DNA from: an uncultured Chloroflexus sp. | Lineage (GTDB): Bacteria; Chloroflexota; Chloroflexia; Chloroflexales; Chloroflexaceae | Direction: 5' to 3' | NCBI RefSeq assembly: GCF_937951745.1 | Contig: NZ_CALFBQ010000003.1 | Coordinates: forward strand, 62,001-126,000 | DNA length: 64,000 nt | Translations under genes and position numbers: made by a program | The notes under the pieces: generated by a model | Told to the model about the DNA's origin: nothing | What the model saw: the letters and a program-made list of their open reading frames with translations, nothing else | Databases searched by the model: none | In this document: positions 1 through 64,000 of the stretch, piece by piece | Layout: each line of letters begins with the position of its first letter | How positions within the stretch are numbered: position 1 is the first letter of the stretch

Positions 1-1
1 C

Positions 2-91
2 CGGCAATTGACTGCAACGATTGAGCATGAACGAAGGAGGCAACAAGCAATAGCTTGGGCAGGGGGGAGCATTCGTGATAGAATAGGATAA
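2..91 (+). CDS. C-terminal tail of an unidentified protein
   Basis: The window opens inside an open frame that reads about 29 residues and ends in TAA at 89-91. The tail is rich in Arg, Gln and Glu (it includes EHERRRQQAIAWAGG). It may be the 3' end of a gene lying upstream, or another scrap of the decayed restriction-modification region that follows. No family can be assigned from so little sequence, and the frame could be open by chance. Confidence 0.3.
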   Translation, partial: RQLTATIEHERRRQQAIAWAGGSIRDRIG

Positions 92-129
92 CTAATTAGT
101 CTCATTCAAGTCTTGGAGATTGGTGTACT

Positions 130-743
130 ATGCTGCATGCGCTTTCTTCGATTTCAGCTAGCGATCAGTATACACATTTAAACGAAATCATCTGCCTTGA
201 TGAACAATTGTTGCAACGATTTACCGGCAAATGTGTTATTCAACCGGCGCTTTCGCACCTTCTTGTCAGTTTACAAGCGAATAAAACAAGGCCATTGTAC
301 TGCTGGTACAACGATAAAAAAGTATTTTCAGCTTCGCTGATTGAGTATTTGCGTAGACATACATACAGGGAAAATATTGAACCCTTTCGCCGGTAGTGGA
401 ACAGTATTGTCTGCTGCAAGTGAGATGGGAATAGATGCTGATGGGAGCGAGCTATTACCTATTGGTTGTGAAATTATCGAGACGAAACAGATTCTTGATA
501 CTGCGTTTACTCCTGAAGACTTTGAACGATACAGCGGTATCCATTGCTGATCAACAAAGATTTTTGCAAGCTATTTTGAGCTATTTAGAGCATCAAAAAG
601 CGCAAGGAATGTTAAATAATAACGGTATTCCAAGCATGGTGAGAGGGTGTTTTTATGAGATGGCCTGTGTCATTGCCGAGTGTGCGCGTGTTCTACAACC
701 AAATGCACCGCATGACTGGCTAAGCAGCCACAGGACCTGTTAG
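130..743 (+). pseudogene. broken DNA methyltransferase (restriction-modification relic)
   Basis: Three successive reading frames carry pieces of one site-specific DNA methyltransferase of the N4/N6 amino-methylase type. The first frame (130-396) gives the N-terminal part. The second (about 370-550) contains the SAM-binding motif I as NPFAGSGT, followed by a GIDADGSEL segment. The third (about 540-743) has the conserved FYEMACVIAECARVLQPNAP stretch that normally precedes the VNDNVRYAG part of such enzymes. At least two frameshifts are present. The jump from the GIDADGSEL region to the third block also looks too short, which suggests an internal deletion. The protein stops before the family's C-terminal end. 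It cannot make an active enzyme. The family call rests on remembered motif order. Confidence 0.7.
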
Positions 744-1148
744 GTATTACAGCAATAGAAGCAGCTCTCCTTGCAGCAGTAACTATTAGGTAAGGCCCTT
801 AGTCATTTGCAGCCCAAAGATAAACGAGGTGCCATTAATGATGTGATCAAGAACTTCCGCGAGCCGGCAGGGCAGGTATTTGTCGAAGAACTGGTGTTCA
901 GATTTCTCTTAACACGGGGTAGCCCTAGATCGGATTCGAGACGCATTTGTCAATTCGGGAAAGCGCCCTAAACTTTTCTTCGTAGGCGCGACAAACTCGT
1001 GAGTCATTTGTATCCACAATGACGCTAACAAAGCGATAAAAGTGATACTACTGTCTCTTTTTTGTTGTTTTAGCTCGGTCAAGGTACACTGAATATCACA
1101 TTTTTCGTAATTACTCTTCACTTACGTACATTCCTAGGAGACTGCACT
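744..1148. other. gene-free stretch with a coding scrap
   Basis: No intact gene is visible here. Positions 783-971 on the plus strand keep an open frame with a protein-like run ([17 protein letters not shown], then [14 protein letters not shown]) before it degenerates and stops. Together with the broken methyltransferase just upstream, this looks like the remains of a neighbouring gene, possibly a cognate restriction enzyme, but I do not recognise the family. The last 70 bases hold the ribosome site TAGGAGA that serves the protease gene starting at 1149. Confidence 0.4.
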
Positions 1149-2351
1149 ATGCGTCAGTGGCTTATCATATGCTTCATCGTCCTGCTCACCGCCTGTTCTC
1201 GTGCAGACTTACCCATCGCACCGGTAAACATTGCCCCCACACCGACGGCGCCTCCGGTGCGGCCCACCGATGCGCCGGTGCCACCAATCGCTTCGGTAGC
1301 AGTAAGTACGATGAATGAAGCGGAGTTTACCGAGTACGAGCAATTGCTCATTTCGTTGTACCAGCGCGCCAGCCAAGCGGTTGTCAGCCTTGACGTGGTA
1401 GTTGATCAAAGTGCCAATCTGCCGCCGGGCCATCCACCAATCACACCTGATGGACCAACTGGGCAAGGGTCTGGGTTTTTGTTTGATGATCAGGGCCATA
1501 TAATCACCAACCATCACGTGGTGGACAGTGCGACGCAGATACAGGTACGCTTTGCCAACGGGGCAACAGTGATTGCCGATCTGATTGGCAGCGATCCCGA
1601 TAGCGATTTAGCCGTGATTAAAGTGACGAGCTTGCCGGAGGGTATGACACCGTTACCGTTGGGTGATAGCCGGACGGTGCAGGTGGGGCAGATCGCAGTC
1701 GCGATTGGCAGCCCGTTTGGCGAGCAGAATACGCTCACAGTGGGGGTGATTAGCGGGTTGGGTCGCACCTTGCGCGGGCCAACCCGCAGCTTCGGCAGTT
1801 TCAGTATCCCTAACGTCATCCAGACCGATGCCGCGATCAATCCCGGCAATTCGGGCGGCCCCTTGCTCAATTTGCGCGGCGAAGTGATTGGGATCAATAC
1901 AGCGATAGCGGTCAGTCTCGGCGGGCGCGATTTCGAGGGGGTTGGTTATGCGGTGCCGGCGCAGACAATTGCGCGGGTTGTGCCGGTATTGATTGGCAAG
2001 GGGCGCTACGATCATCCGTGGCTTGGAGTAAGCATGACAACGGTAGATACCCTCTTCGCCAACCGATTCGGTTTGCCGGTCAACCGTGGGGTACTGGTTG
2101 GCGTTGTCCAACCAAATAGCCCAGCCGAGCGAGCTGGTTTACGTGGGAGTGAGACGGAAGCAACCTACCGCGGCTTACCGGTACGGGTTGGCGGCGACAT
2201 CATCCTCGCTTGTAATGGCATACCAATCTTTTCGAGCGACCAGCTTATTGGCCTACTCGATCAGTTTGCGATAGGAGAGCAAGTGACGCTTACGCTCCAA
2301 CGTGGTGCCGAGCAACTCGAGGTGGTTTTGACATTGACGGCGCGACCGTAG
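1149..2351 (+). CDS. HtrA/DegP-like serine protease, lipoprotein with PDZ domain
   Basis: This is a 400-residue envelope protease of the trypsin-like S1C (DegP/HtrA) family, which degrades misfolded exported proteins. The N terminus is a lipoprotein signal: hydrophobic residues followed by the lipobox LTAC, so Cys16 is the expected lipidated residue. A Pro-rich linker follows. The catalytic triad is visible as His in NHHVVD (about 121), Asp in SDLAV (about 151) and Ser in GNSGGPL (about 234). One PDZ domain fills about 290-395. The ATG has a good ribosome site (TAGGAGA, 1134-1140). It is the first intact gene after the decayed region and sits 92 bases before hisD. The specific substrates cannot be inferred. 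Confidence 0.93.
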   Translation: MRQWLIICFIVLLTACSRADLPIAPVNIAPTPTAPPVRPTDAPVPPIASVAVSTMNEAEFTEYEQLLISLYQRASQAVVSLDVVVDQSANLPPGHPPITPDGPTGQGSGFLFDDQGHIITNHHVVDSATQIQVRFANGATVIADLIGSDPDSDLAVIKVTSLPEGMTPLPLGDSRTVQVGQIAVAIGSPFGEQNTLTVGVISGLGRTLRGPTRSFGSFSIPNVIQTDAAINPGNSGGPLLNLRGEVIGINTAIAVSLGGRDFEGVGYAVPAQTIARVVPVLIGKGRYDHPWLGVSMTTVDTLFANRFGLPVNRGVLVGVVQPNSPAERAGLRGSETEATYRGLPVRVGGDIILACNGIPIFSSDQLIGLLDQFAIGEQVTLTLQRGAEQLEVVLTLTARP

Positions 2352-2443
2352 TCGGCAAGGTGCGGTAGAATGACAATAACATAGCGAGGAAAGCGCCACT
2401 TCTCGCTGGAGGGGGTGGCCGGTAGTATGAAGAGTGAGCAGCG

Positions 2444-3751
2444 ATGGCAATCCCTATCATTCGTGATCTTAATGCTGCCCGCGTTGGTATTTTGCGGCGG
2501 ACACCGCTTGACGATGATGCCGCAACGACCCGCACCGTCGCCGAGATTATTGCCGATGTGCGGCAACGGGGCGATAACGCGCTGCGCGAGTACAGCTTGC
2601 GTTTCGACGGCGTAGATCAGATGGCGATTGAGATACCGCGGGAGCGGTGGGCGGCAGCGGCTGCCGATCTTGATCCGGCGTTGCGCCGCGCGCTGTTGCT
2701 GGCGATTAGCGAAATTCGCCGCTTCCACGAGCGGCAACTCCGCAACTCATGGGTCGAATTTGGGGTCGAAGGAGCGCTGGGCCAGATTGTACGCCCACTT
2801 GACCGGGTTGGGATTTATGTGCCGGGAGGGGCGGCGCCGCTGCCGTCATCGCTGATCCACGCTGCGGTGCCAGCACGGGTAGCCGGTGTGCGTGAGATTG
2901 TGGTCTGTTCGCCGCCACAGCGGGCTACCGGTGAACCAGCCGCGATCGTGATGGCGGCGGCCCATCTAGCCGGTGTTGACCGGATGTTCGCAGTAGGCGG
3001 CGCGCAGGCAATAGCGGCGCTTGCCTACGGCACCGAGAGCATCCCGCGGGTTGATACGGTGGCCGGGCCGGGGAACCGGTACGTGATACACGCAATGCGG
3101 ATGGTGTATGGCACGGTGGGAGTGGTCAGCTTGCCGGGGCCGACCGAGACGCTGATTATCGCTGATCAGACGGCCAACCCGCGCGCCGTAGCCGCTGATT
3201 TATTGGCGCAGGCTGAGCATGTCGAAGCAAGCGCCATTTTGCTGACCACCGATCAGGTTTTGGCCGAACAGGTGCAGCACGAAGTCGAGCGGCAACTGGC
3301 GGCATTACCCGTCGCAAACGCCCGCGCGGCGCGCGAAGCGGTCACACAGCGTGGCGGGATTGTGCTGGTGCCCGATCTAGCAACGGCGTTTAGCTTGGCC
3401 AATGAGTATGGGCCAGAGCATCTCTGCCTACTGATTGCCGAGCCGTGGTCATATGTCGGCGAGGTACGCAATGCCGGCGGCATCTTTTTGGGTGAAGAGT
3501 CGTTTGAAGTGTTGGGCGACTATGTGGCGGGGCCGTCGCACATCATGCCCACCGAAGGCACGGCACGCTACGCATCGCCGGTCAACGTTGACAGTTTTCG
3601 CAAAGTCATCTCGCTCGTAGGGATGAATCGGGCCGGGTTAAGCCGGATCGGCCCGGCAGCGATGCGGCTAGCCGAAGCTGAAAGTTTGTTTGCCCACGCG
3701 GCAGCGGTGCGCGTCCGGCTTGAATCACTCGATACCGACGGGAGGGAGTAA
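2444..3751 (+). CDS. hisD: histidinol dehydrogenase
   Basis: The 435-residue product catalyses the last two oxidation steps of histidine synthesis, L-histidinol to L-histidine with 2 NAD+, in the cytoplasm with a bound zinc. Length matches the family (about 430). Family signatures seen are VAGPGNRYV (about 206-214), EYGPEHL (about 320-326, with the catalytic Glu-His) and HIMPTEGTARY (about 365-375). The ATG at 2444 is the only start that gives the normal N terminus MAIPIIRDL. No other his gene is in the window, so hisD is detached from the pathway genes. The YggT gene starts 1 base after its stop, which implies co-transcription. Confidence 0.97.
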   Translation: MAIPIIRDLNAARVGILRRTPLDDDAATTRTVAEIIADVRQRGDNALREYSLRFDGVDQMAIEIPRERWAAAAADLDPALRRALLLAISEIRRFHERQLRNSWVEFGVEGALGQIVRPLDRVGIYVPGGAAPLPSSLIHAAVPARVAGVREIVVCSPPQRATGEPAAIVMAAAHLAGVDRMFAVGGAQAIAALAYGTESIPRVDTVAGPGNRYVIHAMRMVYGTVGVVSLPGPTETLIIADQTANPRAVAADLLAQAEHVEASAILLTTDQVLAEQVQHEVERQLAALPVANARAAREAVTQRGGIVLVPDLATAFSLANEYGPEHLCLLIAEPWSYVGEVRNAGGIFLGEESFEVLGDYVAGPSHIMPTEGTARYASPVNVDSFRKVISLVGMNRAGLSRIGPAAMRLAEAESLFAHAAAVRVRLESLDTDGRE

Positions 3752-3752
3752 G

Positions 3753-4010
3753 ATGTCAGGCTTTTTGGTAAGCTTTGTCAGTATTTTATTTACCGTGCTG
3801 TTTTATGCCATTTTAGGGCGGGTACTGGCCTCGTGGATTGATCCGCAGGGTAACTTTCCGGTGACACGCTTTCTGCAAGAGATTACCGAGCCGATTCTGG
3901 GGCCGATCCGGAGTATCATGCCCAATTTCGGCATGTTTGACCTCTCGCCGATTGTGGCAATGCTCGTCTTGCAACTTCTTGAACGCCTAATCATTAGTGC
4001 AATTCGGTGA
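3753..4010 (+). CDS. YggT family membrane protein
   Basis: An 85-residue protein with two hydrophobic segments (about 4-26 and 60-82) flanking the family signature of a Pro-rich loop (FLQEITEPILGPIRSIMP). YggT proteins are small inner-membrane proteins of unsettled role, linked in different bacteria to osmotic tolerance, cell division or chloroplast-like membrane organisation. The start at 3753 lies one base after the hisD stop, and GGAGGGAG just upstream is its ribosome site. It is therefore probably translated from the hisD message. A hairpin follows at 4017-4034. Confidence 0.88.
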   Translation: MSGFLVSFVSILFTVLFYAILGRVLASWIDPQGNFPVTRFLQEITEPILGPIRSIMPNFGMFDLSPIVAMLVLQLLERLIISAIR

Positions 4011-4016
4011 GATGAC

Positions 4017-4034
4017 GGTGGGGGTAACCCCACC
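4017..4034 (+). other. GNRA-capped hairpin between yggT and the next gene
   Basis: A perfect 7-base stem (GGTGGGG / CCCCACC) closes a GTAA tetraloop. There is no T run after it, so it is more likely an RNA-processing or stabilising element than an intrinsic terminator. Confidence 0.5.
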
Positions 4035-4053
4035 AGTGTAAGCGGATGGGTGA

Positions 4054-5727
4054 ATGGCTGATAAAACCTTTCCGATAAGTGCGCGGCGAGCTGGCAACGA
4101 TCGGCTATTGCTCGCCGTGGTGTTTCTGGCCGGGATCGGTACACTCGGCATCGAGATGGTGATGCCGCGTATGTTGGCGCCCTTTTTTGGCACTTCCCAG
4201 CCGATCTGGGCCGTGGTGATCGGGATGACGCTGGTTTATTTAGCGGTAGGCTACCGGTTGGGCGGGGTGCTTGCCGATCGGCGGCCCGATTGGCGCCTCT
4301 TGTTTCAACTGATCGGCTGGGCTGGCCTGAGCTGTGCGATCATTCCGTTCATTGCCCGCCCGATCCTGAGCGTTGCGCAAGGCGCGCTGCGCAATGTCGC
4401 CGCTGGCGGTTTTCTGGCCGCGCTGATCGGCGTCATCTTACTGTTTGCCGTGCCGGTCACGCTGATGGCAATGGTGGGTCCGTTTGCTATCCGGCTGCAA
4501 CTGCGCCAAGCCGAAGATGTCGAACGGGCCGGACGCACTGCCGGTACCATCTCGGCGCTCTCGACCATCGGCTCGATTATCGGCACCTTTTTGACCGTCT
4601 TGGTGCTGATCCCAACCATCGGCGTCGCCAGCACGCTCTTCCTCTTTGCCGGCTTCTTGGTTGTGCTCAGTCTGATCGGGCTGCGCGATCCGCGCGGTCT
4701 GCTACTGGTAGCGACAGTCGCTTTGCTGGCCGCCGCTTACCAACTCAATACCGGAGCGATCAAAGCGGCCGATTGCCGCAACTGCCGCTTGATTGCCGAA
4801 TACGAATCTGACTACAACTACATCCAAGTGGCCGAGCAGGAAGTTACGTATGCGAGCGGCACGGTTGACCGGCGGCGGGTGCTGATTCTGAACGAAGGGT
4901 TGGCATTGCACTCGATCTACCGGTTGAAATACCGCGAAACCGGCGACCCGCTCGATCTGCTGACCGACGGCGGGCCGTGGGACTACTTCACCGTCGCACC
5001 GTACCTCTACCCCAACACAAACCCGGCTGATATCCGCTCGTTGGCGTTGCTAGGGGCGGCGGCGGGTAGCATTGCCCAGCAGTTTCTGGCAATTTACGGG
5101 CCGGATACAGTCATCGACGCGGTAGAAATCGACCGTAAAATCAGTGAAGTCGGGCGGCGCTACTTTGACATGGCCGACGGCACAGCGCAAGCACCGTATT
5201 TCACGACCTACAACGAAGATGCTCGCTACTGGTTGGTGCAGACTGATCGGCGATATGACGTAATCGGCATGGACGCCTACCACCAGCCGTATATACCCTT
5301 TCACCTGACGACGGTTGAGTTTTTTCAGGAAGTGAAAGCCAAGCTGACCCCACGCGGCGTCGCCGTGGTAAATGCTGGCCGGCCAGCCAGCGGCGATGAC
5401 CGGCTGGTGAATGCGCTGGCCTCGACGATGGTTGCTGTCTTCCCGCAGGTATACATTATCGACACCCGGTTTAGCAATGCAATCGTGATTGGCGTCAACC
5501 AGCCGGTGGGAGACGGCGTTGTCAATTTCATCGAAAATGCGGCCCGGATTGACATACCGGCCTTACAACTGGTGATGTACTGGTCGCTCTATGAAGGCCG
5601 GTTTGGGCCGTTACGCGAATTTACGCCGGCGATGGCGCAATTCCGGCCCTTTACCGATGACCATGCACCGGTAGAACAATTGATTGACGGCCTGATTTTC
5701 AGTGAAGCGGGCAAAATCGGTCAGTAG
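4054..5727 (+). CDS. membrane-bound spermidine-synthase-like protein (MFS-type N terminus)
   Basis: This 557-residue fusion has about seven hydrophobic segments in residues 15-235 and a soluble C-terminal Rossmann domain of the spermidine/spermine synthase fold (about 250-550). The nucleotide-binding motif reads LALLGAAAGS (about 328-337) with an acidic strand end VDAVEID some 25 residues on. The catalytic-region segment is MDAYHQPYIPFHL (about 405). Such fusions are common in bacteria and are usually named fused MFS/spermidine synthase, but their substrate is rarely known. It may be an aminopropyltransferase or a different SAM-type enzyme tied to the membrane. No speD-like decarboxylase is nearby. 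Start is ATG at 4054, 43 bases after yggT. Confidence 0.85.
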   Translation: MADKTFPISARRAGNDRLLLAVVFLAGIGTLGIEMVMPRMLAPFFGTSQPIWAVVIGMTLVYLAVGYRLGGVLADRRPDWRLLFQLIGWAGLSCAIIPFIARPILSVAQGALRNVAAGGFLAALIGVILLFAVPVTLMAMVGPFAIRLQLRQAEDVERAGRTAGTISALSTIGSIIGTFLTVLVLIPTIGVASTLFLFAGFLVVLSLIGLRDPRGLLLVATVALLAAAYQLNTGAIKAADCRNCRLIAEYESDYNYIQVAEQEVTYASGTVDRRRVLILNEGLALHSIYRLKYRETGDPLDLLTDGGPWDYFTVAPYLYPNTNPADIRSLALLGAAAGSIAQQFLAIYGPDTVIDAVEIDRKISEVGRRYFDMADGTAQAPYFTTYNEDARYWLVQTDRRYDVIGMDAYHQPYIPFHLTTVEFFQEVKAKLTPRGVAVVNAGRPASGDDRLVNALASTMVAVFPQVYIIDTRFSNAIVIGVNQPVGDGVVNFIENAARIDIPALQLVMYWSLYEGRFGPLREFTPAMAQFRPFTDDHAPVEQLIDGLIFSEAGKIGQ

Positions 5728-6048
5728 CGGGTTGACAACTTTGCGCAACCCATGTTACCTTTATATCGGTCAGCCAGACTGTTTCGGATAGGATCGAATT
5801 TGATGGGCAATTCGCCGTTGCAACACCGCTACCGTTACTGTTCGGCATCAGCCGGGCAAGCTGCTTGTTACTGCGCGTCACGTCACCGGTGCCGGCGCAG
5901 TATGGGCGGCGACAGTGCGGCGTTGCGCGCGATTCGGGCTGTATCCTCCGCGAACCGCATCAGGCCGCTCTAGCGCGGGGCCATGACGCCCCCGGGCAAG
6001 AGCCTTTGTTATCGTGATAACATCGGTTCATGTTAAGGGGGGTGTCAC
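5728..6048. other. 320-base intergenic region
   Basis: No supported gene lies here. Just after the preceding stop there is a 6-base hairpin (GGGTTG 5729-5734 with CAACCC 5746-5751), which may act as a weak terminator. Within it is an exact TTGACA (5732-5737), but the hexamer 17 bases on (TTACCT) is a poor -10. At 6008-6021 the palindrome GTTATCGTGATAAC precedes the HNH gene. Confidence 0.45.
6008..6021. promoter_or_regulatory. palindromic candidate operator upstream of the HNH gene
   Basis: GTTATC-GT-GATAAC is an exact 6-base inverted repeat with a 2-base centre. It lies 27 bases before the TTG start of the HNH nuclease gene, a place where a repressor could block initiation. Its identity is unknown, and a repeat of this size can arise by chance. 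Confidence 0.35.
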
Positions 6049-6555
6049 TTGGCACAGCGAGTTCTCGTTTTGAACGCAAGTTATGAGCCGCTGCAACTGA
6101 TTTCAGTGCGACGCGCGCTCGTCCTCCTCTTGCAAGAAAAAGCCGAGCTCGTCGAAGCGGCGATGCAGCATCTGCGTGCCCAATCGGTCACGTACAGCGT
6201 TCCACTGGTCATCCGGCTGGTGCGGTATATCCGCATTCCGCGCCAATTACGGCTGCCCTGCTCGCGGCGCGGCGTCTTTGCCCGTGATCGCGAGACTTGC
6301 CAGTATTGTGGCCAGCAGCCGGGCCGAGCGCATCTGACGATGGATCACGTAGTGCCACGCTCGCAAGGCGGGCTGACAACGTGGGATAATGTGGTGACAG
6401 CCTGCCGCGACTGCAACCATCGCAAAGGCGGGCGCACCCCCGAACAGGCGAACATGGTGTTGCTATCGACGCCGCGCCAGCCGCAGTATCTGGCCTTTGC
6501 CCTCCTCGGCGAGCTAGAGCGGCACGATGTCTGGCGCAAGTATGCCTACACCTAA
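6049..6555 (+). CDS. HNH endonuclease
   Basis: A 168-residue HNH-fold nuclease of the widespread single-domain group beginning [12 protein letters not shown]. The HNH core is at about 84-130: a CQYC knuckle, then [11 protein letters not shown] (the catalytic H), [12 protein letters not shown] and NHRKGG. The paired CxxC sites bind structural zinc. The function of this group is not settled; DNA repair or defence roles have been proposed. The start is TTG at 6049, supported by the strong ribosome site AAGGGGGGTG (6034-6043) and by the family's usual N terminus. Its 3' end overlaps yraN by 29 bases, so the two are probably co-expressed. Confidence 0.9.
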
Positions 6556-6904
6556 ACGCCGACTGGGTGATAAGGGTGAACAAATAGCCGCCGCCTATCT
6601 CGAGCGGTGCGGTTACACGATGGTCACCCGCAACTGGCGTTGTCGCAGCGGCGAAATCGATCTGGTCGCCCGTGACGGCGACCAGATTGTTTTTGTCGAA
6701 GTGCGCACGCGCCGCGATGAATACGCACTTGAATCGATTACGGCGCAAAAGCGGCAACGATTGATAACCCTTGCGTACCACTACCTCGCTGAGCACAACA
6801 TTCCCTCGACGACTGACTGGCGGATTGATGTAGTCGCCTTGACCATCACCGGCGGTAGTCTCGTGGTCAGTGACCACATCATCGCGGCAATCGGCGAAGA
6901 GTAG
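6527..6904 (+). CDS. YraN family (UPF0102) nuclease-like protein
   Basis: A protein of 120-125 residues with the UPF0102/YraN pattern: [14 protein letters not shown] near the N terminus, [16 protein letters not shown], and [10 protein letters not shown]. These are the E/D-x(n)-ExK elements of a PD-(D/E)XK nuclease fold, here with EVR instead of EVK. Its cellular role is unproven; a Holliday-junction or repair role is usually guessed. Two in-frame ATGs are possible (6527 and 6542). Neither has a clear ribosome site, and the second gives the more typical N terminus. Overlap with the HNH gene suggests coupling. Confidence 0.9.
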
Positions 6905-6994
6905 CGCTAGCCCAGCCCGCCGTCCCGCGCAAATCTGTGCATATCATCACAATCCAAAGTAGTCATTGATCGTGTATCATGAGGCCAATTGAGG

Positions 6995-7021
6995 GGCGCA
7001 GCCCACTTGAGGAACTGCGCC
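6995..7021 (+). promoter_or_regulatory. hairpin with a ribosome-site-like loop
   Basis: GGCGCAG (6995-7001) pairs with CTGCGCC (7015-7021). The 13-base loop contains GAGGAA, five bases from the arm's end and in range of the ATG at 7026. It could present or regulate the ribosome site of the small frame that follows, or it could simply be a terminator of yraN without a T run. Confidence 0.35.
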
Positions 7022-7025
7022 AGCT

Positions 7026-7196
7026 ATGCTATATTACGCACAAGATTTGACATTTAGAGAAGTCGTAGCATTTCTCGCTGCGAAACAGCGGCGCACGATC
7101 AAGTTGTGGGGCTTGGGCGATAGTGCGCAACCGGGCTATCGGGCATGTGAAGCGAGTAATGCTCTAGAAATGTTTGCTGTGTGGAAACGCCGTTGA
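7026..7196 (+). CDS. possible small protein, 56 residues
   Basis: An ATG-initiated frame runs 56 codons to TGA at 7194-7196 and overlaps the start of the next gene by 16 bases. The product begins MLYYAQDLTFREVVAFLAA and is soluble, without Cys, membrane segment or known motif. Support is modest: a GAGGAA in the loop of the upstream hairpin, protein-like composition, and the fact that the following gene has no ribosome site of its own, which translational coupling would explain. It may instead be an untranslated leader. Confidence 0.35.
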   Translation: MLYYAQDLTFREVVAFLAAKQRRTIKLWGLGDSAQPGYRACEASNALEMFAVWKRR

Positions 7197-7984
7197 CGAT
7201 TGTGGGTCATCTGGCCCCTGATCTCGACTGCCTCACCGCAATCTGGCTGTTGATGCGGTTTGGCCCGGCGAAAGATGCCGATTTACAATTTGTGCCAGCC
7301 GGGCGAACGTGGCGGGATCAGCCGGTCGATTCTGATCCTCACGTAATTCACGTCGACACCGGCGGTGGCCGGTTTGACCATCACCAAACCAACGATCCGA
7401 CGCTCAGCGCGGCTGAGCTAGTGCGGCGGGCCGTCGCGCCAAACGATGAAGCCCTACGCCGATTAGTTGATCAGGTAACGCGGATCGATCATGCCGATTA
7501 CCGGCCGGGGCATGTCTTTTTCAATATTACCGATTTAATTGCTGGGTACAATGCACTCTACCCGAATCGGCCTCATCACGTTGCGCAGGCGATGCTGGCC
7601 AATCTCGATGCGTGGTACGAGCACGAGGTGCGCCAGTTGCGGTTTGAGCAAGCGTTCCGGCACCGGCTTGAATTTGACACGCCGTGGGGGTTAGGGATTG
7701 CGGTGCAGAGTGCCGACGGTGGCTCGTCGCGGCTAGCGTTTAGCTATGGCGCGGTGCTGTTTGCCTACCGCGACCGGCGCGGCTATATGGGGGTAACGGC
7801 CCAGCGCCGCTCGAGCGTTGATTTGCAACCAGTGTACGAAACGCTGCGCCAGTGTGACAGCCAAGCCGACTGGTATCTGCACCCTAGCCACCGTCTCTTG
7901 CTCTGCGGCACGCCGAAAGCGCCACCGCGCCACTTCTCACAGCTCTCGCTCGAAGAGCTTGTTGAGATTATTCGCCGGCAGTAG
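7181..7984 (+). CDS. DHH-like phosphoesterase family protein
   Basis: A 267-residue soluble protein. It starts with a motif like that of DHH phosphoesterases, VGHLAPDLDCLTAIWLL (compare HxNPDxDxxxS), and has VDTGGGRFDHHQTND at about 59-72, resembling the DHH box. MYG1/UPF0160 proteins share such metal-binding patterns. A nuclease or phosphatase acting on small nucleotides is therefore plausible but unproven. The GTG at 7181 is the start that keeps the first motif at the N terminus. No ribosome site is evident, so translation may be coupled to the small frame upstream. A good terminator follows at 8002-8036. Confidence 0.65.
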   Translation: METPLTIVGHLAPDLDCLTAIWLLMRFGPAKDADLQFVPAGRTWRDQPVDSDPHVIHVDTGGGRFDHHQTNDPTLSAAELVRRAVAPNDEALRRLVDQVTRIDHADYRPGHVFFNITDLIAGYNALYPNRPHHVAQAMLANLDAWYEHEVRQLRFEQAFRHRLEFDTPWGLGIAVQSADGGSSRLAFSYGAVLFAYRDRRGYMGVTAQRRSSVDLQPVYETLRQCDSQADWYLHPSHRLLLCGTPKAPPRHFSQLSLEELVEIIRRQ

Positions 7985-8001
7985 CGCCACTGTTTGGTGA
8001 T

Positions 8002-8036
8002 GGCGCAGCAATAAGGCTGCGCCGTATGCCTTTTTC
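8002..8036 (+). terminator. intrinsic terminator
   Basis: An 8-base perfect stem (GGCGCAGC / GCTGCGCC, loop AATAAG) at 8002-8023 is followed by a T run at 8031-8035. It ends the transcript of the DHH-like gene, whose stop is at 7984. Confidence 0.75.
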
Positions 8037-8085
8037 CTCGCTTGCTACGGTGCTCTAGCTTAGGCACCGTACAGTGCCGCGCCCG

Positions 8086-8112
8086 TTGTTTGGCGTAGCG
8101 ATATGCTATAAT
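8086..8112 (+). promoter_or_regulatory. sigma-70-type promoter for the M50-tpiA operon
   Basis: An exact TATAAT lies at 8107-8112, preceded at 15-16 bases by a weak -35 (TTGTTT). Transcription would begin near 8119, so a GTG at 8114 cannot be the start of the following gene; GTG at 8141 is preferred. Confidence 0.5.
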
Positions 8113-8140
8113 TGTGAGGAGACGTATCCGAACAGTTGTA

Positions 8141-8824
8141 GTGGAAACCTTCGTGCGCGATTTCACCTCATTTGACGACATCTTTAGTCGCCCGCCGAAT
8201 GATAACTTCGAACTGCTCAAGGCATGGGCAGGGACGACGCTGGCCTTCGCGATTATGCAGACCGGCGCATCGCGCTTGCTCAGCAGCGAGTTTGTGATTA
8301 ATCTCATCGTGGCTGCGATTGTAGCCGGGATCGGGTTTGTGCTACACGAATTAGCCCATCGGGTAGTGGCGCGCGGCTATGGCGCGCAAGCCCATTTTCT
8401 GGCTAACGATCGCTGGTTGCTGTTGTCAATTCTGATTAGTTTCTTGGGCATTTTTATCGCAGCACCGGGTGCGGTCTGGCACCGCGGCCAGCTCACCGTG
8501 CGCCAGAGCGGGATTATTGCGCTGGCCGGGCCGGTGACAAATTTGGTGTTGTCAGTCCTCTTTCTCTTCCTCTTCGTTCCGATCATGGTGCTGCGCCCGC
8601 CGGCGTTTGACCTCTGGATCACTATCTGTTACGTTGGGTTTCGCTTCAACGCTTGGATTGGCTTGTTTAATATGATCCCGGCTGGCCCGTTTGACGGCGC
8701 GAAGGTGCTGGCATGGGATTGGAAAGTCTTTGCCGTCACCGTGGCGATCGGCGTCGGCTTGACCTTCTTACTCAGTGATAGCGCACTGTTTGGGGTATTG
8801 CAGACGCTGGCCCGGATGTTTTAG
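8141..8824 (+). CDS. M50 family (site-2 protease type) membrane metalloprotease
   Basis: A multi-pass membrane protein of about 227 residues. It has the zinc ligand motif HELAH (about 68-72) in a transmembrane helix and the third-ligand motif of the family, FNMIPAGPFDGAKVL (about 176-190, with the DG pair). Members cleave membrane-anchored regulators or other proteins within the bilayer. There is no PDZ domain, so it resembles the short archaeal/bacterial S2P group. The start is uncertain: GTG 8114 would precede the predicted transcript, and GTG 8141 has no close ribosome site. tpiA starts 11 bases downstream, so the two share a message. Confidence 0.85.
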   Translation: METFVRDFTSFDDIFSRPPNDNFELLKAWAGTTLAFAIMQTGASRLLSSEFVINLIVAAIVAGIGFVLHELAHRVVARGYGAQAHFLANDRWLLLSILISFLGIFIAAPGAVWHRGQLTVRQSGIIALAGPVTNLVLSVLFLFLFVPIMVLRPPAFDLWITICYVGFRFNAWIGLFNMIPAGPFDGAKVLAWDWKVFAVTVAIGVGLTFLLSDSALFGVLQTLARMF

Positions 8825-8835
8825 ATGAGGATGCG

Positions 8836-9588
8836 ATGCGTACTCCCTTGATTGCCGGCAATTGGAAGATGTATAAGACGATCGGTGAGGCGACGGCGCT
8901 CGTGCGCGATCTGCTCGCCGGTCTCGGCCCGTTGGCCGATCGGGAAGCGATTGTATGCCCGCCGTTTACCTCGTTGGCTGCGGTGGCGCCATTGGTAGCC
9001 GGCAGCCAGTTGGGGTTAGGGGCGCAGAATCTCTACCCCGAAGCGCAGGGAGCTTTTACCGGCGAGGTGTCGCCGGTGATGCTGGCCGACGTTGGCTGCC
9101 GGTATGTGATTGTCGGCCACAGCGAGCGGCGGCAGTATTTTGGCGAAAGCGATGCGTTCGTCAATCGGAAGTTGCGGACGGCGTTGGCGCATGGCTTGCG
9201 CCCAATTGTCTGTGTCGGCGAGAGCAAGCCGCAGCGCGATGCTGGGCAGGCCGAGCCGATTGTGACGGCACAGGTGCGGGCGGCGTTGGTTGAGGTGACG
9301 CCGGAACAGATGGCGGATGTGGTGATCGCTTACGAGCCGATTTGGGCGATTGGCACCGGTGACACGGCGACCCCGGCGGATGCGCAGGCGATGCACGCTG
9401 CGATCCGGGCCACCCTAGCCGATCTGTACGGCGCTGAAATTGCCGCTACGGTGCGGATTCAATACGGCGGGAGCGTGAAGCCGGACAATATTGACGAATT
9501 GATGTCCCAGCCTGACATTGATGGCGTCCTAGTTGGCGGCGCATCCTTGCAGGCTGCAAGTTTTCTCCGGATTATCAACTATCAGTAA
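8836..9588 (+). CDS. tpiA: triosephosphate isomerase
   Basis: A 250-residue TIM-barrel enzyme interconverting dihydroxyacetone phosphate and glyceraldehyde 3-phosphate in glycolysis and gluconeogenesis. All active-site elements are present: NWKM (Lys11), GHSERR (catalytic His about 95), YEPIWAIGTG (catalytic Glu about 166, flexible loop) and YGGSVKPDN for phosphate binding. Length is exactly typical. It starts 11 bases after the M50 protease gene, which contains the only visible promoter, and ends before a strong terminator at 9625. Confidence 0.98.
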   Translation: MRTPLIAGNWKMYKTIGEATALVRDLLAGLGPLADREAIVCPPFTSLAAVAPLVAGSQLGLGAQNLYPEAQGAFTGEVSPVMLADVGCRYVIVGHSERRQYFGESDAFVNRKLRTALAHGLRPIVCVGESKPQRDAGQAEPIVTAQVRAALVEVTPEQMADVVIAYEPIWAIGTGDTATPADAQAMHAAIRATLADLYGAEIAATVRIQYGGSVKPDNIDELMSQPDIDGVLVGGASLQAASFLRIINYQ

Positions 9589-9624
9589 ATGGAACCTGAA
9601 CGTAGCGTAGGGCAAAGTTTGGCA

Positions 9625-9660
9625 GGCGACGGTTGCTTCAACCGTCGCCGTTTGTGCTTG
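9625..9660 (+). terminator. intrinsic terminator after tpiA
   Basis: An 11-base perfect stem (GGCGACGGTTG / CAACCGTCGCC) closes on a 3-base loop at 9625-9649 and is followed by a T-rich stretch (GTTTGTGCTTG). It lies 37 bases after the tpiA stop. Confidence 0.8.
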
Positions 9661-9780
9661 TATGCCGTAGGCACCGGATCGCAGAGGTGCAACTTGTGTG
9701 AAATATTCATATGTGCTCGTGGTCATTACAATAGAAATAGCCTAATCACTTAGATACCATCTTGATTGCAAACGAAACTC

Positions 9781-11103
9781 ATGCAGGAATTGTTGATCAT
9801 TATTGCATTGGCATTAGCGAACGGTGCTTTTGCCGCTACCGAACTGGCGGTCGTCTCGGCGCGACGTGGGCGGCTTGAGCAACGTGCCGAGGATGGCAGC
9901 CGGGGGGCGGCGATCGCGTTGCAATTGCAAGACGACCCCGATCGCTTTCTCTCGGCAGTGCAGATCGGGATTACGCTGATTGGCACGCTGAATGGCGTCT
10001 TTGCCGGCGCAACCTTGACCGGCCAACTTGCGCCTTGGATCGCCGGGTATCCGCTATTAGCGCCGTATGCCAACCAACTCGCTCAATTTCTGGTGGTGCT
10101 GCTGGTGACGTATCTGTCGCTGGTGTTGGGCGAGCTCGTGCCGAAGCGGATTGCGTTGCAGAGTGCCGAAGCGATCGCGACGCTGATGGCACGCCCAATG
10201 CTGTTGCTGGCCCGGATTAGCACGCCGATTATCGTGCTGCTCAGCTTGTCTACCCGTCTGGTCTTGACCCTGATCGGGCGGGCGAATGTGGAAGAAGAGC
10301 GCATCACCGAAGAGGATATTCGGGCGCTGGTGCGGGAGGGGGCGGAAACTGGCGAGGTTGAGCCGCAGGAGCAGCAGTTTATTGATCGGGTCTTCAAATT
10401 TAGCGATCGGGCCGTGCGCCACATTATGACCCCGCGCCACGAAGTCGAGATGGTGGAAGCTAACCGCACGCTTGGCGAGGTTATTGATGAGTTGTTAGCC
10501 AGCGGATACTCGCGCTTTCCGGTCTATGAAGAGACACCCGATCAGATTGTCGGGATCGTGCACGTGCGCGATCTGCTGCTGCTCTACCGCAAGAAGGGCG
10601 AGCAGGCACTCGTGCGTGAAGCGGTCTCGCCGCCACTCTACGTCCCTGAAAACAGCCGCGCTTCAGCACTGCTGACCACCTTTCGCCGCAGTCGCCGTCA
10701 TATGGCGTTAGTGGTAGGTGAACTGGGCGGGATTGAAGGGGTGGTGACGCTGGAAGATGTGTTGGAAGAGATTGTGGGCGAGATTGATGACGAGTACGAT
10801 GACGCTACCCCGCCGCCGATTGTGCGGCGCGAAGACGGTTCGTATCTGGTTGAGGGTTCATTGCCGATTGACGAAGTGCGCACGTTGCTCGACGTGGATG
10901 AGTTACCTGATGAAGAGACCTACCGTTACGAGACGCTGGCCGGCTTGGTGATCAGCCTGATCGGCCAGATTCCCACCGCTGGCGATGTGGTGCGGTGGGG
11001 CGGCTGGCGATTTGAGGTGGTCGATATGGATGGGTTGCGGGTTGATAAGGTGTTGATCGCGCGCGAGCCGGAGGCGGGTAATAAAGTGGTGCCGGTGTCG
11101 TAG
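9781..11103 (+). CDS. CNNM/HlyC-CorC family membrane protein with CBS pair
   Basis: A 440-residue protein with three domains in order: a DUF21/CNNM membrane domain (about 1-190, with the N-terminal hydrophobic helix and GELVPKRIAL signature), a pair of CBS domains (about 205-330) and a C-terminal CorC_HlyC domain (about 345-425). The family is linked to magnesium or cobalt efflux; older 'hemolysin' names are misleading. The CBS domains probably sense nucleotide. ATG 9781 is the better start, since upstream TTG 9766 would add five polar residues before the membrane helix. It ends next to a shared terminator at 11112-11132, facing the minus-strand propeller gene. Confidence 0.92.
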   Translation: MQELLIIIALALANGAFAATELAVVSARRGRLEQRAEDGSRGAAIALQLQDDPDRFLSAVQIGITLIGTLNGVFAGATLTGQLAPWIAGYPLLAPYANQLAQFLVVLLVTYLSLVLGELVPKRIALQSAEAIATLMARPMLLLARISTPIIVLLSLSTRLVLTLIGRANVEEERITEEDIRALVREGAETGEVEPQEQQFIDRVFKFSDRAVRHIMTPRHEVEMVEANRTLGEVIDELLASGYSRFPVYEETPDQIVGIVHVRDLLLLYRKKGEQALVREAVSPPLYVPENSRASALLTTFRRSRRHMALVVGELGGIEGVVTLEDVLEEIVGEIDDEYDDATPPPIVRREDGSYLVEGSLPIDEVRTLLDVDELPDEETYRYETLAGLVISLIGQIPTAGDVVRWGGWRFEVVDMDGLRVDKVLIAREPEAGNKVVPVS

Positions 11104-11111
11104 AAGATGGT

Positions 11112-11132
11112 GGGGCGGATGACCTCCGCCCC
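11112..11132. terminator. bidirectional hairpin between convergent genes
   Basis: An 8-base perfect stem GGGGCGGA / TCCGCCCC with a 5-base loop lies between the CNNM gene (plus) and the first propeller gene (minus). A near-copy sits at 13150-13171 after the second propeller gene, so this 3' segment was duplicated together with the gene. Confidence 0.6.
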
Positions 11133-11180
11133 TACCGGTGGGACGCACCGCCGTGGGTGGGAGACGCACCGTCGTGCGCC

Positions 11181-13079
11181 CTACTGAGCCCACAATGGCC
11201 AGCGGTCTTGGGCGGTATTTTGGGTCACTTGTTGGGTAATGACCCCATCGCTAACGTTGAGGATGTAAATCTCGAAATCGCCGTCGCGGTCGCTAGCAAA
11301 GGCCAGTTGGCGGCCATCGGGCGACCACGTGGGGGCATCGTCAGTGGCGGAATGATCGGTCAGCCGCCGCACGTTGCTGCCGTCGGCATTCATGACATAA
11401 ATTTCCCAGTTGCCGTCACGGTCGCTGGCGAACGCGATCTGCGTGCCGTCGGGTGAAACGCGAGCAAAGCGGTCGTTGGCTGCGTTGTTAGTCAGGTTGC
11501 GGATGTTAGTGAGTTCGGCGCGGAAGCCGGTTACGAACGGTATTCCTTTTGAATATCGAGGCCGGTAAAGCAAATCGGCGCTAAAAATTTCAAAGTTGCC
11601 GTCACAATCACTAACCCAATAAATACTACGACCGTTTGGCGACCAGGAAGGGCTTTCGTAACGGCAATTTGATACGTTGTTGGTTAATCGCGAAGGAAAC
11701 AAGAGATGGGTAGTTTGGGGTATTGGCCATACCGTAATATTTGGCTTCCCCATTCGTTCAGAGACAACAAGCAGTTTGGTGCCGTCAGGTGAAACTGTCG
11801 GATTGAACTCGTTGACGAGTTTGGATTGAAACTCATCATATTGCCATGGTGGGATGAGCGAGAAATCATGACCATCAATGTAACTCATCTGGGTTGCCGT
11901 GGCATTCGCAGCGGTCTCCCCTTGCTCGACAGCAACATTATTCATGAGATAGACCTGTCGATATTCGGGTTGCTTGCGTCTTGAGTCAATGGCTAGCATC
12001 TGCTGGGCAGGGTCCCAACTACGGAGCCATGAATAAGCGACTGTTTCAGCGGGATTGTAGGTGAGACGCTGACCACTGCCGTTGAAGGTGGCTCGGTACA
12101 GTTCCCAGTGGCTGCCGGTGTCGATGGTCGAGGCGTAGATCAGCGGGGTGACCGGATCGGGAGCTACCCACGGCATACCGAGGTGCGGGTAGCGCCATTG
12201 GAAGTAATGCTGACCGACATTGCCCATCTCGACTTGATAACCGGCAGGGTTATTGGGCGTGTAGGTCAGCACGCGCCGCTCAAAGAGCTGAACGAGTACA
12301 TCGCGTTCGGTATCGCCAACGACCGCGCGCACCCAGTAGGGATTGGTGATCGGATAGCCCATTGTGAACAGCCAGTCAACGATGGGGGCTGTTACCACGC
12401 GCCCGTTTTCAACCACTTTCCCACGCTGATTCATGAAATCCCAGAAGATTTTCGGAATGTTGTGGCCGGTGATAGAACTGTACTGGACGATGGTCGTTTC
12501 AGGCCGGGCCAGATCGGGGCGTTCACCGAGATTGCCGTTCATATCGATTGTAGTGCTAATCCGTTCTTTCAAGCGGATGGGATCGCGGTACGGTTCGCGG
12601 AAGTTATCATCGAATGTTGCTCGCGACGTAAACTGACAATAGCCGGGTGCTACCGGATTTGCACTACGCGGATTACCGGCAACCGGCGTATTTGCACAAC
12701 TGTACCGATAATCAAAGAGGAATGTGTCCCTCGTTTGCAACCTGCCACTCACCATCTCAACGACCAACAGACCGTTGGTAACGATACCATCGGCTGGGTT
12801 GTTAATCTCCATCCGCGCTTTGTCAAAGTATTGGACGGTACGTAGCGTCTGTGGGCTATCGGTGTAGATTTCAGCAGAATCGAACCACGGCTCCGGCCCC
12901 CAGTACCACGTGCGTCCGCCGCGCACCGCCTCGCTATCGGTGCGGGTCCAGATGGCAGCAAAGCGCGGATCGGCGAATGCGTTACGGTTGGCGAAGGGCG
13001 CTGCTGAGAGGAAGGTCGTGTTTGTCAGCATAGCAGCGACCAGTACAAGGATTGCGATAACTCGGTGAACGGTTCGCAT
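11181..13079 (-). CDS. secreted propeller-repeat protein, copy 1
   Basis: A 632-residue exported protein. Residues 1-25 are a signal peptide. Residues about 26-300 form a domain I know only from Chloroflexota-type proteins, with conserved runs such as GGRTWYWGPEPWF, VQYFDKARMEINNPADG, GHNIPKIFWDFMNQRG and MGNVGQHYFQWRYPHLGMPW. The C-terminal part has TolB/PD40-like beta-propeller blades, the last two being near-identical (ASDRDGNWEIYVMN and ASDRDGDFEIYILN, each after a WSPDGR-like turn). A role in binding at the cell surface is inference. The start at 13079 follows a strong AAGGAGGT; an upstream in-frame start at 13112 would lie before it. It is a paralogue of the adjacent gene at 13219-15078. 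Confidence 0.85.
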   Translation of the reverse strand: MRTVHRVIAILVLVAAMLTNTTFLSAAPFANRNAFADPRFAAIWTRTDSEAVRGGRTWYWGPEPWFDSAEIYTDSPQTLRTVQYFDKARMEINNPADGIVTNGLLVVEMVSGRLQTRDTFLFDYRYSCANTPVAGNPRSANPVAPGYCQFTSRATFDDNFREPYRDPIRLKERISTTIDMNGNLGERPDLARPETTIVQYSSITGHNIPKIFWDFMNQRGKVVENGRVVTAPIVDWLFTMGYPITNPYWVRAVVGDTERDVLVQLFERRVLTYTPNNPAGYQVEMGNVGQHYFQWRYPHLGMPWVAPDPVTPLIYASTIDTGSHWELYRATFNGSGQRLTYNPAETVAYSWLRSWDPAQQMLAIDSRRKQPEYRQVYLMNNVAVEQGETAANATATQMSYIDGHDFSLIPPWQYDEFQSKLVNEFNPTVSPDGTKLLVVSERMGKPNITVWPIPQTTHLLFPSRLTNNVSNCRYESPSWSPNGRSIYWVSDCDGNFEIFSADLLYRPRYSKGIPFVTGFRAELTNIRNLTNNAANDRFARVSPDGTQIAFASDRDGNWEIYVMNADGSNVRRLTDHSATDDAPTWSPDGRQLAFASDRDGDFEIYILNVSDGVITQQVTQNTAQDRWPLWAQ

Positions 13080-13149
13080 AGCGGTACCTCCTTGGTTATG
13101 GGTAGGTTGCAATCCTACATGTCCCCTCTCTGATTGGTCGAAGGCAGTG

Positions 13150-13171
13150 GGGGCGGATTGCCATCCGCCCC
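13150..13171. terminator. hairpin after propeller gene copy 2
   Basis: A 9-base perfect stem GGGGCGGAT / ATCCGCCCC with loop TGCC follows the stop of the minus-strand gene at 13219. The bases between (CACCGCCGTGGGAG and neighbours) also match those at 11135-11180, which shows that the duplication includes the 3' flank. Confidence 0.6.
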
Positions 13172-13218
13172 TACTGGTGGGAGGCGCACCGCCGTGGGAG
13201 ACGCATCACCGTGCGCCT

Positions 13219-15078
13219 CTACTGAGCCCACAACGGCCAGCGGTCTTGGGCGGTGTTTTGGGTCACTTGTTGGGTAATGACTCCATCGCTGACGTTGAGG
13301 ATGTAAATCTCGAAGTCACCGTCACGATCGCTGGCAAAGGCCAACTGCCGGCCATCGGACGACCACGTGGGGGCGTCGTCAGTAGCGGGATGGTTGGTGA
13401 GGCGGCGGATATTGCTACCGTCGGCGTTCATCACGTAGATCTCCCAGTTGCCGTCACGGTCGCTGGCGAAGGCGATGCTCTTACCATCGGGCGAGGCGCG
13501 AGCGAAGCGGTCGTTGGCCGCGTTGTTGGTCAGGTTACGAATGTTCACTAGCTCCAGACCAGCATAGAGGGTGTCGATGTAATAGTAGCGAAGGTCAGCC
13601 CGATAGACCTCAAAATTGCCTTCGCAATTGGTGACCCAGAAGAGGTTACGACCATCAGGCGACCACGTTGGCGTTTCGACGTTGCATGCCTCGGCGTAGC
13701 TGGTGATCTGTTGCGCAAAGCCGCGCAGCGGGATATTCAAACGGCGCAGGTAAAGCTGGGGGTTGCCGTTTCGTTCCGAAACAAATGCCAGCAGATTACC
13801 ATCCGGTGAGACCATTGCGTTGTACTCGCTGCCGGGGATCAGAGAGAAGTCGTTATCTGGCGGCGGGAAGATACCATCGGTGTTGCTGTAGCTAATACGG
13901 ATCACACCGGCACCCGGTGCTGGCTCACCTGAGTCGGCAGCAATATTGTTGAGGGCGTAAATCTGGCGATAGGTCGGGCTATTGCGTCGTGAGTCAACGA
14001 TCAGGTACTGTTGTGCAGGGTCCCAACTGCGCCGCCACGAGAAGGCGACTGTCTCGCCGTTGTTGAAGGTGAGGCGTTGGCCGCCGCCGTTAAAGGTAGC
14101 CCGGTACAGTTCCCAATGGCTACCGGTATCAATATTCGAGGCGTAAATCAGTGGTGTCACTGGATCGGGTGTGACCCACGGCATGCCAAGGTGCGGGTAG
14201 CGCCATTGGAAGTAGTGTTGACCGACGTTGCCCATCTCGACCTGATAGCCAGCCGGATTATCGGGGGTGTAGGTCAGTACGCGCCGCTCGAAGAGTTGCA
14301 CCAATACGTCGCGTTCGGCATCGCCGATCACTGCCCGCACCCAGTAGGGATCGGTGATCGGATAGCCCATTGCGAACAGCCAATCTACGATCGGCGCCGT
14401 TACGATGCGGCCATTCTCCATTACCCGCCCACGTTGGTTCATGAAATCCCAGAAGATTTTTGGAATATTGTGGCCGGTAACGCTGTTGTATTGGACAATG
14501 GTGGTTTCGGGTTTGGCAAGGTCATCGCGCACACTGATATTGCCGCTGCGCGAGATAACAGTGTTCACCCGCTGATTGAGCCGAGCTGGATCGCGGTAGC
14601 CGTTGTCGATGGTGGCAATGCCGGCAAAGTCGCGATAGCCGGGGGCAACGGTATTGGCTGCCCGTGGATTGCCGGCGACCGGCACATCCGAGCCTTCGCG
14701 ATAACTGACATCGAAGGGATCATCGCCGAGTTGCATTCGTCCACTGATAAGCTCCTTTACGAGCAAGCCGTTGGTGACAATACCCTCAGCCGGATTGTTA
14801 ATCTCCATCCGTGCTTTGTCGAAATACTGCACGGTGCGCGCGCTATTGGGGCTTTGCCGGTAAAACTCACCGTAATCGAACCACGGCCCCGGCCCCCAAT
14901 ACCATGTGCGCCCGCCGCGCACCGCTTCGCCGTCGGTGCGGGTCCAGACAGATGCAAAGCGCGGGTCGGCAAAAGTGGTGCGACCGGAGAAAGGCGCTGC
15001 TATCAGCGGTGTCGCGCCGCTGATCATCAGCGCAACCATCAGGGTGATCGCACTCCAGAGGATACGCAGCCGGTTCAT
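13219..15078 (-). CDS. secreted propeller-repeat protein, copy 2
   Basis: A 619-residue paralogue of the adjacent 11181-13079 product with the same plan: signal peptide (about 1-27), the large N-terminal domain (GGRTWYWGPGPWF, VQYFDKARMEINNPAEG, GHNIPKIFWDFMNQRG, VGQHYFQWRYPHLGMPW), then PD40/TolB-like blades ending in an identical last 60 residues or so. The two copies differ most in the region just after the signal domain (about residues 125-190) and in the middle of the propeller. The start ATG follows AAGGAGG. Each copy has its own ribosome site and 3' hairpin, so separate expression is possible. Function is unknown. Confidence 0.85.
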   Translation of the reverse strand: MNRLRILWSAITLMVALMISGATPLIAAPFSGRTTFADPRFASVWTRTDGEAVRGGRTWYWGPGPWFDYGEFYRQSPNSARTVQYFDKARMEINNPAEGIVTNGLLVKELISGRMQLGDDPFDVSYREGSDVPVAGNPRAANTVAPGYRDFAGIATIDNGYRDPARLNQRVNTVISRSGNISVRDDLAKPETTIVQYNSVTGHNIPKIFWDFMNQRGRVMENGRIVTAPIVDWLFAMGYPITDPYWVRAVIGDAERDVLVQLFERRVLTYTPDNPAGYQVEMGNVGQHYFQWRYPHLGMPWVTPDPVTPLIYASNIDTGSHWELYRATFNGGGQRLTFNNGETVAFSWRRSWDPAQQYLIVDSRRNSPTYRQIYALNNIAADSGEPAPGAGVIRISYSNTDGIFPPPDNDFSLIPGSEYNAMVSPDGNLLAFVSERNGNPQLYLRRLNIPLRGFAQQITSYAEACNVETPTWSPDGRNLFWVTNCEGNFEVYRADLRYYYIDTLYAGLELVNIRNLTNNAANDRFARASPDGKSIAFASDRDGNWEIYVMNADGSNIRRLTNHPATDDAPTWSSDGRQLAFASDRDGDFEIYILNVSDGVITQQVTQNTAQDRWPLWAQ

Positions 15079-15542
15079 ACAAGCCTCCTTCGCTTATACC
15101 GCTGCCGCTATTACATATAGGATACGACGTAAAAATGAAAAAAGTTCCTATATTTTGCTGAGAATTTCGTAGAAAGACGGTGAAAATGAAATGATAATTG
15201 ATAACAGAAGTGTTTGAATAATTGGTTTTTGATCTCATTAATATAAAATTTTAACGGTTAAACTGGCTGTAAATGTGTATATTGTGATTTTTGGTGCAAT
15301 TTATTTAAGTGTAAAAATGAGAAAGTTGCGTCAATTTAGGGATCTTGTTCGATTAATCTGGCATTCGAGGTGATTGAGTGAACAGATATTGGTCAAGGGT
15401 GATTAAACGGCTAGTAGTGCTGAGTAAGTGTTTATCGTCGTCTGGCTACCGTGCTGCCTAGCAGCAGGATCGCACAGACGTGCCACGACCTGCGGTTATC
15501 CAGAATTGAACCGGTACTCGTTACCGCTTCGCTGGGCAGAAG
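15079..15542. other. AT-rich intergenic region
   Basis: About 460 bases without a supported gene. The part 15120-15370 is strikingly AT-rich compared with the surrounding genes and contains the palindrome TTTAAC-G-GTTAAA (15250-15262). It may hold the promoter of the propeller gene, and it marks the border between that gene pair and the decayed restriction-modification locus. No terminator with a clean T run was found. Confidence 0.4.
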
Positions 15543-16250
15543 TCATTTGTGAGGTGCACCGAACACAATGACATCGGGCATCTTTGCAGATAATCCAAGA
15601 TTTATTCCTAAATTCTTGAGATACCCATCATTTATATAAGGATTACGCGCATCGCCAACATCGACAACAATTCCATTTTGTGCAAATCGAGGACAGAAGG
15701 GTTCGATTAACAGGTTTTGTCCACCGGGAGATATGTTTATTATTGTGCTTTAGGAGAAGGTTAATGATAGATCTGCTGCTTTTCGCATCCTTGTCAATTC
15801 TTGTCTGATCGGTTCAATCTGTTCTAAATATATCTTCGAGGTGTTATTCCATTGCTCGGTATTGAAATTCTTGAGTAATTGCAATGTTTCATTGGTTATC
15901 TGATATACGTATTTACCACTGTTCGTCGGCCAATTTGGGTTGTCAGGGTTTGTTAGTAATAATCCGGCAGAAACAAAGTACTCGACTGCCTCATCACGGA
16001 TCGTTTCGCGTGTGTTTGGTGCGTAAGATACGTTATAGTATTCTCTCATAAAATCAATAATCCCCTTTATTCCACGCAGAGGTGCCGTTGCCTCACTCCA
16101 TTTTTGGTCTGGACGAAGATCGGCGAGTGTGAGCAGGGTGTACCCTGCAACTTCATTTGATTGGCGTGGGCCAAAATGAAGTGCTTTGGGTATGCTAATC
16201 GCCTGATCGAGCTTTTCTCGGCGCAGATGATCAAGATAATGATCGTTCAT
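15543..16250 (-). pseudogene. BsuBI/PstI-type restriction endonuclease, inactivated
   Basis: The N-terminal 166 residues match the helical N-terminal domain of the BsuBI/PstI family (ALHFGPRQSNEVAGYTLLTL, YAPNTRETIRDEAVEYFV, NPDNPNWPTNSGKYVYQI). The frame then meets TAA at 15750-15752. The same frame continues beyond it with the start of the catalytic domain (ISPGGQNLLIEPFCPRF, VVDVGDARNPYIND, KMPDVIVF) and stops for good at 15543-15545. The catalytic domain is therefore cut by one in-frame stop and also truncated before the metal-binding C-terminal part (the usual E-A segment). At 235 codons it is short of the roughly 310 usual in the family. Its start overlaps the methyltransferase end by 20 bases, the layout of a live system. 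Confidence 0.8.
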
Positions 16251-17341
16251 ATACCAATTCCTCTATGATGATATCAATCTCTGTTTGCGAAAGACTAACA
16301 CTCTTTATCAAGGTGCCAATTTGTTCTAGTGCTTCACGGTGTGGATATGAAAATAGACGTAAATCGGTAGCGTTGACTTGAGTGTGGCCACTAAATGCAC
16401 GAAATAAACGGTCAGCCTGTGTCGAATTAAGAAATATTGTTAATCCTTTGGCAAAAGCGAGATCTATTCCATGACCAGAGGCGTGAATATGTCTCAGAAG
16501 GCACCAATAGGTCTTCTGTCTCCGGACAACGAAAGATAGCTCGTGGCTTTCTTATACTGCCTTTTGGCCAGTGAACTGACCCATTGGAGAGGTGTTGCGG
16601 ATAAAAGAGAGGAACGCTCCCTTCTCCCATTTCAGTACGAAGAAAGGGTTTCACGCGAAAATCGACGATCCTTCCTGTTGACACCGCTAATCCAAGAATC
16701 AGCAAGGGTTGCTGGTAGTCGTGTATGTTCACTTCTATCAAGAACATACTCATGCTCTGGAATATCGAAAGTATGGGCCATTGCAGAAGCTGCGTGGAGT
16801 AATTGAAACCAATTGGCCTTCAGGTGTAAGAGCCGCATTCATAAGTGCAAGAAACCCCGCATATAAGTTACTCGTTTCAATTCCTGCTGATCGCAGAAGA
16901 CGACGATACTCTGAGTCACTGCGAATTTTCCGGTAAGGTGGGTTGATTAATGCAATGTTGAATGGTGGTAGTGTATCGGCAAACAGTTCACCGCGTACAA
17001 TCGGTACTACCGTGGTAAGGAAATCAGCATTACGAATGTCGGCTGTAAAGATAATGTTCTTTTCTTCACACAGACGCTTGCATTCAGTGATACATCGGAT
17101 AAGTGGTCGAGTCAGGGAGGGATCGAACTCAAAGGCAGTTATGTGAATTTGGCGAGTAGTTGCGCTGTCTTCTCGGCAGACTCTGCGCACGAATGCTGCT
17201 ATCAAGGAGCGTGATGGTTTCCGGCAAGGGATTTACCCACGCTGCCATTAGATCGGCAATGTATGGTGGGGTGAAGAACTGTCCCAATGTAGCGCGGCGT
17301 TTGTGTTCCGCTCCTTTGTTTATGATGAAAGTATTAGACAT
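16231..17341 (-). pseudogene. Eco57I-like DNA methyltransferase, partner of the BsuBI/PstI-type enzyme, decayed
   Basis: Successive frames hold ordered pieces of an N6-adenine methyltransferase. The N terminus has LGQFFTPPYIADLMAAWVNP. A frame break near 17203 has removed the SAM motif I that should follow ITLLD. The middle has the catalytic motif INPPYRKI and SITPRSFCNGPYF. After further breaks near 16770 and 16700 come VSTGRIVDFRVKPFLR and HWPKGSIRKPRAIF. A last shift near 16480 leads to GLTIFLNSTQADRLFRAF and SGHTQVNATDLR, and the frame ends at 16231-16233. There are at least four lesions, and two appear to be deletions. The 20-base overlap with the endonuclease reading frame is still preserved. 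Confidence 0.8.
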
Positions 17342-17397
17342 ACACCTGCAGAATGGATATTCTTTGGAACTTGTTTGTGCGTTTCTACTTTATCAGA

Positions 17398-19023
17398 TTA
17401 CGGCGCACGTCCGATAATTCGTCTTGCCAGTGCTATTTCTTCGCCTCCAATCGCACCAATGAGCCACAGGGCTGCTAGGTACACCGGCGGGCCAATGAAT
17501 ACCGCGCATAGGCTGCCAATCCACCCCGGTAGCCAGAGGATGGCCGGCAGCATCACGGCGGCCATTGCAAGACTGGCGAGCGCCGGTTGCCACATGAGCT
17601 TCATGATGCCCGGTGGCAAGCCTTCTTGATGCAGCACGGGCCGGAAGACGGCGTACAGCACGACTTCCGACGTGATGGTGATGATGGCCGCCGCTAGCAA
17701 AGCGTCTTCGGGCCGGCCCAGCCGGATAGCGAGCGGGATTGCGATCAGGTTAGCGGTCAAATTAAAGATTGCGCCGGCGACGAAAGCACGGGTGATGGCG
17801 GTCTGCCGTTCGATGGCGATCAGGACGTATTGCAAGAGACCGTTGGTAAACGAGAGTGGTAAGAACCAAGCCAGCACCGCTAGCACCGTCACTGACGGCA
17901 GGTATTCGGCAAAGCGGCGGCGGGTGAAGATCCAAACGAGATCGTCAGCCAGCAGGGTCATGCCCATGGCCAGCGGGAACGCTATGAAGAGTAACAGGTG
18001 TAGCGTGCGTTGTTGGGCGCTGGCCAGTTCGCTGCGCGCACCACCGGCTCGCCGTGCCAAGAGCGGGAAAACAGCGAAGGTGATGGCCGGCGGTAGCACC
18101 AGCGCGATATTGAGCAATTGGTAGGGCAAGACGTACTGCTGCACTAGCAGATCGGCGTTGCTACCACCAAAGGCGCGCACGATGAAGAGATCGAAGCGAA
18201 AAAAGATGACGCTGAGCAGGTTGTTTAGCATCAACGGCAGCGCCTGCGGGACGAGGGTGCGGATCGCAGCGGCATCGAAGCTAAGGGTAGGAGCAAAGAA
18301 GGTGCGCACTTGCAACCCGAAAAAGATCACAGCGGTGATTGAGCTGACCAACACTGCTGCCCATGCCAACCCGATCACGCCCCATCCCAATCCAAGCACG
18401 GCGATGCGAGCTAGAAAACTGAGCAACGCGGTCAACACTTCCACCGCCGCCGGCACTTCCATACGTTCGGCAGCATTGTAGAGCGCCGTGACCGCGCCGC
18501 TATAGGCGCTCGGCACGAGGGTCAGCAGCAAAATCCAGATCGCCAATTGGCCGTCGGCGGTGAGCGGTTCGCTTAGCCCAACTGCGCCGATGAGATTGTA
18601 GCTGGCGATAACCAGCCATGCTACCGGCGCAGCCGCCGCGATGATGAGTAGCAGGCGCAGCGCCAGTGTGACACCAAATAACCGGCGGGCAGCGTCAGGA
18701 TGGCGCGCCACTTCACGGGTAAGCAAGATGCCAAGGCCGAATTCGGTGAAGGTGGCGAGGTATTGCGCCACGAGCAGCGCCGCTGTGTTGTACGCTCCCA
18801 GCGCCGCCGGATCGAGCGCGCCGACCAGCAAAAACAGGATAACGGTATCCAACCCGCGCACAAACATGCGCAAGCCAAAGGTGACGGCGCTATTTTTGAA
18901 AATGCGGCGAGCTGCATTGGCCGGATCGTCGCGGTAGAACCGCTGCCAGAGGAACGCGCCCGCGCTGAGCAGCGCGAGGGCCGCACCGATGAGAAGTAAC
19001 ACGAGTCCGAGACGGTCGTTCAT
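17398..19023 (-). CDS. polysaccharide/lipid-linked oligosaccharide flippase (Wzx/MATE-like)
   Basis: A 541-residue integral membrane protein with about 13-14 hydrophobic segments, typical of the polysaccharide biosynthesis protein family (MOP superfamily). These proteins move lipid-linked sugars across the inner membrane during surface glycan assembly. The RIFKNSAVTFGLRMFVRGLD start of the repeat region and the internal pattern ALPLMLNNLLSVIFFRFD fit the family. It lies last in a likely seven-gene minus-strand operon, and its ATG overlaps the stop of the upstream gene by 4 bases. No glycosyltransferases are nearby, so the sugar substrate cannot be guessed. Confidence 0.85.
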   Translation of the reverse strand: MNDRLGLVLLLIGAALALLSAGAFLWQRFYRDDPANAARRIFKNSAVTFGLRMFVRGLDTVILFLLVGALDPAALGAYNTAALLVAQYLATFTEFGLGILLTREVARHPDAARRLFGVTLALRLLLIIAAAAPVAWLVIASYNLIGAVGLSEPLTADGQLAIWILLLTLVPSAYSGAVTALYNAAERMEVPAAVEVLTALLSFLARIAVLGLGWGVIGLAWAAVLVSSITAVIFFGLQVRTFFAPTLSFDAAAIRTLVPQALPLMLNNLLSVIFFRFDLFIVRAFGGSNADLLVQQYVLPYQLLNIALVLPPAITFAVFPLLARRAGGARSELASAQQRTLHLLLFIAFPLAMGMTLLADDLVWIFTRRRFAEYLPSVTVLAVLAWFLPLSFTNGLLQYVLIAIERQTAITRAFVAGAIFNLTANLIAIPLAIRLGRPEDALLAAAIITITSEVVLYAVFRPVLHQEGLPPGIMKLMWQPALASLAMAAVMLPAILWLPGWIGSLCAVFIGPPVYLAALWLIGAIGGEEIALARRIIGRAP

Positions 19024-19805
19024 GGCGGTTGGGTAGTAATTGTTGTTCGGCGACCATCACTGATGAGATGGATCGCACCGTCGAGTTTGGGATGGTACAG
19101 GCGTGGTGCCAGTTGTTGCCGTTCGTGGAAGCTAGCTAACGCAGGATCATCGGCCTCAAAACCGGTACTGAAGGCGACAGCGCGCATGCGCAGATCGCGC
19201 AGGGCCGGCGTTGTGATCGGTCGTTGCCAAGGATAGATGAGCAGATCAATCGTTTGCCCGGCCAGTGTGGCGAGGGCCGCATCGCCAGCGCTACCGCCGT
19301 GGTGGATGAGCACACGGGTCGCGCGATATTCAATGAGCAACACTGCGCCGCCGTCATCGCCATCATTCGTTGCCAGCACGCGCAAGCGCGCCCCGCCGAG
19401 ATTGATCTGTTGCCCGGCTTGCAATTGACGAACCGGCGTTGCCATGCCGTTCATGAGATCGTGCCATTCCCCCTTAGGTATGGTTTGCGCCAGCGCCAGC
19501 GCAGGCCGGTATCGCCGCAGCGCGCCCAACTGGCCGGGCAGATTGTGCTCAACAGCGCGAGTCAGCACTGTGGCCGCGAGCTGGCGTTGCCAAAACGGCA
19601 GATATGCGCCCAATTCAACTGCCAGATCGGTCGGGTCGCGCCCGCCATCAATCAGCGTAAACAAACCGCCGGGCGATTGGATGAGAACGGCATCGCCGGC
19701 GGTCGGCAACAAGATAACGTGCAATTTGCCGTCGGGACGCTGGAACCATGCGATGGTGACGAGCGTCCCAATCAGGATGGCGATAAAAGGAGCACGCTGT
19801 CGCAT
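19020..19805 (-). CDS. ComEC-like beta-lactamase-fold protein lacking the metal site
   Basis: A protein of about 261 residues: one N-terminal membrane helix (about 6-22), then a domain that follows the ComEC/Rec2 C-terminal pattern (GDAVLIQSPGGLFTLIDGG, compare GDAILIxxPxGxxxLIDGG). The metal-binding HxHxDH of the fold is replaced by RAVEHN, and the later Asp and His positions are also absent, so it cannot be a normal metallo-hydrolase. It may be a binding or structural relative. GTG at 19823 is an alternative start giving six more residues, but neither has a strong ribosome site. Its stop overlaps the flippase start, so the two are coupled. Confidence 0.6.
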   Translation of the reverse strand: MRQRAPFIAILIGTLVTIAWFQRPDGKLHVILLPTAGDAVLIQSPGGLFTLIDGGRDPTDLAVELGAYLPFWQRQLAATVLTRAVEHNLPGQLGALRRYRPALALAQTIPKGEWHDLMNGMATPVRQLQAGQQINLGGARLRVLATNDGDDGGAVLLIEYRATRVLIHHGGSAGDAALATLAGQTIDLLIYPWQRPITTPALRDLRMRAVAFSTGFEADDPALASFHERQQLAPRLYHPKLDGAIHLISDGRRTTITTQPP

Positions 19806-19892
19806 CCGGTTGTTCCAATCCACTGAGGGAAGGCAACGTGATCATCTCATCATGAATACCGCGCGACAGCGGCAAACGATGCGCGTGAATTG

Positions 19893-20273
19893 TTACACCA
19901 ACGCAATTACTTCAATTTCGATCCGGGCATCGCGGGGCAAACGGGCCACCTGCACAGTTGAACGGGCCGGCGGCGCGTTGCCAAAATGCTCGGCGTATGC
20001 GGCATTCATCGCAGCAAAGTCGTTCAAATCAGCCAGAAAGACGGTCGTCTTCACGATCTGGTCGAGCGAGCTGCCCGCCTCGTGCAAAATAGCGGCAATA
20101 TTCGCAAAGATCTGCCGGGTCATCGCGCCGATGTCGTCAGTGATCATCTCGTTAGTGGCTGGATTGATCGGCAACTGCCCGGACACAAAGATCAGGTTGC
20201 CCGCCCGGATGGCTTGCGAGTACGGCCCAATCGCTGCCGGCGCAGCTTCGGTAGCGATACGGATGCGATCCAT
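19893..20273 (-). CDS. RidA family reactive-intermediate deaminase
   Basis: A 126-residue member of the YjgF/YER057c/UK114 family, which hydrolyses reactive enamine/imine intermediates produced by PLP enzymes such as threonine dehydratase. The signature blocks are IGPYSQAIRAGNLIFVSGQLPI at the N terminus (visible in parts), TVFLADLNDFAAMN, and the C-terminal PPARSTVQVARLPRDARIEIE with the substrate-binding Arg. Length is typical. ATG 20273 with GAGGGG seven bases upstream is preferred; a longer frame reaches 20312 but has no supporting site. It is in the middle of the accB-flippase operon. Confidence 0.93.
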   Translation of the reverse strand: MDRIRIATEAAPAAIGPYSQAIRAGNLIFVSGQLPINPATNEMITDDIGAMTRQIFANIAAILHEAGSSLDQIVKTTVFLADLNDFAAMNAAYAEHFGNAPPARSTVQVARLPRDARIEIEVIALV

Positions 20274-20331
20274 TGTCAATATCCCCTCTATAATTACTCT
20301 GAATACCACCAATAGGTTTGCAACGCCAATT

Positions 20332-22281
20332 TTACCGTAACAGCCAGAATCCCACCATCACAAAAAGCTGCCAGATCGCCGGTAGCAGACCGCCCAGAAT
20401 CGCCTGCGCACCTTCCCACTCGTACACATCCACCCAGAGCGCCACTGTCACCCAGTAGGCAATCGCGAGGGAAGCAAGCCAGAGGATAGCGGCCAGCCAT
20501 GGCAGATTGATAATGAGGCAAATCAGGGCCAGTAGCAGCGGCAACAGGCGCGGCATCTGCACCAGCGGGTAGAACGTGAAAATATGAACCTGCTCTTGGT
20601 CGTTGTCGAGCACGCCGTGAATGATCAGCGAAATCAGCACGACCAGCGGCCATTCGAGCAAGCCAGCCAGCCAAAAGCTAATCCCGCCCAAGATAATGCC
20701 GAGTTCTGGCCAGCGATCACCGTCAATCAAGGCAGGAACGGCAAACATCAACCCCAGCGGCAATGATACCACGAGCATCACCCTGCCAGCTCGCCACAGC
20801 AGATTGGTTGTCGTTGCGTCGGTGGCGGCCAATTCCGCTTTTAGCGCAGTGATCGTTGCCATCGGCTGGCTAATCAGTTGCAGGTTAGGCATAAACGCCG
20901 CTGGTTGGAAGCGGGGCGTATTGTGGATTGGCGGCAGATGGCCTAAGCGTTCTTCGCACCGTTCGATCAATGCTGGCCAGTTCTTCATTGTGCCAATCAA
21001 GATGGCTCCCGGCGTCCATTTCCCCGTCACTATCAAGCCGCACAGCCGGCTGAGCCACGGCAGCGCTGGTGATTGGACAAAAGCGATGCTACGGCCAAAG
21101 CCGAGATCGATCACCTGAAACGCATTGATACTCGCCCACGGAAGAGTGCGTGCGAATGGCACCGGACGGGGGAGAAAGCGCACGATCATCCCGTTTTGAC
21201 CAGCAATAGCTGACGAGGGGATAGCGATCAGCAATGCGAAAGCCAGAGCGATCACGAGCGCAAGCAGCAGATGGGCGGCGATCAGCAGCCACATTGGGGC
21301 CGGCAGGTCGGGCCGTTCGGCGAAGCCGAAAAAGGGTACACTGGCGCCTTGATAGGCAAGAAAAATCGCGCGATAGACTGGATCTTGACTGACCCACAGC
21401 AGCGAAGGGTTACTGCGCAACTCTGGAAACATGAGAGTGAGCGCTCGATCCCAGTAACTGCGATAGTGCAGCAGACCAAAGATCAGAACAAGCACTATCA
21501 CGCTGAGGTGAGCGATCCTGATCAATGACCATGCAGGGAGAGTAGCCGTCACCTCTGGCGCGGTCGTTGGCGGTAAGACGGTATTGGCAGCCGATAGTTC
21601 GACGGAAGCGTCACGCAAGAACAGGCCAAACAGGGGTGAGCGGCGTTGTTCGTCAACCATTACTGGCTGTACACCTTCAACCCCACGGATTGCACGGTTA
21701 TTCTCTTGCAGGATGGTATTCAGTAAATCGTCAAATTTCTCGATTGATGACGAAATCAAGAAGGCCGGCTGGAAAGTTGTGCCGTACAACAAACCATACA
21801 CCCGATGCCAGCCGGTCAGACGCTTGGCTTGTTTGGCGGGGATCACCAGCAATATAAAGCGCTGGCCGGCCTCATCGCCGGTGACATGGATCTGTTGCAT
21901 ATCTTCCCAAGCCACTGGCAGCCAGCCGCCGGCAAACTCGACGAGCAGGCCACGGGTGCTGGTTCGGATAGCCGGCAGTGCGTTGCGGAGGACTAACGCG
22001 ATAAACAAGCCACCTGCAGCCCACAGCAGCATCGCTAGCGCTTCTGGAAACCATAAGCTCAGATTGCTCGGCAGCGGTGAAAGTCCATCGTAGAGCGGGC
22101 GGAGCCATGGCGTGCGGCGCAACCAGAGCGCCACTGGTTCGCTAGCAGTTACGATACCGCGGAGAAGCTGGTACACAGTAATGCCAAGGCTAGCGATCAC
22201 CAGCAGATTCGCCAGTGTCGCGCGCCACCATCGCTGACGAAGCGGGTAACGATAGACTTTTTCCGCGATTGAGACGCTCAT
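20332..22281 (-). CDS. membrane protein with two PH-like segments, function unknown
   Basis: A 649-residue protein with about 10 hydrophobic segments. Two soluble stretches look like bacterial PH domains. The first (about 105-185) runs from STRGLLVEFAGGWLPVAWED to a C-terminal helix. The second (about 335-420) runs from NGMIVRFLPRPVPFARTLPW to a helix around PALIERCEERLG. Each has the pattern 'basic strand, then PW-x-x-I, then a terminal helix'. Such tandem placement between membrane bundles is unusual to me. It begins 17 bases after the xseB stop, so it is expressed with it. No transport or enzyme motif is seen. The domain call is a weak fold-level reading. Confidence 0.6.
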   Translation of the reverse strand: MSVSIAEKVYRYPLRQRWWRATLANLLVIASLGITVYQLLRGIVTASEPVALWLRRTPWLRPLYDGLSPLPSNLSLWFPEALAMLLWAAGGLFIALVLRNALPAIRTSTRGLLVEFAGGWLPVAWEDMQQIHVTGDEAGQRFILLVIPAKQAKRLTGWHRVYGLLYGTTFQPAFLISSSIEKFDDLLNTILQENNRAIRGVEGVQPVMVDEQRRSPLFGLFLRDASVELSAANTVLPPTTAPEVTATLPAWSLIRIAHLSVIVLVLIFGLLHYRSYWDRALTLMFPELRSNPSLLWVSQDPVYRAIFLAYQGASVPFFGFAERPDLPAPMWLLIAAHLLLALVIALAFALLIAIPSSAIAGQNGMIVRFLPRPVPFARTLPWASINAFQVIDLGFGRSIAFVQSPALPWLSRLCGLIVTGKWTPGAILIGTMKNWPALIERCEERLGHLPPIHNTPRFQPAAFMPNLQLISQPMATITALKAELAATDATTTNLLWRAGRVMLVVSLPLGLMFAVPALIDGDRWPELGIILGGISFWLAGLLEWPLVVLISLIIHGVLDNDQEQVHIFTFYPLVQMPRLLPLLLALICLIINLPWLAAILWLASLAIAYWVTVALWVDVYEWEGAQAILGGLLPAIWQLFVMVGFWLLR

Positions 22282-22298
22282 GACGACTCAGGCTCCGG

Positions 22299-22496
22299 TT
22301 ACGCGCTATCGAGCTGGCGCACGCGCAATTCGGCGGCATCGAGTAATTGCTGGCAAGCTGCAGCCAGTTCAGCGCCACGTTCGTAGAGGCGCAATGCGTC
22401 GGCAAGTGATAGCTCGCCGCGCTCGAGCCGTTCTACCACTGCTTGCAACTCGGCCAGCAACGTCTCGTACTGTTCAACGGCAGTTGGTTCACTCAT
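22299..22496 (-). CDS. xseB: exodeoxyribonuclease VII small subunit
   Basis: A 65-residue acidic helical protein with the ExoVII small-subunit pattern: YETLLAELQAVVERLERGELSLADALRLYERG, here read in parts. It forms a complex with XseA that cuts single-stranded DNA from both ends into oligonucleotides and helps in repair of DNA damage. The ATG overlaps the end of xseA by 8 bases, which is the normal genomic layout. Length is typical (60-80). Confidence 0.93.
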   Translation of the reverse strand: MSEPTAVEQYETLLAELQAVVERLERGELSLADALRLYERGAELAAACQQLLDAAELRVRQLDSA

Positions 22497-23682
22497 GGAG
22501 ATCCTCTACAGCGACGAGCAGCGTACCGGCGCGTAACGTGAGGTGGAGTGACTCGCCCGCTTGCACCTGCGCCGGATCGGTAACGACTTGCCCATCGGCG
22601 CGTTGTGCGATCGCATAGCCACGGGCCAGCGTCGCTTGCGGGCTGAGGGTATGCAGGCGAGCCTGCATACCCTGCAAACGGGTTTGTTCGAGGGTGAGCC
22701 ATCGCTCGAATGCGCGCTCGGCTCGCCGGGATAGTTCATCAACCGTTTGGCGAGCGGCATCGAAGCGGCGGCGGGGATGGTTGCGTTGGAGCGTGCTGGT
22801 CTGCTGGGCAATTGTGCGGCGTTGCTCATCGAGGTAGACCAGCATGGCGTTTGCGGCGCGTTCGCGCCACTCGGCAACCCGCTGACGCAGAGCGACCATT
22901 TCCGGAGTAGCCAACTCGGCGGCGGCGGAAGGGGTTGGGGCGCGTACATCGGCTACGGCATCAACCAAGGTAGTATCGGTCTCGTGGCCAACACCGGTGA
23001 TCATCGGCACCGGGCTGGCAGCAACTGTCCGCACCACCTGTTCATCATTGAACGCCGCCAGATCCTCGCTGGCGCCGCCGCCACGGGCTACGATCACGAG
23101 ATCGACCGGTTCGGCATAGATGCGGCGGAGCGCAGCCACAATGCTAGCCGGGGCCAATTCGCCTTGAACCAGACACGGTGATAATACGATTTCGGCGAGC
23201 GGGTAGCGGCGGCGGAAAATGGTCAGCATATCTTGCAGCGCTGCCGCTTGGAGCGAGGTGACGATCCCGATCCGGCGCGGCAGGGGAGGCAATGGTCGCT
23301 TGCGGCGCTCATCGAACAACCCTTCAGCTTCGAGGCGGGCGCGCAGTTGTTCGAGTTGCGCGTTGAGCAAGCCTTCCCCCGCCGGCACGATCTGATCAAC
23401 GACGAACTGCACTTCACCACGGGCTTCGTAGAAGCCAACTCGGCCATGGGCAAGCACCGCCTCGCCGTTGGCCGGCAGCTTTGCCAGCCGGTCGGCGGCA
23501 CTGCGCCAGAGCACGGCCCGAATGCTCGCTTGCTCATCTTTCAGGGTAAAGTAGCAGTGCCCTGAAGGGTAGCGGCGGAATTCCACGACTTCAGCTAGCA
23601 GCCAAAGGTCGAAGAACAAGCCGTCGCCTTCCAGATGAGCGCGCAGAGCGCTATTCAAGTCAGACACCGAAAAAGCGCGCAT
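22489..23682 (-). CDS. xseA: exodeoxyribonuclease VII large subunit
   Basis: A 397-residue cytoplasmic nuclease subunit. The N-terminal OB-fold (about 1-100) has FSVSDLNSALRAHLEGD and GHCYFTLKDE. The catalytic domain contains GIVTSLQAAALQDML (GITSxxGAAxxD-like), IVARGGGASEDLAAFNDE and TGVGHETDTTLVD, the family's active-site blocks. A long helical region follows (about 250-350). The usual Gly in 'GAAxQD' is changed to QAAALQD. The start is ATG 23682, whose first base is the last base of the accB stop (TGATG). The accB-xseA-xseB order suggests co-transcription from a promoter before accB. Confidence 0.96.
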   Translation of the reverse strand: MRAFSVSDLNSALRAHLEGDGLFFDLWLLAEVVEFRRYPSGHCYFTLKDEQASIRAVLWRSAADRLAKLPANGEAVLAHGRVGFYEARGEVQFVVDQIVPAGEGLLNAQLEQLRARLEAEGLFDERRKRPLPPLPRRIGIVTSLQAAALQDMLTIFRRRYPLAEIVLSPCLVQGELAPASIVAALRRIYAEPVDLVIVARGGGASEDLAAFNDEQVVRTVAASPVPMITGVGHETDTTLVDAVADVRAPTPSAAAELATPEMVALRQRVAEWRERAANAMLVYLDEQRRTIAQQTSTLQRNHPRRRFDAARQTVDELSRRAERAFERWLTLEQTRLQGMQARLHTLSPQATLARGYAIAQRADGQVVTDPAQVQAGESLHLTLRAGTLLVAVEDLHE

Positions 23683-24221
23683 CAAAGCGGTTCAATCACC
23701 ATCAACGGCTGGCCGTACTCAACTGGCTGCCCATTCTTGACCAGAATGCGCGCCACCCGTCCGGCGACGTCACTCTCGATCTCGTTCATCATCTTCATTG
23801 CTTCAACAATGCCGACGGTATCGCCAACCCGCACCTCATCGCCTTCCTGCACGAACGGCTTGTCTTTCGGCGAGGGAGCGGCATAGAAGGTGCCGACCAT
23901 TGGTGCGGTAATCGTATGACCAGCCGGCATCTCGACCGGCGGCCCCTCTGGCGTTGGCGGCGGTTGGACGAAAGGCGTCACTGGTGTGGTTGGCAGGGGT
24001 GCGCTGAGCGGTGCGCTGAGCGGTGCGGCGGGCAGCGGTGCAGAATAGATCACGCCGCTAGGGCTAGGCTGGCCGCGTTTGACATGCAACTTGGCATTGC
24101 CGCGCTCGATCGTGATTTCGTACACATCGCTCTCCTCGAGCATATGCAACAGATCGCGCACAGCAGCCAAACCGAACGGATCATTCTGATCAATTGGCAT
24201 TTCAGTGGTTTCGTCCTTCAT
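23682..24221 (-). CDS. accB: biotin carboxyl carrier protein of acetyl-CoA carboxylase
   Basis: A protein of about 179 residues carrying biotin for acetyl-CoA carboxylase, which makes malonyl-CoA for fatty acids and, in 3-hydroxypropionate-pathway phototrophs, for CO2 fixation. A helical N-terminal region, a Pro/Ala-rich linker (about 55-90) and the biotinyl domain are seen in order. The biotinylation site is EAMKM, with Lys at about 143, and [12 protein letters not shown] opens the domain. Starts at 24221 or 24236 are both possible; neither has well-spaced ribosome binding. The partner accC is 27 kb away at 50829, and accA/accD are not in the window. Confidence 0.96.
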
Positions 24222-24256
24222 AGCTCCCCACAGCATAGTCTCGGCGAAACTGCCCT

Positions 24257-24262
24257 ATTGTA
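24257..24262 (-). promoter_or_regulatory. candidate -10 of the accB-flippase operon
   Basis: Read on the minus strand the hexamer is TACAAT, 36 bases before the accB start. The -35 region at the right spacing (TCGAAG) is poor. No better promoter was seen in the 180-base divergent region. Confidence 0.35.
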
Positions 24263-24419
24263 GCACAAGAGTCAATCCTCTTCGAAATGGCATGGTCTGA
24301 CTTCCTGCCTTACAATGCAAATGAGTAATCATTACGCTCAGTAGTGAGATCTTCACCAACAAGCGTAGCCAAGATTGTTATGCTAGGCACGAGAAAGGTT
24401 GAGGGAAAGGATTGTTACT

Positions 24420-24638
24420 ATGCGCAATGTAGGCACGCTTGATCGTGATATTCGTCTCGTGTTGACGATGACGTTCGGGTTGATTTCGCTGTTTGGCCAG
24501 CTCTTCTGGTTGCAGGTTATCACTGGGTTTCTCGCGCTGATTATGTTTGCTACAGCGGCTTATGCAGTATGCCCGTTATATTGGGTCTTTGGTATTAATA
24601 CCTGCAAACGCACACGTGAACAGAACCAGACGCGCTAA
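24420..24638 (+). CDS. DUF2892 (YgaP-like) inner membrane protein
   Basis: A 72-residue protein with the DUF2892 pattern: N-terminal NVGTLDRDIRLVL, two membrane helices, and the ending CPLYWVFGINTC in which the two Cys are conserved in the family. Members often occur with rhodanese domains in sulfur metabolism, but here there is none. The ATG at 24420 has GAGGGAAAGG upstream. It is divergent from accB and monocistronic, closed by the terminator at 24673. Confidence 0.85.
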   Translation: MRNVGTLDRDIRLVLTMTFGLISLFGQLFWLQVITGFLALIMFATAAYAVCPLYWVFGINTCKRTREQNQTR

Positions 24639-24672
24639 GCGATAGGCTGCGCGAATAGCGTGCTACTTTTTG

Positions 24673-24705
24673 ATAGAGTGCGGCAGGTTAACTGCCGTAC
24701 TCTAT
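24673..24705. terminator. bidirectional terminator between convergent genes
   Basis: ATAGAGTGCGGCAG pairs with CTGCCGTACTCTAT with a single mismatch around a 5-base loop, and TTTT follows at 24710-24713. It separates the DUF2892 gene (plus) from the fructosamine-kinase gene (minus). Confidence 0.7.
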
Positions 24706-24751
24706 ATGCTTTTCACAGAACTGTTTAATCAGACGTTCGTTCACGTGGTGC

Positions 24752-25627
24752 CTATCCATACCGGCGAGCTACTGCGTCAACCTGCGTGCCATAGCCTTCG
24801 CCGAACAGGTTCAGATGGTTGAGCAAGTGGTAAAGGTTGTAGAGCGCGCGCCGGTCGCGGTAGCCGGGATCGAGCGGCCATGCCGTCTGATACGCGGCGT
24901 AGAAACGGGGCGAGAAGCCACCGAAGAGTTCGGTAAAGGCCAGTTCGGCCTCGCGGTCACTGTACGAAATGGCGGGGTCGATCAAGACCGGCGCGCTGCC
25001 GGGGCCAGCGATCACGTTACCACTCCACAGATCGCCGTGAATGAGCGAAGGAACGCGCGGCACGCCGCTCAGCCACTCGTCAAGCCGGCTCACAACTCGT
25101 TCGAGCATCTGTCGGCGATGCGCAGGCAAGAGACCGTTGCGAGCAGCCAGTTCGATCTGCGGCCACAGGCGTCGCTCGCGGAAAAAGGCGATCCAGTCAT
25201 CCATCCAGCCATTGATTTGCGGGGTGCCGCCGATGAAGTTATCGCGCTCAAGGCCATACGCAGCACCGGTGTGGCGGTGCAGCGCAGCGAGCTGTTCGCC
25301 AAGTTGGGCTGGATCGGGGGGGTGGCCATCGCCTGCGATCCATTCACTGAGCACGATGGCGGGTTGGTGGTCATTGGCCTCGCATGCGAAGACGACCGTA
25401 GGCACGCGGATGGCGTTGGCGGCGGCAAGCGTGCGCAGACCGTGCGCTTCGGCAGCCACCATCGCCGCTGGCGCTCCGCTAGCGGCCCACTTGAGGGCAA
25501 AGCGTTGCCCGCCGATCGTGACGCGCGCAAGGCGCGCGCCAAAGCTGCCGCCGAGGTGATCGACCCGCTCGATCGGGCGGCCAAGCGCGGTGGTGATCAG
25601 GTTGGCGACGGCGGTTGGCAGGTTCAT
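24752..25627 (-). CDS. fructosamine kinase family protein
   Basis: A 291-residue APH-fold kinase. Family members phosphorylate sugar amines on glycated proteins or small molecules so that they decompose, a protein-repair function. Visible are the nucleotide-binding GGSFGARLARV near residue 27, the catalytic-loop LIHGDLWSGNVI (about 195) with Asp, and PVLIDPAISYSDREAELA with the metal-binding Asp. NFIGGTPQ and DWIAFFRERRLWPQ are typical family blocks. Length is typical. The ribosome site is weak. It follows PspC on the same strand, but a terminator lies between them. Confidence 0.9.
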   Translation of the reverse strand: MNLPTAVANLITTALGRPIERVDHLGGSFGARLARVTIGGQRFALKWAASGAPAAMVAAEAHGLRTLAAANAIRVPTVVFACEANDHQPAIVLSEWIAGDGHPPDPAQLGEQLAALHRHTGAAYGLERDNFIGGTPQINGWMDDWIAFFRERRLWPQIELAARNGLLPAHRRQMLERVVSRLDEWLSGVPRVPSLIHGDLWSGNVIAGPGSAPVLIDPAISYSDREAELAFTELFGGFSPRFYAAYQTAWPLDPGYRDRRALYNLYHLLNHLNLFGEGYGTQVDAVARRYG

Positions 25628-25718
25628 CGGTTTGGCGCGGTAGATACTGGTGTTACCGGAATCATACGCTGAGTACGCCGAGACGTCAATGCTGGGGAGA
25701 TGGGAGGCGGAAACTGGT

Positions 25719-25743
25719 ACGGGCGGGTTTGAAACCCGCCCGT
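25719..25743. terminator. strong GC hairpin after pspC-like gene
   Basis: ACGGGCGGGTTT pairs perfectly with AAACCCGCCCGT around one central base (12-base stem). It lies 16 bases beyond the minus-strand PspC gene stop. Related hairpins with the core GGGCGGGT occur at 32503, 38858 and 52980. Confidence 0.65.
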
Positions 25744-25759
25744 ATCACTTGCAGATCGG

Positions 25760-26023
25760 TTATCGGATCCGCTGGCCGGTGTACGGATCGTACTTCCATT
25801 CACCGGTGGGGTCTTGGGCTGGCGGTGTAGGCTGCGCCAATTCCTCTTTCGGCATAATGATCCAGAGCACGATGTAGATGAGTGGGCTGAGACCGCTCAG
25901 CACCGCTAACACGAACACCAGCCGGACAATCGTGCTGTCGATGCCGAAATAGCGGGCGAGGCCGCCGCACACGCCGCCGATCATGCTATCGGTGGCGCTG
26001 CGTGTTAAGCGAGTGGTTGCCAT
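25760..26023 (-). CDS. PspC domain membrane protein
   Basis: An 87-residue PspC-type stress-response protein. The domain covers residues 5-62: RSATDSMIGGVCGGLARYFG, IDSTIVRLVFV and a membrane helix LSPLIYIVLWIIMPKE. In enterobacteria PspC senses envelope stress and activates the phage-shock response with PspB/PspA; here no partner is nearby. The C-terminal 25 residues are polar and end DPYTGQRIR. The ATG has a clear AAGGAG site. Confidence 0.93.
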   Translation of the reverse strand: MATTRLTRSATDSMIGGVCGGLARYFGIDSTIVRLVFVLAVLSGLSPLIYIVLWIIMPKEELAQPTPPAQDPTGEWKYDPYTGQRIR

Positions 26024-26216
26024 AACACTTCTCCTTTGCTATCTATCGCTACGCGATACCTGTCTGTATGACGTTGCCGGCGCAACATTGTTGCAGCCGT
26101 CTCCTCAAGTTGCTCGTTGCCGGTTCATAATTTCTTCAAAGTTGGGTGCTAGAGTACATCTGACCCCGGATCAGTCGGGGCACTTTGCAGCACAACGACA
26201 CCATGGAGGAGATACC

Positions 26217-26885
26217 ATGAAACGAACCCTGTTTAGTGGTCTCGCTGGCGCAGCGTTGGCGTTGACCCTGCTTTGGAGCCAGCCGGCGTTGGTGAGTGCA
26301 GCGCAAGCAGTAGCACCCCATTCGACTCCGGTCGAGGTGGCATACGGGAGAGGCGGCGGCGGTTGGCGTGGCGTGGGCACAGTCAACGTTGGGCAATTGA
26401 TCAAAGCCCTGCAAAATCTAACCGGTCTTGATATGGCGACGATTCGCGTCGAGTTGCAGAATGGCCGGAGTTTGGCCCAGATCGCATCTGCCAATGGTAG
26501 CAGCGGCGATGCGTTGGTGCAGGCGGTGGTGGATGCGGCCAAGGTGCGGCTCAATCAAGCGGTGAGCAAAGGGCGTATGACGCAGGCTGAGGCTGATCAG
26601 ATGCTGACCACCATTCGCGAGCGGGCGACAACCTTGGTCAACGATACGACGGTGGGCGCGCAGTTAGCCGATCGGGCGGCCAAAGCAGCCGAGCGCAGCA
26701 CGCTAGGGTGGCTGATTCAGGCAGCAGCCGATCAGACCGGGCTCGATGTGGCAACCATTCGCTCGCGGTTGCGCAACGGGGAAACGCTGCGCGCGATGGT
26801 GACCTCTGTCGGGGGCGATCCGCAAAAGGTGATTGACGCTGCGGTGAATGCCTTCCGCCAAGCAGCGACTGCCGCGATGCAGTGA
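26217..26885 (+). CDS. secreted protein with two helical repeats
   Basis: A 222-residue exported protein: signal peptide with cleavage expected after LVSAAQA (about 28-30), then a Gly-rich turn (YGRGGGGWRG) and two copies of a helical unit. The first (about 60-110) contains GQLIKALQNLTGLDMATIRVEL and SLAQIASANGS, the second (about 165-215) GWLIQAAADQTGLDVATIRSRL and LRAMVTSVGGD. Between them lies GRMTQAEADQMLTTI. The repeat resembles units found in other uncharacterised secreted proteins. The start ATG follows GGAGGAGA. It stands alone on the plus strand, divergent from PspC. Function is unknown. Confidence 0.75.
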   Translation: MKRTLFSGLAGAALALTLLWSQPALVSAAQAVAPHSTPVEVAYGRGGGGWRGVGTVNVGQLIKALQNLTGLDMATIRVELQNGRSLAQIASANGSSGDALVQAVVDAAKVRLNQAVSKGRMTQAEADQMLTTIRERATTLVNDTTVGAQLADRAAKAAERSTLGWLIQAAADQTGLDVATIRSRLRNGETLRAMVTSVGGDPQKVIDAAVNAFRQAATAAMQ

Positions 26886-27135
26886 ACACCTGCCTCCTGC
26901 TTTACCCCGCCATCTTGCAAGGTCAACCTTGTGGAATGGCAGCATTGTACGGCATTGTGAGCCGAGCGGTAGGAGCCGAGCCGCGCTCGGTCCGCCGCGC
27001 GGCAACGCAATTCCTCGCGAGCGTGGGGATGCCTGCGCGCCATTGGTCTGCGCGAGAGTAGGAAATAGCTGCGGACAGACCGCCCCACTCTAGCAGGCTG
27101 TGACCTACTGCCCCTCGCAAGGAGAGAGATCGCGT

Positions 27136-27882
27136 TTACCGGTCAAACGCCTCCCTGACCAACCGCGGCAACACCTCGCCAGCTTTGCCGCTGATGGTAA
27201 AGAGCGGCGGGCGAGCAGCAGTAGTTTGTTCGAGATTGAGGATGAGCACCGCTGCGTCGTGGCTAAGCGCCACTCGCGGTAATGACGCCGCCGGCTCGAC
27301 CACGCCCGATGTTCCAATTGACATAAAAACATCACAATCGAGTGCAGCCTCCCATGCCATTTCCAGCGCCCGCCGCGGCAACAGTTCGCCAAACCAAACC
27401 ACATCGGGGCGCAGCATCGCGCCGCAATTCGGGCAGTGCGGCAATTCCTCGTCATAATCCCACGTTGTATGCACCGAGCCATCGACTGTACAGCGGGCGC
27501 GATGCAGGCTGCCGTGCAATTCGATAACGCAGGGACTGCCGGCCCGCTGATGAAGACCATCAATATTTTGGGTTATCAGGGTCAGGTGCGGCACGCGCTT
27601 GGCCAATTCCGCCAGTGCATAGTGGGCCGGATTAGGCTGGGCGGCGCAGGCCTTCACTCGCCGTTCGGCATACCAACGCCAGACTAAGGCCGGGTTACGG
27701 GCAAAGCCGTCCGGCGAGGCCAGTTCTTCGGGATTAAAGTGTGACCAGAGGCCAGTCTGAGCATCGCGAAAGGTAGGAATGCCGCTCTCGGCTGAGATGC
27801 CGGCGCCGGTTAGTACGGCGACGTGACGGGCAGTGCGTAGACGGTCAGCGAAGGCAGCCATCACAAGGTCGAGGTCGCTCAT
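27136..27882 (-). CDS. cobB: Sir2-family NAD-dependent deacylase
   Basis: A 248-residue sirtuin removing acyl groups from lysines with NAD+ as co-substrate. Present are GAGISAESGIPTFRD (about 26-40), TQNIDGLHQRAG (about 105-116), the catalytic His in ELHGSLH (about 123) and GTSGVVEPAASLP. The structural zinc site is irregular: where the first pair is normally CxxC the sequence reads CTVD, so only three of four Cys remain (the second pair CPNC is intact). The Arg in the segment ARNPALVWRWYAERR suggests the class III desuccinylase-type pocket. AAAGG upstream serves the ATG. The gene is monocistronic. Confidence 0.93.
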   Translation of the reverse strand: MSDLDLVMAAFADRLRTARHVAVLTGAGISAESGIPTFRDAQTGLWSHFNPEELASPDGFARNPALVWRWYAERRVKACAAQPNPAHYALAELAKRVPHLTLITQNIDGLHQRAGSPCVIELHGSLHRARCTVDGSVHTTWDYDEELPHCPNCGAMLRPDVVWFGELLPRRALEMAWEAALDCDVFMSIGTSGVVEPAASLPRVALSHDAAVLILNLEQTTAARPPLFTISGKAGEVLPRLVREAFDR

Positions 27883-28088
27883 AGCTATGCCTTTCCCTTA
27901 TGAAAAACGCGAAACGTAAACAAAGGCGCGAAGGCGCAGAGGTATACGGAGTTTAGAACGATGCCACACGCGCTATCTGTGTCCATTCGTAGCCCCTTCC
28001 CCACCGCACTCAGTTCCGCGTATGTTTGCTTCTGTTATATCCTCGTACCCTTGGCAGGGGCAAGGCACAAACCCAAGGGTGCATTGAG

Positions 28089-28607
28089 CTAACCTGTTGG
28101 CTTAAAGACCAATTCAAACCGGCAAGCGCGCTGATGATTGAAGGTTATATGCCAGACCCCACAGGTAGGCGCAGGGTTACCACCCTGATACACGTGCCCA
28201 CTCAGATCGATCTGATCGTGGCTTAGTTCAAGTAAAAAAGCCCGGATCGGCGAGCCATGGGTGACGATACCTACCCGCTGGTAGGGAGAATCGGCTAGTC
28301 CGGCCAGTAACTCGCGTACCCGCGCGCGCACATGGTCAAACGACTCGCTCGGCGCATGCTCTTGCACCAGCGCAGTGAACGTAACCGGCAAACCGAGCGT
28401 ATCGACGAGCACCTCAGCCGTTTGGGTCGTGCGGGCAAACGGCGAAGCAAAGAGGATTTCGACACCCTTATCTGCTAAGAATGCGGCGACTTGCCGCGCT
28501 TCGGCGCGGCCACGTTCGGACAGATCAGGCCCCGGCGGCAATTGATAGGGGATAGCCGGATGATGCACCGGTTGCCCATGACGAATAAGAAACAGATCAG
28601 AAAGCAC
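28089..28607 (-). CDS. histidine phosphatase family protein
   Basis: A 172-residue member of the phosphoglycerate mutase/acid phosphatase superfamily. LIRHGQP at the N terminus contains the phosphorylated His, LFASPFARTTQTAEVL carries the conserved Arg, and VTHGSPIRAFL the second His. Size fits the cobC/SixA-like short branch. The substrate (sugar phosphate, nucleotide, phosphohistidine) cannot be told. The start is GTG at 28607 with AAGGA upstream. It is divergent from the ArsA gene across a 165-base region with a small inverted repeat. Confidence 0.87.
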   Translation of the reverse strand: MLSDLFLIRHGQPVHHPAIPYQLPPGPDLSERGRAEARQVAAFLADKGVEILFASPFARTTQTAEVLVDTLGLPVTFTALVQEHAPSESFDHVRARVRELLAGLADSPYQRVGIVTHGSPIRAFLLELSHDQIDLSGHVYQGGNPAPTCGVWHITFNHQRACRFELVFKPTG

Positions 28608-28636
28608 TGGTAATCCTTACACCTTGATGTAGCAGT

Positions 28637-28653
28637 GATGATCGAGTATCATC
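28637..28653. promoter_or_regulatory. inverted repeat in a divergent promoter region
   Basis: GATGAT-CGAGT-ATCATC (6-base arms, 5-base spacer) lies between the divergent histidine-phosphatase and ArsA genes. It could be an operator or an early RNA hairpin. Evidence is only its symmetry. Confidence 0.3.
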
Positions 28654-28771
28654 GTAGGTAGTGTACCATAGCTTATTGACGGGCTGAATTGCAACAGATA
28701 CAATTGATGCGGCGTCGCATCAGCAAGATGAGCGACTTTTTCGTGGCGACAAACAGACAAAGGATGCATCA

Positions 28772-29977
28772 ATGCGGCTGATCCTCTATCTTGGCAAGGG
28801 CGGCGTTGGCAAGACCACGACCTCGGCGGCGACGGCGGTGCGGGCAGCCGAGCTAGGTTATCGCACGCTAGTCGTGAGTACCGATGTAGCGCATAGTTTG
28901 GCCGATGCCCTTGACACCCCGCTGGGGTCACTGCCGACCCAGATCGGTGAACGGTTATGGGGGCAAGAGATTAATGTGCTCGATGAAGTGCGCCAACACT
29001 GGGGTGAACTGCGCGTCTATTTGAGCAATCTGCTACGCCGGCGCGGGGTTGATGAAGTGGCGGCTGAAGAATTGGCCATTATTCCCGGCATGGAAGAAGT
29101 TGTGAGCTTGCTCCACATCCGCCGGCAAGCCCGCGATGGCAACTTTGATGTCGTGATTGTTGACGCAGCGCCAACCGGGGAAACGGTGCGCTTACTGACG
29201 ATGCCGGAGACCTTCCAGTGGTACGCGGCGCGGGTGATGGACTGGGAACCGACCACGCTGAAAGTGGCCCGCCCGCTGGTCAAACAATTGGTGCCGGCGA
29301 CTGATGTCTTTGCGAAACTTGAGCGGTTAACGAAGGGTGTGGAAGCGTTGCGGGCGACGCTAACCGATCCGCAGGTCAGCTCATACCGGCTCGTCGTCAA
29401 CCCTGAACGGATGGTGATCAAAGAGGCGCAGCGCGCTTCGACCTATCTGGCCCTGTTTGGGTATCCGGTTGATGGTGTCGTGCTCAACCGGGTGTTGCCG
29501 GTCGATCAGGTTGAAGGCGCATTTATGCAAGAGCTGGCCCGCATCCAGCAGGGTTATCGCCAGATGGTCTATGACCTCTTCCGCCCGCTACCGATTTGGG
29601 AAAGCCCTTACTATGCGCGTGATTTGGCCGGGATCAACGATCTATCGATGGTTGGTCAGCAATTGTTCGGCGATGATGACCCAGTTAAGGTGCATTTTAT
29701 TGGCAAAACGCAAGAGATTGTCAAGCAAGGTGACGAATACGTCTTGCGCTTGCCGTTGCCGCACGTCGAGATTGGCAAAGTTTCGATGACCAAACGCGGC
29801 GATGAGTTGTTTATCGAAATCGGCAATTTTCGGCGTGACATGCTCTTGCCCACCACCCTCGCCGAGCGACCGGCGCGGCGGGCGTATTTCCGCAACGGAG
29901 TGCTAGAAGTCTTCTTTGGCCCACCGGAAGCATTGCCGCTAACGAGCGACAAAGAAGAGGAGCCAGCCACCTCATGA
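28772..29977 (+). CDS. ArsA/Get3-like ATPase with HSP20-like C-terminal domain
   Basis: A 401-residue ATPase. The deviant P-loop GKGGVGKTTTSAA is at residues 8-20, the family signature STDVAHSLADAL at about 38-49, and VVIVDAAPTGETVRLL (switch II) near 130. The last 85 residues (DEYVLRLPLPHVEIGKVSM to GVLEVFF) resemble an alpha-crystallin/HSP20 beta-sandwich, a fusion known for ArsA-like proteins in phototrophs and actinobacteria. Classical ArsA drives arsenite export through ArsB; none is in the window, so a targeting or chaperone function like Get3 is as likely. The ATG has AAGGATG. The 3' end overlaps the arginase start by 4 bases. Confidence 0.87.
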   Translation: MRLILYLGKGGVGKTTTSAATAVRAAELGYRTLVVSTDVAHSLADALDTPLGSLPTQIGERLWGQEINVLDEVRQHWGELRVYLSNLLRRRGVDEVAAEELAIIPGMEEVVSLLHIRRQARDGNFDVVIVDAAPTGETVRLLTMPETFQWYAARVMDWEPTTLKVARPLVKQLVPATDVFAKLERLTKGVEALRATLTDPQVSSYRLVVNPERMVIKEAQRASTYLALFGYPVDGVVLNRVLPVDQVEGAFMQELARIQQGYRQMVYDLFRPLPIWESPYYARDLAGINDLSMVGQQLFGDDDPVKVHFIGKTQEIVKQGDEYVLRLPLPHVEIGKVSMTKRGDELFIEIGNFRRDMLLPTTLAERPARRAYFRNGVLEVFFGPPEALPLTSDKEEEPATS

Positions 29978-30882
29978 CTAGCGAAAGGCGGGTTGCCATT
30001 CTCGGCGTGCCAATCGATCTTGGTGCGGGGCGGCGCGGCGTAGATATGGGGCCGAGCGCGATACGCTATGCCGGTCTCAGCCGCCGGTTACATGACCTTA
30101 GTTATCAGGTGGTTGATTTCGGCAATTTGACCACGCCAATGGTCGAGACAACGCCGCTGCCGCCGCCCGAATCACGGCTTCGTTACCTTGAGCCAATTGC
30201 TGAAGTGTGCCAACGGTTAGCCGATCTGGTCTGCAACATCACCGCGCAAGCAATGGTACCACTGATCCTCGGCGGCGATCATAGCCTTACGATCGGCTCG
30301 GCGAGTGGCAGCGCACGCGGTCGTCGCCTTGGCCTCATCTGGATCGACGCGCACGCCGATTTTAACGATGAACACACCACACCGAGCGGCAATATCCACG
30401 GGATGCCACTTGCCGTTCTTAGCGGACGTGGCCATCCGCTACTGACCAGTCTAGCGGGTCGGACGCCAGCATTTGATCCGGCGCAGGTGGTCTTAATCGC
30501 CGTGCGCGATCTCGATCCGCTTGAGCGGGAAGCGTTGCGCACTTCCGCTATTACCGTCTTTACCATGCACGAGATCGACCGGCGCGGGATGGCAGCGGTG
30601 ATGGAGCAAGCGTTAGCGATTGCGACCAGAGGCACCGACGGCTTTCACCTCAGCTTTGACCTCGATGTAGTTGACCCCCGTGAAGCTCCCGGCGTCGGCA
30701 CACCAGTCGGCGGCGGCATCTCGGCGCGTGAAGCTCATCTGGCGATGGAGCTGATCGCCGAGAGTGGCGCGTTACGCAGCCTCGATATCGTTGAGGTAAA
30801 TCCTATCCTCGATGAGCGCAATGCCACCGCCGAGCTAGCCGTCGAATTGGCGTTGTCGGCGTTGGGCAAACGGATTCTGTGA
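29974..30882 (+). CDS. rocF: arginase/agmatinase-family ureohydrolase (arginase-like)
   Basis: A 302-residue enzyme releasing urea from arginine (ornithine as product). Manganese-binding blocks are complete: GGDHS, IDAHADFN, and SFDLDVVDP. The N terminus ILGVPIDLGAGRRGVDMGPSAIR and the motif HGMPLAVLSG are of the arginase rather than agmatinase subgroup. Its ATG lies within the ArsA gene's last codons (ATGA overlap), so the pair is translationally coupled, an unexpected partnership. malQ begins 93 bases downstream behind its own -10. Confidence 0.93.
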   Translation: MTSERRVAILGVPIDLGAGRRGVDMGPSAIRYAGLSRRLHDLSYQVVDFGNLTTPMVETTPLPPPESRLRYLEPIAEVCQRLADLVCNITAQAMVPLILGGDHSLTIGSASGSARGRRLGLIWIDAHADFNDEHTTPSGNIHGMPLAVLSGRGHPLLTSLAGRTPAFDPAQVVLIAVRDLDPLEREALRTSAITVFTMHEIDRRGMAAVMEQALAIATRGTDGFHLSFDLDVVDPREAPGVGTPVGGGISAREAHLAMELIAESGALRSLDIVEVNPILDERNATAELAVELALSALGKRIL

Positions 30883-30922
30883 ACGGATGCTGGTTCATCC
30901 TCACTCAATTCGTTTCCTGTGT

Positions 30923-30928
30923 TATAAT
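30923..30928 (+). promoter_or_regulatory. -10 element before malQ
   Basis: An exact TATAAT lies 48 bases before the malQ ATG. No matching -35 was found at 16-18 bases, so activator dependence is possible. Transcription would start near 30935, which rules out the in-frame upstream codon at 30928 as start. Confidence 0.5.
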
Positions 30929-30975
30929 TGCGCATACAACGAAATAGTGGCATTGTGCGTTTCCGAGGTGGTACC

Positions 30976-32502
30976 ATGTATGATCGGCGGGTCAGCGGCA
31001 TTCTTTTACATCCCTCGGCGTTGCCGGGCGCTGGCGGGATTGGTGATATTGGCGATACAGCCTATCGCTTTGTTGATTGGTTAGCGGCGGCGAAGCAGCG
31101 GCGGTGGCAGATTATGCCGCTTGGCCCGACGAGTTACGGCGATTCGCCGTATGCTGGCCTCTCGGCGCTAGCCGGCAATCCATTGTTGATTTCACTGGAA
31201 CAATTAGCGCGGGCGGGCTGGCTCGATGAGGGGGCGTTGCAAGATGCGCCGGGCGCATACAGCGACTGGATTGACTATGGCGCAGTCATTCCATGGAAGC
31301 TGACCCGGCTCGAATGGGCCTTTGCCCGCTTTACCGCACAGGCTGACAGCCAGCAACGCGCCGCTTTTGAACAGTTCTGCGCCGAACAGCAAGCGTGGCT
31401 CAACACCTTTGCCCTGTTCGCTGCGCTGAAAGAGGCCTATCACGGCGAGCCATGGAATCATTGGGAGCTAGGGCTGGCCCGGCGCGAACCGGCGGCGATC
31501 GAGACGGCGCACCGGCAATTAGCTGACCGGATCCGGTTCCAACAGTTCTTGCAGTGGGTCTTCTTTACCCAGTGGGCGGCGTTACGCCACTACGCCAACC
31601 AACGTGGAGTGCAGATTATTGGCGACTTGCCGATCTTTGTCGCCTATGACAGCGCGGATGTCTGGGCTAACCCTGAGATCTTCCACCTCGATGCTGAAGG
31701 CAACCCCACTGTAGTCGCCGGAGTGCCGCCAGATTACTTTAGTCCAACCGGTCAGCGCTGGGGCAACCCGCTCTACCGGTGGGAGGTCTTGGCTCGACGC
31801 GGCTACGACTGGTGGATCGAACGCTTCCGGCTGCTGTTTCGTCTCGTTGATATTGTGCGGATCGACCACTTCCGCGGTTTTGCCGCCTACTGGGAAGTGC
31901 CGGCGCAAGCCGCCACCGCCACGGAAGGCCGTTGGGTTCCCGGCCCCGGCGCGGCGCTGTTTGCGGCGGCACGTGCGCAGTTAGGGTCAGTGCCGATTAT
32001 TGCCGAGGATTTGGGGCTGATCACGCCGGATGTAGACGAGCTGCGACGGCAACTCGGCTTTCCGGGCATGGCAGTGTTGCAATTTGCATGGGGCGGTGAT
32101 GCGTCGAGCAACTATTTGCCGCACAACTACACCCGCGATCTCGTGGTCTATACCGGCACGCACGACAACGACACCACGGTAGGATGGTGGTCAACCCTCG
32201 ATGAGCATACTCGCCAACATGTGCGCAACTACCTCGGCGCGCGCGACGAAACAATTGCATGGGATTTCATCCGGGCGGCGTTGATGTCGGTTGCCGACAC
32301 GGTAATCATCCCGATGCAAGACGTGTTGGGGTTAGGGTCGTGGGCGCGACTGAATCTTCCGGGGCGAGCCGAAGGCAATTGGGCATGGCGGATGCGGCCT
32401 GAGCAACTCACTATTGATCATGCGCACCATCTAGCCTACCTAACGGCGCTGTACGGGCGAGAACCGCTGGCAGAACAGAAACCGGCGAGGTATGAATCAT
32501 AA
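30976..32502 (+). CDS. malQ: 4-alpha-glucanotransferase
   Basis: A 508-residue GH77 amylomaltase that transfers maltodextrin segments between alpha-1,4-glucans, used in glycogen and maltose metabolism. The N terminus SGILLHPSALPGAGGIGDIG and LPLGPTSYGDSPYAGLSALAGN-type block (visible in parts) bind substrate. Catalytic residues lie in VRIDHFRGF (Asp nucleophile about 296), IAEDLGLITPDV (acid/base Glu) and YTGTHDNDTTVGW (Asp). Length is typical. ATG 30976 after GAGGTGG is preferred over an upstream in-frame codon. A terminator hairpin begins immediately after the stop. Confidence 0.97.
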   Translation: MYDRRVSGILLHPSALPGAGGIGDIGDTAYRFVDWLAAAKQRRWQIMPLGPTSYGDSPYAGLSALAGNPLLISLEQLARAGWLDEGALQDAPGAYSDWIDYGAVIPWKLTRLEWAFARFTAQADSQQRAAFEQFCAEQQAWLNTFALFAALKEAYHGEPWNHWELGLARREPAAIETAHRQLADRIRFQQFLQWVFFTQWAALRHYANQRGVQIIGDLPIFVAYDSADVWANPEIFHLDAEGNPTVVAGVPPDYFSPTGQRWGNPLYRWEVLARRGYDWWIERFRLLFRLVDIVRIDHFRGFAAYWEVPAQAATATEGRWVPGPGAALFAAARAQLGSVPIIAEDLGLITPDVDELRRQLGFPGMAVLQFAWGGDASSNYLPHNYTRDLVVYTGTHDNDTTVGWWSTLDEHTRQHVRNYLGARDETIAWDFIRAALMSVADTVIIPMQDVLGLGSWARLNLPGRAEGNWAWRMRPEQLTIDHAHHLAYLTALYGREPLAEQKPARYES

Positions 32503-32523
32503 GGGCGGGTCTCGAACCCGCCC
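32503..32523. terminator. bidirectional GC hairpin between malQ and the sigma factor gene
   Basis: GGGCGGGT (32503-32510) pairs with ACCCGCCC (32516-32523). It touches the malQ stop codon and lies 20 bases from the stop of the convergent sigma gene. Confidence 0.6.
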
Positions 32524-32542
32524 GTACATCTATACTGGTGTC

Positions 32543-33619
32543 TCAATCCAGATACCCATACAGCCGGTGCCCGACGCTGGGATGGCGCAAGCGGCGGAGG
32601 GCCTCGGCCTCAATCTGGCGCGTGCGTTCGCGAGTGATGCCAAAAGTGGCTCCCACCTCTTCGAGCGTGCGGCGCTGGCCGTCGAGCAAGCCGTAGCGCA
32701 ACTGCAAAATCTTGCGCTCGCGTTCGGGTAACTCATTCAGCGCTGCCGTGATCTCAGCCTGCAACATATTCTGTTCGGCAATTTCCATCGGCGAAACCGC
32801 CGTCTCGTCGGCCAGCGTCTCGCTAACGCGGCCCTCTTGCTCGTTGTTGAGCGGTTGCTCGAGCGAAATCGGCTGGGTTGAAGCGCGCAACAGCCGCTTT
32901 ACCTTACGCAAACTCATATTGAGCGCATGCGCTAGCTCTTCGGCGGTCGGCTCGCGCTCAAACTCCTGCTCAAGCCGGTAGATGGCACGGCGCAGATGAG
33001 CGATCGACTCGCTAAGATGAACCGGCAACCGGATGAGGCGGCTCTGCTCGGCGATGGCGCGCGTCACCGCTTGCCGGATCCACCACGTAGCGTAGGTACT
33101 GAAACGGTTGCCCTTGGTATAGTCAAACTTCTCGACGGCGCGCATCAGGCCGATATTGCCCTCTTGCACCAGATCCATAAAGGCCATTGGGCTGCCGATA
33201 TATTTCTTGGCCACGCTCACTACCAAACGCAGGTTGGCTTGAATAAGGCGACGGCGCGCTTCTTCACCACGGGCCACTTCCATCTCTAGCCGCATCCGCT
33301 CGCGGTCATTGGCGTACTGCTCGTGTTGCAACCGCCGGCGCGCCTCTTTGCCGCGACTGTACTGCTGGGCCAGCTCGACCTCTTCTTCGGCGGTCAACAG
33401 CGGTACCTGCCCAATCTCTTGCAGATAGAGCTGCACCGAATCCTCGACCGCCTCAAAATCACTCTCATCACTGAGGTCTTCGACTGGCTCGATCAACTCC
33501 TCGTCTTCCACGATGAGTTCTACATCGCCATCCCACTCAGCATCGAGTTCGGCGGCCTCAACGGACTCTTCCGGTTCGATTTCACTGTCGGCTGGGTGAT
33601 TCTGAGGGAAGGCTTTCAC
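32543..33619 (-). CDS. RNA polymerase sigma-70 factor, group 1/2 (SigA-type)
   Basis: A 358-residue sigma factor. An acidic N-terminal stretch (about 1-55) stands for a reduced region 1.1. Region 1.2 starts at [17 protein letters not shown], region 2 has [12 protein letters not shown] and [21 protein letters not shown] (core and -10 recognition), region 3 follows, and region 4 has [30 protein letters not shown] (read in parts), the -35 helix-turn-helix. The size is that of a housekeeping factor without the long non-conserved insert, or of a close stress-type group 2 relative. The start is GTG at 33619 with AAGGAG. Its own promoter is at 33732-33760. Confidence 0.92.
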
Positions 33620-33731
33620 GGCAGTACTCCTTGTCTCCGGCTGGCAGCGACAGCGCGGATGCTGTCTCTTTGCGGGGCGTTGATTATTCTCTGTCTAGAT
33701 ATACGCCGCCTCAAAGATTTCGGATGTGTAT

Positions 33732-33760
33732 ATTTTCGATCTTTGCACAGGTTTTGTCAA
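33732..33760 (-). promoter_or_regulatory. promoter of the sigma factor gene
   Basis: On the minus strand an exact TTGACA (33755-33760) is followed after 17 bases by GAAAAT (33732-33737). The site lies 113 bases before the GTG start and between the SDR stop and the sigma gene, so the sigma gene can be transcribed alone. Confidence 0.55.
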
Positions 33761-33773
33761 GACCATGAACAGA

Positions 33774-34496
33774 CTAATTTTGAGCCAATCTGCGCGCGTG
33801 TGCATCGATAGTTTGGCCGGTTTGGCTACGCGGCGGCAGCGCAGCGAGTTCGACTACCGCCGGCCCAATTTCGTCGGGGCTAAGCAAGCCGGTGCGAACT
33901 TCAGGGACGGTGGTACGCACCATTTGGGTGTCGGCAAAGCCACCGGGGTGGACGAGATTGACATTGATGCCAAAGCGCCGGAGGTCTTTCGCCATCACCC
34001 GCGCCAAGCCGTCAACGCCGGCTTTGGCGGCATAGTAAGCGGCAAAGCCGGGCACGGCGATACGGTCGAGCGGAGCGCCGACGATGATGATATTGCCGCC
34101 GCCGGCTTCGATCATATCGGGGATGACAGCCCGCGCACTGAGAAACACCCCCTTAAGTACGGTGTCAACCACCGCATCCCACTGGGCTTCGCTAGTTTCG
34201 TAGATAGGCGCGCGCAGGCCAATGCCGGCGGCAGCGACCAAGACCCGGATGGGGCCGAAGCGGGCACGGGCTTGGGCAACAGCTTGTTCGAGTTGGCTAC
34301 TCTCGCGCACATCGGCGGAAAGGGCCAACGCTTCTCTCCCGCCCTCTTCAATCAGCCAGACCGTCTCGGCGACTTCATCGGCGCTGCGGGCCAGCACCGA
34401 AACCGTTGCACCGGCCTTTGCCAGTGCGAGCGCGCTGGCCCGTCCTAATCCGCGACCGCCGCCGGTGACCAACGCATGCATTCCGGTGAGAGTCAT
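33774..34496 (-). CDS. short-chain dehydrogenase/reductase
   Basis: A 240-residue NAD(P)-binding Rossmann oxidoreductase. The cofactor motif is TGGGRGLG near the N terminus, VAAAGIGLR replaces the usual NNAG segment, and YYAAKAGVDG holds the catalytic Tyr-x-x-x-Lys. The usual Ser before it appears in the strand IIIVGAPLDRIAVPGF as Gly/Ala, so the catalytic Ser is uncertain. The ATG at 34496 has AGGAGGA and is preferred to a longer frame reaching 34556. A perfect 19-base palindrome lies 20 bases upstream and may control it. The substrate is unknown. Confidence 0.88.
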   Translation of the reverse strand: MTLTGMHALVTGGGRGLGRASALALAKAGATVSVLARSADEVAETVWLIEEGGREALALSADVRESSQLEQAVAQARARFGPIRVLVAAAGIGLRAPIYETSEAQWDAVVDTVLKGVFLSARAVIPDMIEAGGGNIIIVGAPLDRIAVPGFAAYYAAKAGVDGLARVMAKDLRRFGINVNLVHPGGFADTQMVRTTVPEVRTGLLSPDEIGPAVVELAALPPRSQTGQTIDAHARRLAQN

Positions 34497-34516
34497 TGTA
34501 GTCCTCCTGTCAGAGC

Positions 34517-34535
34517 TTTGCAAAACTTTTGCAAA
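34517..34535 (-). promoter_or_regulatory. 19-base palindromic operator candidate before the SDR gene
   Basis: TTTGCAAAA-C-TTTTGCAAA is a perfect inverted repeat with 9-base arms. It lies directly upstream of the ribosome site of the minus-strand SDR gene and just downstream of a possible minus-strand -10 (TATAAC at 34545-34550), a position fitting repressor binding over the start of transcription. Confidence 0.45.
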
Positions 34536-34621
34536 CCTATCATGGTTATACCACACTTCGCCTCGTTGTCGCGAGCCAGATCAACCGGCATTCAGATACA
34601 TCGGGCGATTGTAGACTGCGT

Positions 34622-34627
34622 TATAAT
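34622..34627 (+). promoter_or_regulatory. -10 element of the PAS-STAS gene
   Basis: An exact TATAAT lies 37 bases before the ATG at 34664. The -35 region is not recognisable. It excludes the in-frame upstream start at 34529. Confidence 0.45.
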
Positions 34628-34663
34628 ACAGAGGCGTCATCCGCTCTTACACGATCGCTTCCT

Positions 34664-35815
34664 ATGACCAACGAGAGCTATGCAATGCTAGATGCGTTGC
34701 CGTTGCCTACCGCGTATGCGCCGACGGACGGGCCAGTGCAGTGTAATCGTTTGTGGTTGGAGTTAAGCGAGACGGGTGATCGGCCCCACGACTTGATCGC
34801 TGCTTGCGCCGGCGTATTAGCGTGGGATGAGCACGATCTCGCTGCGGCCCGATTGTGGGTGGCAACGCTCGCGCCGGATGATCCGCCCTTACAGTTAGCT
34901 GCACCGCTGCGTTGCGATCGGTCGCGGCACGCGCAGGTAGCAATCCGGTGCAGTGAAACAGCGTTGACAGCCCAAGTGGTTGAGGTCACGGCGTTGTTGA
35001 CGGCGCAGCGCGCCGCCGAGCAGCAGTTAGAAGTAATCTTAAGCGCGCTCGATAGCCTTGAAGAGGGCTTTCTCTTGCTCGACGCCGAGGATCGGATCGT
35101 CTTCTGTAACCGGCGTTACCGCGAACTCTACGCAATTAGCGCCGATCTGATCACGCCGGGGCGTCCTTTTGCTGAGTTCATTCGTGTCGGTGCTGAGCGG
35201 GGGCAGTACGCCGAAGCGATTGGTCGAGTAGAGGAATGGGTGGCTGAGCGGTTACGGTTGCATGCTGAGCTAGCGCCGATTGAGCAGCGCCTTGCCGATG
35301 GGAGATGGATCCGGATCGTTGAGCGGCGCACGGCTGATGGCGGCGTGGTTGGGTTGCGGATCGACATTACCGACATTAAGCAAGCCGAAGAGCTGCGCCG
35401 GCAGTTGGCAATCCGCGAAGAGGTCATCGCAGCGCAAGCCGCGTTGTTAGCCGAGCTTTCAACGCCGTTGCTAGAAGTGGCGCCGCGGGTGCTGTTAGCG
35501 CCGATGGTAGGCGCCTTTGACAGCGCGCGCACGGCGATGCTGATTAAGGCATTACTGCATACGGTGCAGCAGCGGCAAGCGCGAGTGGTAGTGCTTGACG
35601 TGACCGGAGTGCCGGTCATTGATACACAGGTGGCGCACGCCATCTTGCAATGCGCCACCTCGGTGCGCTTACTGGGGACGCAATTGGTAATGACCGGCAT
35701 TCGCCCCGATGTCGCGCAGACATTGGTTGCGTTAGGAGTTGATTTAAACAACATCATCACTCGCGCCGATCTGCGTGATGGCGTGCGCTATGCGTTGCGG
35801 CATAGTGGGTTGTGA
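34664..35815 (+). CDS. PAS-STAS regulator (RsbR-like)
   Basis: A 383-residue soluble protein with an N-terminal uncharacterised part (about 1-110), a PAS domain (about 120-235; SLEEGFLLLDAEDRIVFCNRRYREL, read in part, ending GLRIDITDIKQAEELRR), a short coiled linker, and a STAS domain (about 265-380; VVVLDVTGVPVIDTQVAHA with the Asp-Val-Thr/Asp-Thr site used for phosphorylation in RsbR-type proteins). RsbR proteins form stressosomes with RsbS and the RsbT kinase, but none of these is adjacent. A general stress or light/redox input is inference. A TATAAT supports ATG 34664. Confidence 0.85.
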   Translation: MTNESYAMLDALPLPTAYAPTDGPVQCNRLWLELSETGDRPHDLIAACAGVLAWDEHDLAAARLWVATLAPDDPPLQLAAPLRCDRSRHAQVAIRCSETALTAQVVEVTALLTAQRAAEQQLEVILSALDSLEEGFLLLDAEDRIVFCNRRYRELYAISADLITPGRPFAEFIRVGAERGQYAEAIGRVEEWVAERLRLHAELAPIEQRLADGRWIRIVERRTADGGVVGLRIDITDIKQAEELRRQLAIREEVIAAQAALLAELSTPLLEVAPRVLLAPMVGAFDSARTAMLIKALLHTVQQRQARVVVLDVTGVPVIDTQVAHAILQCATSVRLLGTQLVMTGIRPDVAQTLVALGVDLNNIITRADLRDGVRYALRHSGL

Positions 35816-35866
35816 AGAGGTGCAGCGCTGCTGCCTACCGCGAAGAGGAGCGGCGCCGCTGTGCCT

Positions 35867-36952
35867 CTACACGGTGCGTTCGATCACAAAATGGGCAATG
35901 TCAATGAGGGCCTGCCGTGCCGGACTCGGCGGGAAAATATTGAGATGGGCGATTGCCTGCTCGATGTAGCGCTCGGCCTCAGTTTGAGCAGCGGTGACAC
36001 CTCCAACGGCAATAACCTCACGGATAACTTCGGCGACCAGTGCATCTGCCGGTGTTGTTTGGGTTAACACATCGCGCAGTAACGGGCTTGGCGAAGCAGC
36101 AGTGGCATAAATAAGCGGGAGCGTAATCGTGCCTTGGCGCAAATCGTTGCCGGCTGGCTTGCCGAGCGTCCGCTCATCGCCGATAAAGTCGAGCACGTCA
36201 TCGACGATCTGGAACGCCATCCCAAGATCATAGCCATAACGGCCTATGGCCGCGATCTGCTCATCGCTGCCGCCGCCGGCCACCATCCCGGCCTTGCAAG
36301 CTGCTTCAAACAGTACTGCCGTCTTGGCGCCGGTCTTGTAGAGATACTGGCGCAGGGCGCGGTCGAACGGCTCGACAACTGTTACCGGGCTCAACTCACC
36401 CTCGCAAATAGTTTGCACCGCTTCGGCGTAAAAGGTGATAATGCGTGGGTCGGGGCTAAGCGCCATCTCGGCGGCGGCGAGGGCAAAGAAGTAGTCGCCG
36501 ACCATCAACGCCACGTCGTTATCCCAGCGGGCATGGACAGTGATCTGGCCCCGGCGGCGGTTCGCCTGATCGACCAAATCGTCATGCACGAGCGACGCGG
36601 CGTGAATCAATTCGGCGGCGGCTGCCGGGTGCAGCACGCGGTCAAGGTGATAGTGGCCGAGGCGAGCAGCCAGCACAGCGAGTGCGGCACGCAGCCGCTT
36701 ACCGCCGGAACGCACCGTGTGCGCGCCGGCAGCGCTGATCACCGCCACGCGCGAATGGGTGCGCTCGAGGAGCCGTTGTTCGATCGCGCCAAGATCAGCC
36801 AAAATATTGGCGCGGTGAAAGATGCCGGCCAAGCCGCCAGCAGTTTGCGGTGGCAATTCGCCGGCGCTGTGGTGGTTATTTGTTGTTGGTATGCGAGCCT
36901 CGGGCAACGAAACTGATCCCGACGGATTGAGTTGCGGTTGGTAGCCGGCCAT
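35867..36952 (-). CDS. trans-polyprenyl diphosphate synthase
   Basis: A 361-residue all-alpha prenyltransferase adding isopentenyl units to make polyprenyl diphosphate, for example the quinone side chain. Motifs: GGKRLRAALAVLAARLG, the first Asp-rich motif VHDDLVDQANRRRG, the second VDDVLDFIGDERTLGKPAGNDLRQG (read in parts). The N terminus has about 45 extra polar residues before the enzyme core. ATG 36952 follows AAGGA and is preferred over a frame extending to 37057. The chain length of the product cannot be told. The gene converges with the PAS-STAS gene across a 50-base spacer holding small GC palindromes. Confidence 0.93.
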   Translation of the reverse strand: MAGYQPQLNPSGSVSLPEARIPTTNNHHSAGELPPQTAGGLAGIFHRANILADLGAIEQRLLERTHSRVAVISAAGAHTVRSGGKRLRAALAVLAARLGHYHLDRVLHPAAAAELIHAASLVHDDLVDQANRRRGQITVHARWDNDVALMVGDYFFALAAAEMALSPDPRIITFYAEAVQTICEGELSPVTVVEPFDRALRQYLYKTGAKTAVLFEAACKAGMVAGGGSDEQIAAIGRYGYDLGMAFQIVDDVLDFIGDERTLGKPAGNDLRQGTITLPLIYATAASPSPLLRDVLTQTTPADALVAEVIREVIAVGGVTAAQTEAERYIEQAIAHLNIFPPSPARQALIDIAHFVIERTV

Positions 36953-37208
36953 GCGGCTGTTCCTTCCTAGGATCGCCGAGCCGGTCTGGCGCCGGAGGCG
37001 ACGACGATCCGGCGATTGTGGCGCGCCTTGCCAGAGAGACAGGTGATGTATTATCACCTTGTGATATTCGCCACAACCTGAACCATAACATATTCAGTAC
37101 GGCTGTCAAACATATGGCTCAATTCAATATAACTGTACCACATTTAGGATAAAAACGCACGGGTGACGAGCGGTAAGGCGCTGTTTTCCGAAAAGCGTTT
37201 GCGCCGTG

Positions 37209-37214
37209 TATAAT
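37209..37214 (+). promoter_or_regulatory. -10 element of the ECF sigma operon
   Basis: An exact TATAAT. Transcription would begin near 37221, downstream of the in-frame ATG at 37217, so the gene must start later (GTG 37298). A small inverted repeat (TTTTC-C-GAAAA, about 37183-37193) lies upstream. Confidence 0.5.
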
Positions 37215-37297
37215 AGATGCGTGGAATCTTCGCACATCACCGGATTGAGAGGCATCCAATTCGGGGCGATGAGCGTATATCTTATAAGGGGTTGGCT

Positions 37298-37897
37298 GTG
37301 GTCCAACCGCACGATACGGCCCGTTTGGCCCAGTTAAGCGATGAAGCATTAATGGAATTAGTCGCGGCTGGCAACAGCGCAGCGTTAGCACAACTGTACG
37401 ATCGGCACTCGCGAGTAGTGTACGGTCTTGCTCTGAGGATGCTCGGTGCGGCGGAGCCGGCGGAAGAGGTTGTGCAAGAGACGTTCTGGCGGATTTGGAA
37501 GCGCTCGGCGACCTTTCAAGCCAATAGCGCCTTTTTACCGTGGATGTTCGGGATTACGCGCAATCTCTGCATTGACGAATTACGGCGGCGGCAGGCACGG
37601 CCAATGGCGGCTGGCAGTGACGACGATCTGTTATCATCACTGCCTGATCAGCAGCAGAATGTTGAACAAGCGACGATTGAAACCGAACGGCGCCGATTGA
37701 TAACTGATGCGTTGGCCGATTTACCGGCTGATCAGCGCGAAGTGATTGAACTGGCGTATTTTGGCGGGCTATCGCAGCGCGAAATCGCCGATCATCTCCA
37801 AAGCCCGCTGGGAACAATCAAAACCCGGATCCGGCTTGGATTACAGAAATTGAAGCAAGCATTGCTTCACTACGGCATAGACCCGCACGACCACTAG
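37298..37897 (+). CDS. ECF-type RNA polymerase sigma factor
   Basis: A 199-residue group 4 sigma factor. Region 2 runs from ALAQLYDRHSRVVYGLALRM to ETFWRIWKRSATFQ with PWMFGITRNLCIDELRRR, and region 4 from LADLPADQREVIELAYF to QREIADHLQSPLGTIKTRIR (helix-turn-helix). GTG 37298 after TAAGGGG is the likely start because the promoter rules out the ATG at 37217. It is followed after 14 bases by its RskA-type anti-sigma gene, so the two form a membrane-signalling module like SigK-RskA. Confidence 0.93.
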   Translation: MVQPHDTARLAQLSDEALMELVAAGNSAALAQLYDRHSRVVYGLALRMLGAAEPAEEVVQETFWRIWKRSATFQANSAFLPWMFGITRNLCIDELRRRQARPMAAGSDDDLLSSLPDQQQNVEQATIETERRRLITDALADLPADQREVIELAYFGGLSQREIADHLQSPLGTIKTRIRLGLQKLKQALLHYGIDPHDH

Positions 37898-37911
37898 AAA
37901 AGTAGCCGGCA

Positions 37912-38790
37912 ATGCACGACTATGATCGCGAAAACGAACAATCACTGCTCGCTGCCGCAGCGTTGGGCAGTCTTGATCCTGCCGATCTGGCGGCGCTCGA
38001 GCAGCTTCTGAACACTTCGCCCACTGCGCGTGCCGAATTGCAACAGTTGCGCGAAACGGTCGCCCTGTTGCCGTATGCGGCAGCGCCGGCTACGCCGCCA
38101 GCCCACGTGCGCGCGCGCCTAATGGAGCGGATTGCCGCCGATCAAGCGCAGCGCGCGCCGGTTGCCCGCCCTGCTTCATCGCGCCGCACCGGTTGGCTAG
38201 CGCCGGCGATGGTCACCATATTGGCAGTGATGGTACTCTTTCTCGGCGGCTTGACCGTATCCCTACAGGGGCAGGTGGCGACCCTCGCTGAGACGAACCA
38301 GCAACTGGCGGCGGCGGTCAACGATTTGCGCCAAGCAGTGGCTACTAATGAAGCGCAGCAGGCCCAGTTGGCTGCCCAGTTGACCCGCTCCGAGCAGCAG
38401 ATTGCACGCCTGAATGAGCAGCTTGCCCACGAGCGGCTGTTGGTGTCGTTTGTCAGCGCTCCCGGTGTGGCGACCCGTGAGCTGCGCCCGACAAAGGCCA
38501 ATCTCGCGGCGCGGGGAGAAATGTATATGTATCCCGGCGAGTCGCAAGCCGTGGTCGTCTTTAGCGGGTTGCCGCCGTTGCAGGCCGATCGAGTCTACCG
38601 CTTCTGGCTGAGCGATGGCGTGCAGCGGATTGCCGCCGGCACTTTCCAAGTCGATGCGGCTGGGTTAGCCACGCTCATTGTCAATGCGCCGCGCGAAGTC
38701 AATGCCTTTACCGAGGTGATGGTGACGGTCGAGCCGGCGACCGACGCGGCGTCGGGTGAGGTTGAGGTGATCTTAACCGGAACGTTGTGA
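37912..38790 (+). CDS. RskA-like anti-sigma factor
   Basis: A 292-residue single-pass membrane protein. Residues 1-80 form the cytoplasmic anti-sigma domain (ENEQSLLAAAALGSLDPADLAALEQLL), without an obvious zinc HxxxCxxC motif. One membrane helix lies at about 100-122, a Gln-rich coiled coil at about 120-180 outside the membrane, and the RskA domain at about 185-290 (MYMYPGESQAVVVFSGLPPL, read in part, and FWLSDG). In the SigK model the factor is released when RskA is cut by site-1/site-2 proteases; a site-2-type protease is encoded at 8141 in this window, though no link is shown. Confidence 0.92.
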   Translation: MHDYDRENEQSLLAAAALGSLDPADLAALEQLLNTSPTARAELQQLRETVALLPYAAAPATPPAHVRARLMERIAADQAQRAPVARPASSRRTGWLAPAMVTILAVMVLFLGGLTVSLQGQVATLAETNQQLAAAVNDLRQAVATNEAQQAQLAAQLTRSEQQIARLNEQLAHERLLVSFVSAPGVATRELRPTKANLAARGEMYMYPGESQAVVVFSGLPPLQADRVYRFWLSDGVQRIAAGTFQVDAAGLATLIVNAPREVNAFTEVMVTVEPATDAASGEVEVILTGTL

Positions 38791-38857
38791 GCAGTGGTTG
38801 GGGCCAGAGCGACGCCTTGGCCTACGACCACCGTTGCGTTTGTCAAGAAATAAAGCA

Positions 38858-38877
38858 ACCCGCCCTTGAGGGCGGGT
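38858..38877. terminator. terminator shared by tRNA-Arg and the anti-sigma gene
   Basis: ACCCGCCC-TTGA-GGGCGGGT is a perfect 8-base stem. On the minus strand the tract after it (TGCTTTATTT) is T-rich, which fits termination of the tRNA transcript. On the plus strand the anti-sigma gene ends 68 bases before it. Confidence 0.7.
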
Positions 38878-38885
38878 CTCGTGTT

Positions 38886-38962
<77 letters not shown>

Positions 38963-39119
38963 GTTCCGGCCTAAAGTATACTCGATTGCCGGCGAGCTGT
39001 CAACGAGACAAAGAGTCTACCACAGAGGTCGCCGAGGGACGCAGAGAGTGTTTGTGTGAACTGCTACATTCCGCTGCGGTACGCTTGGCTGCGCGAGAAG
39101 CATAGTATTGAGGTGTCGC

Positions 39120-40010
39120 ATGCGACGATTGAGCCGGGTGCTGGGATGGATCGTAGGAGTAATCGTGGTGGTGGTCGCAGGTTTAGCATTGAGCATTCCA
39201 CTGGACGCGCTGATTGGAGCAGGACGAGTTGAGGCGTTGACCAATACTGTCATTCCCGGCCCCGCCGGCCCGATCCGGGCCTTTGTCGCCGAGCCAACCA
39301 CCCCCGGCCCGCATCCTGCGGTCATTATGATCCATGAATGGTGGGGATTACGACCTGACATCATCGAAAAGGCGACCGCGCTCGCCGCTGATGGCTACGT
39401 AGTTATTGCCCCCGACACCTTCCGCGGCGCCAGCACGACGTGGATCCCGCGCGCGATCTATCAGGTTTCAACCACACCTCCTGAACAAGTACAAGCCGAT
39501 TTAGACGCCGTCTTCGCGTGGCTAACAGCGCGGCCCGATGTGCTGGCCGATCGGATTGCGGTGATGGGTTTTTGTTACGGTGGCCGCACGTCGCTGCTCT
39601 ACACCCTGCACAACCCGGCGGTAGCGGCGACCGGCATCTTTTACGGCATGGCCGACGTTGCTCCTGAGGCGCTACGCCAGATCCGCGGCCCGGTGCTGGG
39701 CATCTTCGGCGGAGCCGATGCCTCGATCCCGCTGAGCGAGGTCGAACAGCTTGAGCGTAATCTGACAGCGGCAGGCGTTGACACCCGCTTTACCGTCTTC
39801 CCCGGCCAGCCGCATGCTTTCGTCGGCGGCATGGAAGCGATCAACGCTGGCGGCGCTCCCGGCGAGGCATGGCAGTTGTTGCGCGCATTTCTAACTGAGG
39901 CGTTGCATGGCCAACCGTCTTCATCGCGGCGGTTGCCGGAACGCTTTGCCCAAACCCAGCCGATCACCTTCTTCGGCGCACTGCACCACCGCTTTGTCTG
40001 CGGGTGGTGA
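39120..40010 (+). CDS. dienelactone hydrolase family protein, membrane-anchored or secreted
   Basis: A 296-residue protein: an N-terminal membrane/signal helix (about 10-30), then an alpha/beta hydrolase core. The nucleophile elbow reads GFCYGGR with Cys in place of Ser, the hallmark of dienelactone hydrolases. The acid lies in IFGGADASIPLSEV and the His in PHAFVGGM. Such proteins are usually soluble, so an N-terminal anchor is less common. The natural substrate is unknown. ATG 39120 follows GAGGTG; an upstream TTG at 39108 is less likely. Confidence 0.87.
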   Translation: MRRLSRVLGWIVGVIVVVVAGLALSIPLDALIGAGRVEALTNTVIPGPAGPIRAFVAEPTTPGPHPAVIMIHEWWGLRPDIIEKATALAADGYVVIAPDTFRGASTTWIPRAIYQVSTTPPEQVQADLDAVFAWLTARPDVLADRIAVMGFCYGGRTSLLYTLHNPAVAATGIFYGMADVAPEALRQIRGPVLGIFGGADASIPLSEVEQLERNLTAAGVDTRFTVFPGQPHAFVGGMEAINAGGAPGEAWQLLRAFLTEALHGQPSSSRRLPERFAQTQPITFFGALHHRFVCGW

Positions 40011-40031
40011 ACAGCGTTTGCAAAGATCCTC

Positions 40032-40060
40032 TTGACGAAATTCGTGCCGAGTGGTACACT
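40032..40060 (+). promoter_or_regulatory. sigma-70-type promoter of the trmB-metal ATPase unit
   Basis: TTGACG (40032-40037), a 17-base spacer and TACACT (40055-40060) make a good housekeeping promoter 26 bases before the TrmB start. A TTTGCAAA palindrome at 40017-40024 lies just upstream. Confidence 0.6.
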
Positions 40061-40085
40061 TTTAGTAGTTCGGAAATGAACAACT

Positions 40086-40868
40086 ATGGTAGAGACGAAC
40101 TTACTCGAACAACTTACGGCGCTGGGGCTAACCGAGTACGAAGCGCGGGTTTATCTCGCTTTGCTGACCGAGTATCCGGCTACCGGCTACCAGATCAGCA
40201 AGCTGTCTGGTGTACCGCGGTCGATGGTCTACGAGGCGTTAGGGCGGCTGGAGGCGCGCGGCGCAGTGCTGAAATCGGTTGAAGAGAAGGCGACCTTGTA
40301 CCGCCCGATCTCGCCGGCGATTCTGCTTGATCGCTACGAGCGCGAAGCACGTGAGCGGGCTGAAGCATTGCGCAGCCAGTTGATGCCGCTCTTCCGCCAC
40401 GAGGAGAGCGACCGACTGTGGAATTTTAGCGGAAGGCGCGAAGCGTTGGCAGCGGCACGTGATCTGATCGAAGGCGCCGAGCATGAGTTGATGCTGGTGT
40501 TAACTGATGCTGACGTCACGGCGCTCTATCCGGCGCTTGCTGCTGCTCACACGCGTGGTGTCGCGCTCGGCGTCATCCTTACCGGTGAAGCGCCTTTCTC
40601 GTTTGGGCAGGTAGTGCGCCATCCCAAACGTGAGACCGAGTTGCATGGGATGGTCGAGACGTTGATCGTTGTGGCTGATGAACGCGAGTTTCTGATCGCT
40701 TCCGGCCATGTGGCGACGACGGCTACCGTCACTACCAACCGCAATATGGTCTTGATCGCGCGCCAATTTATCTGGATGGAACTGTTCGCCCAGCGGATTT
40801 TTGCTCGCCTTGGCGATGATCTACTGGCCCGCCTCGATCCCGAAGATCGGCAGGTATTGCATTCGTAA
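40086..40868 (+). CDS. TrmB family transcriptional regulator
   Basis: A 260-residue regulator. Residues 1-80 are the TrmB winged helix (LTALGLTEYEARVYLALLTE, SGVPRSMVYEALGRLEARG), followed by a helical linker and an effector domain (about 105-255) in the phospholipase-D-like fold often seen in TrmB proteins. Family members respond mostly to sugars. Here the next gene, 37 bases downstream on the same strand, is a P1B-4 metal-transporting ATPase, which suggests that this copy controls metal homeostasis instead. Confidence 0.9.
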   Translation: MVETNLLEQLTALGLTEYEARVYLALLTEYPATGYQISKLSGVPRSMVYEALGRLEARGAVLKSVEEKATLYRPISPAILLDRYEREARERAEALRSQLMPLFRHEESDRLWNFSGRREALAAARDLIEGAEHELMLVLTDADVTALYPALAAAHTRGVALGVILTGEAPFSFGQVVRHPKRETELHGMVETLIVVADEREFLIASGHVATTATVTTNRNMVLIARQFIWMELFAQRIFARLGDDLLARLDPEDRQVLHS

Positions 40869-40905
40869 CTCGGCAATACAACCCGGTGGCGGAGAGGAGA
40901 TTGTC

Positions 40906-42828
40906 ATGACCACCATTTCTAACACAGCACCCCGGCAGCGCCTGACGTTGCTGCTCAACGACGAGATCCTCGAACCGGCCTTCGTTGCTTTGACTCTGGT
41001 TGGTATTATCGTCGGTCTAATGTTGGAAGGAGCTGGCGCACCAGAGTCAATAATGCTAGCCGTCCATCTTGCTACCTACTTTTTTGGTGGCTTCTACGCC
41101 GTGCGCACCATTATCGCGTCGCTACGCCACTGGTCGATCGAGGTCGATCTGCTGATGGTACTGGCCGCGTTAGGGGCAGGCTACCTCGGCGATTTTACCG
41201 AGGGCGCGATTTTGCTCTTCCTCTTTTCGCTGAGCAACGTCTTGCAAGCGTATGCGATGCGGCGCACCGAGCAGGCGATTACCGCGCTCATGAAATTGCG
41301 TCCCGATACGGTGACTGTGCGCCGTGACGGGCGCGAACTCGATTTGCCGGTGGAGGCGGTGCAAGTGGGTGATGTGGTGCTGCTTCGTCCCGGCGACCGG
41401 GTGCCGCTCGACGGTGTGATCGAGCGAGGCAACGGCACATTTGACGAATCGGCGCTGACCGGCGAGTCAATGCCGGTGCAGAGGGGGCCGGGCATGGCGG
41501 TGCTGGCCGGTACGCTCAACCAGACCGGCGCGCTCGAGGTGCGGGTAACCAAGCCGGCCAGCGAGAGCACCTTGGCCCGCATCATTACGATGGTGAGCGA
41601 AGCGCAAGCGCGCAAGGCGCGGTCGCAAAGCTTCCTCGAATATTTCGAGCAGCGCTACGCGATTGGCGTGATTGTGGCAGTAGCGCTCTTCATTCTCGCT
41701 ACGCCGGTGTTGACCAGCGCGCCATTCGCCGATACCTTCTACCGCGGCATGGTGTTGCTCACGGTTGCTTCGCCATGCGCGCTGGTCATCAGCGTGCCGG
41801 CTTCGCTGCTGAGCGCGATTGCGGCTGGGGCGCGGCGTGGGGTGCTGTTTAAGGGGGGCGTGCATCTAGAAGAGCTGAGCAACGTGCGGGTGATCGCATT
41901 TGACAAAACCGGCACACTCACGTTTGGCAAACCGACCCTCACCGATCTGGTGCCGACAGAGGGTATAAATGAGCTTGACCTCTTGACGATCGTGGCCCGC
42001 GCCGAGCAGCCGTCAGAGCACCCAATTGCACGCGCGATTTTGCACGCCGCCGAAGAGCGCGGGATGACGGTCGCCCCCCCCGATCAGTTCACTGCCGTCA
42101 CTGGTATGGGGGTGCGGGCAACGTGGGACGGGGTCGAGACGCTAGTCGGTTCGCCGCGCCTATTTGCCGAAGCCGGCATGACCGTACCACCAGAGTTGTT
42201 GGCCCGCGCCGATGAGTTGATGGCGCAAGGCCGAGGCACCGTACTGCTGGCCCGGCGCGGCCAGCAGTGGTTAGGATTGGTAGCAGTGATGGATCGCGAG
42301 CGGCCCGACGCGGCCCAACGCATTGGCGAGTTGCGCGCTGCCGGCATCGAGCGGATCGTGATGCTGACCGGCGATAACCCGCAGGTGGCTGAAGCGATGG
42401 CGCGCCGATTAGGGATTGATGAAGTGCATGCCGGCTTATTGCCCGCCGACAAGTTGCGCATTGTCGAGCAATTGCGCCAGCGCTACGGGGCAGTGGCAAT
42501 GGTGGGTGACGGCGTGAACGACGCGCCGGCGTTGGCGGCGGCAACAGTAGGTATTGCAATGGGAGCTGCTGGTACCGACGCTGCGCTTGAAACCGCCGAT
42601 CTGGTCTTGATGCGCGATGACTTAGGCGCGATTACCTATGCGCTGCGCCTCAGCCGCCACACTCAGCGCGTGGTGTGGCAAAATATCACCTTCGCGCTGG
42701 CGGTAGTGGTGGTGCTGGTGTTGACTACCTTGACTATCGGCGTACCATTGCCGCTTGGCGTGGTCGGGCACGAAGGCAGTACGATCATCGTGGTGCTCAA
42801 CGGCTTGCGACTGCTAATGTTCCGCTGA
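40906..42828 (+). CDS. P1B-4-type heavy-metal-transporting ATPase
   Basis: A 640-residue P-type ATPase without an N-terminal metal-binding domain. It has the phosphorylation site DKTGTLT (Asp about 333), actuator loop TGES, nucleotide-domain EHPIARAI (His-Pro), hinge GDGVNDAPAL, and membrane metal-site motifs SPC (about 288-290) and HEGST (about 622-626). SPC with HEGxT is the P1B-4 pattern, associated with cobalt, iron(II) or zinc efflux (CtpD/CoaT type), not the CPC type of copper pumps. The ATG at 40906 is preceded by GAGAGGAGA; an in-frame start inside trmB is not used. The metal is inference. Confidence 0.93.
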   Translation: MTTISNTAPRQRLTLLLNDEILEPAFVALTLVGIIVGLMLEGAGAPESIMLAVHLATYFFGGFYAVRTIIASLRHWSIEVDLLMVLAALGAGYLGDFTEGAILLFLFSLSNVLQAYAMRRTEQAITALMKLRPDTVTVRRDGRELDLPVEAVQVGDVVLLRPGDRVPLDGVIERGNGTFDESALTGESMPVQRGPGMAVLAGTLNQTGALEVRVTKPASESTLARIITMVSEAQARKARSQSFLEYFEQRYAIGVIVAVALFILATPVLTSAPFADTFYRGMVLLTVASPCALVISVPASLLSAIAAGARRGVLFKGGVHLEELSNVRVIAFDKTGTLTFGKPTLTDLVPTEGINELDLLTIVARAEQPSEHPIARAILHAAEERGMTVAPPDQFTAVTGMGVRATWDGVETLVGSPRLFAEAGMTVPPELLARADELMAQGRGTVLLARRGQQWLGLVAVMDRERPDAAQRIGELRAAGIERIVMLTGDNPQVAEAMARRLGIDEVHAGLLPADKLRIVEQLRQRYGAVAMVGDGVNDAPALAAATVGIAMGAAGTDAALETADLVLMRDDLGAITYALRLSRHTQRVVWQNITFALAVVVVLVLTTLTIGVPLPLGVVGHEGSTIIVVLNGLRLLMFR

Positions 42829-42854
42829 TATGGCCGGTTGATGAATGAAGATGA

Positions 42855-42883
42855 AAGCGGGCTGCCAAATCAGTGGCCCGCTT
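42855..42883. terminator. terminator between convergent metal-ATPase and small membrane gene
   Basis: AAGCGGGC (42855-42862) pairs with GCCCGCTT (42876-42883), with a further GCCA/TGGC pairing inside the loop. It is 27 bases after the ATPase stop and 22 bases from the stop of the small minus-strand gene. Confidence 0.6.
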
Positions 42884-42904
42884 CCGGTTGCCATCGTGAT
42901 TCAT

Positions 42905-43081
42905 TTAGAGATGCAACCCAAACGTATTCCGCAGCCACTCCAATACCAACCCGACCACCGTCAAAGCTGCTGCCGCCAGCAGCGAATCACGCCAGCCAAA
43001 TTCGAGCCAGATCCCCATTGCAAAGATAAAGACAAAGATGATCACACCCACAACTCCATAGACGTTTTTGAGCAGTTTCAT
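42905..43081 (-). CDS. small membrane protein, 58 residues
   Basis: A 58-residue protein with two hydrophobic helices (about 8-24 and 32-50) separated by WLEFGWRDS, with a basic N terminus (MKLLKN). There is no known domain. ATG 43081 or TTG 43093 could start it; an AAAGG lies upstream of both. It is convergent with the metal ATPase and stands alone. The hydrophobic pattern and codon usage look real, but no homologue is recalled. Confidence 0.6.
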   Translation of the reverse strand: MKLLKNVYGVVGVIIFVFIFAMGIWLEFGWRDSLLAAAALTVVGLVLEWLRNTFGLHL

Positions 43082-43093
43082 TGTTGTGAGCAA

Positions 43094-43501
43094 GCCTTTC
43101 TAACTGGTGGATGGTGGAAACTGTGATGGCGAGACGTATCTGGTCGGTGGCAGTTACATCAGCATGGTAGTGATTGTTCTAGCTAAAAACAGCGTCATGA
43201 AGCTGCGTTGTCCTGTAACGGATACAAGAAAAGGTTCATGATGCGATTGTTGAAATGGGACAAGGGGGATGGTAAGCTAATGATACAATACCGCTGGCAA
43301 TTATCAAAAAGACAGCGTGATCGAAGATGTTTGGCTGTCGAGCGGTGACAAGGCATCTATCTATTGTGTGGCATTGGCAGATAGAGCGGCTGCGCCGGTC
43401 GAGATGAAGAGAGTAGGACTGATTTCTCTCTGGTGAGAACAGGGGGTTCCCATTACACTACATTACACAGATCTAGCACAACTCAGTCGCGCGAGGATCG
43501 T
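43094..43501. other. 408-base intergenic region
   Basis: No gene is supported. It must contain the divergent promoters of the small membrane gene and the CAP gene. A possible -10 (TACAAT, near 43283) and a 6-base inverted repeat around 43410-43433 are the only patterns seen; neither is convincing. Confidence 0.3.
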
Positions 43502-44272
43502 ATGCGTGCTCAATACACAGTTGCCCTTCTGCTTCTCCTCAGCCTAGGGTGCGCAACCATAGCGGCGCCGGCGCCGCCGCTTGCGGCGCAAACCGACGTT
43601 CGCCAACAAATAATCGAATTGACCAACCAGATCCGGATGGCTCATAACCTGCCACCGCTCAAGCGCAACGATAACCTACAAGCCGCCGCCGATTGGATTA
43701 CGCAAGACAATGCCAGCCGTAACACACTATCGCACACTGATAGCCTCGGGCGCAATATCGGCCAGCGGTTTCCCGCTTTCGGTTACACCTATTCACTGGC
43801 CGCCGAGAATCTGGCGGCGGGGTATGCAACGTCAGAGGCGGTTATGAATGGCTGGATGGGTAGCGCTGGTCATCGCGACAACATCCTGCGCGCCGGCCTC
43901 TGCGAGATGGGCGCCGGCTACACCTATCAGAGCGCGGCCACCTATAAGCACTTCTGGTCGCAGACCTTTGGTTGTCGCTGGAATACCTACCCGGTTGTGA
44001 TCAACGGCGAGGCAGCAGTAACGACAACACCGAATGTCAACCTCTACATCTATGGCACCGGCTGGGCGCAACAAATGCGGCTGAGCAATGACAGCATCAA
44101 CTGGACAGAGTGGATGCCGTATCAATCCGCCTACAATTGGACACTACTCGATGGTGGTGGCGAGCGCACGGTCTTCGTTGAGATACGAAACGGCACAACC
44201 GTCTACCGCAATAGTGACACGATTATCTTGATTGGCCCGCACCGGTTGTTTGTGCCGTTGGTAGCGCGATAG
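43502..44272 (+). CDS. secreted CAP/SCP-domain protein
   Basis: A 256-residue exported protein. Signal peptide about 1-28, ending LAAQ, with a Cys at 17 (LGCATI) that is a possible but poor lipobox. The CAP domain (about 35-165) has QQIIELTNQIRMAHNLPPL, the His-containing SHTDSLGRNIGQR, AAENLAAGY and NGWMGSAGHRDNIL, with the two His and two acidic residues of the CAP cavity. The last 90 residues form a second, uncharacterised beta-rich part. Bacterial CAP proteins are of uncertain function. ATG 43502 follows GAGGATCG. Confidence 0.88.
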   Translation: MRAQYTVALLLLLSLGCATIAAPAPPLAAQTDVRQQIIELTNQIRMAHNLPPLKRNDNLQAAADWITQDNASRNTLSHTDSLGRNIGQRFPAFGYTYSLAAENLAAGYATSEAVMNGWMGSAGHRDNILRAGLCEMGAGYTYQSAATYKHFWSQTFGCRWNTYPVVINGEAAVTTTPNVNLYIYGTGWAQQMRLSNDSINWTEWMPYQSAYNWTLLDGGGERTVFVEIRNGTTVYRNSDTIILIGPHRLFVPLVAR

Positions 44273-44479
44273 CGCTATCGGGGGATTGCTGCTCGGCGCG
44301 GGCAATGCACCACATTGCCCCTAGAGCCTGTTATGTACGTTCGACCATAACAGGAATGAACCGCTTCCGTATGAGGATCGCACTGGCACATGCACTCCGG
44401 CCAAGGGTTTTGACAACCGCTCATCATCGCGTGCCAACCGGCGAACGCGCGCCATTCATGGACGAGTGCGGTGCGCTGA

Positions 44480-44508
44480 GTAGAGACGGTGCAATGCACC
44501 GTCTCTAC
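44480..44508. repeat. perfect palindrome, 14-base arms
   Basis: GTAGAGACGGTGCA and TGCACCGTCTCTAC flank a single A. Transcribed, it would be a very stable hairpin with no real loop, so it is more likely a cruciform-forming or mobile repetitive element than a terminator. Confidence 0.7.
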
Positions 44509-44559
44509 TGGGAGTCGGTGGGCCACGGCGGCAGATCGGTGGGCAGCATGCGCGTTGGA

Positions 44560-44582
44560 GCGACGTTGCATTGCAACGTCGC
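44560..44582. repeat. perfect palindrome, 11-base arms
   Basis: GCGACGTTGCA and TGCAACGTCGC flank a single T. A further inverted repeat (CGTTGGAGCG near 44552 and CGCTCCAACG near 44597) encloses it. It shares the ...GTGCA/TGCA... centre style with the palindrome at 44480. Confidence 0.65.
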
Positions 44583-45104
44583 TACGCCCGTGCGGACGCT
44601 CCAACGCCATCTATTCACAACCTCACGCAGCGAGTGGTCGCGCTGCGGAGCGTCTTCAGTCATGAAGGTTAGGTAGAGAGCGATGAAGGCTCACATCGCG
44701 TGGATAGGCTTGGTGTGTCAGGCTGAACGCATCCCACGTTTATCTCCGAAGTGCATAACAGGCTCTAGCTCGCTTCTCATAGGGAAGAGGGGACCACTCT
44801 CCCGTAAGGCGGAATGCATTCCTCTCAACAATTCAGAGCGAAATGGCCCCACCCCGGCTTCTCCTCCGTGTCGGTGAATGGGGCTACTGTCATTGTGCAG
44901 GCGCAGATCGCTCGCAGCAATCTCTGGCTGCGAGGAGACGAGGTGAATAGATCCCGTTCCTGTCAATCTGCTGGATGCCGGAGGTGCCTCCACCCCCGAC
45001 CTCTCCCCCACGTGGAGATGTCTGTCATTGCGCGGGTGTGCAGTGATCGCAGTAATCGCCCGCAAGCACGCGGCACATCCCTGCTGGGGAGAAGGGAGAT
45101 GGGG

Positions 45105-46085
45105 TCACGCCATTATCATCTCGCGTACTAGCCGCTGACACTCAACCGGATGCTCAATTGGTGGTAAATGACCACAAGCAGGGATCAATTCCACTTTTGC
45201 CGATTCGATAAATCCTGCTGCTGCCTGCACATCGGCAGGACGGATGATCCGGTCGTCTTGTCCGCTGATGAGCAACGTAGGGGCTTTGATCGCCTGCAAC
45301 CGGCGCTTCAGTGTCGGATCGGCAGGCATTGTCTGCATTGTAACGTACATTCGGCTATCAGCACGCGCATGGTCGGACAGATACGCATCCCAGCATGCCG
45401 GATCAGCCGGTGGCCCGGCCAGCAGCCACGCCGCCATCAACTGATTGGTTAATGGAGTCCCGACTGCCCAGCCCGTCCACGTATTGATCAGGGGACGAGC
45501 AAGGCCGAGGAAGACATCGAATGGGGTGCGAGTGAGGGCGAGAGTGAGCGCATCAGGGGTACTAGGCCGTACACCAAAGCTGACGAGAATCAGTTGACTT
45601 ACCCGTGCCGGATGAGTTGCTGCGACTATCGCTGCCACACCGGCACCCAGTGCGTGACCAAGCAGATCAAATCGACGCAGTCCTAGTGCATTGGCGAACG
45701 CAATGATCTCATCGGCCAGCATCGCTAACGTTGGAGCGCTACTCCGCGCCGGTGACTCACCGCAACCGGGCAGATCGATAGCGTAGCCGGTACGGATGTC
45801 TGCCAGACCGTTCAACACATCACGCCACAAATGACCGGATGCGCCAACGCCATGCACTGCTATCAATGGTGGCCCTTCACCGATACGGCGATAACGCAAT
45901 GGGCCATTCACGGTACGCACCGTTGCTATTTGCATGGTGGTTGCTGCTGTTGAGAGCCGTAGCCCGTGTCCGCGCACAATCGTATCACGTTCCGGCAGAG
46001 GAGACTCAGCAGCTTGATCGGCAGAGGACACCGAGATGCGCAATCCGCGTCCACGCCGGATCGATTCGTTTGTTTCATCGGCCAT
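45105..46085 (-). CDS. alpha/beta-hydrolase-fold protein with altered nucleophile
   Basis: A 326-residue protein. The fold core covers about 55-325 with the oxyanion motif HGVGASGHLWRDV, acid segment SGQDDRIIRP and His in CGHLPPIEHP. The nucleophile elbow reads LGHALGAG: the Ser of GHSLG is replaced by Ala145 (codon GCA), so normal esterase chemistry is lost. The N-terminal 50 residues are extra and hold two copies of RGxGLR[IL]S (11-18 and 38-45). ATG 46085 has GAGGAA and overlaps the ParA stop by 11 bases, so the two are translationally coupled. A binding or scaffold role is inference. Confidence 0.82.
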   Translation of the reverse strand: MADETNESIRRGRGLRISVSSADQAAESPLPERDTIVRGHGLRLSTAATTMQIATVRTVNGPLRYRRIGEGPPLIAVHGVGASGHLWRDVLNGLADIRTGYAIDLPGCGESPARSSAPTLAMLADEIIAFANALGLRRFDLLGHALGAGVAAIVAATHPARVSQLILVSFGVRPSTPDALTLALTRTPFDVFLGLARPLINTWTGWAVGTPLTNQLMAAWLLAGPPADPACWDAYLSDHARADSRMYVTMQTMPADPTLKRRLQAIKAPTLLISGQDDRIIRPADVQAAAGFIESAKVELIPACGHLPPIEHPVECQRLVREMIMA

Positions 46086-46839
46086 ACTGTTCCTCCAATT
46101 CGGTTGCCAAGGCGGCATACGCCTGCGCGCCAGCGCTCTGTGGGGCAAAGGTCGCAATCGACGCGCCGGCTGCCGGCGCTTCAGCCAACCGGATGTTGAA
46201 AGGAATGACCGTCTTGAAGACCAGATCGCCGTATTGTGCCCGCACTTGCTGCTCGATCTGCTGGCTCAAGTTGGTGCGCCGGTCAGCCATTGTACAGACA
46301 ATCCCGCCGATCCGTAACGGCGGATTAATCTCGCGCACCAACGCGATCGTCGCTTCAAGCGGCGGTAGGGCGCGCAAGGCGTAAGCGTGCAGTTGCAGCG
46401 GCACCAGCACCATCTCGGCGGCGGCCAGCGCATTGAGCGCAAACAAGCCGAGGCTCGGCGGCGGATCGAGCAGAATGTAGTCGTACTGACTCTGGGCGGC
46501 GCGCAAGGCCTTGCGCAAGAGCAATTCGCGCCCTACCCTCCCGGCCAATTCGAGTTCGGCTCCGGCGAGATCGAGCGAGGCTGGAATGAGATCCAACCCG
46601 TCGCTGAGGGTGCGAGTAGCGAAAGCGCTCCCGTGTTCAGGGTTGAGCAAGACTTCGTAGACGCTGTATTCCAACCCCGCCGGGTCAACTCCAAGCCCTT
46701 GCGTCAGGTTAGCCTGCGGGTCGAGATCAACCAGCAGCACCCGTCGCCCGCGCGCCGCCAACATGACCCCTAGATTCAGCGCCGTCGTCGCCTTGCCGAC
46801 GCCGCCTTTTTGCATTGCCAACGCGATCGTGCGCGCCAT
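46075..46839 (-). CDS. ParA-family ATPase with altered Walker A
   Basis: A 254-residue ParA/Soj-type protein, which usually positions DNA or protein cargo. The P-loop at residues 11-18 reads KGGVGKAT: Lys11 and Lys16 are present, but the Mg-binding Thr17 is Ala (codon GCG). Switch I LVDLDPQANLTQGLG and the ILLDPPPSLG motif are normal. No parB or parS is visible. Start ATG 46839 gives the usual N terminus MARTIALAMQ; an in-frame start at 47004 would add 55 unusual residues. Its stop overlaps the hydrolase-like gene. The pairing suggests a shared job not related to chromosome segregation. Confidence 0.87.
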   Translation of the reverse strand: MARTIALAMQKGGVGKATTALNLGVMLAARGRRVLLVDLDPQANLTQGLGVDPAGLEYSVYEVLLNPEHGSAFATRTLSDGLDLIPASLDLAGAELELAGRVGRELLLRKALRAAQSQYDYILLDPPPSLGLFALNALAAAEMVLVPLQLHAYALRALPPLEATIALVREINPPLRIGGIVCTMADRRTNLSQQIEQQVRAQYGDLVFKTVIPFNIRLAEAPAAGASIATFAPQSAGAQAYAALATELEEQYGR

Positions 46840-46994
46840 AATCTGCACCATGCCATGCATCATTCCCAACACCATTGATTGTACCGTCCAAAGTAACATA
46901 GAGAGCCTCACGGCGGTGCAGCTCTTAGGCGCCGCCCCACCCCCGCCCATGCCGCGCCGAAGGCGCTGCTGAGTCGTGGTCCCTATGTTGTCAT

Positions 46995-47023
46995 TTGACA
47001 GCATCCCCGCCTCATTCCATAAT
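46995..47023 (+). promoter_or_regulatory. promoter of the Ppx/GppA gene
   Basis: An exact TTGACA (46995-47000), 17-base spacer and CATAAT (47018-47023), 95 bases before the ATG at 47118. This is one of the best sigma-70-type promoters in the window. Confidence 0.75.
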
Positions 47024-47117
47024 CCTTATGCAGCAATCGCAACGTGCCGTTGCGTTGAATGGCAGAGCTGTCTTTCCGAGCGACTCACAGCCTCGCCTAA
47101 CCGCTAGGACTACCACT

Positions 47118-48623
47118 ATGAAAAAAATCGGCGTGATCGATCTCGGTTCCAACACCACACGCCTGATTGTGATGGCATACGAGCCGGGCTACAGCTTCCG
47201 GCTCACTGATGAGGTGAGCGAAACCGTGCGCCTCGCCGAGGGGATCGGCCCGTCGCGCATGCTCCAGCCGGTGCCAATCCGGCGGGCGGTTGAAGCCCTG
47301 CGGATGTTCTATTCCCTCTGCCTATCTACCGGTGTTGATCAGGTGATCGCGGTCGGTACTAGTGCCATCCGCGAGGCGGCCAACCAAGCCGAGTTTTGGG
47401 CCGCCCTGCGCGCGGCCACGCCGCTCGATCTGCGTATTATTTCGGCGGAGGAGGAAGCCTACTTTGGCTATCTGGGCGCGATCAATGCCTTGCCGCTGCA
47501 AACCGGTGCTCTCTTCGATACCGGCGGCGGTTCGACACAGGTCATGGCGGTTTACGATCGTTCGCTCACCCGCAGTTTCTCGGTACAGGCCGGCGTCGTG
47601 CGCTTTACCGAACAATTTGTGCAGAGCGACCCCATTAGCCGCGCTGACCTTCGCCGGCTGCGCGAAGCCGCCCGCGCCGCCTTTGCTCCGCTCGATTGGT
47701 TGCCCGACCTGCACCACGGCAAGTTGGGCGGGATGGGTGGCACGGTGCGCCAATTGGCCCGGATTGACCAAAAGCAGCGTAACTACCCGCTCGAACGGGT
47801 GCATGGCTATGTACTAACCCGTGAAGCGCTCGAGCGGATGATCGATGAACTGGCCCGCCGTCCGCGCCGTGAACGGCTCCAAATTCCGGGCATGAAAGAG
47901 GAGCGGGTGGATGTGACGCTGGCCGGCGCGGTCATCATCGCTACCTTAATGGATCGTGGCGGCTTCTCCAGCTTGCTGGTCAGCGGCCAAGGCGTGCGCG
48001 AAGGCATTTTCTACCAACACTTTCTCGCCGACCAGCCGCAACCGCTCCTAGCCAATCCACGTCGGTTTAGCGTGCTTAATCTGGCCCGGCTCACGCACTA
48101 TGAACCCGAACACTGCGCCCGTGTCGCTCACCTCAGCCAGTCGCTCTTCGATCAACTAGCCCCCTTGCACGGCTACGGCGCGTGGGAACGGGAATTGCTT
48201 GGGTATGCCGCCATCTTGCACGATGTAGGCGTGAGTGTCGGCTACTACGACCACCACAAGCACGGCGAGTATCTGATTCACAACGCCACGCTGCTTGGTT
48301 TCAGCCACCGCGAAATTGTGATAATCGCCAGTCTGGTGCGCAACCACCGCAAAGGCTGGAGTGGCCCGGCCCCCTATGCGGCGATTGTCACCCCGGATGA
48401 TGAAACGCGCATCGCCCGCCTCAGCGCAATGCTGCGGTTGGCCGAGTATCTTGAACGCAGCAAGAGCCAGATAGTGCGCGATGTACGGGTGCAAATCGGT
48501 GAAGCGATTACGATTGATATCATTGCCGATGGTGATGCCCACGTCGAAATTTGGGAGGCTACTCGCCGCAGTGGCCTCCTCCGCCGTAGTTTCGGACGCG
48601 AGGTGCAGATCAGGGCGGCATAA
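47118..48623 (+). CDS. Ppx/GppA-family phosphatase with HD domain
   Basis: A 501-residue enzyme of the exopolyphosphatase/guanosine pentaphosphatase family. The ASKHA-fold domain (about 1-300) has GVIDLGSNTTRLIV, GTSAIREA, SAEEEAYFGYLGA and FDTGGGSTQV. The C-terminal part (about 320-480) is an HD-type domain with AAILHDVGVSVGYYDHHKHG and a second His later. Substrate (polyphosphate or pppGpp) is not decided by sequence. ATG 47118 follows a good promoter; a possible upstream frame to 46995 would start before the transcript. nrdR follows after 50 bases with its own -10. Confidence 0.93.
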   Translation: MKKIGVIDLGSNTTRLIVMAYEPGYSFRLTDEVSETVRLAEGIGPSRMLQPVPIRRAVEALRMFYSLCLSTGVDQVIAVGTSAIREAANQAEFWAALRAATPLDLRIISAEEEAYFGYLGAINALPLQTGALFDTGGGSTQVMAVYDRSLTRSFSVQAGVVRFTEQFVQSDPISRADLRRLREAARAAFAPLDWLPDLHHGKLGGMGGTVRQLARIDQKQRNYPLERVHGYVLTREALERMIDELARRPRRERLQIPGMKEERVDVTLAGAVIIATLMDRGGFSSLLVSGQGVREGIFYQHFLADQPQPLLANPRRFSVLNLARLTHYEPEHCARVAHLSQSLFDQLAPLHGYGAWERELLGYAAILHDVGVSVGYYDHHKHGEYLIHNATLLGFSHREIVIIASLVRNHRKGWSGPAPYAAIVTPDDETRIARLSAMLRLAEYLERSKSQIVRDVRVQIGEAITIDIIADGDAHVEIWEATRRSGLLRRSFGREVQIRAA

Positions 48624-48631
48624 GCGTGTGC

Positions 48632-48637
48632 TATAAT
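48632..48637 (+). promoter_or_regulatory. -10 element before nrdR
   Basis: An exact TATAAT 36 bases upstream of the nrdR ATG. No -35 was found at the right spacing, and no clear NrdR box pair overlaps it. Confidence 0.45.
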
Positions 48638-48673
48638 GCGTGTTAAAGACACTTGAAGGAGTAGACATCGTTC

Positions 48674-49150
48674 ATGCGGTGCCCGTTCTGCCACTTTCCA
48701 GAGACCGATGTGATCGATACGCGCAAACTCTACGAGGGCGAGGTGATCCGGCGCCGGCGCAAGTGCCGCGCCTGTAGCCGTCGCTTCACCACCTATGAGC
48801 GGATCGAATCGGTGAGTCTGATGGTGGTTAAAAAGGATGGCACCCGCGAACCCTACGATCGCGAGAAGATCGCTCGCGGTGTGCGTACGGCCTGCTATCG
48901 CCGCCCCGTATCGGCGAACGCGATCGAACAATTGGTAAACGATGTCGAGGCGATGGTCATGGCAACCGACGAACAAGAGATTAGCTCGCAGGTGATCGGT
49001 GATGCGGTCATGCGCCGGTTACGCGATCTTGATGAAGTCGCCTACATCCGGTTCGCTTCGGTCTACCGCGCATTCACCGACATCGGCAAATTGCGTGAAG
49101 CGGTTGATGAATTATTGGAACGCGAAGGCGATCGCAATGGCCGTCCATAA
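48674..49150 (+). CDS. nrdR: transcriptional repressor NrdR
   Basis: A 158-residue repressor of ribonucleotide reductase genes. The N-terminal zinc ribbon has CPFC and CRAC (about 3-34) with [17 protein letters not shown], and the ATP-cone domain (about 50-140) binds ATP/dATP and sets DNA binding. Length is typical. GAAGGAG lies ten bases before the ATG. No nrd genes are in the window, so the targets must be elsewhere. Confidence 0.97.
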
Positions 49151-49170
49151 TTGACAATGTAGAGGATTCT

Positions 49171-50070
49171 ATGAGCGTCGAGACGACACCGCAGCCGGTG
49201 TCAGAACCAACAGCGAAGCCGTCTTTCCTCCAGCGCCTTGCCCATTCATTTCGCTCGATTGAATGGGTACAAGTGCTACTGGTTGGCCTTCTTACCGCCA
49301 TTGCGTGGTGTTCGCTCTTTTTGGCCAACAACATTTTGCAGATTCTCGCAGGGGTGGTGCCGGTGCTGGCCGGCATCTATCTGGGCCGCAAGGTGCGCGG
49401 CGAGTATCTGGCCAATGGCCTTGCCCTCGGGGTAGTAACATTTCTCTTTGGGCTGGCCATTATGGCCGGGTACGGGTTGGTTGGTCAAGCCGGCATTGCC
49501 CCGATGCCGGTGATTCAGCTCGATCCTGATCAACCAGCAGCACCGGCCACGTTGATAGATCTGATCACGATCTACTTTATCTTCTCGGCGTTTGCTTTGA
49601 TCCCCTTCCCTGCATTCGGCACCGTGATGTCGGGCCGGGCCGAAGAACGCAACCGCCAGTTGCAGAAGGAGATCGCCGAGCGTGGTGGCCGCCTCGAACG
49701 CCCCAACGTGGTGCGCACGCTCGAAGACTTGCAAGGGTTGTCGCTGCCCCAGTTTGGCTCGTATGTCCTTAATCTCTTTCGCAAGAAGGGGTTTGAGTTC
49801 AAAGATTATCGCTTTATCGACAAGGATAAGCACCTTGATCTCGAACTGACCTACGAAGGTGTTACATATCTACTCCGGCTGTCGGTTGCCGATAAGGTGC
49901 GGCCCGGTACGCTTGAAAGCCTGTTGCAAGATATGAAGCGGATGGGCATTCCGAAAGGGTTGGTCATTACGTCAACTGAGTTCACGCCCGATACCGTCAA
50001 GGCGGCCAGCGGGCGACGCAATGTACTCATTATTGATGGGGCGACATTGTTTGCAATGGCAGAGGGGTAA
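49171..50070 (+). CDS. membrane-anchored Mrr-like domain protein, function unknown
   Basis: A 299-residue protein with four hydrophobic segments in residues 30-155, a charged helical link (about 160-185), and a C-terminal domain (about 195-298) with the look of an Mrr/restriction-endonuclease-like fold: LDLELTYEGVTYLLRLSVADK, then IPKGLVITSTEFTPDTVKAA and VLIIDGATLFAM. The catalytic (D/E)xK of Mrr nucleases (usually QxK) is replaced, so nuclease activity is doubtful. It lies between nrdR and the fabG-acpP cluster, 20 bases after nrdR and 6 before fabG. Confidence 0.6.
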   Translation: MSVETTPQPVSEPTAKPSFLQRLAHSFRSIEWVQVLLVGLLTAIAWCSLFLANNILQILAGVVPVLAGIYLGRKVRGEYLANGLALGVVTFLFGLAIMAGYGLVGQAGIAPMPVIQLDPDQPAAPATLIDLITIYFIFSAFALIPFPAFGTVMSGRAEERNRQLQKEIAERGGRLERPNVVRTLEDLQGLSLPQFGSYVLNLFRKKGFEFKDYRFIDKDKHLDLELTYEGVTYLLRLSVADKVRPGTLESLLQDMKRMGIPKGLVITSTEFTPDTVKAASGRRNVLIIDGATLFAMAEG

Positions 50071-50828
<758 letters not shown>

Positions 50829-50829
<1 letters not shown>

Positions 50830-52196
50830 TGATTCGCAAAGTGTTAGTGGCTAACCGCGGCGAAATTGCCGTGCGTATCATTCGGGCTTGTCAGGAGTTG
50901 GGTATTCGTACCGTTGCGGCGTACAGTACTGCCGACCGTGATTCGTTGGCAGTACGACTGGCAGATGAAGCAGTTTGTATCGGGCCACCGCCACCGGCGA
51001 AATCGTACCTCAACGCGCCAGCGTTGATTAGTGCGGCGCTAATCTCAGGCTGTGATGCAGTGCATCCCGGTTACGGCTTTCTCTCGGAAAACCCGTATTT
51101 TGCTGAGATGTGCGCTGACTGCAATCTGATCTTCATCGGACCGCCGCCTGAGCCGATCCGCTTGATGGGTGACAAAGCGATTGGTCGGGAGACGATGCGC
51201 AAAGCGGGAGTGCCTACCGTCCCCGGCTCCGATGGCGAGATTCGTTCATTCGAAGAGGCGATCGATATTGCCCGCCAGATCGGCTATCCGGTATTACTCA
51301 AGCCGTCTGGTGGTGGTGGTGGGCGCGGTATGCGCGTGGCGTATGATGAAGCCGATTTGCAACGTGCCTACCCCACCGCTCGCGCTGAAGCCGAGGCTGC
51401 CTTCGGCAACGGCGCGCTGCTGCTGGAAAAGTACCTCACCCGCGTGCGCCACGTCGAGATTCAGGTGCTGGCTGACCAGTACGGCCACGCGATCCACCTC
51501 GGCGAACGCGACTGTTCGGCCCAACGCCGCCACCAAAAGATCGTTGAGGAAGCGCCATCGCCGGTTGTTACGCCAGAATTGCGCGCCCGTATGGGCGCCG
51601 ATGCGGTGCGCGGTATCCAGTCAATTGGTTATGTCAATGCCGGCACGCTCGAATTTCTGCTCGATGAGCAGGGGAATTACTATTTCATCGAGATGAACAC
51701 GCGCATCCAAGTCGAGCACCCGGTGACCGAACAGGTGACTGGCGTCGATTTGGTGCGCTGGCAGTTGCTGATCGCCAGTGGCGAACGCTTGACGCTGCGG
51801 CAGGAAGACATTACAATAGCGCGGCACGCGATTGAGTGCCGGATTAACGCCGAGGATCCGGAGCGTGACTTTTTGCCGGCCAGCGGCGAAGTGGAATTTT
51901 ATCTACCACCCGGCGGCCCCGGAGTGCGAGTTGATTCGCACCTCTACTCAGGGTACGCGCCTCCCGGTAACTATGACTCGTTGCTGGCAAAAATTATTAC
52001 GTTCGGCGATACTCGCGATGAAGCTCTGAACCGGATGCGGCGAGCACTCAATGAGTGTGTGATTACTGGGATCAAAACAACCATCCCGTTCCAATTGGCG
52101 TTGATCGATGATCCGGATTTCCGGGCGGGACGGATTCACACTGGATATGTGGCCGAACTGCTGCGCCAGTGGAAGGAGTCACTCAATCCGGCATAG
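50829..52196 (+). CDS. accC: biotin carboxylase of acetyl-CoA carboxylase
   Basis: A 455-residue ATP-grasp enzyme that carboxylates the biotin of AccB. Motifs: KVLVANRGEIAVRIIRAC at the N terminus, the glycine loop SGGGGGRGMRV, GERDCSAQRRHQKIVEEAPSP, and EMNTRIQVEHPVTE with the catalytic Glu/Arg. Length is the family norm. It begins on the last base of fabG (TGATG). AccB is encoded separately at 23682. In a 3-hydroxypropionate-pathway organism this enzyme serves both lipid synthesis and carbon fixation, which is inference here. Confidence 0.97.
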
Positions 52197-52208
52197 GCCA
52201 GTGGCGGG

Positions 52209-52664
52209 ATGCGTATGGGGAGGGCGAGATTGGCCAGTCAGCGGCATCGAGTGCGGATCGCAGCCTTGCAGATCCTGTTTGAAGTTGATGAAACCGATCA
52301 CGCGATTGATCAGGTGCTCGAACGCCGGCTTGCCGATGAACCAATGCCGCCTGAGAGCGCCGAGTTCTTGCGCCGCCTCGTCTTTGGCGCATGGGAGCAC
52401 CGTTCGTATCTCGACCGGATTATCGAAGAAGCGGCACCGAACTGGCCGGTTGCTCAGATGCCCGGCGTTGATAAGGCGGTGCTGCGGATCGCTCTGTTTG
52501 AGCTGCTCATTGATGATATTGAGCGGACGCCGATGAAGGCAGTGATTAATGAGGCGGTCGAACTGGCCAAACAGTTCGGCAGTGATAATTCCAGCCGGTT
52601 TGTAAACGGCGTGCTCGGCACGGTAGTTATTCGCTACCTTGCCGAGCGCGACGATGGGGAATAG
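52209..52664 (+). CDS. nusB: transcription antitermination/termination factor NusB
   Basis: A 151-residue all-helical protein that binds boxA RNA with NusE (S10) for rRNA antitermination. Family blocks: [14 protein letters not shown] near the N terminus, [30 protein letters not shown] and [13 protein letters not shown] 52209 gives a short extra N terminus; no strong ribosome site is seen, but the gene is 12 bases after accC and probably coupled. Its presence within a lipid-synthesis cluster is common in bacteria. Confidence 0.93.
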
Positions 52665-52694
52665 CCGTCTTTGAAAGGAAGGAACACAACCAGT

Positions 52695-52943
52695 ATGGCT
52701 TCGCCTGAGATGGAGGAGCGCCTGCGCAAGATTATCGTGGATCAGCTCGGCGTTGATGAGGCGCAAGTGGTGCCGAGCGCGTCGTTTACGAAGGATCTGA
52801 ATGCAGACTCGCTCGATTTAGTTGAGCTGATTATGTCGATTGAGGAAGAATTCGGCGTCGAGATCCCCGACGAAGAGGCGGAGAAGATCCAGACGGTCGC
52901 CGATGCGCTGAAATACCTCGAAACCCATCAGAGCAACGAGTAG
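52695..52943 (+). CDS. acpP: acyl carrier protein
   Basis: An 82-residue acidic four-helix protein carrying growing acyl chains on a 4'-phosphopantetheine arm. The attachment Ser is in [12 protein letters not shown] (about 38). The start at 52695 follows GAAAGGAAGG; a further upstream in-frame ATG at 52671 would add eight residues before the ribosome site and is not used. It ends the fabG-accC-nusB-acpP unit, closed by a strong terminator at 52980. Confidence 0.96.
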
Positions 52944-52979
52944 CAGTGAGTTGATTTCGGATTGTAAGGCAAGGATACG

Positions 52980-53010
52980 CGGCGGGTAAAACGACCCGCC
53001 GTTGTTTGTT
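52980..53010 (+). terminator. intrinsic terminator after acpP
   Basis: CGGCGGGT pairs with ACCCGCCG around a 6-base loop (52980-53001), followed by TTGTTTGTTT. It closes the lipid-synthesis operon 37 bases after the acpP stop. Confidence 0.85.
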
Positions 53011-53120
53011 TGCGGGTCATTGCCCCAGATGAGCAGCGTCGGCGCTTACACCCTCCGCACAAACCGCGCGCTGTGGTAAGATAGTAGTAGCATGGTATCA
53101 CCGGCAAACTGCGGAGTTGT

Positions 53121-53822
53121 ATGGAGATCTTCAACGTTCATCTGCCTGAACTGATTCTCATCGCCGGTCTCGCGCTCGTGCTCTTTGGCCCAGAACGGTT
53201 GCCAGAATTGGGGCGCTTCGCCGGTAAGCAGGTGGCGAAATTTCTTGCGTGGCAGCAACAGTCGCCTGAACTGCAAATGATTAACGAGATGCGCAACGAG
53301 TTTGAGCGCGAGATCGCCCAATTGCGCGATGAATTAGTGCGGACGCGCAACCAGCTCGATGTGCGTAACGATGTCCAAGCGATGGTCGATGAGGTAAAAG
53401 CCGTTGGCGAGCAGGTGCAAACCACACTGAACGAGGCCTTGCCAGCCGCTCAGCCAACTTTACCTCCACCTGATGCAGCGCCGCCAGCGCAACCAACGAT
53501 CCGCCCACCGGCACAAGCGCCTATACCGGCAGCAATGCCCGTCGAGCCGGTCACCAACGACGGTGGTGTTGCCCAACCCATTACCGATGAAGATCGGATG
53601 CTCTTTGCTGATGTGGCAGCTCCGGCGGCGACCGCACCTGCCCAAAACGCTGCGGAACCGGTCACGCCTACCGAGATCAGTGAACTACTGGCCCGGCTGA
53701 ATGGGTTGGCGGCTGAACTCCAGTCGATTGTCTTGCAGTTGCAGGCGCGCGGCTTGTTGGATCAACACTGGCAACCGACCGTCGCGCCGGCACCCGTTTC
53801 TGAGGAGACTGTCACGCCATGA
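53121..53822 (+). CDS. tatB: Sec-independent translocase component TatA/TatB-like
   Basis: A 233-residue protein: a membrane helix at about 8-22, followed by the Tat signature FGPERLPELGR, an amphipathic helix, a coiled coil (about 55-110) and a long Pro/Ala-rich C-terminal tail (about 110-190) ending in a helical segment. The long tail fits TatB more than TatA. It inserts into the membrane and receives folded, twin-arginine substrates with TatC. Its stop overlaps the tatC start by 4 bases. No separate tatA is in the window. Confidence 0.88.
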   Translation: MEIFNVHLPELILIAGLALVLFGPERLPELGRFAGKQVAKFLAWQQQSPELQMINEMRNEFEREIAQLRDELVRTRNQLDVRNDVQAMVDEVKAVGEQVQTTLNEALPAAQPTLPPPDAAPPAQPTIRPPAQAPIPAAMPVEPVTNDGGVAQPITDEDRMLFADVAAPAATAPAQNAAEPVTPTEISELLARLNGLAAELQSIVLQLQARGLLDQHWQPTVAPAPVSEETVTP

Positions 53823-54622
53823 CTACCAAACCGGCCAAAGCAGGCCAAGCCGATGAGACGTCGATGACGCTGATCGAGCACTTGATCGAGCTACGTAGCC
53901 GGATCGTCAAGGCCGGCATCGGCGTGCTGATCGGCATGGTGTTTGGATTTATCGCAGTGTGGCCCCAAGGCCCGATCAAACTGATCGATATCCTTATCTT
54001 GACCTTTGCCCCGATCAACGACCGCTTCGCCCCAATCCAGTCAGTCGGCACCACCGAGCAGTTCACCAGCTACATGAAGGTGGCGTTATTGGTTGGCGTG
54101 ATTCTGGCGATGCCGGTAATCGTTTACCAACTGCTGGCCTTTATTGTGCCGGGTCTGACCGACAGCGAACGGCGGCTGATCTACCGCGCCTTGCCCTTTG
54201 TGACCTTTTTCTTCCTTGCCGGGATTGCCTTCGGCTGGTTTGTTACCACACCCGTCGCCATTCAGTTCCTGATCGGCTTTTCCGACTCGCCGCTGATCCA
54301 AACCCAACCGACGCTGTCTGATTTCCTCGAGACGGTATCGATGTTGTTGTTAATCAACGGCGTGGTGTTTGAATTGCCGATCATTATCTACGTGCTCGCG
54401 TATCTGAATGTCACCACCGCTAAGCAATTGGCAAGCTACCGGCGCTATGCGCTGGTAGTGGTCGTGATCATCGCGGCGTTTATTACTCCGACCGGCGATC
54501 CGGTGAATCTGATGTTGCTGGCGTTGCCGATGTATCTGCTTTATGAGGTTGGCGTGATTTTGGCACGGTTTGTGCCGGCGGCCCAAGCGCCGCGCAAAGC
54601 CAAGCGCAACATCGAGGCATAG
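53819..54622 (+). CDS. tatC: twin-arginine translocase subunit TatC
   Basis: A 267-residue six-helix membrane protein, the core receptor of the Tat system. MTLIEHLIELRSRIVKA is the conserved N-terminal block with the signal-peptide-binding acidic residue, and FLETVSMLLLINGVVFELPII and YRRYALVVVVIIAAFITP-type segments (read in parts) are also typical. The last residues are basic. It overlaps tatB (ATGA). Confidence 0.96.
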   Translation: MTTKPAKAGQADETSMTLIEHLIELRSRIVKAGIGVLIGMVFGFIAVWPQGPIKLIDILILTFAPINDRFAPIQSVGTTEQFTSYMKVALLVGVILAMPVIVYQLLAFIVPGLTDSERRLIYRALPFVTFFFLAGIAFGWFVTTPVAIQFLIGFSDSPLIQTQPTLSDFLETVSMLLLINGVVFELPIIIYVLAYLNVTTAKQLASYRRYALVVVVIIAAFITPTGDPVNLMLLALPMYLLYEVGVILARFVPAAQAPRKAKRNIEA

Positions 54623-54716
54623 GCGTATCAGGTGTAACGGTACAGCTCTGCTGTGTCCACAGGGAGCGCATTGCTATACTAGAAGGCATCAGCATCAATG
54701 GTTGGAGGTGAGCGTT

Positions 54717-55130
54717 ATGGTGGAACGGATTTGTCCGGCCTGTCGCCATGGCAACCCGCTTGAGAACCGGTACTGCGGCGCGTGCGGCGCAGCGCTCACG
54801 GGTAATGATGCGTTGGCCCCACGCGAACCGAGCGCCTTGGCTCCCCGCACCTTGTCACTCTCGCCGGCGCAGATGCGCCAGATCGGCGCTGCGCTGGCGC
54901 TCGGTGCGGCCACGCTGGCAGTCGAAGTTGGCAAGGCATGGCTGCGCCGCCGGATGGGGACGCCGGCGCCGGTTGCGCCGATCACCACCGTTCCCCAGAG
55001 CGCGATCACGCCTGTCGCTGAACCGATCAGTGTGACGACCACAATCATCAGCCAGCGTGTGGTTGAGATTTGGGAGCGTGGTGAATTGGTGCGGCAGGTG
55101 GTTGAGCGGCATGTCTGGCGCAAAGATTAG
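54717..55130 (+). CDS. zinc-ribbon protein with a membrane-proximal helix
   Basis: A 137-residue protein. The N terminus is a zinc ribbon (CPAC at about 6-9 and CGAC at about 20-23, in RICPACRHGNPLENRYCGAC). A short hydrophobic run (about 58-72, IGAALALGAATLAVEVG) may sit in or against a membrane. The C terminus is beta-rich (VEIWERGELVRQVVERHVW). The ribosome site GGAGGTGAG is well placed for ATG 54717. A weak promoter (TATACT at 54675) precedes it. Function unknown. Confidence 0.75.
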   Translation: MVERICPACRHGNPLENRYCGACGAALTGNDALAPREPSALAPRTLSLSPAQMRQIGAALALGAATLAVEVGKAWLRRRMGTPAPVAPITTVPQSAITPVAEPISVTTTIISQRVVEIWERGELVRQVVERHVWRKD

Positions 55131-55369
55131 CTGCAAACCGGCGCAGTGAAACCGATAACGTGCGGCGCAGGTCGAGCTTTTCCCTTCTAAGCCTAGTGGC
55201 ACATCATACTGCTACCGGTGGGGCAATGCGCTATCAGCGTTGGTGCCCCATCAGCAGCACCCAACGATGTGCGTTTTGCTGTGACTATTCCCCGGAACCG
55301 GCGCGGGTCTGGCAGCGTCATCCATAGTGTGGTACGATACTCTTACCACCGATATAGGAAGGATTGGCG
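55131..55369. other. intergenic region with a hairpin
   Basis: At 55219-55250 TGGGGCA pairs with TGCCCCA, with an inner CGCT/AGCG pairing. At 55329-55349 GTGGTA and TACCAC form an inverted repeat 21 bases before the next gene, a possible operator. No T run follows the hairpin. Confidence 0.4.
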
Positions 55370-57046
55370 ATGACGCAGGCGATAAACCCTTCAACGTATC
55401 AGCTATTGCGCCGGCAGTTGCGCCCGCTGAGCATCAAACTGCGCCTGAGCGATGGCATTGTACTGGCAAGCCGCACCCTATGGATGGCGCTAACCGGTAG
55501 CGCACTGGTGGCTGCCATCGGCTGGATGACGCCGGTGCCTCATTTGCTATGGTGGGTGTTGGTACCGATCGCGTTGTGGTTTGTAGCCATCGTCGGCGTC
55601 AGCGCATTCCGGCCACTACCGCCGCGCCGGGCTGCACAGCGGGTTGACCGCATCCTCAACCTGCGCGAACGGCTCTCGACGGCGATTGAATTGTATGAGA
55701 CCGGCGCGGATACGCCGCTCGCTCCTTACCAACAGGCTGACGCGAGCGCGCTAGCGTTGCAGCTCCATCCGCGCCAGATCCCGATCGTGGTGCCGCGCCA
55801 GCCATTGCTATTGGCGCTGCTGCCGGCGCTGGTGACGGTTGCGTTACTGACGCTGCCCAACCCGATGAACCAGATCTTGGCCGAGCGCGCCGCGGTCGCC
55901 GAGATGATCGAACAGGTCAATCAGCAATTGGCGGAATTAGAACAAGAGTTGGCCGCGCGTGATGATCTCACGCCCGAACAACGGGCGGAATTAGAGGCGA
56001 TCCTGCGCCAATTGCAAGCTGAATTAGCCCGCAACCCCGGTGATCGCCAAGAGGCGCTGGCCGATCTAGCGCAGGCCGAAATGCGCCTGCGCCAACAGCT
56101 TAATCCGCAAACCGACGTGCGCCAAGCGGCGCTGGAACAGTTGGCGCGCCGATTGGAACAGCTCTCTAATAACCCGACTTCGCCCCGCCCAACGCTTGAC
56201 CAGTTGCGTCAACAACTTGAGAACTTGGCGGCCAGCCTCGATCAGATGAGCGCCGCAGAGCGTGAGGCGTTAGCCCAAGAACTGGCTCAACAGGCTGCGC
56301 AACTCGCGTCGGCGGATCGCGCCACCGCGCAGGCTTTGCAAGATGCAGCACAAGCCCTCGAACGCGGCGACACCCAAGCGGCTGCCGAGGCATTGCAACA
56401 GGCTGGCCAACAGGTGCAGAATGCCCAAGCAGCTATTGCTAACCAGCGCGCAGTGCAACAGGCGCTGAACAATACCCAAGCGGCTCGCCAACAAATTGCG
56501 CAGGCCGGCCAACCCGGCCAAGGCCAGCAGGCCCAGCAGGGGCAAGGACAGGCTCAACAAGGCCAAGGGCAAGGCCAGCAAGGACAGGGGCAGGCTCAAC
56601 AAGGCCAAGGGCAAGGCCAGCAAGGGCAACAAGGGCAACAAGGCCAACCCGGGCAAAGCCAGCAAGGCCAACCCGGGCAAGGCGGTGGCTCGACTGCTGA
56701 CAATCTCGGCCAACAACAGAGTAATGCGCCGGGCAATGTCGATCCGAATCGGCCAAGTTCGCAACAGGGGCAAGGGCGCAACGATGGATTGGTGTACCAA
56801 CCCTTCCGGCCCTCCGGCCAAACCGGTGATCCTGATTTTATCGCCGGCCAGCAGGGCAGCAGCGGCAGCAGCGAGGTGCGTCCGGGTCAAGGGCAGCAGG
56901 GTGGGTTGAATAATCCGTCGGTCATTCCTTACGAGCAGGTGTTTCCTGAATACCAGCGCACGGCGACGGAAGCGATCGATCGCGGCAGCGTACCGATTTA
57001 CTTACAAAATCTCGTCCGCGAATACTTCTCGCGGCTAGAACCGTAG
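55370..57046 (+). CDS. coiled-coil membrane protein with Gln/Gly repeat tract, MoxR-operon head
   Basis: A 558-residue protein. Two to three membrane helices lie in residues 28-80 and about 145-165. A long Gln/Ala/Leu-rich coiled coil covers about 185-380 (QVNQQLAELEQELAARDDL, read in part). A low-complexity tract at about 380-445 repeats GQGQQ and QQGQ. The last 100 residues end AIDRGSVPIYLQNLVREYF-SRLEP, an ending I know from membrane proteins next to MoxR/BatA genes. ATG 55370 is the start. It lies 80 bases before moxR and likely forms part of the same complex; the function is unknown. Confidence 0.72.
   Translation: MTQAINPSTYQLLRRQLRPLSIKLRLSDGIVLASRTLWMALTGSALVAAIGWMTPVPHLLWWVLVPIALWFVAIVGVSAFRPLPPRRAAQRVDRILNLRERLSTAIELYETGADTPLAPYQQADASALALQLHPRQIPIVVPRQPLLLALLPALVTVALLTLPNPMNQILAERAAVAEMIEQVNQQLAELEQELAARDDLTPEQRAELEAILRQLQAELARNPGDRQEALADLAQAEMRLRQQLNPQTDVRQAALEQLARRLEQLSNNPTSPRPTLDQLRQQLENLAASLDQMSAAEREALAQELAQQAAQLASADRATAQALQDAAQALERGDTQAAAEALQQAGQQVQNAQAAIANQRAVQQALNNTQAARQQIAQAGQPGQGQQAQQGQGQAQQGQGQGQQGQGQAQQGQGQGQQGQQGQQGQPGQSQQGQPGQGGGSTADNLGQQQSNAPGNVDPNRPSSQQGQGRNDGLVYQPFRPSGQTGDPDFIAGQQGSSGSSEVRPGQGQQGGLNNPSVIPYEQVFPEYQRTATEAIDRGSVPIYLQNLVREYFSRLEP
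56549..56632 (+). repeat. 42-base tandem repeat coding for the Gln/Gly tract
   Basis: Two copies of a 42-base unit (56549-56590 and 56591-56632) share their first 34-35 bases, and weaker copies flank them. The unit length is a multiple of three, so expansion or loss keeps the frame. It encodes QAQQGQGQGQQGQG-type units. Confidence 0.7.
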
Positions 57047-57126
57047 CAAGCTAGGCGCTCGCTACCGGTGTCTGCTTGCCTAAAACGTTTGACGCTACCT
57101 TACATCCATACGAGGAGGACATCAGC

Positions 57127-58128
57127 ATGACCGCTGCTTCGGAAGCTGCGATCGCCATGACGCCGGAAGAGTTTCGGCAACGCGCGCAACAAATCGAAGC
57201 CGAAGTCGCGCAAGTGATTGTCGGCCAGCACGAACTGATCCGGCAGGTGATTATTACGCTGCTCGCCGGCGGGAATGCGCTGCTCGAAGGCGTACCCGGC
57301 TTGGCGAAGACTACGCTGGTGCGCACCTTGGCCGATGTGATCGACTGCAAGTTCTCGCGCATCCAGTTTACGCCCGATTTGATGCCGGCGGATATTGTCG
57401 GCACCACGCTGATCAGTGAGGACGCCCATGGCCATAAGTCGTTCCGCTTTGAGCCGGGGCCGATTTTCGCCAACTTAGTGCTGGCCGATGAGATCAACCG
57501 TGCTACGCCGAAGACCCAGTCGGCGTTGCTCGAAGCAATGCAAGAGCGCACAGTGACCGTCGCCAAGACGATCCATCAGCTACCCCGTCCCTTCTTCGTC
57601 TTGGCAACCCAAAACCCGCTGGAGATGGAGGGGACGTACCCGCTGCCGGAAGCGCAGCTCGATCGCTTCTTCTTCAAGATCCACGTCGCTTTCCCAACAG
57701 CAGCCGAACTGGTCGAGATTGCTCAACGCACGACCGGCGCTCGCCAGCCAGTAGCTCGTCACGTCGCCGATGGGCAGACTATCATCCAGATGCAAGAGCT
57801 GGCGCGCACAGTGCCAATCGCCAGCCATGTGCTGGCCTACACGGCCCGGCTGATCACGGCCACCCATCCTGAAGGCAAAGATGCGCCGGCGGTGACCAAA
57901 CAGTATGTGCGTTATGGCGCGTCGCCGCGCGGGATGCAGACCTTGATTCTGGCCGGCAAGATTTTAGCATTGCTAGATGGGCGCTATAACGTCTCGTTTG
58001 GCGATATTCGCTTGGCAGCCTTACCGGCGCTACGCCACCGGGTTGTGCTCAACTTTGAAGCGCAGGCTGAAGGGATCAGTGCTGACGAGGTGGTCAAGGG
58101 CGTACTGGAAGCGGTCAAGGAGGAGTGA
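57127..58128 (+). CDS. MoxR-family AAA+ ATPase
   Basis: A 333-residue AAA+ ATPase. Walker [10 protein letters not shown] (about 58-66), Walker B with VLADEINRA (about 118-126), sensor 1 region [22 protein letters not shown]. MoxR ATPases work as chaperones with vWA-domain partners to activate or assemble other proteins. The start ATG 57127 follows GAGGAGG; an in-frame codon at 57076 lies before the site. The DUF58 gene overlaps its stop by one base and the BatA-type gene is two further on, so the expected partners are encoded together. Confidence 0.95.
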
Positions 58129-59003
58129 TGGCCGAGCCGTTGCTCACAGCCACTTTCCTACGCAAGCTCGATCGGTTGGCACTGCAAACCCGGCGCGCAA
58201 TGGCCGGTGATCTCCAAGGCGAGCGGCGCAGCCCAAAACGCGGCTCGTCGGTCGAATTTGCCGATTTTCGCCCGTACACAACCGGCGATGATATTCGTCA
58301 GATCGACTGGAACCTTTACGCCCGCGCTGAACGGTTCTACCTGAAGCTGTTTGTGGCCGAAGAAGAACTCAACGTTCACCTGCTGGTTGACACCAGTCGC
58401 AGTATGGCGTGGGGCGAGCCGGAAAAGCTGCACTATGCGCGTCAGATTGCGGCGGCATTTGGCTATATTGCGCTTAGCAACCTTGATCGGGTTAACGTGA
58501 CTGCGTTTGGCGGGCGACCGGCGGCGGTGAGCGGGATTCGCGGCAAACGCGGCGCAGTGGCGCTATTTGAGTTCTTGCAGCGGCTCGAAGCCGGCAGTAG
58601 CGCTAACCTGACCCAGTTCTGTCGCAACTATATTCAGACTGCGCGTAGTGCCGGCCCGCTCTTGCTCTGTTCTGATCTGTTTGATCCGGGTTGGCGCGAT
58701 GCTCTGCGCGCATTAAGTTCGCGCCCATTCGAGATTACCGTGATGCACGTGCTCGCGCCGCAAGAGATTGATCCGCCGATTGAGGGTGATATTCGTCTGA
58801 TTGATAGCGAGGGGGGACCAGCGGTAGAAATTAGTGCCGATCTCGATGTATTGCAACGTTACCGCGAGTCATTGCGCGCATGGCAAAGCGAGATTGAGGC
58901 ATTTTGTAGCGGGCGGGGCATGCGCTATGTGCCGGTGAATACTGCTGAACCGATCGAAGATTTCGTGTTTGGCCAATTGCGCCGGGCCGGTGTAATCCGA
59001 TGA
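58128..59003 (+). CDS. DUF58 (vWA-like) protein, MoxR partner
   Basis: A 291-residue protein of the DUF58 family. It has the diagnostic RRSPKRGSSVEFADFRPYTTGDDIRQIDWN (about 35-65, read in parts; the normal form is G-x-x-x-E-x-R-x-Y-x-x-G-D-D-x-R-x-I-D-W) and a vWA-like metal site LVDTSRSM (about 90-97, DxSxS-like). No membrane helix is seen. It overlaps MoxR by one base and the DUF402 gene by four, a tight operon. Confidence 0.93.
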   Translation: MAEPLLTATFLRKLDRLALQTRRAMAGDLQGERRSPKRGSSVEFADFRPYTTGDDIRQIDWNLYARAERFYLKLFVAEEELNVHLLVDTSRSMAWGEPEKLHYARQIAAAFGYIALSNLDRVNVTAFGGRPAAVSGIRGKRGAVALFEFLQRLEAGSSANLTQFCRNYIQTARSAGPLLLCSDLFDPGWRDALRALSSRPFEITVMHVLAPQEIDPPIEGDIRLIDSEGGPAVEISADLDVLQRYRESLRAWQSEIEAFCSGRGMRYVPVNTAEPIEDFVFGQLRRAGVIR

Positions 59004-59470
59004 TCGAAGTGCGGTTGATCAAACCAAGGCGCGGCCAGATTATCCGCTATCAAGCAACCGTGCTAGCGCGCGATGCGCAGAGCGTGACGGTACAGGCCGA
59101 GTGGCGGTTAGGGCGGGTCGATCTCGGTCTGTTTAGCATCGAGCCGGGGGATGTGATGATCGAAACGTTCTACACCAACCGCTGGTATAACATCTTTCGC
59201 GCCCAACGGCCCGATGGTGTGACGCGGGGATGGTATTGCAACCTTGCTCGCCCGGCCCGGATCGATGATGATGTGATCGAGACGGAAGATTTAGAGATCG
59301 ATGTGATCGTGAGCGCCGATCGCCAGTGTGTCGAGATTACCGATCTAGCAGAGTATGAAGCGCGCGGGTTGGCGTTAGCTGAACCGGATACCGATGCGGC
59401 GTTGCGCGCGGCGATTGCCGAATTGCGTGATTTGATTGTGCGTGGTGAACAACCATTTAACGTCTCTTAG
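59000..59470 (+). CDS. DUF402 family protein
   Basis: A 156-residue protein with the DUF402/Ntdp-like pattern: FYTNRWYNIFRAQRPDG, GWYCNLARPARIDDDVIETEDLEIDVIV (read in parts). The best known relatives hydrolyse nucleoside triphosphates or diphosphates with Mg or Mn, using the Tyr/Trp-rich and acidic segments seen here. Its position inside the MoxR-BatA operon, with a 4-base overlap on the DUF58 gene, is not usual. Whether it works on nucleotides here is unknown. Confidence 0.8.
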   Translation: MIEVRLIKPRRGQIIRYQATVLARDAQSVTVQAEWRLGRVDLGLFSIEPGDVMIETFYTNRWYNIFRAQRPDGVTRGWYCNLARPARIDDDVIETEDLEIDVIVSADRQCVEITDLAEYEARGLALAEPDTDAALRAAIAELRDLIVRGEQPFNVS

Positions 59471-59511
59471 GGATAGAGCGACGCTCTGTCTCTACAGATG
59501 GGTACACGAGT

Positions 59512-61431
59512 ATGTCATTCCTTGCTCCATTAGCGTTGCTTGGCGCAGCAATTGTCGGCCCGCTGATCGTGGCGATGTATTTGCTCAAGTTGCGCCGCGA
59601 AGAGCAAGTCGTCTCATCAACCTTTCTCTGGCAGCGCATGGTGCGCGATATCGAAGCGAATGCGCCGTGGCAGAAGTTGCGCCGTAATGTACTGCTGTTT
59701 TTGCAACTGCTGCTCATGCTATTGTTGGTGCTGGCCTTGGCCCGGCCTTTCCTGCCCGTCACCGGTATTAGCGGCGCGAACCTGATCATTATTTTCGACC
59801 GCTCGATCAGTATGCTCGCTACCGACGAATCGCCGAACCGGTTAGAGGCGGCGCGCCGGCAGGCGCTAGCGCTGATCGATCAACTACCGGATAACGGGCG
59901 GGCGACAATCATCACCATTGGCGGCCAGATGGAAGCGCCAATCGCCTCCTCAAGCGACCGGCGCGAGCTACGGCGCGTGATCGAGCGCATTCAACCGAGC
60001 TACAGCGGCCAATCCGATCTCACCCAAGCGTTAACGCTAGCTTCAGCATTGGCTGCCCGCGAACCTGACAGCGACGTGGCGATTATTTCCGACGGGAATG
60101 TGATCCTACCCGACGGGTTGCGGGTACCGGCGCGGGTGCGTTACTTCCCGATTGGCCGTTCATCCGACAATGTGGCGATTAACGCGATTGCACTTCAACC
60201 CGGCCCCTTCAAGCAGAACCTGTTCGTGCAGGCGATCAATTATGGCAGCAGCCCTGTCACTCGCCGGCTCTCACTCTATTACGATGGTGTTCTTTCAAAT
60301 GCAGTGGATTTGACGATCGATCCGGGTCGTGAACGAAGTTGGATCGAGGCGATTCCGGCAACCGTAGCAGTAGTCGAGGCGCGCCTTGATGAACATGGCG
60401 ATGCGTTGCCGGTGGATGATCGGGCCTACGCAGTTAGCCCGCAACGCGAGATTGTGAAGGTGCGGTTAGTGAGCGACGGCAATCGCTTTCTCGAAACCGG
60501 CCTTGCGCTGCTACCCGGTCTTGAGGTGACGCGCGTGCCGACGACGACCCTGACATTTACCGAAAGCGCTGCCGAAGTGCTGCTGACCATCTTTGATGGG
60601 GTAGTTCCTACCGAGCTGCCCCCCGGCAATCTGCTCTTCATTGGCCCGCTGCGTAGCACCGAACTCTTCTCGATCACCGGTGAATTTGACTTTCCGCTGA
60701 TCCGCCCGGCGGCGCTGGAAGATCCGCTCTTGCGCAATGTGCGGCTCAACGACATCAATATTCTCCGTGCGCCGCGCATCGTACCCGGCCAATGGGCGCG
60801 GGTGATCGTCGATAGCGATGGCGGCCCGCTCTTGCTGGCCGGTGAGCGCGAAGGCCGGCGAATTGTGGTGTTGGCGTTCGATCTACACTTGTCAGATTTA
60901 CCGCTCAATATTGCCTTCCCAATCTTGCTCTCGAATATGATCGAGTACCTCTTGCCGGTGAGCAGCGTGCAACTGACAACCGGCCAACCGATTGTGGCGC
61001 CGGTTGATAGCACGATCGAAGAGGTACGGGTCATCCGGCCCGATGGCCGGGTCGCTAGCTCACGCGATGGGCAGGTGCAGGTACAGGCGAACCAAACCTT
61101 CTACACCGAAACCGATCGACCCGGTGTCTACACGCTCGAAGAACGGCGCGGCAACGAAGTCATCGCCAGTCGTCGCTTTGCCGTCAATCTCTTTGCTCCC
61201 AATGAATCGCAGATCACGCCGCAACGTGATCTAACTATCCCGCAGCTTAGCGGCGCGCAGAGCACGGTTGCCCGTGAGCGCGATGGTCGCCAAGAGATGT
61301 GGCGCTGGCTGGCATTGGCGGCGCTGGGCGTGCTGTTAGTGGAATGGCTCTACTACCAGCGGAATACGATCGCCTTGCTGCGCGAACGCTGGCGGCGGCG
61401 GACGGCCACTAAGGCCAACATACAACCGTGA
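59512..61431 (+). CDS. BatA/vWA-domain membrane protein
   Basis: A 639-residue protein: N-terminal BatA membrane domain (helices about 5-25 and 62-82; LRREEQVVSSTFLWQRM between them), a vWA domain (about 90-260) with the metal site DRSISM (DxSxS), a large beta-rich periplasmic part (about 260-590), and a C-terminal membrane helix (about 597-617) before a basic tail. It resembles the aerotolerance/Bat family, partners of MoxR. The gene is 41 bases after DUF402; the gap contains a short AGAGCG-A-CGCTCT palindrome (59475-59487). No T run or terminator is visible after the operon. Confidence 0.9.
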   Translation: MSFLAPLALLGAAIVGPLIVAMYLLKLRREEQVVSSTFLWQRMVRDIEANAPWQKLRRNVLLFLQLLLMLLLVLALARPFLPVTGISGANLIIIFDRSISMLATDESPNRLEAARRQALALIDQLPDNGRATIITIGGQMEAPIASSSDRRELRRVIERIQPSYSGQSDLTQALTLASALAAREPDSDVAIISDGNVILPDGLRVPARVRYFPIGRSSDNVAINAIALQPGPFKQNLFVQAINYGSSPVTRRLSLYYDGVLSNAVDLTIDPGRERSWIEAIPATVAVVEARLDEHGDALPVDDRAYAVSPQREIVKVRLVSDGNRFLETGLALLPGLEVTRVPTTTLTFTESAAEVLLTIFDGVVPTELPPGNLLFIGPLRSTELFSITGEFDFPLIRPAALEDPLLRNVRLNDINILRAPRIVPGQWARVIVDSDGGPLLLAGEREGRRIVVLAFDLHLSDLPLNIAFPILLSNMIEYLLPVSSVQLTTGQPIVAPVDSTIEEVRVIRPDGRVASSRDGQVQVQANQTFYTETDRPGVYTLEERRGNEVIASRRFAVNLFAPNESQITPQRDLTIPQLSGAQSTVARERDGRQEMWRWLALAALGVLLVEWLYYQRNTIALLRERWRRRTATKANIQP

Positions 61432-61499
61432 AGTGTGGCAGTGAGACTGTCGCACTTCACACCTTCCTATTGCTTGCCCCACACAGCACCAAGACACGA

Positions 61500-61505
61500 T
61501 ATAAT
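61500..61505 (+). promoter_or_regulatory. -10 element before the YbdK-type ligase gene
   Basis: An exact TATAAT 50 bases before the GTG start at 61555. TTGCCC lies 20 bases upstream of it, too far for a standard -35. Confidence 0.45.
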
Positions 61506-61554
61506 ACAACATACCGGTGACAAACCAATCCCAACCATCAGCGAGGAGTGTGCG

Positions 61555-62721
61555 GTGAGCGTCTACAACCCCAACGATGCCGATTTTGCGTTTACGATCG
61601 GGATCGAAGAGGAATACCAAATCGTCGATCCTGAAACCCGCGAGTTACGGAGCTACATTACTCAGATCCTCGAACCGGGACGCACGATCCTGCGTGAGCA
61701 GATCAAGCCCGAAATGCACCAAAGTATCGTCGAAGTCGGCACCCGCCCTTGCCGCACTATCAGCGAAGCGCGGGCAGAGATCACCCGTCTGCGCGGCGCA
61801 ATCGCCGGACTAGCAGCCCGTCACAATCTGCGCATCGTCGCTGCCGGCACCCATCCCTTTTCGTCGTGGATGCAGCAAGAGATCACGCCCGACGAACGGT
61901 ACCATATGGTCGTGGGTGAGATGCAAGATGCCGCATTGCAATTGCTTATCTTCGGCATGCATTGCCACGTCGGTATGCCGAACAACGAGGTGGCAATTGA
62001 ATTGATGAATGTCGCGCGCTACATCTGCCCGCACTTGCTGTCGCTCAGCACCTCATCGCCATTCTGGATGGGCCGCAATACCGGTTTCAAGTCGTACCGC
62101 AGCGTGATCTTTAGCACCTTCCCGCGCACCGGCATCCCGCCGACGTTCCATTCGGCCAGCGAATTTGAGCGGTATGTCCAGTTGTTGATCAACACCGGCT
62201 GTATCGACAACGGCAAGAAGATTTGGTGGGATCTACGCCCGCATCCGTTCTTTGGAACGCTTGAATTCCGGGTTTGCGACATCGCCACCAAGGTCGAGGA
62301 GTGTCTGGCGTTGGCTGCAACGATGCAGGCGCTGATCGTCAAGTTTTACACCATGTTTGAAAACAACACCACCTTCCGCGTCTACCGGCGCGCCTTGATC
62401 AACGAGAACAAATGGCGCGCGCAACGCTGGGGTCTCGACGGCAAACTGATCGATTTCGGCAAGCGCAAAGAGGTTGAGGCCAAGGCGCTCGTGCATGAAA
62501 TTGTCGAGCTGGTTGACGATGTGGTTGACATGCTCGGCTCGCGCAAAGAAGTCGAATACCTGCTCACAATTGTTGATCAGGGTACCAGCGCCGACCGCCA
62601 ATTGCGCGTCTTTGCCGAGACCAACGATTTGAAAGCAGTGGTGGATAATCTGATCGCCGAGACGATGGAAGGCGTGCCGGTGATGAGCTTTGAAGCCGAG
62701 TCGCAAGCAACGCACGGATAA
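61555..62721 (+). CDS. YbdK-type carboxylate-amine ligase (glutamate-cysteine ligase family 2)
   Basis: A 388-residue ATP-dependent ligase of the GCS2 family, which joins an amine such as Cys to the gamma-carboxyl of Glu or related acids. The N terminus FAFTIGIEEEYQIVDP and HCHVGMP, HPFSSW and FFGTLEFRVCD blocks bind substrate and metal. Many members have no known product; some are true glutamate-cysteine ligases or ergothioneine-type enzymes. The start is GTG 61555 with GAGGAG nine bases before; longer frames in the same phase start before the promoter's -10. The acyl-CoA dehydrogenase gene follows 24 bases on. Confidence 0.92.
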   Translation: MSVYNPNDADFAFTIGIEEEYQIVDPETRELRSYITQILEPGRTILREQIKPEMHQSIVEVGTRPCRTISEARAEITRLRGAIAGLAARHNLRIVAAGTHPFSSWMQQEITPDERYHMVVGEMQDAALQLLIFGMHCHVGMPNNEVAIELMNVARYICPHLLSLSTSSPFWMGRNTGFKSYRSVIFSTFPRTGIPPTFHSASEFERYVQLLINTGCIDNGKKIWWDLRPHPFFGTLEFRVCDIATKVEECLALAATMQALIVKFYTMFENNTTFRVYRRALINENKWRAQRWGLDGKLIDFGKRKEVEAKALVHEIVELVDDVVDMLGSRKEVEYLLTIVDQGTSADRQLRVFAETNDLKAVVDNLIAETMEGVPVMSFEAESQATHG

Positions 62722-62745
62722 GCATCTTTAGCAAAGAGGCTCGAT

Positions 62746-63894
62746 ATGGAGATTGAACTGACGCCCGAACAGGAATTTATTCGCCAGACGGTGCGCGAAT
62801 TCGCCGAGAAAGAGATCGCCCCCAAGGCACGCTACGTTGACGAGCACAGCGCCTTCCCGCACGAGACGTTTGCGAAGATGGCACAACTTGGCCTGATGGG
62901 GTTGCCCTTTCCTGAAGAGTACGGCGGGGCTGGGGCCGATAGCGTCAGCACAGCGATCGCGATCGAAGAAGTGGCGCGTTGCTGTGGCAGTACGGCATTG
63001 GCCTACGCAGCCCACATCGGTTTGGGCAGCGCGCCGATCGCGATGTTCGGCACCGAAGAGCAAAAGCGCCGATTTTTGACACCGGCAGCCAAAGGCGAGT
63101 ATCTGGCCGCGTTTGGCCTCACCGAACCGCATGCCGGTTCGGATGCCGGTGCTACCCGCACGACCGCCCGCCTAGTGGGTGACGAGTGGGTCATCAACGG
63201 CCAAAAGATGTGGATTACCAATGCGCCGCTGGCCGGCCACATCATTGTAACGGCAGTAACTGATCCCGATCTGGGCAAGAAGGGGATTTCGGCGATCATT
63301 GTGCCGCGCGGCACACCGGGCTTGAGCTTCGGCAAGCACGAGCCGAAGATGGGTTTGCGCGGCTCGGTTAGCACGGCGGTGATGCTAGACGATGTGCGGG
63401 TGCCGCGCGAACATTTGCTGGGTGAACGGGGGCGTGGGTTTATCCAGTTCTTACAAGTGCTCGACGGTGGCAGAATTGGTATTGGCGCGATGGCAATTGG
63501 GTTAGCACAAGCGGCGTATGAAGCTGCTGTTGCTTACGCCCGTGAACGCACCGCGTTTGGCAAGCCGATCGGCGCTCACCAGTCGGTTGCCAACATGATT
63601 GCGAATATGGCCGTTGATCTCGCTGCCGCCCGCGCGCTGGTCTATGGCGCAGCTAAGCTGAAAGATGCCGGCAAGCCGTATACCCGCGAGGCGGCTATAG
63701 CCAAACTCTTCGCCTCGGAAGCTTCGGAACGGATCTGCCGCGATGCCATCCAGATTTTCGGCGGGTACGGCTACAGCCAAGAATACCCGGTAGAACGGTT
63801 ATACCGCGACACACGCCTCTTGACTATCGGTGAAGGCACCTCGGAAATCTTGCGCAACGTGATTGCGCATTCGGTCCTTGGCCTGCGCGGGTAA
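62746..63894 (+). CDS. acyl-CoA dehydrogenase
   Basis: A 382-residue FAD enzyme oxidising acyl-CoA to 2-enoyl-CoA and passing electrons to electron-transfer flavoprotein. It has AFGLTEPHAGSDAGA and WITNAPLAGHIIV (FAD and substrate binding), QIFGGYGYSQEYPVERLYRD, and IGEGTSEILR containing the catalytic Glu. Length is that of short- to medium-chain enzymes; chain length and whether it acts on branched chains cannot be told. It has a ribosome site AAAGAGG and follows the ligase gene closely. No etf or enoyl-CoA hydratase genes are adjacent. Confidence 0.95.
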   Translation: MEIELTPEQEFIRQTVREFAEKEIAPKARYVDEHSAFPHETFAKMAQLGLMGLPFPEEYGGAGADSVSTAIAIEEVARCCGSTALAYAAHIGLGSAPIAMFGTEEQKRRFLTPAAKGEYLAAFGLTEPHAGSDAGATRTTARLVGDEWVINGQKMWITNAPLAGHIIVTAVTDPDLGKKGISAIIVPRGTPGLSFGKHEPKMGLRGSVSTAVMLDDVRVPREHLLGERGRGFIQFLQVLDGGRIGIGAMAIGLAQAAYEAAVAYARERTAFGKPIGAHQSVANMIANMAVDLAAARALVYGAAKLKDAGKPYTREAAIAKLFASEASERICRDAIQIFGGYGYSQEYPVERLYRDTRLLTIGEGTSEILRNVIAHSVLGLRG

Positions 63895-63904
63895 CAGCTT
63901 GTGC

Positions 63905-63910
63905 TACAAT
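63905..63910 (+). promoter_or_regulatory. -10 candidate before the last gene
   Basis: TACAAT 51 bases before the ATG at 63961; no -35 partner is visible. GAGGAAG lies before the ATG at 63950-63956. Confidence 0.35.
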
Positions 63911-63960
63911 AAAGAACGCACGGTAGCCAGTGCCCGTTTGGTCTCAGACGAGGAAGTAGT

Positions 63961-64000
63961 ATGACGCAGAGCCAGCCCGAGACCGACCGCGCCAGTCCTG
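63961..64000 (+). CDS. start of a gene cut by the window end
   Basis: An ATG preceded by GAGGAAG opens a frame of 13 codons (MTQSQPETDRASP) that continues past the end. The start is polar, suggesting a cytoplasmic protein. Nothing more can be said. Confidence 0.55.
   Translation, partial: MTQSQPETDRASP

Follow-up and report, generated by a model that had tools for sequence, protein, structure and literature searches.

In this work we analysed a window of 64,000 nucleotides of a Chloroflexus genome assembled in 94 contigs (G000), which carries two overlapping genes on its (-) strand. The sequence, Pfam and an ortholog alignment identify the upstream gene (46078..46839) as encoding a ParA-type ATPase of 254 amino acids, and sequence and Pfam identify the downstream gene (45105..46085) as encoding a 326-amino-acid protein with an alpha/beta-hydrolase fold and a disordered N-terminus. 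Both reading frames are intact. As an earlier note on this DNA had described, the ATG of the hydrolase gene lies within parA, the overlap being 11 bases including the stop codon; it is preceded by GGAGG at a spacing that is conserved in orthologous loci, and with this arrangement the two genes are translationally coupled. ParA matches AAA_31/ParA in Pfam (4e-51) and its partner matches Abhydrolase_1 (2e-27), with no ParB/Srx domain beside parA, and among the matches listed no NCBIfam model is above its cut-off for the pair. There is no ParB at the pair locus. A normal parA-parB pair is present elsewhere in the genome (locus L084), and ParB_N is found in G000 only at C47 and C26. The C26 protein (14670-14879, L085) is a further ParB_N protein; no ParA lies beside it in the stretch examined. 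Elsewhere in the window, positions 56516-56671 hold a tandem repeat array of 42-bp and 9-bp units (CAAGGCCAG).

Two residue changes with different histories

The earlier note reported KGGVGKAT in ParA (Thr17 to Ala, GCG) and GHALG in the hydrolase-fold protein (Ser145 to Ala, GCA), and both are directly visible in the sequence; what it made of them has to be separated for the two proteins. The window ParA has the homology and the Lys and Asp residues of ParA/MinD (deviant Walker A) ATPases: it matches the solved structure 8ray (4e-62), and the signature lysine K11, the P-loop K16, the Walker A' D40 and the Walker B D125 are present and invariant in the ortholog alignment. R217 is, by the alignment to 8ray, the counterpart of the DNA-binding R238, and is Arg or Lys across the family. 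The Walker A motif departs from KGGxxK[S/T] at Ala17 (codon 46789..46791, (-)), a codon that is ACG or ACA (Thr) in other Chloroflexus species. The 15 aligned ParA orthologs all fit this pattern and all read KGGVGKTT, so that Ala17 recurs in none; one more distant relative has KGGVAKTT. In the nearest relative, Chloroflexus islandicus, ParA is 98% identical and has Thr17, and the change from ACG to GCG is one of five differences. The dN/dS of ParA is 0.03, and there is no nonsynonymous excess on the window branch (p = 1). On this comparison T17A is a recent one-base event in a single genome, or a sequencing or assembly error, and because all 15 aligned orthologs have KGGVGKTT it is a private change or an error rather than a feature of the system. 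The ParA family looks like an active ATPase; the window protein is a member by descent whose own activity is doubtful, as T17A is likely to impair the binding or hydrolysis of Mg-ATP in G000. The proposal of a ParA pseudoenzyme, for which the earlier note had itself named close relatives with an intact GKT as contrary evidence, is thus rejected, and with T17A confined to one genome, the pairing of two pseudoenzyme changes does not characterise the system.

The change in the hydrolase-fold protein affects a whole lineage. From the ortholog alignment, codon 145 (45651..45653, (-)) occupies the nucleophile position, and the acid D278 (45252..45254, (-)) and the histidine H306 of CGHLP (45168..45170, (-)) are retained, in agreement with the earlier note; the window protein thus has the fold, acid and His of a serine hydrolase and lacks its nucleophile. 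Comparison of the Ser145 column, put forward in that note as a check, bears out the substitution: the nucleophile is Ala or Gly in 13 of 26 ParA-linked orthologs and Ser in all 24 controls (20 unlinked paralogs from the same genomes and 4 outgroup rows), a difference with a Fisher p of 4e-5 when phylogeny is ignored. The four Chloroflexus species that bear the pair have A, A, A and G, and none has Ser; Gly is also found in genera g11 and g18 and Ala in G032 and G003, while Ser is retained in g4, g5, G001, G030 and Roseiflexaceae, Ser and Ala being found within one genus (G001 versus G003). The G030 ortholog (L019) reads GLSLG, with the Ser kept and the elbow His lost. A tree on 283 columns, the nucleophile column among them, requires at least four changes between Ser and not-Ser, and with Ser in the outgroup and in Roseiflexaceae, loss is the most parsimonious direction. 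The orthologs checked, including those without Ser, all keep Asp and His, and the hydrolase domain has a dN/dS of about 0.08-0.09 against the window species, so that it is not decaying. From these alignments the Ser-to-Ala change is real and lineage-wide, and the pseudoenzyme reading applies to the window lineage without extending to the whole family; the retained Asp and His could allow a non-hydrolytic activity in Ser-less members. The suggestion of binding or positioning in place of catalysis is therefore supported for the hydrolase partner, in which Ser was lost repeatedly under purifying selection on the fold and with invariant N-terminal peptides (see below), and finds no support for ParA, whose orthologs are intact.

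An N-terminal tandem motif and its putative counterpart on ParA

Every N-terminally complete linked hydrolase carries two, sometimes three, copies of IRRG(R/K/Q)GLRLS in a disordered tail, with an acidic or proline-rich linker. In the window protein the first ParA-activator-like motif is IRRGRGLRISV (residues 9-19; 46029..46061, (-)) and the second is VRGHGLRLST (residues 37-46; 45948..45977, (-)). Among 20 aligned orthologs R10, R11 and G12 of the first and R38, G41 and L44 of the second are invariant, in the very sequences whose catalytic Ser varies. The linker drifts fast (dN/dS 0.3-0.7 against the window species) with the motifs unchanged, and the motif is retained at just 35-48% identity of the hydrolase domain and is missing from unlinked paralogs. 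An AlphaFold model built from two sequences has a pLDDT of 37, too low to serve a fold search, and only agrees with disorder of residues 1-51. A motif profile gave 29 matches at E < 2e-5 in 158 genomes, of which 27 are hydrolase-type N-termini, two of them truncated at contig ends, and the remaining 2 belong to partners of sister ParAs. No other convincing occurrence of a degenerate motif pattern was found across G000, and a phylum scan of 400 genomes gave no convincing new member outside the order. One profile match from another class (G287) was rejected as a chance match, as the frame lies beside and across unrelated genes and no ParA was seen.

The sister ParAs (55-74% identity, on other contigs) point to what this motif may do. 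Their partners are unrelated to the hydrolase, being small proteins whose ribbon-helix-helix matches are weak and all fall short of the Pfam cut-offs, and members of a DUF3102-like family, and the sole feature that these partners share is a short N-terminal motif (KPVIRRGQGVRLSTEE, KPPIRRGQGIRLSTDT, EIVRGKGYQLSTD, PIQKGAPFQVSTA, VIQRGQGLDGLITS). The chromosomal ParB of G000 begins with SRKRGLGSGLDALIPS. In Myxococcus xanthus an N-terminal motif of ParB activates ParA, its central Arg lying near ParA Y81, E82, D110 and E117, and ParB R13 is received by Y81, E82 and E117 (PMC12462528); ParA activators have a modular build that includes a short N-terminus of positive charge (PMC7993993). The tail of the hydrolase-fold protein, a short basic motif repeated in tandem (IRRGxGLRLS) with invariant Arg in a disordered region, resembles the ParA-activating motif of ParB, a likeness seen by inspection and through the sister partners, with no significant profile comparison. 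On the ParA side, aligning the protein to 8ray (with a numbering offset of 19 fixed on D58 of Motif 2) places the pocket for the ParB arginine at Y61, E62, D90 and E97; Y61, E62 and E97 are invariant in the orthologs and the fourth site, D90, varies, so that three of the four residues of a receiving pocket are conserved. In the ParA tree the hydrolase-linked ParAs group together as one clade, with weak support (69/53), beside those with other partner types. Taken together, several independent sequence arguments support the identity of the partner: by its position and its motif the hydrolase-fold protein is in the ParB/adaptor slot, the clade relatives of its ParA being paired with small partition-type adaptors. 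The remark that ParB is missing is thus true of the locus, and overlooks that the hydrolase-fold protein itself fills this slot.

The DUF3102-like proteins (IGARRRSGEALLEAARWLSEAR) accompany the sister ParAs at L066, L068, L069, L071, L072, L075, L076, L082 and L083 and their relatives; their N-termini often carry one or two (I/L)QKGxPFxVST motifs, and they probably represent another type of partner for this ParA clade. The G033 partner (L080:2812-3250), which has a weak ribbon-helix-helix match, holds about six copies of the 8-residue repeat DRTIAETQ between its ParA motif and its C-terminal part.

Distribution and surroundings of the pair

The genome search suggested in the earlier note finds the same gene pair across Chloroflexaceae and Roseiflexaceae, and in the linked loci examined the two adjacent genes overlap or are separated by a short gap; the pair is absent from four other Chloroflexus genomes. 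In 20 loci compared with their flanks, conservation is confined to the pair, and no conserved gene outside it, metabolic or otherwise, gives a clue to a cargo. Around the window pair no 14-mer is present at three or more copies, so the centromere-like repeats of ParABS are missing there; such repeats were seen at 6 of the 18 loci that have other partners, against 1 of 12 other hydrolase-linked loci. In C. islandicus (L003, near base 3033 of the scanned region) a 14-mer, GGAGCCGCACGGCC, occurs in four copies near a contig end beside parA; the other hydrolase-linked loci checked lack it. When ParA was searched against plasmids, the matches listed were all generic ParAs. Because only the pair is conserved, and because repeats are missing at the window and at nearly all hydrolase-linked loci, the system appears self-contained and probably does not serve DNA. 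A photosynthetic reaction centre is encoded in 25 of 26 pair-bearing genomes tested at the family cut-off; a functional link with phototrophy was dropped, as it is confounded by lineage and four Chloroflexus with a reaction centre lack the pair.

A hydrolase fold as a probable ParA partner

We consider it probable that the pair forms a self-contained two-gene ParA system in which the alpha/beta-hydrolase-fold protein acts as activator and adaptor. In this model the nucleoid would be covered by ParA dimers with bound ATP; each dimer would offer its two sites to the tandem peptides, whose docking would set off ATP hydrolysis and so drive a ratchet that spreads the hydrolase-fold protein together with whatever its pocket or surface binds. 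Both ATPase stimulation and nucleoid positioning by the partner are inferred. The fold would serve mainly as a ligand- or cargo-binding module, since Ser was lost several times while Asp, His and the fold were kept, and the protein is probably a positioning adaptor and not an ordinary enzyme.

The same residues leave room for another reading, in which the hydrolase-fold protein has stayed an enzyme, needs only its His-Asp pair and is positioned or regulated by ParA. Some lyases and cofactor-free oxygenases of the alpha/beta-hydrolase fold use chemistry that needs only His and Asp. The retention of D278 and H306 with or without Ser, the presence of Ser in half of the orthologs and the purifying selection on the domain are all in its favour, and known lyases of this fold (PMC3444685) provide a precedent. 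However, Ala and Gly both occur at the nucleophile position and one genus contains both Ser and Ala, which looks like relaxed constraint and not a new mechanism, and no metabolic neighbour is conserved; we hold this reading to be unlikely, though worth keeping in mind. A DNA partition or maintenance system, with the hydrolase-fold protein as centromere-binding protein, deserves much less credit. It would agree with a ParA clade shared with likely small DNA-binding adaptors, several of them flanked by repeats, but this partner has no DNA-binding domain, 11 of the 12 other loci resemble the window in having no repeat array near the pair, and locus contexts differ. It is slightly less probable still that both residue changes reflect degeneration of the pair in the window lineage: the restriction of T17A to G000 and the four Chloroflexus genomes without the pair speak for such decay, against which stand the intact reading frames, the low dN/dS of ParA with no excess on the window branch, and a hydrolase domain that remains constrained despite the missing Ser in all four pair-bearing Chloroflexus species.

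The origin of such a system may be sketched, with about even chances of being correct, as the passage of a plasmid-type partition module to the positioning of protein or metabolite bodies: the DNA-binding domain of the adaptor would have been swapped for a hydrolase fold, catalysis would then have been lost several times independently, and the tandem ParA-activating peptides would have been kept, leaving a pseudoenzyme as a ParA cargo adaptor.

Many ATPases of the ParA family are termed orphans, as no partner has been recognised for them (PMC10241942). In the present case a single short N-terminal motif, common to the unrelated adaptors of sister ParAs, allows the partner to be named from sequence, and this shared-motif approach is a route to the partners of other orphan ParAs. 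In the open literature searched, we found no description of a hydrolase-fold protein as partner of a ParA. The pair offers a tractable example of an enzyme fold that seems to have been recruited as an adaptor, its catalytic residue having been lost repeatedly, and makes the search for cargo in phototrophic Chloroflexales a defined experiment.

Compared with ParABS, the system likewise has a small ParA whose catalytic and DNA-binding residues are conserved, and a partner with a disordered N-terminus bearing a basic and aliphatic ParA-binding motif (PMC12462528); it differs in that an alpha/beta-hydrolase fold stands in place of the ParB/Srx CTPase domain, in having two motif copies in tandem, and in having no parS-like repeats. 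It resembles plasmid ParAs with small adaptors (type Ib, ParF-ParG-like) in that sister ParAs of 69-74% identity are paired with small adaptors carrying the same motif, IRRGQG(I/V)RLST, but here the hydrolase fold replaces the DNA-binding domain. With the orphan positioning systems McdAB, PpfA-TlpT and PomXYZ it shares a ParA-family ATPase with a non-ParB partner and a modular activator with a charged N-terminal peptide, although no known cargo gene lies beside the window pair. Finally, the partner has the fold, the Asp, the His and the elbow position of the alpha/beta-hydrolase superfamily (BphD/PcaD/esterase-like; best solved match 6i8w), and is set apart from it by the Ala or Gly that half of the orthologs have in place of Ser and by the added tail, which resembles a ParA activator.
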